From NCBI GenBank assembly GCA_001509375.1, contig LGFT01000017.1, forward strand, positions 1-34,660: a stretch of DNA of 34,660 nt, written 5' to 3'. The notes beneath the pieces were generated by a model. It had not been told where the DNA came from and did not search any database. It saw only the letters and a program-made list of their open reading frames with translations. This document shows, one piece after another, positions 1-34,660 of the stretch (position 1 is the stretch's first letter; each line of letters starts with the position of its first letter). Origin of the DNA: Methanothrix harundinacea. GTDB lineage: Archaea; Halobacteriota; Methanosarcinia; Methanotrichales; Methanotrichaceae. Position numbers and translations under genes: made by a program.

Positions 1-75
1 TCGTGCATGATGGAAAAGTCTATTAGGGTTCTCATGGAAGTTAAATATAGTAATAATAGTATATAAACTTAACCA

Positions 76-345
76 TTGATTAGGTTTTTCGAAATCCTCG
101 TAGAACGACTAATCGAGTATTTTAAGGGAAATTACAAAAAACCCAAGCGTCCTTTGGAGATTAATTCATTAAAAATGGCCTACGTTGGTTTAACAAGGCC
201 CACTCATTTATTATGTGTGGCCGCTCATGAAAAAAGCGTTTTTGGAAATGAAACCGATTTGGAACGTGCGGGATGGGAACTTATACCGTTGAGTTCGTCC
301 AAACATAACTTAAACGCACAAAGTAATTGGGATCATTGGTATTAA
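76..345 (+). pseudogene. C-terminal remnant of a UvrD/Rep-type (superfamily 1) helicase
   Basis: Only about 89 residues are readable, from a weak TTG. Residues 34-47 (MAYVGLTRPTHLLC) match motif VI at the end of UvrD/PcrA-like helicases, whose arginine contacts the ATP gamma-phosphate. Walker A, Walker B and all earlier motifs are missing, and the same frame upstream has two stops (TAA around 64 and 70), so this is a fragment and not a functional helicase. The sequence is AT-rich, unlike the GC-rich genes from 2.5 kb onward, which suggests horizontal origin. An IS begins about 17 bases after its stop. The 'TRPTHLLC' form of motif VI followed by a GW dipeptide is reminiscent of helicases paired with OLD-family nucleases in defence islands, but that link is only a resemblance. 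Confidence 0.6.
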
Positions 346-361
346 TTTTTTATCCTGACCT

Positions 362-1940
362 CCCCAGCGTTTAGGCACACATATGAAGAGCGTCGATGAT
401 TTCTCGCTGCCTTTTGGATATCTCAGTGGTAATCTTCTCTCCATTCGGCAAGACCATAATCTTAATTTTTTCCAGCTCAGTAAGCAATCCTTCGACGGAG
501 TATCTTTTATTCAGCTCCGCATCAATCATCATCTTCATCAACTTCATCCTCAATATCAAGGCGATGAATGCGATAAACAGATATCCTCTTAGACTGCTGT
601 TAGTCCTCAGGTTGGTTGGCATCAACTCGATGTCATACTTTAACACGTCGAATCCCTTTTCGACTACATCCTTGCTTCGATAAAGTGAGAGACATTCCAT
701 CCAAGAAAACTCGCCTCGAAAAAGCAGAATAAACTTGCCCATTTTATTAACTGCGTGAGAGACTGCGTTTTTTCTGAGCGATACATGGAACTTGCCGTCT
801 ATCGCTTTCCACTCGATGAACTTGGCATCCCTCTTTGCCGTTGCCCTGAAGACATCGCCAGGGTCCATCCAAGGTTTTAGGCTCTTGGACTTTAGCACTT
901 CCATCAGATCATATAACCGCTTATAGAATGTGTTTCTCTCCTGCTGCTCTCGTTTCTGATCGTAAAATGCGTATCCGTCCAACCTATTCTCACCTATATC
1001 AATGCTCATGGGCATCACAAAGAGCGGCTCTTTTTCGTAGAGCCTCAGATGCTCAGGGTCGTCGATGCGCTTGTGGATAGCAGATATCGCTTCTTTGACG
1101 TTCTTTAGATTGCTAGTTGGCGGAATGATGAACGACAAATCAGCAGACACCATCTCCTCGATGTTATCGGTTGAGAAGAAAACCCTATCCATGATCAGGG
1201 TATAGTTTCTAACTCCCTGGGCCTTCATTTTCTTGACAGTGTTCTTGAGCGTAGATACATCTGCAATGCTTCCCGGATAGAGATCGTACATTACCGGTAT
1301 GCCCAGATCTTTATCGACGATCAGGGACAAGTTGATCTGGGGCAGGTCGAGACCATCTCGGTTATAACCGTATTCCAAAAGGCTGATGCTCTGAGAGTAA
1401 GATGACAAGGAGGTTATATCGTAGACCAGCGTGCTGCACGTCGATATTTGCTCAATGAGTTTGCGAGAGAACTCAAGATTCGCAGTTCCTTCACCGATAT
1501 GGCTTAACAGTCTAGAAAGGCTCTGGGATGATAAAGGAAGATCGGGATGGTCTTCAGATAAGATCGTACCTTCATACCAGCTCTGAATATGGGTTAGTGC
1601 TCGTGGACGTGTGGCGAAGTTCATTGCCAAAGTTAAAATAGGCCAGACTTCTTTGCCAGGCACGACACCAGAGAGGACCTTTTCCAGTTCAAGGTCTTCC
1701 GCGATCTTTTTTAGCGGGACAAATTCGCCATGCGACAACACTTTCTTCGGTATTTGGTCGACGGAGCGGACCTTGACCGGAACACCGTTGACGTTCTTTC
1801 CAAGATACTTGCTCTTCTGGCGAATCTTCTTCTTTTCTTTATCGTAATAGGGGGTTATCTCATAAAGATATTCCTGGCCATTTATCTTCTTGATGCGAGT
1901 GAACGATTTCATATGCATATTTAGGCACATAATACTGGCG
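362..1940 (-). mobile_element. Insertion sequence, IS4/IS1634-like, about 1.58 kb
   Basis: A single transposase gene fills this stretch. Imperfect terminal inverted repeats are visible: reading inward, the left end has CCCCAGCGTT (362-371) and the right end CGCCAGTATT (1940-1931), about 8 of 10 identical and weaker further in. A short direct similarity, GTGCCTAAA on the minus strand, lies inside both ends. No convincing target-site duplication could be read, so the exact borders are uncertain by several bases. The element separates an AT-rich helicase remnant from a HAD pseudogene that lacks its 5' end. Confidence 0.65.
371..1918 (-). CDS. IS1634-like DDE transposase
   Basis: About 515 residues from the ATG at 1918. 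An ATG at 1912 is equally possible; the longer frame to 1993 would run through the IS end, so I did not use it. The N-terminus (FTRIKKINGQEYLYE...) and the following KKIRQKSKYLGK are typical of IS1634/IS4-type transposases. Likely catalytic acidic residues sit in LVYDITSLSS (first D), LIMDRVFFS (second D) and YRSKDVVEKGFDVLK (the E, in a YREK-like signature) near the C-terminus. The frame is uninterrupted and the length is normal, so the enzyme may be active. It would cut and rejoin the element ends. Family membership is firm as a DDE transposase, less so as IS1634 specifically. Confidence 0.85.
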   Translation of the reverse strand: MHMKSFTRIKKINGQEYLYEITPYYDKEKKKIRQKSKYLGKNVNGVPVKVRSVDQIPKKVLSHGEFVPLKKIAEDLELEKVLSGVVPGKEVWPILTLAMNFATRPRALTHIQSWYEGTILSEDHPDLPLSSQSLSRLLSHIGEGTANLEFSRKLIEQISTCSTLVYDITSLSSYSQSISLLEYGYNRDGLDLPQINLSLIVDKDLGIPVMYDLYPGSIADVSTLKNTVKKMKAQGVRNYTLIMDRVFFSTDNIEEMVSADLSFIIPPTSNLKNVKEAISAIHKRIDDPEHLRLYEKEPLFVMPMSIDIGENRLDGYAFYDQKREQQERNTFYKRLYDLMEVLKSKSLKPWMDPGDVFRATAKRDAKFIEWKAIDGKFHVSLRKNAVSHAVNKMGKFILLFRGEFSWMECLSLYRSKDVVEKGFDVLKYDIELMPTNLRTNSSLRGYLFIAFIALILRMKLMKMMIDAELNKRYSVEGLLTELEKIKIMVLPNGEKITTEISKRQREIIDALHMCA

Positions 1941-1942
1941 GT

Positions 1943-2505
1943 CTCCGGCTCCAGGCCTTCGGCTCCACTGATGAAAATTTTGGAAATATACAAAAATGAT
2001 GGCGAGTTCTATCCCCGAGCCGAGGATGTCCTGGCCCTCCTCTCGAAGAAGTACGACTTGGTCGTCGCCTCCAACATAGCCACTTAGTTCGTCTAGTTCG
2101 AGCTTGGGAGCCTCCGCCACCACTTCTGCGCGATCATCCGTCGCCTCCAAGTTCGGGAAGGTGAAGGACTCTTCCGAGTCCTTTTTCGACCTCTGCCGCT
2201 ACTTCAATGCTGAGCCTGAAGAGGTGGCCCACATCGACGATCACCGCTACTTCGACTTTCCAGGATGGCAGAAAGAAGGCGGCATCGACAGATCTGATGG
2301 AGGGCAGGGTGGAGGGAGAGGATGTGGATGAGGATGTGGATGAGGATGTGGATGAGGATGTGGATGAGGATGTGGATGAGGGTGTGGATGAGGGTGTGGA
2401 TGAGGGTGTGGATGAGGATGTGGATGAGGATGTGGATGAGGATGTGGATGAGGATGAGACAATCGATGGACCATTATTTATTCGGGAATCTTCATATCGC
2501 GGATC
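1943..2505 (+). pseudogene. Broken HAD-superfamily hydrolase
   Basis: Pieces of one HAD-like protein lie in successive frames. From 1971, KILEIYKND...FYPRAEDVLALL then YDLVVASN matches the region around HAD motif II (hydrophobic strand ending S/T-N). That frame then meets TAG at 2085 and again at 2094, where GAG codons would restore it. After a shift near 2140 the frame reads SSVASKFGKVKDSSESFF, then EPEEVAHIDDHRYFDF, the motif III lysine and motif IV acidic region (usually HIGDH..D). A further shift leads into the DVDE repeat. The 5' part with the catalytic DxDGT motif is absent, consistent with truncation by the adjoining IS. I infer a dead gene; several sequencing errors in one gene would be the alternative. 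Confidence 0.5.
2321..2452. repeat. 12-bp minisatellite, 11 tandem units
   Basis: Eleven consecutive units of GATGTGGATGAG, units 6 to 8 carrying GGTGTGGATGAG, followed by a half unit GATGAG (2453-2458). The unit has 6-bp internal structure (GATGTG/GATGAG). In the frame of the HAD remnant it reads as DVDE repeats with three GVDE units. All six frames stay open through it, which explains several spurious repeat ORFs such as a long His-Pro one on the minus strand. Length probably varies by slippage. Confidence 0.95.
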
Positions 2506-3384
2506 ATGTTCGTAGAGATCGGGACCGTCCGAAATTGCGTCGAAGCCGGCGACCTGCATCACCTCGCCCTCTTCAAGGATAGCATCAGCGAGATCCAGCT
2601 CAACAAAAAAGAGGATCTTCCGGCGTATTTCAGCCCCGAATACTCTCATTACCTCGTCGCCCACGCCCCCTTCGAGGCGTTGCCTTCGGAATACGGAAAG
2701 GAGTGGTCCATGAGGTTCTCCAGCCGCCTGGGGGTTTCGATAGTCGAGCGGATTGGGGCTGAGAGCGGCGCCATCTACGTCAAGGGGCTGATGGCTGCGA
2801 ACGGGTCGGAAGTCTACGCGGTCCTACCCTTCACCTCCATCGATGCAGCCGCCTCGGTGGATGCGACCTTCCCCGATCCCCGGCCCCTCTCCGCTAGAAG
2901 ACGGGCCTGGCCCAAGGTTCTCCCCGAATTGAAGGGGGAAAGGATCCTGGACGTCGGATGCGGCTTTGGGAGTCAGACCCTCGACGTCGGAGAGGCTAAC
3001 CCCTCCTCCCAGGTCTTCGGGATCGACATCTACGACCCCCAGATGTGTCAGGCGAGGATGAACGCCGAAGCGCTGGGGATAAAGAACGTCACCTTCAGAA
3101 CCGCCAGCGTCTACCGCCTCCCCTTCGAAGGCGGCTGCTTTGAGACTATCTACTCCTTCTTTATGCTCCACCACCTCGAGGATATCCCGAAAGGCCTCTC
3201 GGAGATCCGGCGCGTCCTCCGAGAGGAGGGGCGATATCTGGCGACAGAGCCCCTCGGCCACCACCACGGCCCGAACTACTCCGGGACCGAGTGGGCGCGG
3301 ATCTTCCGAGAGGCGGGATTTTCTGCGGAGGTGGAGGTGAGGGAAGAGGCGGTGATCATCAGGGCCCGGAAGGAAGACGAATAG
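2506..3384 (+). CDS. TrmO-like domain fused to a class I SAM methyltransferase
   Basis: 292 residues. Residues 137-285 are a class I methyltransferase: motif I ILDVGCGFG at 147-155, acidic post-I strand VFGIDIYD (169-176), post-motif FFMLHHLED (about 208-216), then a REEGRYLATEP strand. Residues 1-115 do not belong to that fold and resemble the TrmO/TsaA (UPF0066) tRNA m6t6A37 methyltransferase: EIGTVRN near the start, ISEIQL, YSHYLVAHA, and especially RLGVSIVERIG...YVKGLMAANGSEVYAVLPF, which parallels the RPNPIGLSVV...VKGLDALDGTP motif. The usual Pro-His-Arg-Pro-Asn part is degenerate (SSRLGVS), so this half may bind rather than catalyse. The substrate is unknown. The gene directly follows the HAD remnant; its ATG at 2506 is the first in frame after it. 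Confidence 0.75.
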   Translation: MFVEIGTVRNCVEAGDLHHLALFKDSISEIQLNKKEDLPAYFSPEYSHYLVAHAPFEALPSEYGKEWSMRFSSRLGVSIVERIGAESGAIYVKGLMAANGSEVYAVLPFTSIDAAASVDATFPDPRPLSARRRAWPKVLPELKGERILDVGCGFGSQTLDVGEANPSSQVFGIDIYDPQMCQARMNAEALGIKNVTFRTASVYRLPFEGGCFETIYSFFMLHHLEDIPKGLSEIRRVLREEGRYLATEPLGHHHGPNYSGTEWARIFREAGFSAEVEVREEAVIIRARKEDE

Positions 3385-3629
3385 ACAATTCTGAGGTGGG
3401 TCTCGGAAGGCGGAATATCTTCGCCACCATCGATCGGCGCAAGTAGCGATCCCCGGCGGCTCTGGGCGCGGATGGGTGGACGGCGCCGAAGGCGGGCGGG
3501 GCGACCCGACGTCCAGATCAACGGGAGCTGCCGGGCGACGGTTGTGGAAATTCGCCCCCGCTTCTTTCGGGAGATACCGCTAAAATACGATCTAGAAACG
3601 AGTAAACCTAAATATTCGGCTGACCAACG
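3385..3629. other. Convergent intergenic stretch, no feature seen
   Basis: 245 bases between the methyltransferase and the minus-strand MBL-fold gene. No convincing ORF, RNA or strong hairpin was found. Confidence 0.5.
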
Positions 3630-4607
3630 TCATTTTAATCGGTAACATCCTCCGTCCTCGGCGATTCTTACCGTCACCTTCGGTTTCTGAGCGAGGTCGG
3701 CGGCGGCATTCCAGTCATCATCGTCGGGGACGTGATCGTAAAAGCCTTCCAGGTAGTCGCCGAAGCCCGAGAGGTGGTTTAATAGAACCAGGACCTCCTC
3801 ATCCCCCGAGCACCATCGGTGGATTCTGGCCTTGTTCTCTTCAAGGCATGCGTGGTAGTTTCCTTTGGATCTGATGGTGTTTGAATCAAGGACGATACAG
3901 GCCGGATCTAGAAGATCTGGACTTTCGGCCACCCAATCTTCCATCGATTTGAAGTCGCCAGATATGACAACATTTCTGATTTGAAGGTCCTCTTTCTTCT
4001 CTGATCCAAATCTGAATATGAATAAGCACGATCCGGGAGCGTGTCTTGAATGGCGGACCGGGAGGGCCTTGAATTCCAGGGAAAAGAGATCTTCGGCTCT
4101 TACTTGTGGCTGGCCGGGCTGAATCGAGCCTTCGAGATTGACCGATTGCCAGAGGTCGTAGTTCGAGATCGGCGTCCAACGGACCAGACCTTCCAGGTAG
4201 CCGAACCTCGCCCTGATGCCGTCTTTGGGGTGGTGGAGGCAGTCCTCAGCTCCGACCACTGCGAGCGGCCGGAATATGCTCTTGGCCTCTTTGAAATCTC
4301 TTACGCCGTTTTTTACCATCAGGCCTCTCATCCTGCTGTTTGCGAGCCTGTCCAGATCTGAGACATGGTCGAAGTGGGGGTGGGTGAGAAAGAGGAGGTC
4401 TGGGGCAGAAACCCCTTTCTCAATCATCATCTCGACGCAGGGCGCCCCGGCATCGATCAGAATGTGGGCTCCTCTTCCGCGGTCTTCGCCCTCCTCAGAT
4501 ATTATGATCGATGTAGCAGTATGTCCTCGGCGCCTCCTCTCCGGCACCACCCCGAGCTCTCTTCCGAAGGGGCCTCCAGTCCCCCAGGTCCATATGTCGA
4601 TATTCAA
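3630..4607 (-). CDS. MBL-fold metallo-hydrolase
   Basis: 325 residues. The signature THPHFDHVSD at 75-84 is the HxHxDH metal-binding motif of the metallo-beta-lactamase fold. Further metal ligands are probably the His in LPVRHSRH and the Asp in VVISGDFKS, where an FRFG strand precedes as in tRNase Z/PQQB-like and cAMP phosphodiesterase-like members. ILIDAG (49-54) is the first conserved strand with Asp. The N-terminus starts at the fold (MNIDIWTWGTGGPFG), with the GTGGP loop often seen in phosphodiesterase-like members, so the start is plausible. Substrate cannot be told from the sequence. The neighbours are a convergent methyltransferase and a divergent secreted protein, so the context gives no pathway. 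Confidence 0.8.
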   Translation of the reverse strand: MNIDIWTWGTGGPFGRELGVVPERRRRGHTATSIIISEEGEDRGRGAHILIDAGAPCVEMMIEKGVSAPDLLFLTHPHFDHVSDLDRLANSRMRGLMVKNGVRDFKEAKSIFRPLAVVGAEDCLHHPKDGIRARFGYLEGLVRWTPISNYDLWQSVNLEGSIQPGQPQVRAEDLFSLEFKALPVRHSRHAPGSCLFIFRFGSEKKEDLQIRNVVISGDFKSMEDWVAESPDLLDPACIVLDSNTIRSKGNYHACLEENKARIHRWCSGDEEVLVLLNHLSGFGDYLEGFYDHVPDDDDWNAAADLAQKPKVTVRIAEDGGCYRLK

Positions 4608-4710
4608 GATGTCATCCCACCAGCCACCTAGATCTACAGGACTTTAACACCATCAACCAACTGCGTACTCTACAGTTTCTCCTCGGATCGTGGATTTTGC
4701 CGAAGACCAA

Positions 4711-4738
4711 AACCAAAGCCCCTAAACCAAAGCCCCTA
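4711..4738. repeat. 14-bp perfect tandem duplication
   Basis: AACCAAAGCCCCTA occurs twice back to back in the region between the divergent MBL-fold and secreted-protein genes. Its function is unknown; it is upstream of the presumed promoter of the plus-strand gene. Confidence 0.9.
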
Positions 4739-4783
4739 TGTTCTCTTGGAGTTCGGGAGATTTAAGCCATCCGAAACGATACA

Positions 4784-4828
4784 TTTTTTATTAAGAAACG
4801 AAATACAGAGATCCAAAGGGATCTTATG
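4784..4828 (+). promoter_or_regulatory. Putative TATA box and 5' hairpin before the secreted-protein gene
   Basis: The AT-rich run TTTTTTATTA (about 4784-4793) is TATA-like. About 30 bases on, AGATCC-AAAG-GGATCT (4809-4824) forms a perfect 6-bp hairpin that ends just before an ATG at 4826. The arrangement suggests that translation originally began at 4826. Confidence 0.4.
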
Positions 4829-4887
4829 GGGCGAGAGGGACGAAGGGGGCGACGATAAGCACAATTCTCTTCATCGCGTTTCTGGCG

Positions 4888-5541
4888 ATGGGCGAGGCTG
4901 CCGGAAATCCGGCCATCACCGAGCCGGTCCAAAGCGAGGACTTCTACAACAGGGTCAGGGCTTCGGGGACCGGCTACTTTGAGGTGGGTTCTTCGGTGGT
5001 GGACAGAAAGGTGGGGCTTGAGTATTACAGCTTCATGTACGGGAACGGCCATCTGGAGATGGACTCAAAGAGCGCCGTCTCCAACAAGGCCACCAACGTC
5101 CACGGAACATTGAACGGATCCGATGTCCCCCTGAACCTTCTTGAAGACATCAGAATGAGCTACTCCGGCAAGACGCCGATGGTGGGGATGAAGTACATCC
5201 ACTCCAACGACTTCTACGGGGGTATAGGAGCTGAGGTCTGGGAGTACTTCGAGGTGACTGAGATGGAGAGGATCCAGACCACCTACTTCGCTTCGACGGA
5301 TGCTGGATCTCAGGTTTCTGACCCAGTCAGCGCCGCAGCGGTGAGAAGCACAAGCCCCGCCCATCTGGTGGGGATGGATATGCAGTCCAGCTTCAATGGA
5401 ACCTGGGAGAGCGATTACAGGTGGCACAAGATCTTCTACAAGGATGCGAAAGAGCACCAGACCTTCTCCGGCGTCTTCGACGTCGAGAGGACTTTGAGGT
5501 TCCACGAAAGCGCCACCTTCAAGGGGATACCGGGGATCTGA
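4888..5541 (+). CDS. Uncharacterised, probably secreted protein with disrupted signal peptide
   Basis: 217 residues from the in-frame ATG at 4888; I recognise no family. The in-frame codons just upstream (4852-4887) encode TISTILFIAFLA, a clear hydrophobic signal-peptide core ending near the A-G-E-A-A residues, but this frame has no ATG, GTG or TTG before its stop at 4792. An ATG at 4826 with good promoter spacing reads MGREGRRG and would join the hydrophobic core if the G-run at 4845-4849 had one more base. I therefore infer a one-base loss, or a sequencing error, and a native protein of about 238 residues. The rest is rich in Tyr, Ser and Gly with no Cys, fitting an exported beta-rich protein of the sort common in Methanothrix-like genomes. 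Confidence 0.6.
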   Translation: MGEAAGNPAITEPVQSEDFYNRVRASGTGYFEVGSSVVDRKVGLEYYSFMYGNGHLEMDSKSAVSNKATNVHGTLNGSDVPLNLLEDIRMSYSGKTPMVGMKYIHSNDFYGGIGAEVWEYFEVTEMERIQTTYFASTDAGSQVSDPVSAAAVRSTSPAHLVGMDMQSSFNGTWESDYRWHKIFYKDAKEHQTFSGVFDVERTLRFHESATFKGIPGI

Positions 5542-5703
5542 AATCGGAAAGGAGGGAAGGACGGAAGATATGATGGGCGATGGGAGGGGAGGGACCGGGT
5601 CCGCCCAGAACCGCCTCTGACCACCTCGCTTGAATGTCGTCTCCACCAAGTAGATCCGCATATGAATAGAAGGCGCTTTACCGAGAAGATGTAGTCTTAA
5701 TCG

Positions 5704-6321
5704 ATGATCGATGACGTACATACACGACCGAGGATCTCACGAGGGAACATAGGGGCCTGCAGGACGGAAGAGCCCGAAACAGTAGACTGCGAAGGAAGAG
5801 CGGCTGAGTCCCTGAGGGCGATCCTGAGCCAGGAGAGGTTTATCAGAGGAAAGGCCGACAGGATCGGAGAGCTTCTCCTTATCGGGGTCGTCCGGGCAGG
5901 GCCCGACGGGATGGTGTGCGACAAATTCGACCGAGAGGACCGTCTGCCATTCAGAATTGATCCGCCATCAGGAGACATGAAGGGCGTCTCCTGGCACCTG
6001 ACCCTCACTTATGGCGGGCCCCTGGGCGACGCCCTGGGATCCAGGGCCCGCTGGTCGAACTCTGGCGAAGCCGCGGCCGAGTGCATCATCGACGCTGCAG
6101 GCCTCGCCGAGGCCCTCGCCTCAGGCAGGCTTATTTTCTTCTTCAGAGAGACTGCCGACTGGCTGGAGTCGGAGGTCCGGCCCCGGGGTCTCGCCACCCA
6201 GGATCGGATCAAAGAGGGAGCCGGGATCGCAAGGGATCTGGCCCGATATCTGGAGAGGTGGCATGAACGTTTGCAGGATCCAGGTCAAATGACGGGAGAA
6301 GATGCCAATCTGCGGAGCTGA
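5704..6321 (+). CDS. Hypothetical protein
   Basis: 205 residues from ATG 5704; the start is weakly supported and the first 25 residues look unlike the rest, so a later start is possible. It is a soluble, acidic-basic mixed protein with no signal peptide or membrane segment. The central part (VSWHLTLTYGG...ARWSNSGEAAAECIIDAAGLAEAL) has regular helix-strand character and codon usage matching neighbouring genes, which argues that it is real. I recognise no domain. It ends 19 bases into a second small ORF (6302) that follows in another frame, suggesting either translational coupling or a frameshifted tail. Confidence 0.5.
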   Translation: MIDDVHTRPRISRGNIGACRTEEPETVDCEGRAAESLRAILSQERFIRGKADRIGELLLIGVVRAGPDGMVCDKFDREDRLPFRIDPPSGDMKGVSWHLTLTYGGPLGDALGSRARWSNSGEAAAECIIDAAGLAEALASGRLIFFFRETADWLESEVRPRGLATQDRIKEGAGIARDLARYLERWHERLQDPGQMTGEDANLRS

Positions 6322-6445
6322 GCTTCCCGAGTCCCTGGAGGGACTTCCAAGAGATGAGGAGACGAAGGAAAAGAAGGAAAGAAGACGCCAACTCCAAGAA
6401 CGCCGTTTTTGCCTCCCAGATGAAGATGCAGATGCCAGGAGATGA
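6302..6445 (+). CDS. Small ORF, possibly the frameshifted tail of the preceding gene
   Basis: 47 codons from an ATG preceded at short distance by GGGAG. It reads MPICGAELPESLEGLP, then a strongly charged helix (DEETKEKKERRRQLQERR) and FCLPDEDADARR. The N-terminal CGAELP is reminiscent of small zinc-ribbon proteins but only single cysteines are present where pairs would be needed. Overlap with the end of the preceding gene is 20 bases. It may be a short coupled gene, a degraded zinc-ribbon protein, or chance. Confidence 0.25.
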   Translation: MPICGAELPESLEGLPRDEETKEKKERRRQLQERRFCLPDEDADARR

Positions 6446-6571
6446 ATATCGGCATTGAAGTCTTCGCCCTTCTGGCTTCGGGTTTTGGGCTCGGCTTCTC
6501 GCCGCCGAGCCTTTTCAGTCATCAGGCGGGATGAAAGATTGATTGGAATTTTGCTAGAGCTTCCTTTGGTT

Positions 6572-6766
6572 TTACTTCCGCCATATGGCAGCAGTAATGA
6601 TGATCAAAATAATTCCCGTGAGCTCTATCAGGGGCTCGATGCTCAGCTGGTTCGCATCGCTGTAGACGGCGGCCAAAAGGAGCAGAACGCTCCCAGCGAA
6701 GAGAGGATACCGCAGCTGGCGGGCACGTATATATCGGCTAATAGGCGATCACCGCTCCAGGTTCAT
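6572..6766 (-). pseudogene. Small two-helix membrane protein with an in-frame TGA
   Basis: From an ATG at 6766 the frame reads MNLER, then TGA (6751-6749), then about 58 more residues to TAA at 6572. The downstream part has two clear membrane helices, YPLFAGSVLLLLAAVY and LTGIILIIITAAIW, joined by a short polar loop (SDANQLSIEP) and ending IWRK. That pattern is hard to obtain by chance in non-coding DNA. No ATG, GTG or TTG follows the TGA before the first helix. It lies 41 bases after nadA on the same strand. I infer a recent nonsense change (CGA to TGA) or a sequencing error; selenocysteine is unlikely because the residue precedes any functional region and no insertion element was seen. Confidence 0.45.
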
Positions 6767-6807
6767 CTTTATCTCATAAGATACTTTTCGGTTGAGAAGT
6801 GCACACT

Positions 6808-7701
6808 TCAGACCGCCAGCATTCTCTCGATGGCGCCCCGAGCCCTATTCGCGATCTCCTCTGGAACCACCACCCGGGGCTCCAGGGTCACGAGGGAGGA
6901 TAGGACCTTCTCAAGGCTCGTCTTCTTCATGTCGACGCAGATCGCTTCTTCGCTTAAAGGGTAAAACTCTTTTTCCGGGTTCTCCTGTTTCAGCCGATAG
7001 TTCATCCCCACCTCGGTCCCGATGATGAACTCCTGGGCGGAGCTCTTCCGGGCATGTCTTGCCATCCCCGAGGTGCTGTAGACGTGGTCCGCGAGGTCAA
7101 TCACCTCGGGCCGGCATTCGGGATGGACGAGAAGCTCGGCCTCGGGGTGGAGGGATCGCGCCCGCCGGACGTCTTCGGGGGTGTACCTGTCGTGGACGTA
7201 GCAGTAGCCGTCCCAGGTTATGATCTTTTTATCGGTGAAGCGGGCGACGTACCTTCCGAGGTTCCTGTCGGGGACGAAGAGGACCGTCTCCTCCTCGAGG
7301 GATTCCACCACCTCTATCCCGTTGGCTGAAGTGCAACAGATGTCGCTTTCAGCCTTGACCTCGGCGGAGGAGTTGACGTAGCAGACGACGGCGGCTCCGG
7401 GATGTCCTGCCTTGAACTCGCGGAGCTGTTGGGCCGTTATCATGGAAGCCATAGGACAGCCTGCACCGGCCTCGGGCATGATTACCCTTTTTTCAGGAGA
7501 TAGGATAGCTGCGGTCTCGGCCATGAAATCGACGCCGCAGAAGACTATCACCTCGGCCTCCTCCCCGGCGGCGGCTCTTGAGAGCTCCAGGGAGTCGCCC
7601 CGCAAGTCGGCTACTTCCTGAACTTCGCCGGGCTGGTAGTTATGGGCGAGGATGACAGCGTTCTTCTCCTTCTTCAACCTCAAGATATCTTCGGCGGGCA
7701 T
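6808..7701 (-). CDS. nadA: Quinolinate synthase
   Basis: 297 residues, full length for the short archaeal form. NadA condenses iminoaspartate with dihydroxyacetone phosphate to quinolinate in NAD synthesis, using a 4Fe-4S cluster. The three cluster cysteines are visible at about C82 (GAGCPMA), C176 (HPECRPEV) and C255 (ICVDMKK). The substrate-binding stretches AHNYQPGEVQEVADLRGDS (19-37), CGVDFMAET, and YSTSGMARHARKS are all intact, in the threefold repeated domain arrangement of the family. A TATA-like TTTTTAAAG lies about 30 bases upstream of the ATG, suggesting a nearly leaderless transcript. The usual partner aspartate dehydrogenase/NadC genes are not in the window. Confidence 0.97.
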   Translation of the reverse strand: MPAEDILRLKKEKNAVILAHNYQPGEVQEVADLRGDSLELSRAAAGEEAEVIVFCGVDFMAETAAILSPEKRVIMPEAGAGCPMASMITAQQLREFKAGHPGAAVVCYVNSSAEVKAESDICCTSANGIEVVESLEEETVLFVPDRNLGRYVARFTDKKIITWDGYCYVHDRYTPEDVRRARSLHPEAELLVHPECRPEVIDLADHVYSTSGMARHARKSSAQEFIIGTEVGMNYRLKQENPEKEFYPLSEEAICVDMKKTSLEKVLSSLVTLEPRVVVPEEIANRARGAIERMLAV

Positions 7702-7817
7702 AATTGGAAGCCAGAGATGAAGGGTCGACTTTAAAAACGCTGCCCTTGCCCAGGGGCGGGGTGGCGAAGGGAGCTGAAGTGACGGGCCTTTTGGGGAGTT
7801 GGTGATGGCTCAATCTT

Positions 7818-9782
7818 TCAGCCTTCAGTCTTCTTTCTTCTCTGACGTTCATCTTTCCGCCGCTCGGCCCGATACTCCTGGATCATCCCCTCGAGCCATT
7901 CGGTCTTCTGCTTTGCCACCCTTACCTGCTTTCGCTCGGCCCATCTGGCGAGGGCTCCCTCCAGCTCTTCGGGATCGATGATGGCGACCCCGGACACTCT
8001 TCTCACTGGCACCTCCCAGCTGGAGATGACGGGGACATTCCCGTCCATCAGGTATCCCTCCACCGAGGCCTCCATATCCGTCTCGATGATCACCGCCTCC
8101 ACCTCCCAATCGATGAAAAGGTCTGCGGTGTTGGGACCGCCGCCGCTGGCGTCTTTGAGAACGACTACGTCTCCTTTCCCGATATCGAGCCTCGCGGCCG
8201 CCTCCAGGAGCGCCTCTCGCGAGAAGGAGGCCGCCTCCTTGGCCGATCTCCCCGCCGCCTCCTTCTCCAGCTCTTCGGCTTTCTTGGCCCTCTTGAGCCT
8301 CGCCTTCAATTTCCGGTTCACCTTCCTCTCCTGCCGAAGAAGGCCTCGGAGCCTCTCGATCTCCTTCTCTCTGATCCTGATCTCCTGGTCCCTTTTAATC
8401 TCCCGGCGGGACCTGTCCTTCAGCCTCTCGATCTTGCTCTCCAGACGGCGGCGGATCTCCTCATCCTTCGCCAGCTCTCCTTTCAGCTCCTCGGCGTACT
8501 CTCTCAGCCGCCGGATCTGGTCGACCTGGCGTCTGTTCTCCGCCATCAGGGCCGCGAGATTCGAGTCGACGGTCGCCTCTGCCTCTCTTGGGGCTGCTGG
8601 CTCCTCGGGCGGCGGCTCTGTCATCTTCGATATCGCCTGGTCTATCGAGAGGCCCCTAACCACCAGGGCCTTCGCCTCTTCGGGGTCGAGGCCCGGAGGG
8701 CACTTCTTCTCTACCTGCTGGAACTTATTTTTGTATTTCTTGTAGGCGCTGACGGCGGCGGCGAGGGCATCGCGCTCGTGGTCGTTTTTGTAGCCATACT
8801 CCCGGGCCAGCGCGATCTTCTCTTCAGAGGGTATGTCGCTTCCCGGCGAATAGAGGACGGAGGAAAAGGACCGTTTCACTTTCTCGACGGCCCCGGGGGT
8901 GGGAAAGACGTCGGTGGCCACCATCAGGGGCTTGCCCCTCTCCGCCAGCCACTCTATGACGTCCGGAGGAGACATGGCCCTTGCGCTGAGGAGGTCTACC
9001 AGCTCTCCCTTCAGGTTGAGAACAGCGATCCCGGTGGTGGTGCCGGGATCTATCCCAGCGATGATGTAGCCCCGCCTTGCGCGGAGCGGCTCAAACTTGA
9101 GCCGCGGCCGCTCCACCCCCTCGACCCTGATCTGGGCGTCGCCCCGATAGCCGGAATGGAGATGTACCTCGCCTCTTGAAGCCTCCACCACAAACTCGCT
9201 TCTGATGTAGCCTCCGATCCCTTCTACATACCTGGCGCTGAAATGGTGTCCCTCCTCCCGGAGCTTATCCTCCACCTCCCGGGAGAGGGCCTTCACAGAC
9301 CCGTGAATCTTGCGGGTGTATCGCTTTTGGCTCCAGCCGCCTCGTCCCGGAGATCTCCGGCGGCTGACCTTGATCCAGGTCCGATCCTCGAAGGCCGAGA
9401 CGACGCTTCCGACCCCCCTGGAGGCGAGGAGAGCGCAGGTCTCTGCCTCATCCATGGGGTTGTGCCGATCGAAGGAGATCCCGTGCCAGCGGGCGATAGT
9501 GACCAGGGCCTGGGGCCTCTCCCCTCCCGTCACCTGGACCAGCTTCGTTTTTGGTGGAATCCCTCTCAGAAGCCTGACGAGATCAGGTCTACTAGTCGCG
9601 AGCTCGTGGACGTTGTCTACGGCCACCATCTCCGGCACCATCTGCCGGATCAGTCTGATCAGCTTCTGTCTGCTGATCATGGGGTGGCGCTCTTCGCTCT
9701 CCCCCTCAAGAATGAAGAGTGCGTAACTTGGAGCCTGCCTGCTCTTGGGCGAACCGCTGGCGATATCCACTCCGAAGATCAA
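7818..9782 (-). CDS. DUF460 protein, predicted RNase H-fold nuclease with coiled coil
   Basis: 654 residues, close to the usual length for this archaeal family (COG2433). The N-terminus (MIFGVDIASGSPKSR) and a second segment at about 246-345 (IAGIDPGTTTGIAVLN, then ATDVFPTPGAVEKVKRSF, then YKNDHERDALAAAVSAYK) have the strands and Asp residues of a RuvC/YqgF-like RNase H fold. Residues about 420-545 are a long charged coiled coil (Glu/Arg/Lys rich). The C-terminal part (ARLDIGKGDVVVLKDASGGG...ADLFIDWEVEAVIIETDM) is the conserved family tail. Function is not established; a role on structured nucleic acid is predicted from the fold. It starts at TTG 9782 preceded by an AGG. The neighbours nadA and rio2 give no clear link. 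Confidence 0.85.
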   Translation of the reverse strand: MIFGVDIASGSPKSRQAPSYALFILEGESEERHPMISRQKLIRLIRQMVPEMVAVDNVHELATSRPDLVRLLRGIPPKTKLVQVTGGERPQALVTIARWHGISFDRHNPMDEAETCALLASRGVGSVVSAFEDRTWIKVSRRRSPGRGGWSQKRYTRKIHGSVKALSREVEDKLREEGHHFSARYVEGIGGYIRSEFVVEASRGEVHLHSGYRGDAQIRVEGVERPRLKFEPLRARRGYIIAGIDPGTTTGIAVLNLKGELVDLLSARAMSPPDVIEWLAERGKPLMVATDVFPTPGAVEKVKRSFSSVLYSPGSDIPSEEKIALAREYGYKNDHERDALAAAVSAYKKYKNKFQQVEKKCPPGLDPEEAKALVVRGLSIDQAISKMTEPPPEEPAAPREAEATVDSNLAALMAENRRQVDQIRRLREYAEELKGELAKDEEIRRRLESKIERLKDRSRREIKRDQEIRIREKEIERLRGLLRQERKVNRKLKARLKRAKKAEELEKEAAGRSAKEAASFSREALLEAAARLDIGKGDVVVLKDASGGGPNTADLFIDWEVEAVIIETDMEASVEGYLMDGNVPVISSWEVPVRRVSGVAIIDPEELEGALARWAERKQVRVAKQKTEWLEGMIQEYRAERRKDERQRRKKTEG

Positions 9783-9852
9783 TCCTGGGATGGCATCACC
9801 TCATGACCTGCCCATTTTCCTCTTCCCCTGTCTCAAGTACCTTCTCACCCCC

Positions 9853-10800
9853 TTAATCCCCCGGCATCTCTTCGCCTAGGACGAAGGAGAGGGCCTCTTC
9901 CAGCTCAAAATCAAGACGGTACTTCCGATGAAAGTGGTCGACTACGTTCTTTACGTCCCGTTCCAGAAGCTCCAGGGCCTGAGGATGGGTTTGAGAGACG
10001 GCCTGGGGCCAGTCGATGATGACGATATCTCCGTCCTCGCAGACCAGGACATTGTAGGCGCTGAGGTCAGAGTGGACGATACCTTTTTTCCAGGCGGCGG
10101 CCGCTTGTTCTAAAATTATTTCCACACAATCTTCTGGATTTTTGAGATCTACCTTGTATAGCTCTATCCCCCCAGAATGCTCCATCACGACGGCGTGGTG
10201 GCTGAGGGCGATGGGCCTTGGGACTGAGACCTCGGGATAGAGCCGTTTGAGAGTCTTGAACTCCTTTGCCGCTCCGAGCCTTGCGGCATGGATCCAGGCG
10301 CACCGTGGCTGATCTTTGAGATGGTCTCTCACCCGTCGGACATGTTTGAAGCTCGTCTCCCCCTGCCGGTGGAACTTGACCGCCAGAGGAAGACTTGGGG
10401 CCGCTTCTTCCGCCACTCCCGCCGTTTCAGCTGCTCTCTCATCTGCGCCCCGGGCGGGGATTTTTCCCAGAGCTTCGTATACGACCGACTCCTTGCCTAC
10501 GCCGAGAAGGTCACCGAGGTATACGATTACGTCTCCATCGACGAGGTTTGAGAGAGCTATCAGGTCGTAGGCGGCAAAGCCGATCGCATAGCCCTCGTAG
10601 GGTTCATTGGTCTTGAATACCAGCTTCTTTGCGACAAGCTTCGAGAGCCCCCCCCTCACGGCCTTGGGGGAGAGGCGGCCTTTTGCCATCAAGTCCTCCA
10701 CCGGGACCCACTCGAAGTTGCGCATCCCCCTTTCGATCGCCTTGAGATGGCCGATCTCCTTTCTGTCCAGTTTCAGGAAAGTCTCTGCCAGGTTCTCCAC
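9853..10800 (-). CDS. rio2: RIO2 atypical serine kinase
   Basis: 315 residues. Rio2 acts in late maturation of the small ribosomal subunit. The N-terminal 85 residues form the Rio2-specific winged helix (FEWVPVEDLMAKGRLSPKAVRGGLSKL). The kinase part has the flexible ATP loop GVGKESVVYE at 100-109, the catalytic lysine in AVKFHRQG (140-147), the catalytic loop VHSDLSAYN at 242-250 with Asp and Asn, and the metal-binding IIDWPQ at 261-266. An Ala/Glu-rich insert at 112-138 between the ATP loop and the lysine strand is longer than I would expect for archaeal Rio2. A TATA-like TTTTAATTATAA lies 20-30 bases before the ATG. Confidence 0.95.
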   Translation of the reverse strand: MENLAETFLKLDRKEIGHLKAIERGMRNFEWVPVEDLMAKGRLSPKAVRGGLSKLVAKKLVFKTNEPYEGYAIGFAAYDLIALSNLVDGDVIVYLGDLLGVGKESVVYEALGKIPARGADERAAETAGVAEEAAPSLPLAVKFHRQGETSFKHVRRVRDHLKDQPRCAWIHAARLGAAKEFKTLKRLYPEVSVPRPIALSHHAVVMEHSGGIELYKVDLKNPEDCVEIILEQAAAAWKKGIVHSDLSAYNVLVCEDGDIVIIDWPQAVSQTHPQALELLERDVKNVVDHFHRKYRLDFELEEALSFVLGEEMPGD

Positions 10801-10811
10801 AGGCAGTTATT

Positions 10812-10830
10812 TGTCGGTTATAATTAAAAG
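10812..10830 (-). promoter_or_regulatory. TATA box for rio2
   Basis: On the minus strand the AT-rich stretch TTTTAATTATAACC lies about 15-30 bases upstream of the rio2 ATG, giving a leaderless or very short leader. The gap to the ligase stop is only about 60 bases. Confidence 0.45.
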
Positions 10831-10862
10831 CGATTGCCCTTTATGGTTTTGTCATATCCAAA

Positions 10863-11825
10863 TCAGTCGCTCCCTTCAATCCAAAGCTGACGGATCGAAC
10901 ACTCGTCGGCGGGTTTGTCCTCTCGAACCCTCAGAAAGATAGGCGCTCTGAGGTGCCGGTCGGAAGTGAGCTCCAGGGCCTCCACCTCCACTACGAGCTG
11001 CGGCTCCAGCCATTTGACGCCGGAGGGAGATGGAGATGATGGCTGGTAGAAGGGCGACTTTGGGGAAGGCTGAAAGCTCCGGGTTATCTCCTCCAGCTCC
11101 CTTTTGGAAAACCCTGAGCCCACCCTCCCCACATAAATCAGCTCTCCCCCGGAGTCGTAGGCTCCCAGCATAAGACCGCCGAAGTAGGGCTCCCGGTGGC
11201 CCTTGCCCGGGATGTAGCCTCCCACCACCAGATCCACAGAGAGGCTCTTTTTGATCTTCATCCAGTCCGAGCTTCTGGTGCCAGGAAGGTATTGCGAAGA
11301 CTTCAGCTTCGCCACGATCCCCTCCAGCCCCAGCTCGACCGCCGCCTGATAATACGCCTCTCCCCTCTCGGCGATATAATCGGTGATGGTCACCGAATCG
11401 GTCTCTTGTAGCACCTCCTTTAAAATCTCTTTCCGTTCTATCAGGGGGCGGTCCATCACGTTCTCTCCTTCAACATAGAGGACGTCGAAGACTATGTAAG
11501 TTGCCGGCAGGCTCTTGGAGAGATATTCTATCCTGAGGTCGTTGGTCTGGTGCTCCCTTTGGGCCAGGGAGAAGAAGTCCGGAATCCCCTCGTCGAATAC
11601 TGCGATCTCCCCGTCCAGAACGCAGTTCATAGTCCCTCGGGCCAGGGAATCTAGGATCTCTGGGTAGCGAGGGCTGATCCACCTCAACCTCCTGTTCTGA
11701 AGCTCAGCCCTTCCCTTCGAGATGTGAGCTATACACCTGGTGCCGTCTATCTTCGGCTCGAAGATCCATTCTCCGGAGGAAAAGGGGTCGCCGGAGACGG
11801 CCAGCATCGGTCTTATCGGCCTCAT
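10863..11825 (-). CDS. ligD: ATP-dependent DNA ligase, LigD-type (NHEJ)
   Basis: 320 residues, a stand-alone ligase module equal to the ligase domain of bacterial LigD. The adenylation lysine is K25 in IFEPKIDGTR (motif I). Other nucleotidyltransferase motifs are CVLDGEIAVFDE (III), LGLEGIVAK (IV) and SSDWMKIKK (V). Residues about 205-320 form the OB domain (VVGGYIPGKGHREPYFGGLMLGAYD). It seals nicks after end-joining. It follows the Ku gene by 36 bases on the same strand, so the two are surely cotranscribed. The polymerase and phosphoesterase modules fused in bacterial LigD are not here, as in other archaeal NHEJ loci where they are separate genes. Confidence 0.93.
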   Translation of the reverse strand: MRPIRPMLAVSGDPFSSGEWIFEPKIDGTRCIAHISKGRAELQNRRLRWISPRYPEILDSLARGTMNCVLDGEIAVFDEGIPDFFSLAQREHQTNDLRIEYLSKSLPATYIVFDVLYVEGENVMDRPLIERKEILKEVLQETDSVTITDYIAERGEAYYQAAVELGLEGIVAKLKSSQYLPGTRSSDWMKIKKSLSVDLVVGGYIPGKGHREPYFGGLMLGAYDSGGELIYVGRVGSGFSKRELEEITRSFQPSPKSPFYQPSSPSPSGVKWLEPQLVVEVEALELTSDRHLRAPIFLRVREDKPADECSIRQLWIEGSD

Positions 11826-11861
11826 CCTCTCGAACGCTTGGAGAAATGGAGGGGCTAGGAA

Positions 11862-12701
11862 CTACTCCAGCGACTCCGCCGTCTCCTTCAGCGCCTCCAT
11901 CAGGCTCTTGGCCGCCGGCCTTCCCTCTCTCTTCTCGATCTTTATCACCTCGCCAGCGATCTTGGCGCGGACCATCTCCTCGACCCTCTCCCGGTATTCA
12001 TCCTTGTAGACGCTCAGGTCGAGATCTCCCGAGAGCTTGTCCACGATCACTCCGGCCAGCTCCATCTCCTCTTCCTTCGGCTGGGGGAGATTCTTTAGTT
12101 CCTCCACCCCGGCGGGATCGAGCACCTCATCGAAGTATCTCAAGGTGGTGGCCACCAGAGCATCCTGATAGTAGTGCACCAGCACGACCCGCTCCTTCGA
12201 GTGAATCGTCATCTTGCCGATGGCAGCCTTCCCCGTCCTCTCCAAAACCCTCCTCAAAAGCGAATAAGAGCTCTCCGAACCGTCAGGAACCAGAAGATAA
12301 GTCTTCTCAAAGTAATGGGGATCTGCCTCGAAGAAATTCACAAACTGATCCAGGTTTATTGCATCGCTCGATTCGGGCTTTGCCGCCTCCAGCTCGTCAT
12401 CGTCGAATATCACGTACCTGTCCTTCTTCAGCTGGTATCCGTGGACGATCTCGTCGTTGGGCACCTCCTCCCCCTCTTCGCAGTATTTCTTGTAATGGAG
12501 GGGGGTATTGCATTTCTGGTGAATCATCCTCAGCTTGACCCGTTTATCTCTGATCAAAGGCATCATCTTAACTGGGATGTTTACAAGCCCGATGCTCAGG
12601 CCGCCTGACCAGACGGGCCGGGGCAAAGCGACTTTTTGCTCTTCCCCCTTCTCCTCGGCTTCTTCCTCTTCTTCCATCTCTACCTGCTGGATGCCGATCA
12701 T
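11862..12701 (-). CDS. ku: Ku DNA end-binding protein
   Basis: 279 residues, the usual size for prokaryotic Ku. Residues about 28-265 are the Ku core: VWSGGLSIGLVNIPVKMMP (31-49), IHQKCNTPLHYKKYC, and EVPNDEIVHGYQLKKDRYVIFDDDEL, then the long bridge region with DPHYFEKTYLLVP and the C-terminal helices. A homodimer would ring broken DNA ends and recruit the ligase encoded downstream. The first 27 residues are an unusually acidic tail (MEEEEEAEEKGEEQK). The ATG at 12701 is preceded by AGGTGAGTTGA, a good ribosome site, so the acidic tail is probably translated. It is first gene of a Ku-ligase operon. Confidence 0.95.
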   Translation of the reverse strand: MIGIQQVEMEEEEEAEEKGEEQKVALPRPVWSGGLSIGLVNIPVKMMPLIRDKRVKLRMIHQKCNTPLHYKKYCEEGEEVPNDEIVHGYQLKKDRYVIFDDDELEAAKPESSDAINLDQFVNFFEADPHYFEKTYLLVPDGSESSYSLLRRVLERTGKAAIGKMTIHSKERVVLVHYYQDALVATTLRYFDEVLDPAGVEELKNLPQPKEEEMELAGVIVDKLSGDLDLSVYKDEYRERVEEMVRAKIAGEVIKIEKREGRPAAKSLMEALKETAESLE

Positions 12702-12750
12702 TCAAATCAACTCACCTTTCGCAGAGTCTAACGAAAAAAAAACATCGGTC

Positions 12751-12762
12751 TCTATATACGAG
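12751..12762 (-). promoter_or_regulatory. TATA box for the Ku-ligase operon
   Basis: CGTATATAGA on the minus strand lies about 50 bases upstream of the Ku ATG. It would place transcription start near 12727 and give a leader of about 25 bases carrying the AGGTGAG ribosome site. Confidence 0.5.
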
Positions 12763-12880
12763 TTCCCTCATGGCCTGAATTCCCATCAGCTCATTGTCTG
12801 TACGGTCGATCGGGCGAGATAGATCAACTCGATTAATAAGAGAAACGCAGGAAAAATGAAAAATTTTTTTGACTTCACCA

Positions 12881-13120
12881 TTAGCTCGTCATTTCCTCCT
12901 TTTTTGCCTTCTCGGCCATCCTTCCCACCCATATAGTCACGGCGACGGCGATCAAGGTGACCAGGATCGCGTAGCCCCATATCCCGTATGATGCCATGAA
13001 ATAAAGCGGTCCCCCTTCAGCGAAGAGCGACTTTATGGCGTCATTCCAGGCCAGCGCCGCCACAAGGCCGAAGGCGGCGGTGATCAATGCTGACATCTTA
13101 TCTAGCACTTCATACTTCAA
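12881..13120 (-). CDS. DUF5654 two-helix membrane protein
   Basis: 79 residues from TTG 13120; an internal ATG gives MSALITAAFG. The sequence ALITAAFGLVAALAWNDAIKSLF is the signature of DUF5654, and the protein has two membrane helices, about 10-26 and 45-66, with a charged tail AEKAKKEEMTS. The function of the family is unknown. A TATA-like ATTATATATAC lies about 50 bases upstream on the minus strand. It is divergent from the trp operon, sharing a 212-base control region. Confidence 0.85.
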   Translation of the reverse strand: MKYEVLDKMSALITAAFGLVAALAWNDAIKSLFAEGGPLYFMASYGIWGYAILVTLIAVAVTIWVGRMAEKAKKEEMTS

Positions 13121-13164
13121 AAGAAAACCCCCAGTTTATTTTAGGTCACCCATATGAGATTACC

Positions 13165-13178
13165 TGTATATATAATTT
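13165..13178 (-). promoter_or_regulatory. TATA box for the DUF5654 gene
   Basis: AAATTATATATACA read on the minus strand, about 45-58 bases before the TTG start. Confidence 0.5.
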
Positions 13179-13190
13179 TATTGATTCTCA

Positions 13191-13207
13191 CCTATGGCAG
13201 CCATAGG
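13191..13207. promoter_or_regulatory. 17-bp perfect palindrome, candidate operator
   Basis: CCTATGGC-A-GCCATAGG is an 8+1+8 perfect inverted repeat in the divergent DUF5654/trpD control region, 12 bases upstream of the DUF5654 TATA box and about 66 upstream of the trp TATA box. Its symmetry fits a dimeric regulator. I cannot assign the regulator. Confidence 0.5.
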
Positions 13208-13270
13208 GCTCCACCCCAGAGGGCTGGGACGCTTTTGGCCTCCCCTGCCACACCGGATACAAATGCACAA

Positions 13271-13320
13271 CATTTAAATATAACGTTGATATTTAGACAT
13301 TATAGTACACAATGATACAT
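13271..13320 (+). promoter_or_regulatory. trp operon promoter region
   Basis: ACATTTAAATATAA (13270-13283) is a good archaeal TATA box. Transcription would start near 13303, about 30 bases before the trpD ATG at 13333. Over the expected start lie two copies of ACATTAT (13297-13303 and 13317-13323) 20 bases apart, which could be operator half-sites. The TGTACA box known for TrpY in other methanogens is not clearly present; AGTACAC at 13304 is the closest match. Confidence 0.45.
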
Positions 13321-13332
13321 TATGGTGATCGC

Positions 13333-14358
13333 ATGAATTATCTCCAAAAGGTCGTGGAGGGGGCGGATCTCTCCGTCTCGGAGGCAGAGGCCCTCCTCGG
13401 TGAGGTCTTCGGAGGGGCGACGGACGCCCAGATAGGGGCTCTCCTCATTGCCCTCAAGAAGAAGGGCGAGTCTGTCTCGGAGATCGCGGGGCTCGCCAAG
13501 GCAATGAGGGCCTCGTCGGTCCGAATCAGCCCGCGGGTTTCGGGGCCCCTCGTCGACACCTGCGGAACAGGCGGGGACGGGACGAACACCATCAACGTCA
13601 GCACCGCCGCGGCTATCATCGCCGCCTCCTGCGGAGCCTTTGTGGCAAAGCACGGAAACTATGCCGTCAGCTCCGCCTGCGGAAGCGCCAACGTCCTCTC
13701 GGAGGTGGGGGTCGAAGTCGCCCCAGAGCCCGAGAAGGTGAGGGAGTACATTGAGACCCTGGGGATCGGCTTTTTGCTCGCCCCCATGTTTCACCCCTCC
13801 ATGAAGAGGGTCGCATCTATCAGAAGAGAGCTCGCCATGAGGACGGTCTTCAACATCCTCGGACCTCTTACAAATCCAGCAGGAGCGAGGTTTCAGGTGA
13901 TGGGGGTCTACGATCCGAATCTATGTGAGAGGCTCGCGGCCGCCCTCAAGATTCTGGGGGCTGAGAGGGCGATGGTCGTCCACGGATCGGGGCTGGACGA
14001 GATTACCAATACCGGTCCCACTCTGATATCGGAGCTGAATCGGGGGAGCCTGAAGACCTATACAGTAACCCCCGAGGAGTTCGGCTACCCCAGGACGACC
14101 CTCGGGGAGATCAGGGGAGGAAGCCCCGAGGAGAATGCGAGAAAGCTCGTCGAGATCCTCTTCGGGACAAAAAACCCCGGACGAGATATCGTAGCCATGA
14201 ACTCCGGGGCCGCCCTCTACATCTCGGGGATCGCCGACACTCTATTCGATGGCGCGAGGATGGCGGAGGAAGCGATCGATTCGGGAAGGGCCCTCGATAT
14301 GCTGAAGAGGATGGTATCTGCCTCTGGAAATCCGGAGAAGCTGGAGAGGTTTCTGTGA
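13333..14358 (+). CDS. trpD: Anthranilate phosphoribosyltransferase
   Basis: 341 residues from the ATG at 13333, chosen because GGTGATC precedes it closely; a frame from 13312 adds only seven unlikely residues. TrpD transfers phosphoribose from PRPP to anthranilate. Motifs are intact: VDTCGTGGDGTNTINVST (PRPP loop), AKHGNYAVSSACGSANVL (anthranilate and PRPP contacts), and the metal region FNILGPLTNPAGA. It has the small helical N-terminal domain and alpha/beta core of the family at normal length. It is the first gene of trpDFEGCBA; its TGA overlaps the GTG of trpF. Confidence 0.97.
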   Translation: MNYLQKVVEGADLSVSEAEALLGEVFGGATDAQIGALLIALKKKGESVSEIAGLAKAMRASSVRISPRVSGPLVDTCGTGGDGTNTINVSTAAAIIAASCGAFVAKHGNYAVSSACGSANVLSEVGVEVAPEPEKVREYIETLGIGFLLAPMFHPSMKRVASIRRELAMRTVFNILGPLTNPAGARFQVMGVYDPNLCERLAAALKILGAERAMVVHGSGLDEITNTGPTLISELNRGSLKTYTVTPEEFGYPRTTLGEIRGGSPEENARKLVEILFGTKNPGRDIVAMNSGAALYISGIADTLFDGARMAEEAIDSGRALDMLKRMVSASGNPEKLERFL

Positions 14359-14996
14359 CCAGGGCCAAGATATGCGGGATAAGGGATGCCGGGGCCAGGG
14401 ACGTGGCCGTGGCCGCGGGGGCCGACGCAGTCGGCTTCGTGGTGGAGATCTCCCGGTCTAAAAGGAGCATCGATCGGGGGGAGGCGAGAGGGCTGATCCA
14501 GGGCCTTCCGCCCTTCGTCTCCAGCGTAATCGTGGTGGAGCCCCAGTCCGCCGCGGAGGCGGCGAACCTCGCCCTTGATACTGGGGCCGACGTGATCCAG
14601 ATAAACGACTCATTGAGCTTTGAGGATATGGCGACCCTCAAAAATATGGTGCCCGCGAGGCTGGTGGCTACGGTTCCGGCAAGTCCTGGCGGCTTGAACC
14701 ACGCCCGGCAAATGACCAGGGTCGCCGACGCCCTCCTCATCGATAGCTTCGAAGGAGGAAAGCTCGGTGGGACCGGCACTGTCCACGACTGGAACCTCAG
14801 CTCTGATCTGGTGAGAAACGTCGACGTCCCGTTGATCCTGGCCGGCGGCCTCGATCCCGAGAACGTCGCCGAGGCCATAGAGAAGGTCAGGCCCTATGCT
14901 GTGGACGTATCGTCGGGGGTAGAGACCGATGGGGCAAAGGACCCCGAGAAGATCAAGGCCTTCCTGAAGGAGGTGAAGAGTTGCCATCAGCCGTAG
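14355..14996 (+). CDS. trpF: Phosphoribosylanthranilate isomerase
   Basis: 213 residues in a single TIM barrel. It converts phosphoribosylanthranilate to CdRP. The catalytic Cys is in KICGIRD (residues 5-11) and the catalytic Asp is probably in ALLIDSFEGGKLGGTGTVHDW. Phosphate-binding loops are LAGGLDPENV and AVDVSSGVE near the C-terminus. The GTG start overlaps the trpD stop by four bases (GTGA), implying translational coupling. The gene end overlaps the trpE start by 16 bases. Confidence 0.95.
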   Translation: MTRAKICGIRDAGARDVAVAAGADAVGFVVEISRSKRSIDRGEARGLIQGLPPFVSSVIVVEPQSAAEAANLALDTGADVIQINDSLSFEDMATLKNMVPARLVATVPASPGGLNHARQMTRVADALLIDSFEGGKLGGTGTVHDWNLSSDLVRNVDVPLILAGGLDPENVAEAIEKVRPYAVDVSSGVETDGAKDPEKIKAFLKEVKSCHQP

Positions 14997-16507
14997 CCAC
15001 CGTCTCGGATAGATCGTCGGATGGATTAAAGGTGGGAACAGCCCCCCGCCTCTTCGAGGTATCGGATCTCGTTGATCCTCGGGCACCCCTCAACCTCTAC
15101 TGCGCCCTTCGTCAGGAAAAGTATCCCTTCCTCTTGGAGTCGGTGGAGAAGGCGGGTCAGAGGGCACGCTTCTCCTTCGTAGGGGCAGGTCCCGCTGCGA
15201 TGGTGACGGTTAAGGGACGCAGATTCAAGTTCGAGATCTGCAAGGGTGGCGACGGACTCAATGAAATAATCGGAAGAAGGCTTTGTACCTCCGCCAGGTT
15301 GGACGGAGCTTGTGACGACGGATCCATCTTCGCCGGTGAGATTAGAAAAGGTATGGACCTTTTTGACCTCCTTCGATCCGCTATTCCTGCCGGCGTCAGC
15401 CCCTCCAAATTTGGAAGGCAGGCCTTCCTCGGGGGCGGAATCGGCTACCTCGCCTACGACCTGGTGGGCGAGAGGATCGAGAGGCCCTCAACTTCAGACG
15501 CACCGGACGCGAAGTTCGGGGTATTCGAGGAGAGCTTCGTTTTCGACCATTTAACAGGAAATGTCTGCCTGGCGGTGGCGCCCCTCATCCCCGAAGACGA
15601 CCCAGAACAAATTGGCGCAAAGGCCATAGACCACCTCAGAGACCTGGAGCTGAAGGAGCCCGAGGGCGGAGATCTCACGCCGATATCCTTCGAGTCAGAC
15701 CCTGCAGAGCCCTTCGAGGATGCGGTCCTGAAGGCCAAAGAGCACATTCTCGACGGTGACATATTCCAGGTGGTCTTATCCAGAAGGACTAGGGTTAGGC
15801 TCGGGAATCCCAACCCTGTCCTCCTCTATCAGAGGCTGAGGGAGATCAATCCCAGCCCCTACACCTATATATTCGAGTTCGGAGACGAGGCCCTGGTGGG
15901 GGCTTCTCCCGAGACCCTCTTCAGCCTATATGACCGCGTGGTCACGACAAACCCCATCGCCGGAACCTGCCCTCGGGGCGGGAGCCCCGAAGAGGACGAA
16001 CTCCTCGCTTCAAAGATGCTGGAGGACGAGAAGGAGAGGGCAGAGCACGTGATGCTCGTCGACCTGGGAAGAAACGATGTCCGTTCGGTATCGAGGGCTG
16101 GATCGATTCGAGTGGAGGACTTCATGGCGGTTTTGCGGTACTCTCACGTCCAGCACATCGAGACAACAGTCCGGGGGACCCTACGGGACGAGTGCGATCC
16201 CTTTGATGCCGCGCGGGCCATATTTCCGGCGGGAACTCTATCGGGAGCCCCCAAGATCCGGGCGATGGAGATCATCGACGATCTGGAGGGGACGGGAAGA
16301 GGGATCTACGGCGGGGGCGTCGGCTACTTCTCCGCCGACGGGTCCGCTGACTTCGCCATCACCATCAGAAGCGTCGTGATGAAGGGCGACATTGCAGTCG
16401 TCCAGGCGGGGGCCGGGATAGTCGCCGACTCCGACCCACACAAAGAGTATCTGGAGACTGAGCGGAAGATGGCCGCCATGAAGAGGGCCCTGGGGGTGGA
16501 GCTTTGA
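14981..16507 (+). CDS. trpE: Anthranilate synthase component I
   Basis: 508 residues from TTG 14981, normal for TrpE. With TrpG it makes anthranilate from chorismate and glutamine. The chorismate-binding half carries GDIFQVVLSRR, PSPYTYIFEFGDEALVGASPETL, NPIAGTCPRGGSPEEDE, MLVDLGRNDV, and GTLSGAPKIRAMEIID, which hold the active-site and Mg-binding residues. The N-terminal part (APLNLYCALRQEKYPFLLESV) is the less conserved domain, with the LLES motif typical of feedback binding of tryptophan. The start overlaps trpF by 16 bases and the stop overlaps trpG (TTGA). It is TrpE rather than PabB by its position in the trp operon and the LLES motif. Confidence 0.96.
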   Translation: MPSAVATVSDRSSDGLKVGTAPRLFEVSDLVDPRAPLNLYCALRQEKYPFLLESVEKAGQRARFSFVGAGPAAMVTVKGRRFKFEICKGGDGLNEIIGRRLCTSARLDGACDDGSIFAGEIRKGMDLFDLLRSAIPAGVSPSKFGRQAFLGGGIGYLAYDLVGERIERPSTSDAPDAKFGVFEESFVFDHLTGNVCLAVAPLIPEDDPEQIGAKAIDHLRDLELKEPEGGDLTPISFESDPAEPFEDAVLKAKEHILDGDIFQVVLSRRTRVRLGNPNPVLLYQRLREINPSPYTYIFEFGDEALVGASPETLFSLYDRVVTTNPIAGTCPRGGSPEEDELLASKMLEDEKERAEHVMLVDLGRNDVRSVSRAGSIRVEDFMAVLRYSHVQHIETTVRGTLRDECDPFDAARAIFPAGTLSGAPKIRAMEIIDDLEGTGRGIYGGGVGYFSADGSADFAITIRSVVMKGDIAVVQAGAGIVADSDPHKEYLETERKMAAMKRALGVEL

Positions 16508-17082
16508 CCGGAAAGACGATCCTCTTCATCGATAACCGGGACTCCTTCGTCTGGAACCTGGTCGACTACGTATCCCAGTTCCATCCCGATACTGAGGTGG
16601 TAACTAACCAGATTGAGCCTGCCAGAGTGAGGGAGATCGACCCCAGGGGAATCGTCATCTCGCCTGGGCCGGGCCATCCCGCAAATGCGAAGGATATCGG
16701 CGGCTGCATCGAGATCATGAGGCGGTTTGAGGGGACGCCGATCCTGGGAGTCTGCCTCGGCCACCAGGCGATCAACCTTGCCTATGGGGGGACGATCAAC
16801 AGGACGACCCCCGTCCACGGGAAAGCCTCTGAGATCTTCCACGACGGCCGGGGCGTATTCCGGGGGCTCGATAACCCTCTGAGAGGGGGGCGCTATCACT
16901 CCCTGGCAGTAGAGAGGCTCGCGCCGTCTCTGGGGATAACGGCCATTACCGTCGAAGGGGTGGTCATGGGGGTAAGGCACTGCGGCCTCCCTGTGGAGGG
17001 GGTCCAGTTCCATCCCGAGTCGGTCCTGACACCCGACGGAAAGAGGCTGATCTCCAACTGGCTGGAGGGGCTCGCCCTGTGA
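16504..17082 (+). CDS. trpG: Anthranilate synthase component II, glutamine amidotransferase
   Basis: 192 residues. The class I glutamine amidotransferase triad is present: Cys in ILGVCLGHQAI (about residue 82), and His plus Glu in VQFHPESVLT (about 168-172). The oxyanion-region SPGPGHP lies near residue 53. It supplies ammonia to TrpE. The TTG start overlaps the trpE stop by four bases. Not fused to trpC or trpE. Confidence 0.96.
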   Translation: MTGKTILFIDNRDSFVWNLVDYVSQFHPDTEVVTNQIEPARVREIDPRGIVISPGPGHPANAKDIGGCIEIMRRFEGTPILGVCLGHQAINLAYGGTINRTTPVHGKASEIFHDGRGVFRGLDNPLRGGRYHSLAVERLAPSLGITAITVEGVVMGVRHCGLPVEGVQFHPESVLTPDGKRLISNWLEGLAL

Positions 17083-17873
17083 CCTCCGATGTCGTCAAAG
17101 TGATCCTGAGGGATACGGAGTCGAGGCTGGCGGAACTTTCGAAGCCCGATCCGGGGGCCCGGTTGAAGATCACAGATCCTCGGGATCTCGTGGGCCGGGC
17201 GGAGTACCTCCGATCGAGGGGAGTCACCCCCATCATAGCCGAGATCAAGCCCAGGATCCTGAATAAAACCCTCACCCCTCAGGAGGTGGTCTCTTTCGCC
17301 AAGAACTACGAGGATATGGGGGCCTGCAGCATATCGGTCCTCACCCAGCCGACCTACTTTCTCGGGTCTCTCGAGAACGCCAGGATCGCGAGGAGAGCTG
17401 TCGGCGTTCCCATCCTGAGAAAGGATTTCATCCTGGACGAGAGGCAGCTCGACGAGGTGGAATCGGACCTGGTCCTCCTCATCGCCGCCTTCTCCCATCC
17501 TCTCAATGGGCTGGTGGAGGCTGCCATCTCCAGGAATATGGAGCCTCTGGTGGAGGTACACAACGAAGCTGAGCTGGAAGAAGCCCTGAAGACCGACGCC
17601 CGAATCGTGGGGATAAACAACAGGAATCTTGCGACCCTGGAGGTTGACCTTGGAACCTTCGAGCGGCTGGGGCCGGTGGCCAAGGCCGCAGGCCTCTTCG
17701 TGGTGGCCGAGAGCGGCATGAATTCTCGGGGTGACGTCCTGAGGATGGTGGAGGCCGGGGCCGATGCCCTTCTTGTCGGAACATCTTTGATGGAGGAACC
17801 GAAGCTCCTTTTGGCCCTCAACGGAACGGTCGCCCATGGAGACGGTGCCCTGAAGAGGGCCGAATTATCTTAA
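17079..17873 (+). CDS. trpC: Indole-3-glycerol phosphate synthase
   Basis: 264 residues in a TIM barrel. It closes the indole ring from CdRP. Key elements are PIIAEIKPR (about residue 50, the catalytic Lys), ISVLTQPTYFLGSLE, PILRKDFILDERQLDE (second Lys), LVEVHNEAELEEAL (catalytic Glu), GINNRNLATLEVDL (Asn), and VVAESGMNS (Glu). The usual SPS after KIK... is changed to KPRILNKTL, a normal archaeal variation. The GTG start overlaps the trpG stop (GTGA). Forty-eight bases then separate it from trpB, the only real gap in the operon. Confidence 0.95.
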   Translation: MTSDVVKVILRDTESRLAELSKPDPGARLKITDPRDLVGRAEYLRSRGVTPIIAEIKPRILNKTLTPQEVVSFAKNYEDMGACSISVLTQPTYFLGSLENARIARRAVGVPILRKDFILDERQLDEVESDLVLLIAAFSHPLNGLVEAAISRNMEPLVEVHNEAELEEALKTDARIVGINNRNLATLEVDLGTFERLGPVAKAAGLFVVAESGMNSRGDVLRMVEAGADALLVGTSLMEEPKLLLALNGTVAHGDGALKRAELS

Positions 17874-17921
17874 AACATGAATTACGCTAAATTGTATATT
17901 TATCGGAGAGGATGACAGTTG

Positions 17922-19118
17922 ATGAAGATCACGACGACGTCAAATACCAGGTTTGGGAGGTACGGCGGGCAGTTCGTCCCCGAGACCCTGATGCAGCCCC
18001 TGAAGGAGCTGGCCGAGGCCTACGCCCACCTAAAGGAAGACCCCCAGTTCATGCGGGAGCTGTCAGGCCTTCTTGCAGACTACGCCGGGAGGCCGACCCC
18101 CCTCTACCATGCCCGATCCCTATCCAGGGAGCTCTCTCGGAAGGTCTACCTGAAGAGGGAGGACCTGGTCCACGGCGGTGCCCACAAGCTGAACAACGTC
18201 CTGGGCCAGGGGCTCGTGGCGAAGGAGATGGGAAAGACGAGGCTCATCGCCGAGACCGGAGCGGGCCAGCACGGCGTCGCCGCAGCGATGGTGGGGGCGA
18301 ACCTCGGCCTTGAGACTGAGGTATATATGGGCGAGGTGGACATCGAGCGGCAGAAGATGAACGTCTACCGGATGGAGCTCTTGGGCGCCAAGGTGATCCC
18401 GGTGAAGTCGGGGTCGAGAACCCTCAAGGACTCCATAAACGAGGCCTTGAGAGACTGGGCCGCAAGCTACGAGAACACCCACTACCTGATGGGGACAGTG
18501 GCCGGAGCTCATCCCTACCCCCTGATGGTGAGAGAGCTTCAGAGCGTCATCGGGACCGAGGCGCGGGAGCAGATCCTGGCAGCCGAAGGGAGGCTTCCCG
18601 ACTCCGTTGTCGCCTGCGTCGGCGGTGGGTCCAATGCCATGGGGATCTTCTCGGGCTTCCTGGCGGACGAGACGAAGCTGATCGCCGTCGAGGCGGGAGG
18701 GAGGGGCACGTCCTCTGATGAGAAGATCGCAGACCACGGTGCTTGTCTCAACCTCGGGGAGGAGGGGGTACTCCACGGCGCCATGACTAAGATCCTCCAG
18801 GACCCCTACGGCCAGATCCTCGAGTCCTATTCCGTGGCCGCTGGCCTCGACTATCCAGGGGTCGGGCCGGAGCTCGCCCACCTGGCCGAGATCGGCCGCG
18901 TCACCCCCGCCATCGCCGACGATGAGACCGCCCTGGAGGGGTTCAGGCGTCTCTCGATCCTTGAAGGCATCATCCCGGCCCTGGAGTCGTCTCACGCCGT
19001 TGGCTATGCCCTCAGAAACCCCGACGCCCTCGGAGACCTCGCAATTATCAACCTCTCGGGCCGAGGAGACAAGGATCTCACGACGGTGATGGAGCAAGAG
19101 AGGAGGAGACGAAGATGA
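17922..19118 (+). CDS. trpB: Tryptophan synthase beta chain
   Basis: 398 residues from the ATG at 17922, preceded by GGAGAGGATGAC; a TTG three bases earlier is possible. It is the TrpA-partnered TrpB1 type, with [17 protein letters not shown] at the start. The PLP lysine lies in [11 protein letters not shown] (about residue 87), the catalytic Glu in [11 protein letters not shown], and the phosphate-binding loop is [10 protein letters not shown]. The [11 protein letters not shown] and HAVGYAL segments are typical. It joins indole and serine to tryptophan. A weak AT-rich stretch (GTATATTTAT, around 17894) in the gap before it might be a secondary promoter. Its stop overlaps trpA. Confidence 0.97.
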
Positions 19119-19900
19119 AGCTATCCGAGGCCTTCAAGCGCCGGCCACTTCTTATAGCCTATATCTGCGCTGGCGACCCCTCACCCGAGTCCACACCGGA
19201 GATCGTGGAGCTTCTCGCGAGGGCCGGGGCCGACGTCGTCGAGCTTGGCCTTCCCCATTCCGACCCCATAGCCGACGGTCCCGTCATCCAGGCGGCGGCC
19301 CAGAGAGCGATCGAGGCCGGGATGAACACCAACGTCTACTTTGAGATGGCCTCTCGGATCAGGGCCGACCTGCCCCTCGTATTTATGGGCTACTATAACA
19401 TGATCTACCAGCGGGGCCTCGACAAATTCGCCGGGGACTGCGCGAATAGCGGGATCACCGGCCTCATAGTCCCGGACCTCCCGCCGGAGGAGGCCGGGCC
19501 CCTGAGGGAGGCCTGCGAGAAGGCCGAGGTCGACCTGATATACCTCGTCGCCCCCAACACCCCCGCCGAGAGGATCCCCATAATAGCTGAGAGCTCCAGC
19601 GGCTTTCTCTATCTCGTCGCCCGGGCCGGGGTTACAGGGACGAGGTCCGAGGTCCTCTTGTCCACAAAGGCCCTCATCGAGAGGGTGAAGGCCGACCTCC
19701 CCAAGGCCGTAGGCTTCGGGATATCGACGCCGGAACAGGCGGCTGAGGTGATCAGGGCTGGCGCCGACGCAGCCATAGTAGGGTCCGCCTGCGTCGACCT
19801 GATATCGAAGGGCGACCTTGAGGGTCTGGAGAATCTGATCCGGGGGATGAAGCTCGCGATCCGGGAGGTGAAGCCGATTGAGGCTGTGGCCAGGATCTGA
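19115..19900 (+). CDS. trpA: Tryptophan synthase alpha chain
   Basis: 261 residues, TIM barrel. It splits indole-3-glycerol phosphate and passes indole to TrpB. The catalytic Glu and Asp are both in [19 protein letters not shown] (about 44-62). [30 protein letters not shown] and [10 protein letters not shown] are the family's conserved loops, with the phosphate loop [10 protein letters not shown] near the end. The ATG overlaps the trpB stop by four bases (ATGA). It is the last gene of the operon. Confidence 0.97.
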
Positions 19901-20002
19901 ATTGGCCGGAATTCTAGGCTTTCTCCGCTGCAAAAGGCCTTCCGGCTCCGGCGGCAGTCTGACCCTCAGGCTCAGGACTTGAAATCTGACAAAGTGACTA
20001 CT

Positions 20003-20022
20003 CCCCGCCCTGAAGGACGGGG
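20003..20022 (+). repeat. IS200/IS605-end-like hairpin, possible terminator
   Basis: CCCCGCCC-TGAA-GGACGGGG is an 8-bp stem with one C-A mismatch and a TGAA tetraloop. With its flanks (ACTACTC before, CTTCTAG after) it closely resembles the conserved right-end hairpin of IS605/TnpB elements. No tnpA or tnpB ORF is nearby. It lies about 100 bases after trpA and about 100 before the end of a convergent gene, so it could also serve as a bidirectional terminator. Confidence 0.6.
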
Positions 20023-20123
20023 CTTCTAGCTTTTGGCTGAGACTGTAGCCATCGATGGCTTCCCTCATGAACTCGTCGTCGGATCTCATTTCGCCCTCAC
20101 CATCTCGACTGAGACCTCAGCCC

Positions 20124-21236
20124 TTAGCCCTCTCCTACCTCCATCTCGACCTCAGCTCCCATCCTCACCAGGTCCTCGACGAACCTTTCGGGGTCCACCA
20201 GGTGGCCCATCATCCAGAGGCCTGGCAACTTCACTGTTCCGTCCAGATACTGGTTCAAAAAGGCCGCTATGGGCATCGCCGTGAACTCGTAGACGTCGTC
20301 GTGCCTTGCCGTCATCCTGATCGATCGACTCTTCCCATCCTTCTCTCCCTCCGCCTCCAGGACGAGGGCGACGGCCTCTCCGAGCGTTTTGAACCGCTTC
20401 GACCCCCAGACCATGAGCCCTGCTAGCTGGTCTTTGCCCAGCCCCCTCTTCACCTTGCCGAGGACGAAGGTGAGGGGTGTCACCACGTAGTCGACAAACC
20501 AGTTCAGCCCTGCAACATAAGCCGCCAGCTCCTCGATGCCCAGCCGATCCGGCAGATCCCTCATCTCTGAGAGGGTCGTCGGGTAGCAGGTCTTTCTTCC
20601 GAGGGTGGGTCCGAAATCGACCTTTCGGACGTCTCGGCTCCCGGCCCCTCGCCACTCGCCGTTCCGATAGACTTCAGCGGAATAGTCGCCGAGGGTCTCG
20701 ATGAACTCCAGAACAGCGCCGCCAGAGTCGAAGTCGGTCTTCATAGCTGTGGAGACGGCGGCCTTTCTGTAGTTTGAAAAAAAAGCTTCCGCCCTTCGGA
20801 CGAAGACCGAAGGGAGGCCAGGTAGGAACCCCGCCTGGCTCACGAAGGTGAGCCCCACCCTCTCGATATCGGGGGCTAGGGCTTTGAGGATTGGCACCAC
20901 CTCCTGAGGATAGTGGATGTCGAGGTAATCGTCTCTCGCCTCGATGGCGGCTCTAGCCGTCGTCTCGACGAAGGAGGTGGTCGTCGCCGCCACGATGACG
21001 AGGTCTGCCTCCCCGAAGGGCTCCGCGAGGGACGGAGGGTCGGAGGCATCGGCAACGGCCCAGGAGGCGCGATTTTCGGGAAACTCGCGATTCAGCTCCT
21101 CTGCCAGGACCTTCGCCTTTTCTTTGCGCCTTCCGGCCACGATCAGGTCGGCATGGGTGTATTTCAGGATCGCTCTCGATATTGCAGATCCTGCGCCGCC
21201 GTACCCTCCCAGAACCAGGATAGTCTTTTCCATCAC
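20124..21236 (-). CDS. Saccharopine dehydrogenase-like NAD(P)-binding oxidoreductase
   Basis: 370 residues from about ATG 21236 or the adjacent ATG. The N-terminus is a Rossmann fold, ILVLGGYGGAGSAISR with the glycine motif at 9-15, then DLIVAGRRKEKAK (Arg suggests NADP) and VADASD. The segment DLVIVAATTTSFVETTARAAIEARDDYLDIHY and the later FVSQAGFLPGLPSVFVRRA are typical of the saccharopine-dehydrogenase NADP-binding family. Its substrate is unknown; lysine via saccharopine is not expected in a methanogen. The C-terminal region includes a 3-helix stretch, WFVDYVVTPLTFVLGKVKRG, and an end segment LPGLWMMGHLVDPERFVEDL conserved in lipid-related members. It stands alone, convergent to trpA. Confidence 0.8.
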   Translation of the reverse strand: MMEKTILVLGGYGGAGSAISRAILKYTHADLIVAGRRKEKAKVLAEELNREFPENRASWAVADASDPPSLAEPFGEADLVIVAATTTSFVETTARAAIEARDDYLDIHYPQEVVPILKALAPDIERVGLTFVSQAGFLPGLPSVFVRRAEAFFSNYRKAAVSTAMKTDFDSGGAVLEFIETLGDYSAEVYRNGEWRGAGSRDVRKVDFGPTLGRKTCYPTTLSEMRDLPDRLGIEELAAYVAGLNWFVDYVVTPLTFVLGKVKRGLGKDQLAGLMVWGSKRFKTLGEAVALVLEAEGEKDGKSRSIRMTARHDDVYEFTAMPIAAFLNQYLDGTVKLPGLWMMGHLVDPERFVEDLVRMGAEVEMEVGEG

Positions 21237-21446
21237 GAATCCGCCTCGCTTTTTAGTTCGGATCTATAGAATGGTAAAGAACTTCCACCTCTGTGTGTAA
21301 AGGGCTTTCGGATGTTCTCAGATTATGGGGGCTAGGGCTCGATCGGGATTCGGGATCCGGCTTTCTGTTCAGACGCTCTATCCTCGGGCCGCTCGGCTTA
21401 AATCCCATCCGTCCGATATAATCATCCAACAGAAATTCAGGTGATC

Positions 21447-21842
21447 ATGATGATTGAGATAAAGACGGAAAAGCCCGTTCAAGTCATAGATATAACTCAA
21501 CGTGTGAAGGATGCCGTAAAGGAGAGCGGGGTCGAGAAGGGGATCTGTCTCGTATACACCCTCCATACCACCACCGGGATCGTGATCAACGAGGCTGAGA
21601 GCGGCCTCGTCCAGGACCTCCTCAGGAGGATTTCCTCCCTGGCTCCGCCGGGGGATGGATATTTCCACGACAGGATCGACGACAACGCCCACGCCCACCT
21701 TCAGGCCGTCCTCCTCGGAAACAGTCAGACGATATCGATCGAGGAGGGGTCCCTGATGATGGGAACCTGGCAGAGGGTCCTCTTTCTGGAGCTGGACGGC
21801 CCTCGGCGGAGGAACGTCATCCTGAAGATAGTACCCGGTTAA
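21447..21842 (+). CDS. YjbQ/UPF0047 family protein
   Basis: 131 residues from ATG 21447, chosen over the upstream GTG because GGTGATC then serves as ribosome site; ATG 21450 is also possible. It has the complete UPF0047 signature: YTLHTTTGIVINE (about 37-49), HAHLQAVLLGNSQTISIEEG, and GTWQRVLFLELDGPRRR. The family forms trimers. Some members rescue thiamine-phosphate synthase mutants, hence its annotation as a secondary thiamine-phosphate synthase, but the physiological role is not settled. A T-run (about 21857-21861) follows the stop. Confidence 0.92.
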   Translation: MMIEIKTEKPVQVIDITQRVKDAVKESGVEKGICLVYTLHTTTGIVINEAESGLVQDLLRRISSLAPPGDGYFHDRIDDNAHAHLQAVLLGNSQTISIEEGSLMMGTWQRVLFLELDGPRRRNVILKIVPG

Positions 21843-21887
21843 GCGGATCTTCCGATTTTTCAAAAGTATAATAATATAATATATCCT

Positions 21888-22754
21888 TCAGATGGGAGTT
21901 CCCGAGTTCTGGGTCATCTCCTTGAAGCCCTCGATCAGATCTCTCGTGATGGGTCCCGGCTTTCCGCCGCCTATGACCCTGCCGTCGATCTTGGTGACGG
22001 GAGCCACCTCCGCCGCGGTCCCCGTGACGAAGATTTCGTCGGCGGTGTAAAGGTCGAAGATCCCCAGGTGGACGCCCTCCACAGAGTATCCGCGGCTCTC
22101 GGCGACTTCTATGACGGCTTTCCTGGTAATCCCCTTGAGGTTGTTCAGGGTATGGGGGGTGAATATCTTCCCGTCCTTGACGACGAATATGTTGTCGCCG
22201 CTTCCTTCGGAGACGTTGCCAGCGTCGTCCAGGAAGATCGCCTCGTTTCCGCCCTTTACGTTAGCCTCGATCTTGGCGAGGATGTTGTTGAGGTAGTTGA
22301 GGGATTTGATGTTGGGGGGAAGGGCCGCCGACGAGTTTCTCCTGACGGTGACGGTGATGGCGGTGAGGCCCACCTCGTAGAGGTCTCCGTACATCGCCTC
22401 CCACTTCTGAGATATGATTATCACGGTGGGCTTTGCGCACTTTCGAGGGTCCAGCCCCAGGTCGCCGACGCCCCTCGTGACGATAGGCCGGATATAGGCG
22501 TCGGTGAGGCCGTTTTTCCTGAGGGTAGCAAGGATCGCATCGCGCATCTCCTCCTGGGTCACTGGCATCTCCAGCATGATCGCCTTGGCCGAGTCGTAGA
22601 GCCTCTCAACGTGCTCTTCCAGCCTGAAGACTCTGCCGTTGTAAGCCCTGATCCCCTCGAAGACCCCGTCACCGTACAAAAGCCCGTGATCGTAAACCGA
22701 AACCGCCGCCTCTTCAGCGGGAACGAACTTCCCATCTAAATAGACCCAACTCAT
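21888..22754 (-). CDS. ilvE: Branched-chain amino acid aminotransferase
   Basis: 288 residues from ATG 22754, chosen because GGAGGTGG lies 10-20 bases upstream and the homologous start is [16 protein letters not shown]; the open frame to 22928 is untranslated leader. A fold-type IV PLP enzyme. The Arg-containing entry is [18 protein letters not shown], the PLP lysine lies in [13 protein letters not shown], the Glu that holds the PLP nitrogen is in [11 protein letters not shown], and [12 protein letters not shown] and [12 protein letters not shown] are the phosphate and substrate loops. It makes Leu, Ile and Val from their keto acids. D-amino acid aminotransferases share the fold, but the motifs fit IlvE better. 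It is divergent from ribH. Confidence 0.94.
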
Positions 22755-22893
22755 AAGGCATCCACCACCTCGCATAATTGTCAAGGGATAAATGGGTTTT
22801 GACCGCGTGGCTCCGCCCAGTTCGATCGATGGGTTTATTAGCGGAAAATGCGCCGAGCTAAAGAAGCAGCCTCCCTTTGGCGGTGTTGGATCT
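22755..22893. promoter_or_regulatory. Divergent ilvE/ribH control region
   Basis: 139 bases. GGTTTATTAG (about 22828-22837) is TATA-like for ribH and would start transcription about 35 bases before its ATG. AATTTATCCC on the minus strand (around 22788) is a weaker candidate for ilvE. Confidence 0.35.
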
Positions 22894-23304
22894 ATGATAA
22901 AACTTGGTTTTGTGGTCGCTGAGTTCAACCGGGATATAACTTACCAGATGGAGATCCTGGGAAGAGAACATGCGGAATTCCTGGGCGCAGAGGTCGCCGT
23001 CACCTTGATGGTTCCCGGCGTATACGATATGCCCCTCGCCGTAAAGAAGCTGATCGAGCGCGATGACGTCGATGCCGTGGTGACGATCGGCTGCGTAATC
23101 CAGGGCGAGACAGGCCATGACGAGATCGTGGCCCAGCAGGCCTCAAGGAAGATAATGGACTTGGCCCTGGAGTTCGACAAGCCCGTCACCCTGGGCATAT
23201 CCGGTCCCAAGATGTCTCGGATGGACGCGCATCGCCGCATAGACTATTCAAAGCGGGCCGTCGAGGCCGCTGTCAAGATGGTCAGAAGGCTGGGAGAGGA
23301 TTAG
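22894..23304 (+). CDS. ribH: 6,7-dimethyl-8-ribityllumazine synthase
   Basis: 136 residues from ATG 22894; the longer frame from 22792 adds residues unlike the family. It condenses ArP and dihydroxybutanone phosphate in flavin synthesis. [11 protein letters not shown] (substrate ring stacking), [34 protein letters not shown] (catalytic His in the TGH segment) and PVTLGISG match. The short length and sequence fit the archaeal type. The following aminotransferase starts two bases after its stop. Confidence 0.95.
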
Positions 23305-23306
23305 AT

Positions 23307-24443
23307 TTGGTATCTGAGAGACTCGCCTCGATCCCCGAGTCCACCACCATGAAGATCTCGGCGATGGCCAAGAAGCTGAACGCCGCAGGGCTTGACGTCA
23401 TCGACCTCGGGGTGGGAGAGCCGGACTTCGATACCCCTACGAACATCTGCGATGCCGCCATAAACTCACTTCAGAGGGGAGATACCCACTACATCCCCAC
23501 CAGCGGGATCCCTGAGCTTCGGGCGGCGATAGCAGAGAAGCTCTACAACGACAACGGAATCGAAGTGTCCCCCGACCTCATCTCAGTGGTTCCGGGCGCG
23601 AAGATGGCGATCTTCGCCGCGATCCAGGCCCTCCTCGATGAGGGGGATGAGTGCGTCCTGATCGGGCCCTCCTGGGTCAGCTACGAACCTAGCGTCAACT
23701 TTGCGGGCGGCAGAGTGCGATGGGCCGAGGTGGACGAGGAGTTCAAGCCCAGGGACCTCGTGGAGTCCATAACGTCGAAGACGAAGATGATCCTGGTGAA
23801 CTCTCCCTCAAACCCCACGGGAGCCGTCTTCGGGCGGGAGATTCTTGAAGAGATCAGGGATATCGCCCTCGACCACGACCTCATGGTCCTCTCCGACGAG
23901 ATCTACGAGAAGATCGTCTACGGCCAGGATCACCTCAGCATCGGCTCCTTCCCGGAGATGGCGGAGAGGACGGTGACCGTCAACGGCTTCTCTAAATGTT
24001 ACGCGATGACCGGCTGGCGGCTCGGCTACCTCGCCGGACCCCAGGAGATCATGAAGTGGGTGAACAGGATTCTCTCTCACTCCGTATCTCACGCCACCAC
24101 CTTTGTTCAGTGGGCTGGGATCGAGGCCCTCAAGGGCCCCCAGGATAGCATTAAGGCCATGGTGGCGGAATTTCGGGAGAGAAGAGACCTCCTAGTCTCG
24201 GGGCTGGCGGAGATCGGGATCGACTGCCCTCTTCCCGGAGGAGCCTTCTATGTCTTTCCCGATGTCTCAGATTTCGGGGGCGGGGACGGGTTCGCCGAGA
24301 GGATGCTCTCCGAGGCGATGGTGGCTGCTACGCCTGGATCGGCCTTCGGCCCCGGAGGTGTTGGCAACGTCCGGATATCCTACGCCGCCTCCAAAGAGAG
24401 GCTCCAGGAAGCCCTGGGCAGGATCGCCAAAATGCTGGAGTGA
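23307..24443 (+). CDS. Class I/II PLP aminotransferase, AspB-like
   Basis: 378 residues from TTG 23307, with GGGAGAGGA upstream. A fold-type I aminotransferase: IDLGVGEPDFDTP (about 33-45), NSPSNPTGAVFGREIL, LSDEIYEKIVYG, the PLP-lysine site NGFSKCYAMTGWRLGYLAGP, and the substrate Arg in NVRISYAASKERLQEAL. Closest in pattern to archaeal/thermophile aspartate aminotransferases; other 2-oxo acid specificities are possible. It is cotranscribed with ribH and is followed by a T-run terminator. Confidence 0.92.
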   Translation: MVSERLASIPESTTMKISAMAKKLNAAGLDVIDLGVGEPDFDTPTNICDAAINSLQRGDTHYIPTSGIPELRAAIAEKLYNDNGIEVSPDLISVVPGAKMAIFAAIQALLDEGDECVLIGPSWVSYEPSVNFAGGRVRWAEVDEEFKPRDLVESITSKTKMILVNSPSNPTGAVFGREILEEIRDIALDHDLMVLSDEIYEKIVYGQDHLSIGSFPEMAERTVTVNGFSKCYAMTGWRLGYLAGPQEIMKWVNRILSHSVSHATTFVQWAGIEALKGPQDSIKAMVAEFRERRDLLVSGLAEIGIDCPLPGGAFYVFPDVSDFGGGDGFAERMLSEAMVAATPGSAFGPGGVGNVRISYAASKERLQEALGRIAKMLE

Positions 24444-24458
24444 ATCCTCGCTCAATAG

Positions 24459-24465
24459 TTTTTTT
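24459..24465 (+). terminator. T-run terminator after the ribH-aminotransferase pair
   Basis: Seven T residues 15 bases after the aminotransferase stop, in the style of archaeal U-rich termination. It lies just before the end of the convergent ubiA gene. Confidence 0.6.
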
Positions 24466-24473
24466 GTCTCCTC

Positions 24474-25433
24474 TCACCCAAAGATCCCAGGGTACCCCGC
24501 CACCATCGCCCGGAGGAGGACGTCGATGATCAGGGCCGCAAAGAGGACCGCTCTATAGTTCGCCCCCTGGTAGAAGATCCCCTCCCCCCGCTTCGCCGTC
24601 GGATTTCTTATGAAGTCGATCGTCTGGGCGACCATCCAAACTCCCGCCACCAGGGCCGCGGCGAAGTAGAGGGGCCCAAGGCCGGTGACGGCTCCCAGGG
24701 CGAGGGAGAGGGCGACCCCTGCGACCCAGGCTGCGGCGACGAGCTTGGCGGTCTTGGGGATTCCAAAGGTGACGGGAAACGTGGGTATCCCCTCCCGCCG
24801 GTCGCCCTCGACGTCTCGGGAGGCGTCGCAGTTGGTGAAACCCCAGTCGGTGATGCAGATCATGGCCCCGAGGATGATCGCCCCCTCGTGGAGGCCGGGC
24901 CCTGCTTTCAAGAGGCCTGCAGGGGCCAGGGCAAGCCAGACCCCCACCGGGACGATCCCATAGGCGAGGCCGACGAGGGTCCAGGAGAAAGGGGTGGTCC
25001 TCTTCGCCGCCTTCGAGTAGGCGATCATGATCAGCGTCGCCGCGATCAGGGCTAAGAGGCTCTCAGGGTTGAGGTAGAGGGCGACGACGGCAGCGATTGC
25101 GAACAATAGACCTGAATAAGCCAGAGCTGACTCTTTCCTCACCTGCGACGACGGAAGCGGCCTGTCCGGCATTCCCACGGAGTCGATGTCGACGTCGCAG
25201 CAGTCGTTGTAGACGTAGGAGCTCGTGATGGCGAAGTATGCCCCCAGAGTGGCGATGACGAAGGGAAAGGCGGGTGGGAGGCCTCCGGCCGTGGCGTAGA
25301 AGGCCAAGAGGGCTGCTGCGCCCGGAAGGGCGATGTCCATCGGCGCCAGGGGCGGGCGGAGGAGCTCCCAGTAGGCTCTGAGCTTCCCCCTCTCTGTGAT
25401 ATTTGCATCTTTCGTATCCGTGCAGCCGTTCAA
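24474..25433 (-). CDS. UbiA-family prenyltransferase
   Basis: 319 residues from TTG 25433, with GGGGGTGG upstream. An integral membrane protein with about eight to nine helices. The two Asp-rich motifs that bind prenyl diphosphate through Mg are NDCCDVDIDSVGMPDRPLP (about 96-114) and DASRDVEGDRREGIPTFP (about 200-217). Candidates are digeranylgeranylglyceryl phosphate synthase or a quinone/methanophenazine prenyltransferase; the sequence alone does not decide. It starts 14 bases after the pgi stop on the same strand, so the two are probably cotranscribed. Confidence 0.9.
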   Translation of the reverse strand: MNGCTDTKDANITERGKLRAYWELLRPPLAPMDIALPGAAALLAFYATAGGLPPAFPFVIATLGAYFAITSSYVYNDCCDVDIDSVGMPDRPLPSSQVRKESALAYSGLLFAIAAVVALYLNPESLLALIAATLIMIAYSKAAKRTTPFSWTLVGLAYGIVPVGVWLALAPAGLLKAGPGLHEGAIILGAMICITDWGFTNCDASRDVEGDRREGIPTFPVTFGIPKTAKLVAAAWVAGVALSLALGAVTGLGPLYFAAALVAGVWMVAQTIDFIRNPTAKRGEGIFYQGANYRAVLFAALIIDVLLRAMVAGYPGIFG

Positions 25434-25447
25434 GACCTTCCACCCCC

Positions 25448-26164
25448 TCAGTCCAAAAACCCTTCGAAGATATCCATGTAATCCTGTGGTCGGAGGAGCC
25501 AGTCGAGGGTCCCTCGTTCCCTTCCGATGGGGTAGATCTCCCGATTCCGCGAGAGTCCGAGGGCCTTCGCCTTTGGAACCTCGATCTCCCTAAGGGGTGC
25601 AGCATCCTCGCATCGCGGGTTTTCGACGAAGCCGTCCTCGGTTAGGAAGTAGGCACCTCCACCCCGCTCCTTTATCGGATCGTAGATCGATGAGAAGTCC
25701 CTGGCGACGAAGTTTGCCATCTTCAGCCTCTTATTGGACTCGTTTATGGTGATGTGGCCGTAATCGGGTGGCACCACCACCTTGTCGCCGCCCCTCGCCC
25801 TCACCACCACTACGTCGCTGAGGTCTTCCTTTTGGAGGAGGTATGTCGCCTCCCCCTCCAGGACCTCGTAGACCTCGGGATAGGTGACGTCCTCGCCAGG
25901 GACCTTCGGGTGATAGTGGCCCGCGGTCTTGACGTACTCGCATCCCAGCATCAGAGGCGGGATTATGGTGATATCGTACCTGATCCCCTGATCTTTGAAG
26001 AGATCGCCGTCCCTCCTGCTCAAGAAGAGGTCCCGATACATGTAGTAGAGCTCCAGGTTCTCTGCAACCTTTGCCCACTTCTTATCGTAGAGGACATCGT
26101 CCATGTCGCGGAGCATTCTCACATCGGGCTCCTTCGTCTTTTCTGCGAATTCGAGTTCGTTCAA
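25448..26164 (-). CDS. pgiA: Cupin-type glucose-6-phosphate isomerase
   Basis: 238 residues from TTG 26164. It interconverts glucose-6-phosphate and fructose-6-phosphate using a cupin metal site, an archaeal type unrelated to the usual Pgi. The metal ligands are in TAGHYHPKVPGEDVTYPEVYEVLEG (two His and Glu), with the later His in VVPPDYGHITIN. ITIIPPLMLGCEYVKT precedes as in known enzymes. Its C-terminal about 50 residues (NREIYPIGRERGTLDWLLRPQDYMDIFEGFLD) extend past the cupin core. It shares a short divergent promoter with the V4R-like gene. Confidence 0.93.
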   Translation of the reverse strand: MNELEFAEKTKEPDVRMLRDMDDVLYDKKWAKVAENLELYYMYRDLFLSRRDGDLFKDQGIRYDITIIPPLMLGCEYVKTAGHYHPKVPGEDVTYPEVYEVLEGEATYLLQKEDLSDVVVVRARGGDKVVVPPDYGHITINESNKRLKMANFVARDFSSIYDPIKERGGGAYFLTEDGFVENPRCEDAAPLREIEVPKAKALGLSRNREIYPIGRERGTLDWLLRPQDYMDIFEGFLD

Positions 26165-26190
26165 GTCTCAACACCCGGATAGGAATGGGA

Positions 26191-26202
26191 CGGCAAATTT
26201 AT
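26191..26202. promoter_or_regulatory. Shared divergent TATA box
   Basis: CAAATTTATAAC between pgiA and the plus-strand gene works as a TATA box in both directions (TTTATAA one way, TTATAAA the other), about 30 bases from each start codon, suggesting short-leader or leaderless transcripts on both sides. Confidence 0.5.
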
Positions 26203-26227
26203 AACGTTTTTCAGAGAAGTAGAGATC

Positions 26228-26716
26228 ATGGAAGATGATGAGAAGCCCTCAACTTTCTGCGAGGACCTCAGAAAGTTCATCATGACCTTCGTCTCCTCCA
26301 CCGCCGAGGCGATCCAGGCGACCCAGGGGTCCGGCGGCCTCATGATCATGTCCGTCGCTATCGGAACCAAGCTCTGGGATGAGATGGAGCAGTTCCGGGA
26401 GTGCGACATGCCGAGTTTCGAGACGAGGGAGGAGAAGATAGAGTGCTTCATGAAGACCCTCATGGACTCGGGGGTGATCGGAGACAGCTCCTTCGAGGAG
26501 AAGGACGGCCATCTCGTAATCACCATCAGAGACTGCTTCTTTGCTCCCGCTAGCGACAGGCAGATCGAGACGGGGCTTGTGCATCCTCTCTGCCCCATCG
26601 GCGGGCTAATTGTGGCGGGGCTTCACAAGACCGCCCACATTCTAGCAGCCCTGGAGAAGGTCGAACACGACCCGGAGGGCGAAGTCTCAACCCTTACCTT
26701 CAGGCTCTACTCATGA
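26228..26716 (+). CDS. Hypothetical protein, possibly V4R-like
   Basis: 162 residues from ATG 26228. The second half reads GHLVITIRDCFFAPASD...GLVHPLCPIGGLIVAGLHK, then a strand GEVSTLTFRLY. The Cys-containing strand followed by HPLCP-G and a helix is similar in layout to V4R (4-vinyl reductase-like) small-molecule domains, though the last Cys pair of V4R is absent. Cys residues at about 11, 59, 72, 102 and 121 could hold a ligand or metal. No signal peptide or membrane segment. The family call is tentative. Confidence 0.55.
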   Translation: MEDDEKPSTFCEDLRKFIMTFVSSTAEAIQATQGSGGLMIMSVAIGTKLWDEMEQFRECDMPSFETREEKIECFMKTLMDSGVIGDSSFEEKDGHLVITIRDCFFAPASDRQIETGLVHPLCPIGGLIVAGLHKTAHILAALEKVEHDPEGEVSTLTFRLYS

Positions 26717-26761
26717 CAACGCAGATGAGGTCGACCGTCGGTGGAACGTTGGGATGCTGTA

Positions 26762-27616
26762 TCAGAGTTTCGTTTTGATCCGCTCCCATGCAGATCTGAT
26801 GGCCCGACCCACGGGACCCTCGACCTCCACGAGGGTCTTTCCCGAGATCATCGCCTCCACCACCCCGGGATCGAAGGGGAGCTTTCCCGCGAGACCGACA
26901 CCCAGATCGCGACACAATCCCTCGATTCTATCGGTCATCTCGGGGTTCAGGTCGTGCTTGTTGACGCAGACGAGGGGCTCTACTCCGAAGTGCTCCGTCA
27001 CCCCGAGGATCCTCTCGAGGTCGTGAGCCCCCGAGACGGAGGGCTCTGTCATTATCAGGGCGATGTCGGTGCCGGTGATGGAGGCGATTACAGGGCAGCC
27101 TATCCCCGGCGACCCGTCAATCAGGACTAGGTCCTTTTTCTCCCTCTCGGCGACCTTGAAGGCGAGCTCTCTCACCATCGTCACCAGCTTCCCGCTCGCC
27201 TCCTCCCCGGGAAATAGGTCGGCGTGGACCATCGTCCCAAACCTCGTCTCCGAGATGTAGGCGTGGCCCGAGACCGAGTCGACCATATTGATGGCCTCCG
27301 AGGGGCAGACGAGGGTGCAGACCTTGCAACCTTCACAGCCTCGGGGATCCACCTGAAAGTCGTGGATGGCATCGAACCTGCAAGCCTTCTCACACTCGCC
27401 GCACTCTGTGCACTTCTCGGGATCGATCTTTGCGGTCTGTAGCCCCCAAAAGTCGAAGGTCTCTCGGATCTCGGGCTTCAGGAGAAGGTGAAGGTCGGGA
27501 GCGTCGACGTCGCAGTCCGCCACCACCGCCTCCCCGCCGGCGAGGGAGGCGATAGACGCTGTCATCGTCGTCTTACCAGTTCCGCCTTTGCCGCTGATGA
27601 CCACGAGCTGCTTCAT
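26762..27616 (-). CDS. MinD-type ATPase with inserted 2x4Fe-4S ferredoxin domain (second of pair)
   Basis: 284 residues from ATG 27616, with GGAGGCGATCAG before it. The deviant Walker A is VVISGKGGTGKTT (5-17), Walker A' VADCDVDAPDLH, and switch segment LVLIDGSPGIGCPV. Two 4Fe-4S motifs are inserted at about 63-110: CTECGECEKAC and CEGCKVCTLVC. Such proteins are widespread in methanogens and sulfate reducers. A role in FeS or metallocluster handling is plausible by analogy to Mrp/NBP35, but no substrate is proven. It overlaps the first gene by four bases and probably forms a heterodimer with it. Confidence 0.9.
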   Translation of the reverse strand: MKQLVVISGKGGTGKTTMTASIASLAGGEAVVADCDVDAPDLHLLLKPEIRETFDFWGLQTAKIDPEKCTECGECEKACRFDAIHDFQVDPRGCEGCKVCTLVCPSEAINMVDSVSGHAYISETRFGTMVHADLFPGEEASGKLVTMVRELAFKVAEREKKDLVLIDGSPGIGCPVIASITGTDIALIMTEPSVSGAHDLERILGVTEHFGVEPLVCVNKHDLNPEMTDRIEGLCRDLGVGLAGKLPFDPGVVEAMISGKTLVEVEGPVGRAIRSAWERIKTKL

Positions 27617-28446
27617 CTGATCGCCTCCTCGATTCTGGCGATGAGGCCCGCAAACCTCTCCTGCCATTCGGTCATCTCCTGGGAGAAGAGAACTCCCCGA
27701 GAGTAGAACTCCGCGATCTCCCTTTTCATGGGGATCTCCAGGAGGATCGGTATCTCCTCCCTCTCGCAGTAGTCGTAGACCCCCCTATCGCCCATGCCGC
27801 TCCTGTTCACCACCACTCCACAGGGGATCTCCATCTCCCTCACCACCTGGACGGCGATCGAGAGATCGTATAGGCCGAAGGGCGTGGGCTCAGTGACCAG
27901 AAGACAGAAATCGCTTCCTCGAACCGCCTCGATGACGGGACAGGCGGTTCCCGGGGGTGAATCGATCAGGACGAGGTCGCCGGTCGCCTCCGCCTTCACC
28001 GACCTTATCAAGGGGGTCGCCATCGGCTCGCCGACGTTCAGCTCGCCCCAAAGAAGCCTGACGTCTCCGGATCCGGCCCTGAAGATCTTACCGATGGGTC
28101 GGGTCCCCTCGGAGATCGCCCCCTCGGGGCAGATCAGGACGCATCCGCCGCAGCCGTGGCAGAGCTCCTTGAAGAGAAGAACATCCTGGGGGAATACGGC
28201 GAGAGCGTTGTAGGCACAGAACTCCGAGCATCTGCCGCATCTGGTGCACTTATCCTCGTCGATCACGGGAATCTTCACAGTGCAGTCAGAGCTCGTCTCT
28301 CCCTCACGGTTGGGGAAGAATAGGTACGAGTTCGGCTCTTCGACGTCGCAGTCCACCAGCTCCACCTCTCCGATGGAGGCTGCCAAATTGGTGGTCACCA
28401 GGGTTTTTCCGGTGCCACCTTTCCCGCTGGCTACGGATATTATCAT
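27613..28446 (-). CDS. MinD-type ATPase with inserted 2x4Fe-4S ferredoxin domain (first of pair)
   Basis: 277 residues from ATG 28446; a TTG 30 bases earlier is open but less likely. Deviant Walker A VASGKGGTGKTL (5-16), Walker A' LVDCDVEEPNSYLFF, and LVLIDSPPGTACPVIEAV. Ferredoxin motifs are CTRCGRCSEFC and CHGCGGCVLIC at about 67-110. It is a paralogue of the overlapping downstream gene, with the same domain order. A TATA-like CATATTTATC lies 60-70 bases upstream on the minus strand. The companion small NifX/NafY-like gene often found beside such pairs is absent here. Confidence 0.9.
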   Translation of the reverse strand: MIISVASGKGGTGKTLVTTNLAASIGEVELVDCDVEEPNSYLFFPNREGETSSDCTVKIPVIDEDKCTRCGRCSEFCAYNALAVFPQDVLLFKELCHGCGGCVLICPEGAISEGTRPIGKIFRAGSGDVRLLWGELNVGEPMATPLIRSVKAEATGDLVLIDSPPGTACPVIEAVRGSDFCLLVTEPTPFGLYDLSIAVQVVREMEIPCGVVVNRSGMGDRGVYDYCEREEIPILLEIPMKREIAEFYSRGVLFSQEMTEWQERFAGLIARIEEAIR

Positions 28447-28625
28447 ATTAAAATCCCCAAATTCTCGGCGACCCAACCGTTCCAGTTGCGATATGCGGAA
28501 GACCGAGATAAATATGCCATTTGGGAGGATGTACTTTAAAGCTTCTGTTATCTGATGGAGATAAAGCCTAAGCTAATGCCCCTGGATGGTTCAGCTGGAT
28601 CTCTCGAGATTTCAGCCAATAAGGG

Positions 28626-29078
28626 CTAACATGAAACGTACTGGCCGCCTATGTTGAACCATTCGGACTTGACCTTTCTCCAGTCCCTGTGAATGTCCAC
28701 CCTCCAGGTTCCTTGCATCCTTTCGGGATCACATCCCTTGATCTGGATGGCGCTCCAGGCCTTCCCTGCCCAGTCGCCGCTGGTGAAATCCTTTGGCGGG
28801 ACCACCGCGAAGGATCGGGCGTAAAGCTGTCCGTTCGGCGCGTACCATCTCCACTCCATCTGGTGGGGCTCTAGATCTCTTGCGAACCTGATCCAAGAGA
28901 CGGCCTGATCGTCTGAAGGAGAAAAGGAATAGGTCCTGTATACTGGGTCCCAGTGGGCGTCAACTTCTTTGGCCATGGTGTGATCGCTGAGCGGAACGAA
29001 GGGAAACCATATGGCTCCGCCCACCGATGCGGTCAAGATGACCGCAAAAAAGGCCAGCACAAGCTTAATCTTATTCAT
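28626..29078 (-). CDS. Secreted or membrane-anchored hypothetical protein
   Basis: 150 residues from ATG 29078, preceded by TAGGGGGT. Residues 1-28 form a signal peptide or anchor (MNKIKLVLAFFAVILTASVGGAIW). The exterior part is rich in Trp and aromatic residues (EWRWYAPNG, GTWRVDIHRDWRK) and predicted beta, a pattern seen in exported proteins that bind ligands or partners through an Ig-like fold. It contains two Cys, one the last residue. I do not recognise the family. Confidence 0.65.
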   Translation of the reverse strand: MNKIKLVLAFFAVILTASVGGAIWFPFVPLSDHTMAKEVDAHWDPVYRTYSFSPSDDQAVSWIRFARDLEPHQMEWRWYAPNGQLYARSFAVVPPKDFTSGDWAGKAWSAIQIKGCDPERMQGTWRVDIHRDWRKVKSEWFNIGGQYVSC

Positions 29079-29132
29079 CTCGAATTTACCCCCTACATTG
29101 CCATGATCTATCTTATACTCTCTCTTGACCAT

Positions 29133-29146
29133 AGATATAATAAATA
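29133..29146 (-). promoter_or_regulatory. TATA box for the secreted protein
   Basis: TTATTTATTATATC on the minus strand, about 55-65 bases before the ATG at 29078, giving a leader of about 30-35 bases. Confidence 0.45.
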
Positions 29147-29201
29147 ACTATAGTAGGGTCGGACCTATAGAGAGCAAAAAAGCGATTTTGAGATCTGTTA
29201 A

Positions 29202-29834
29202 TTAAAGGACGACGCCCTTAATTCGCCTTCTCTTCGCGACCTCTGCGGGAATATCTACAGCCTCGATAGCCTCATCTATTATGGCGCCATCGCCCGTTGC
29301 CACCGGGCATTTCGCGAGTTTGAGCCTTCTGTCCACGTCTTTTGCGGTCTTCGCGAACCCTGGTACTCCAAAGCCGGTCATCATCCCTCTGATCTGGCTC
29401 GCCAGCTCTCCGCTTCTGCTGATCTGCTGGTCGAGGAACAGCTCTGCCCAGCCGACTCCGCTCTCTTTGAGGATCGAGATGATCTCAGAGAGGGCCAAAG
29501 TCGTTTGATCCGAGGACTTATATCTTCTGAAGATGCCCCTCGTGTCCCTCAAAAAACCGTCGTCGCAGAGGTAGACGGGGGCGCCGATGATGAGGCTCTC
29601 GATCGTGATGAGGACGTTGTAGCCGTCGATGGATACGGTCCGGCCGCAAAGCTCTTCTATCGGGATAAGCTTGCCCCTTCTCGACGCCGCAACCGTCGAG
29701 GACGCCACCACCCTCGCCAGGACGAACCTCGACTCCTGGGGGAGGCGGTGGTGGTCGGCGACGAACCTGACCGCAGGCCCTGATTGGTATCCCCGGTCCA
29801 GGAGGTAACGGACCTCCTCAGCTGCCCTTTTCAA
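29202..29834 (-). CDS. DUF434 family protein
   Basis: 210 residues. The N-terminus MKRAAEEVRYLLDRGYQSGPAVRFVADHHRLPQESRFVLARVV is DUF434, and the rest (SIDGYNVLITIESLIIGAPVYLCDDGFLRDTRG...ATGDGAIIDEA) is the attached DUF5616 with conserved Asp residues, reminiscent of PIN/NYN-like nuclease folds. Function is unknown. Its ATG overlaps the fumB stop by four bases, so it is translationally coupled to the fumarase genes. Confidence 0.88.
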   Translation of the reverse strand: MKRAAEEVRYLLDRGYQSGPAVRFVADHHRLPQESRFVLARVVASSTVAASRRGKLIPIEELCGRTVSIDGYNVLITIESLIIGAPVYLCDDGFLRDTRGIFRRYKSSDQTTLALSEIISILKESGVGWAELFLDQQISRSGELASQIRGMMTGFGVPGFAKTAKDVDRRLKLAKCPVATGDGAIIDEAIEAVDIPAEVAKRRRIKGVVL

Positions 29835-30370
29835 TTTTTCGAGCTCTTTTCCGGGGATCTTTTCGCCTCCCTGTAGAGGTCGTTTCCGAAAGAGTCGGTG
29901 GCGACGATCATCGGCCCCCAGTTTTCAGCCTCCAGCTCCCAGAGCCCCTCGGCCATCCCCAGATATGGAAGGTGGAGCCTCTTCACTTTCAGGTGGCGGG
30001 CCGCGAGAGCGCCGCACCCTCCGGGGTAGGCGAGGTAGGCGGCCTTTCCCCTGAGGGCTCCGGCCTCCTCAGATATTCCGCCCTTCCCCACGATCAACCT
30101 CGCTCCCCGGCTGACGACGTCCGTTGTATACCTCGCGACCCTGCCGCTGGTGGTGGGGCCGGCGGATAAGACCTTGTCCCTCTGGATCAGTGGTCCGCAG
30201 TGGTAGATGACCGCCCCCGCGAGATCCACGGGGAGCTCATCTCCCGATCTCAAGAGGGCGTGGACCTTATCCCTCGCGGTGTAGACGGTCCCGGTGATCC
30301 AGACCAGGTCTCCAGCCCGGAGGGCGAAGACGTCGTCTTCTGATATCGGGGTTCTCAATCTATGCTCCAT
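29831..30370 (-). CDS. fumB: Fumarate hydratase class I, beta subunit
   Basis: 179 residues from ATG 30370; TTG 30358 (LRTPIS) is an alternative that would give a short overlap with fumA. It matches the C-terminal domain of class I fumarases: AGDLVWITGTVYTARDKVH, IYHCGPLIQ, SAGPTTSGRVARYTTDVV, and LIVGKGGIS, then AYPGGCGALAARHL. With the alpha subunit it interconverts fumarate and malate in the partial reductive TCA route of methanogens. Tartrate dehydratase beta subunits look similar, but methanogen context favours fumarase. Confidence 0.92.
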   Translation of the reverse strand: MEHRLRTPISEDDVFALRAGDLVWITGTVYTARDKVHALLRSGDELPVDLAGAVIYHCGPLIQRDKVLSAGPTTSGRVARYTTDVVSRGARLIVGKGGISEEAGALRGKAAYLAYPGGCGALAARHLKVKRLHLPYLGMAEGLWELEAENWGPMIVATDSFGNDLYREAKRSPEKSSKN

Positions 30371-31185
30371 CCCTCATCCCCTACCTTTGCAGTTGCGCTC
30401 CTGTTCGCCCAGCACTGAAGGTTGACGGCCACCGGGAGCGAGGCGGTGTGGCAGAGGGCCGTCTCGATCTTGACCGCGAGGGCCGTCGTCCTCCCCCCCA
30501 GGCCCATGGGACCGGGGCCGATCTCGTTGATCCTCGATAAGAGCGCAAGCTCCAGATCCGAGGTGCCCGGCATATGGAAAAGCGCTCTTTTGGCCAGCCT
30601 CGGCGCGAGGTCGAAGGTCCCGCCGAGCCCCACACCAACAAAGACGGGGGCGCAGGCCCTTCCTGCTCTTTTTGCCACCTCGGAGGCGACGAACTCAAGG
30701 GGATCGTCGGCGGGGTTCTGCATCGATAAAAAGCTCGCGTTCTCGGAGCCCGCCCCCTTTGGGAACGCCGTGATCCGCAAGCAATCCCCGGGGGCGAAGT
30801 CTACGATCAGGTCGGGCATCCCCTGGCCGGTGTTGTCGCCGGTGTTCTTCCTAGTAAGAGGATCGACGGCGTTCGGCCTCAGTGGCACAGTTTTTGTCGC
30901 CCTTCGGACGCCCTCGGCCACGGCCTTCTCCAAAAACGACGGCACTCGGATGTCGCGGCCGACCTCCAGGTAAAAGACCGGAAGGCCGGTGTCCTGGCAG
31001 AGGGGGACGCCCTCAGATGACGCGATCTCGACGTTCTCCAGTATCGCCGCCAGGGTGGACCGTGCGATGGGGCTAGTCTCCTTCTCGGAGGCCTCTTTTA
31101 TCATCTCTTTCACCCATGGGGGCAGGGTCGTCTCCGACCTCTTGAGGACTGCCACCGTCGCCTCGATCAGGTCCTCCTGCCTCAA
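30355..31185 (-). CDS. fumA: Fumarate hydratase class I, alpha subunit
   Basis: 276 residues from TTG 31185, chosen because the TTGA overlap with the upstream stop and the RQEDLIEATV start match the family; the open frame to 31347 is an arginine-rich shadow. The 4Fe-4S cysteines are expected in GVPLCQDTG, AGRACAPVFVGVGLGGTFD and AVNLQCWANRS or the nearby LCHTA. RPNAVDPLTRKNTGDNTGQGMPDLIVDF is a family signature. It is the cluster-carrying partner of FumB. Confidence 0.93.
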   Translation of the reverse strand: MRQEDLIEATVAVLKRSETTLPPWVKEMIKEASEKETSPIARSTLAAILENVEIASSEGVPLCQDTGLPVFYLEVGRDIRVPSFLEKAVAEGVRRATKTVPLRPNAVDPLTRKNTGDNTGQGMPDLIVDFAPGDCLRITAFPKGAGSENASFLSMQNPADDPLEFVASEVAKRAGRACAPVFVGVGLGGTFDLAPRLAKRALFHMPGTSDLELALLSRINEIGPGPMGLGGRTTALAVKIETALCHTASLPVAVNLQCWANRSATAKVGDEGWSID

Positions 31186-31907
31186 GGTAGATCTTTCCCC
31201 CGGATCTTTATCGGCTTTGACTGGTCTGCGATCACGAGCTCTGTGTCGAGCCCCAGGGCCCTCTCCATGGCGTATTTGTGAAGGTCGCCGGAGGCGTGGA
31301 TTCCTCCCTCGCCGCCCCGGACCGCCCTGCAGGGGTACATCTGGCATAGGAGGCCAGCCCGGGGCGGAGCATCCTCCATCCTCCTTCCCACGATCTCCTT
31401 TGCCACGTGCCAGGTGCTGCCGCAGGGCGAGCCTCTAGTGACGTGGACGTCGGCGATCTTACCCTCCTCCACCTTAACATCGATCACGGGCTGTCCGAAC
31501 CTCTCGGCGAAGGTGTCCACAGCCTCGACGCCGCACTCCTCCAGGGTACAGCATATCTCGTCCACCTCGATGTAGATCCCGTAACGATCGGCGATCTTCT
31601 GAAGTTCGGGGACCGACCCTGCTCTCCCCATCCCGCCGGGGATGATGACGGCCTGGGTTCCGCCTTTCCCGGCCCTGACGGCGATCTCAGGAGTGATGTC
31701 GGGGTGGAGGGAGTAGGTGATGATCAGGTCTGAGCTCCAGAACTCGGGATCCAGGTCGAGATCGTCGACGAACTCCTCCGGGTCTTCAATAAAATCAGGC
31801 AAGAACTGAGGAAGGTCGATCGAGACCACCTCGAAATCGGACCTCTCTTTTATCGTCTCGATGAGACGCTCGCCGTACTTGCCCCTGGTGACGACTCCGA
31901 CTCGCAT
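31182..31907 (-). CDS. DUF166 family protein
   Basis: 241 residues. The start MRVGVVTRGKYGERLIETIKE and the segments LIITYSLHPDITPEIA and AVIIPGG are conserved in DUF166 (COG1810), once labelled a thymidylate-synthase relative. Cys residues cluster at ICCTLEEC (about 118-125), GSPCGSTWHVA, LLCQMYPCRAV, suggesting metal or FeS binding (inference). It is first in a four-gene run with fumA, fumB and DUF434, each overlapping the next. Confidence 0.88.
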   Translation of the reverse strand: MRVGVVTRGKYGERLIETIKERSDFEVVSIDLPQFLPDFIEDPEEFVDDLDLDPEFWSSDLIITYSLHPDITPEIAVRAGKGGTQAVIIPGGMGRAGSVPELQKIADRYGIYIEVDEICCTLEECGVEAVDTFAERFGQPVIDVKVEEGKIADVHVTRGSPCGSTWHVAKEIVGRRMEDAPPRAGLLCQMYPCRAVRGGEGGIHASGDLHKYAMERALGLDTELVIADQSKPIKIRGKDLP

Positions 31908-31994
31908 ATTCGTTTCATGGACGATGGACGGTTATAGAGTTTGTCTCGGGCAGTCACAGAGAAAGTACATTAGCCTTGAATCCGATCGAGGATC

Positions 31995-33257
31995 ATGATC
32001 CCTTGCGTCCTGGTCGCGGGAACCAAAAGCGGTGTTGGCAAGACCACGGTGGTCTTGGGCCTCCTCGCGGCCCTCAGGAGGCGGGGCTTTGAGGTTGCGC
32101 CCTTCAAGGTGGGGCCCGACTTCATCGACCCCACTCACCACACCGCCATCTGCGAGAGAGCTTCAAGAAACCTCGACACCTTCATGATGGGCGAGGAGGG
32201 CGTCCGGCGATCTTTCGCGAAAGGCGTCGAGGGCGCGGATGTAGCCGTCATCGAGGGGGTGATGGGCCTCTACGACGGCCTCGACGCAACGGAGGTCGCC
32301 TCCTCCGCTGCCGTGGCCAAGGCCCTGGGAGCCCCGGTCCTTTTGGTCATAAATGTCCACGGGACCTCTCGGAGCGCGGCGGCCATGGCCCTCGGCTACG
32401 CGAAGTTCGACCCTGAAGTTGAGATCGCGGGCCTCATCTTGAACAGGGTCGGAAGCGAGCGCCACCTCACCCTCCTGCAGGAGGCGCTAAAGCCCCTGGG
32501 CATCCCGATCCTGGCCGCGCTTCCGAGGAAAAGCGAGATCTCGCTTAAAAGCCGCCACCTCGGGTTGACGATGGGGTTTGAAGGCCATCACGACCTGGAC
32601 GCCCTCGCCGACTTCGTCGAGGAGAACGCCGACCTCGACTGGATCCTCAAGCTCGGTTGCAATGTCCCCCCTTCCGAGCCGCTCCCAGAGTTTGGAGGAG
32701 ACCGGATCAAAATCGGGGTAGCATACGATGAGGCCTTCTGTTTCTACTACCAGGAGAACTTCGACGAGCTTCGAAGGCTGGGCGCTGAGATCGAGTTCTT
32801 CAGCCCCATGTGCGACCCTTTGCCGGACGTTCAGGGCCTCTACCTAGGCGGCGGCTACCCTGAGCTCTACGCCGAGGCGCTGGAGAGATCCCAAACCCGC
32901 AGCGAGATCAAAAAGGCCGCCGAAAATGGGATGCCGATCTACGGCGAGTGCGGCGGCTTGATGTACCTCTGCGAATCGGTGGTCTCAAAGGACGGGGATT
33001 CGGAGAACAAGATGGCCGGAATCCTCCCCGCATCCACCACGATGACCGGGAGGCTCCAGGCCCTCGGCTACGTCGAGGGGGACGTCGTCGGCGAAAATTC
33101 CGTCGTCGAGAGGGGGCGAGTCATCAGAGGTCACGAGTTCCACTACTCGAAGATGGACTGCGAAAAATGGAGTTCAAGACGTTTGCAGCTCATCTCCGCG
33201 GATCATGCCTCTCCTCAGAGTGATGAAAGACCTTTGAGATATCTTGGTCAGATCTGA
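31995..33257 (+). CDS. cfbB: CfbB/CbiA a,c-diamide synthase, C-terminus altered
   Basis: 420 residues from ATG 31995 with GAGGATC upstream. It amidates two acetate side chains of either Ni-sirohydrochlorin (coenzyme F430, CfbB) or cobyrinate (cobamide, CbiA); the two are close, and the symbol is a best guess for a methanogen. Visible are Walker A GTKSGVGKTT (9-18), FKVGPDFIDP, VIEGVMGLYDG, and the amidotransferase Cys in YGECGGLMYL (about 318). The family's second part HEFHYS is present at about 379, but after MDCEK (near 390) the sequence becomes WSSRRLQLISADHAS, unlike the family, and ends about 30 residues later. The end of the window repeats the HEFHYS region exactly. So this copy is probably truncated and possibly inactive. 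Confidence 0.85.
   Translation: MIPCVLVAGTKSGVGKTTVVLGLLAALRRRGFEVAPFKVGPDFIDPTHHTAICERASRNLDTFMMGEEGVRRSFAKGVEGADVAVIEGVMGLYDGLDATEVASSAAVAKALGAPVLLVINVHGTSRSAAAMALGYAKFDPEVEIAGLILNRVGSERHLTLLQEALKPLGIPILAALPRKSEISLKSRHLGLTMGFEGHHDLDALADFVEENADLDWILKLGCNVPPSEPLPEFGGDRIKIGVAYDEAFCFYYQENFDELRRLGAEIEFFSPMCDPLPDVQGLYLGGGYPELYAEALERSQTRSEIKKAAENGMPIYGECGGLMYLCESVVSKDGDSENKMAGILPASTTMTGRLQALGYVEGDVVGENSVVERGRVIRGHEFHYSKMDCEKWSSRRLQLISADHASPQSDERPLRYLGQI
33064..33162 (+). repeat. Long direct repeat, copy 1 (in cfbB)
   Basis: These 99 bases are identical to 34562-34660, offset 1498. The match starts at TCGGCTACG (the base before differs) and runs to the last base of the window, so its true right border cannot be seen. 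Confidence 0.97.
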
Positions 33258-33280
33258 GTTTCGGGCACCTAGCACAAAAA

Positions 33281-33363
33281 TGGCAGGTCGTGTGGGTGAG
33301 TCGCTGAAACTTGGGCTTTATTTCAGTGGCACTCACCACGACCAAATAGAGAGAGAAGTGCCA
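33281..33363. repeat. Nested inverted repeat, possible bidirectional terminator or element end
   Basis: Three nested arms: TGGCA (33281) with TGCCA (33359-33363); GGTCGTGTGGGTGAGT (33286-33301) with ACTCACCACGACC (33331-33343), a 13-bp stem with a three-base bulge; and CTGAAA (33304-33309) with TTTCAG (33321-33326). It lies between the truncated cfbB and the convergent secreted-protein gene. Confidence 0.7.
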
Positions 33364-33378
33364 AAATATTCTTCGCCT

Positions 33379-34167
33379 CTAAGGTACAGTCTGGCCGGGC
33401 TCTAGTACAGCCTCATACCTTTCTGTGATCACAGATCCATTACCTGCAACTGCATGAACATATAATGATTCGTTAGGTGCGGTTTGGCCGGGCTCTAGTA
33501 CAGCCTCATACCTCTCTGTGACCACAGATCCATTACCTGCAACTGCATGAACATATAATGATTCGTTAGGTGCGGTTTGGCCGGGCTCTGGTACAAGCGC
33601 TATACTCTCCAATATTTCATACAATGGCATTGGCATATCGAGTTCATGGTCACCAGGACGCATCTCGATGATCGGATATTTACCTTCGAATATGGCATAC
33701 ACTCCTAGGAACTTATCTGGCAATGCCCAGATCAAAGTCCATTCGCGGCCCTCATTACGTGAGGTAAGAAGCAGATCTTGTTCCCATATCCGGGTCAACG
33801 AGCCACCAACTTCACTGCTGTTGAGAACGATGCTGCGGTAAAAATTTTCCAGGAAGTTGGCTTCGTAGTGAGGATTGTCTCGATATATGTTCCTGATCCA
33901 TGCATATTGAGGAATCTCTATAAGATCTATCCGGATGGTAGATATGCTATCTGACAAAGTTATCTTCGTGTCGAATATGGAACTGCCATCGGACTGCGTG
34001 CCATTAATTTGCTGATCATCGGATATAGTCCAGTTAGCTGGAATTTGGAAGGCTATGCCATGTCCACTGTATTCAGTAGCCGAAATTGGCAATGCTACCA
34101 AAACTGAACATAATATGGCTACCAACACCCCTGTAACTTTTATCTTCACGCTACCAATCTGTTTCAT
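33379..34167 (-). CDS. Secreted protein with 31-residue C-terminal repeats
   Basis: 262 residues from ATG 34167, preceded by GGAGTGG; the open frame extends 13 codons further up. Residues 1-30 are a clear signal peptide (IKVTGVLVAILCSVLVALPISA). The mature domain, HGIAFQIPANWTISDDQ...ILESIALVPEPG, resembles small secreted PsbP-like domains with an 'F.IP..W' start (similarity inferred by eye). It ends in two full 31-residue repeats beginning EPGQTAPNESLYVHAVAGNG plus a third partial one ending at the stop. The AT content is higher than in host genes. It lies inside the segment that separates the two cfbB repeat copies. Confidence 0.7.
   Translation of the reverse strand: MKQIGSVKIKVTGVLVAILCSVLVALPISATEYSGHGIAFQIPANWTISDDQQINGTQSDGSSIFDTKITLSDSISTIRIDLIEIPQYAWIRNIYRDNPHYEANFLENFYRSIVLNSSEVGGSLTRIWEQDLLLTSRNEGREWTLIWALPDKFLGVYAIFEGKYPIIEMRPGDHELDMPMPLYEILESIALVPEPGQTAPNESLYVHAVAGNGSVVTERYEAVLEPGQTAPNESLYVHAVAGNGSVITERYEAVLEPGQTVP
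33392..33594. repeat. 93-bp tandem repeat in the secreted-protein gene
   Basis: Units start at 33392, 33485 and 33578 (TGGCCGGGCTCT...), spaced exactly 93 bases. The first two differ at only a few positions; the third is a partial unit of about 17 bases. The near identity shows recent duplication. Confidence 0.95.
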
Positions 34168-34320
34168 TGAAGTCCACTCCAGAGAAGTACGTCTCAGCCA
34201 ATACATATAAACTTATTGGATGGGTGAGGGGGATGGAATATTCCAAAACTTTTGACTATATATGCAAAGACTTCTTCTTAACAAAGCAAAAGTTATATAT
34301 GTAGGAATGATGTACCATAG

Positions 34321-34557
34321 TTTGGCGGAACTGAGTTCCGACTAAAGCAGAATTCTCCGATATTGCTTTTAGATGAAGTAACAAAATCTATAGATATGGG
34401 GTCTAGGAGGTCGATTAACGAGGTTATTAAGAGTTTAAAAGGTAAAAAAACAATTATAATAGTCACTCATAATATAAATGAAATTGAATATAATAATAAT
34501 ATAATATATATGGGGCACGAAAATCATCGCATAGAGCATAATAATCATCATATTTGA
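34321..34557 (+). pseudogene. ABC ATPase C-terminal fragment
   Basis: The open frame reads FGGTEFRLKQNSPILLLDEVTKSIDMGSRRSINEVIKSL, then TIIIVTHNINEIE. SPILLLDEVTKSID is a Walker B plus D-loop and IIVTHN the H-loop of an ABC ATPase, with a degraded signature before it. Walker A and the first half are missing and there is a stop at 34318. Extremely AT-rich, unlike the host, so foreign and broken. It ends five bases before the cfbB repeat. Confidence 0.65.
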
Positions 34558-34561
34558 TAGG

Positions 34562-34660
34562 TCGGCTACGTCGAGGGGGACGTCGTCGGCGAAAATTCCG
34601 TCGTCGAGAGGGGGCGAGTCATCAGAGGTCACGAGTTCCACTACTCGAAGATGGACTGCG
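34562..34660 (+). repeat. Long direct repeat, copy 2 (cfbB fragment at window end)
   Basis: Exact copy of 33064-33162. It codes for the cfbB segment GYVEGDVVGE...HEFHYSKMDC and is cut by the window edge. The normal 3' end of cfbB may continue beyond. Confidence 0.97.

Follow-up and report, generated by a model that had tools for sequence, protein, structure and literature searches.

A 99-bp repeat at the end of a Methanothrix harundinacea contig is very probably an assembler k-mer overlap and not a duplication around an insertion in cbiA

De Bruijn graph assemblers of the SPAdes, MEGAHIT and IDBA-UD type produce contigs whose ends overlap at branch vertices, and these terminal overlaps are identical over exactly the length k and never longer. 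A direct repeat flanking an extra segment is also the form taken by the target-site duplication of an inserted element, and 99 bp is far above the usual target duplications of insertion elements. A literature search on contig-end overlaps returned nothing usable. Here, we report on a window of 34,660 nucleotides from M. harundinacea, in which the last 99 bases repeat a stretch of an upstream gene for the a,c-diamidation of a tetrapyrrole. The window is the complete contig C29 (G000:C29:1-34660) of a draft assembly of 118 contigs and 2.38 Mb, so that the end of the window is also the end of the contig and the second copy of the repeat constitutes its final 99 bases. The identity between 34562-34660 and 33064-33162, first noticed in a preliminary description of this DNA, was confirmed without a single difference between the copies, while the base immediately to the left of each copy differs (C versus G). 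A match of this length cannot be produced by chance. The identity is real in the file, yet it is a signature of the assembly and not a biological one. As in the usual terminal overlaps, it has exactly the length k, but the partner copy is here located inside the same contig and not at the end of another. The features of this region are collected in Table 1.

Table 1. Features in the terminal part of contig C29 and the evidence for each.
Feature	Position	Strand	Evidence
cbiA/cobB, first 389 codons, genuine part	31995-33162	+	NF002204, GATase_3, alignment to relatives
First 99-mer copy, proposed branch k-mer (vertex) in the assembly graph	33064-33162	+	Repeated k-mers
1399-bp tail after the branch k-mer, probable misjoin or spurious loop	33163-34561		Low GC, no DNA match elsewhere
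Imperfect hairpin	33286-33347		DNA fold z = -3.86; matches in G012 and G020
275-aa secreted-type ORF with 31-aa repeats	33379-34206	-	No known family
ABC exporter C-terminal shard, Walker B onward	about 34345-34557	+	Identity to open frames in G020, G022 and G015
Second 99-mer copy, end of contig C29, assembler overlap	34562-34660	+	Contig-end overlaps

CfbB and CobB carry out similar amidations on different tetrapyrroles (PMC7242693), and the two families are separated by curated models. The gene in the window had been named as cfbB, the coenzyme-F430 gene encoding Ni-sirohydrochlorin a,c-diamide synthase, and this name proved wrong: the truncated gene scored 431 bits against the CfbB model NF033195 and thus missed the curated cut-off of 560. 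Against the NCBIfam CobB equivalog model NF002204 it scored 484 bits, well past the cut-off of 254, and it has the P-loop and GATase_3 domains of CbiA/CobB. By these matches the gene is cbiA/cobB, an ordinary vitamin-B12 gene for cobyrinate a,c-diamide synthase. Intact relatives of the gene (L006 and L010) likewise fall short of the NF033195 cut-off, at 478 bits. A paralogue on contig C114 reaches 634 bits against the same model, and the true cfbB is intact there. It is positioned directly 3' of a NifH-like ORF of the cfbC type, and the two (L136:14550-16732) make up the genome's F430 gene pair. The cbiA of the window differs from described CbiA/CobB in being cut after codon 389, within GATase_3, such that the last approximately 55 codons and the C-terminal part of that domain are missing from the contig. 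The GATase_3 match stops at profile position 153 of 196, and that of an intact relative reaches 193. Searches of the whole own genome at both protein and DNA level did not find the 3' end of cbiA or the corresponding C-terminus.

The length of the repeat was compared with the repeats found throughout the assembly. The k-mer count covered 1.99 Mb, apart from the middle parts of long contigs (about 0.36 Mb) and 16 contigs; both ends of nearly all contigs were compared, and searches within the own genome spanned the whole assembly. Repeated k-mers numbered 72 at k = 98, 36 at k = 99 and only 2 at k = 100, and no 105-mer was repeated in the 1.99 Mb read. Exact terminal overlaps between contigs clustered at 99 bp and none was longer. 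The majority of the repeated 99-mers (29/36) were confined to contig ends, and a repeated 99-mer was borne by 63 of the 199 readable ends. Among the seven others, one is the cbiA case itself, shared by the end and the interior of C29, one is a 99-bp pair inside C94, and three stem from an internal 101-bp repeat in C31, which also gives rise to both repeated 100-mers. The remaining two are the end of C115, found as exactly 99 bp inside C52, and the start of C57, found as exactly 99 bp inside C106; these ends thus also have internal partners, although, unlike in C29, in a different contig, and they reveal that contigs run through branch k-mers in this assembly. A constant length at many ends, (k+1)-mers that are hardly ever repeated and a copy at the contig terminus, all expected of assembler overlaps, were found together. 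The pattern is that of a de Bruijn graph assembly with k = 99, or with k = 100 and overlaps of k-1. The technical alternative raised in the preliminary description, a contig overlap with 99 as the k-mer size, is strongly supported by the dozens of ends that overlap by this length.

Comparison with relatives places the break at the same nucleotide. Alignments to related genes extend to position 33162 and not beyond, and identity over the next 40 bases is at noise level, 22–28%, in four comparable relatives; this 40-base comparison excludes L007 and L010, both of which are covered by the BLAST alignment. In those family relatives whose gene end could be assessed, cbiA is uninterrupted and has a normal C-terminus, extending about 55 residues past the equivalent of 33162 (of the type ARDARFAYRFRRGKGI...), and the tail is absent from all of them, leaving an empty site. 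In three genomes of the same genus (G004, G006 and G008) a gene of the FMN-reductase type begins only a few bases downstream of the cbiA stop codon, and the sequence after the stop codon matches contig C61 of the own genome from its first base over about 1.28 kb with 80–84% identity. C61 starts five bases inside the homologue of this FMN-reductase-type gene, and the equivalents of 33162 and C61:1 lie 178 bp apart in all three genomes. It appears from this synteny that the chromosome after 33162 continues into C61, about 178 bp away. Contig C36, which matches the downstream sequence in L006 (G002), was set aside as the continuation on account of a different gene order, the three relatives indicating C61. 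The proposal to extend the sequence past 34660 and look for the intact 3' end was thereby answered in part: a likely continuation was recovered, but the 3' end of cbiA is absent from the bin, and hence the normal path past 33162 is not seen directly in the own genome. C61 as the continuation would also be compatible with a real insertion.

We find it very probable that the apparent duplication arose as a k-mer overlap in a de Bruijn assembly at k = 99 and that the tail was joined at a branch k-mer of cbiA. The observations behind this reading are the k = 99 signature, the exact point (33162) at which the homologues depart and C61 as the natural continuation. The 99-mer at 33064-33162 would then be a branch vertex inside cbiA, from which the correct path would lead into C61 through some 178 bp made up of the last 55 codons of cbiA, its stop codon and the beginning of the gene that follows. 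The contig would instead have been extended or joined into the side sequence 33163-34561, whose far end would lead back into that branch k-mer, the point at which the contig ends. The tail would then probably be a spurious loop or false join that does not reside in cbiA, with a chimeric fragment or the DNA of another strain as its possible source. The piece missing between cbiA and C61 would form a contig only some hundreds of bases long, smaller than any in the bin (minimum 2,155 bp), and would have been lost in binning. One observation counts against a simple form of this explanation: the shared stretch has a sharp limit on either side at exactly 99 bp, set by the C/G difference on the left and by the departure of the homologues on the right, and a simple branch on one side would not need both limits. 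The two limits would be most easily accommodated if each of the cbiA contig and the tail ended in the vertex and they were joined thereafter.

The tail itself is of heterogeneous composition. Its 1399 bp have a GC content of 41.8% against a genome mean of 56.6%, within the lowest 2% of the genome, and its DNA matched nothing else in the own genome, apart from a repeat inside the tail itself, and nothing in plasmid or phage records. The three elements previously recognized between the copies, a secreted repeat protein, an inverted repeat and an AT-rich ABC-ATPase fragment, are all present. The 275-aa ORF on the minus strand has a signal peptide-type start and approximately three C-terminal repeats of 31 aa, corresponding to a 93-bp DNA repeat. 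One weak relative was found in G014, with 36% identity over 85 aa, and no confirmed relative was found in genome-contig or viral-contig collections. The hairpin is stable though imperfect and has matches of 91–92% in G012 and G020, which represent another genus of the family. Its arms recur several times in G012 (C139, C144 and C145) and in G020 (C104) with about 60 extra bases between them, and the hairpin is possibly a small mobile repeat. The ABC-ATPase shard, a C-terminal piece of 69 residues with about 28% GC, is cut at both ends and shares 69%, 64% and 66% identity with open frames of 574–592 aa in G020, G022 and G015, respectively, all from other genera. An ABC_membrane domain (PF00664) was not detected anywhere in the own genome, and the bin therefore offers no parent gene for the shard. 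The ORFs of the tail include neither a transposase nor an integrase. The tail is most likely a patchwork side path joined at the branch k-mer, by misjoin or as a spurious loop; it may derive from a chimeric fragment, another strain or a genuine accessory segment of this organism.

A real 1.4-kb insertion in cbiA with a 99-bp direct duplication, carried by all or part of the population, was the main claim of the preliminary description and is not supported by a repeat that has the length of the genome-wide assembler overlap; we regard it as quite improbable. In its favour, the contig takes this form in the file, the tail looks archaeal, with relatives of the ABC shard and the hairpin in the same family, and cbiA may be dispensable where cobamides are salvaged. 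However, the duplication would need to be precisely as long as the assembler k, since with a shorter duplication the assembler would read through into the rest of cbiA and with a longer one the shared stretch would exceed 99 bp. Biologically, the picture arises only when the repeat is exactly k long, which makes the insertion unlikely, whereas contig ends give it by construction. The arrangement resembles a target-site duplication in the direct repeat that flanks an extra segment, but differs in that the 99 bp equal k and that the segment is devoid of a transposase or integrase. Furthermore, the two copies have not diverged at any position, the insertion is absent from all relatives examined, and the tail holds a gene shard truncated at either end. 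There is accordingly little chance that an archaeal accessory segment was inserted in cbiA, or exists as a 1.5-kb circle, with 99 bp matching k by coincidence. The occurrence of weak relatives of the parts of the tail in other genera of the family could also mean that a strain variant, from a different archaeon within the family, was merged with this genome at a shared k-mer. This is highly unlikely, as it still needs identity to cbiA over exactly k with non-cbiA sequence on both sides, and only the origin of the tail sets it apart from the assembler-overlap explanation. A circle of 1498 bp (33064-34561), with 99 bp in common with cbiA and forming a self-loop in the graph, is scarcely credible, for although the identical 99-bp ends of 33064-34660 would be the usual mark of a circular contig at k = 99, the circle would be without a replication gene, would need to have precisely k bases in common with a chromosomal gene and has no match among plasmid or phage records.

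With the assembler overlap as the preferred explanation, exact repeats of the assembler k at contig ends should not be taken as target-site duplications, and the last approximately 1.5 kb of this contig should not be annotated as an interruption of cbiA. If the insertion were true, it would amount to a strain-level loss of cobyrinate amidation, which would be of modest interest.

Other contig ends of this assembly share shorter sequences. A terminal stretch of 92–98 bp, ending in GCTAAACACATAC, is common to eight contig ends of G000, namely the starts of C47, C38, C21, C11, C13, C46 and C87 and the end of C47 (loci L069, L060, L044, L034, L036, L068, L109 and L156). A second group ends similarly in GCTAAACACGTAC, at the starts of C5, C107 and C16, the end of C11 and, in part, the end of C97. 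Both groups resemble the termini of two related mobile elements, present in multiple copies, at which the assembly breaks. A run of 94 N bases at C73:51480-51573, in an otherwise gap-free contig, may be a scaffold gap. In the window, positions 13312-19900 harbour an apparently complete tryptophan operon in the order trpD, trpF, trpE, trpG, trpC, trpB and trpA, as read from inspection of the translations.
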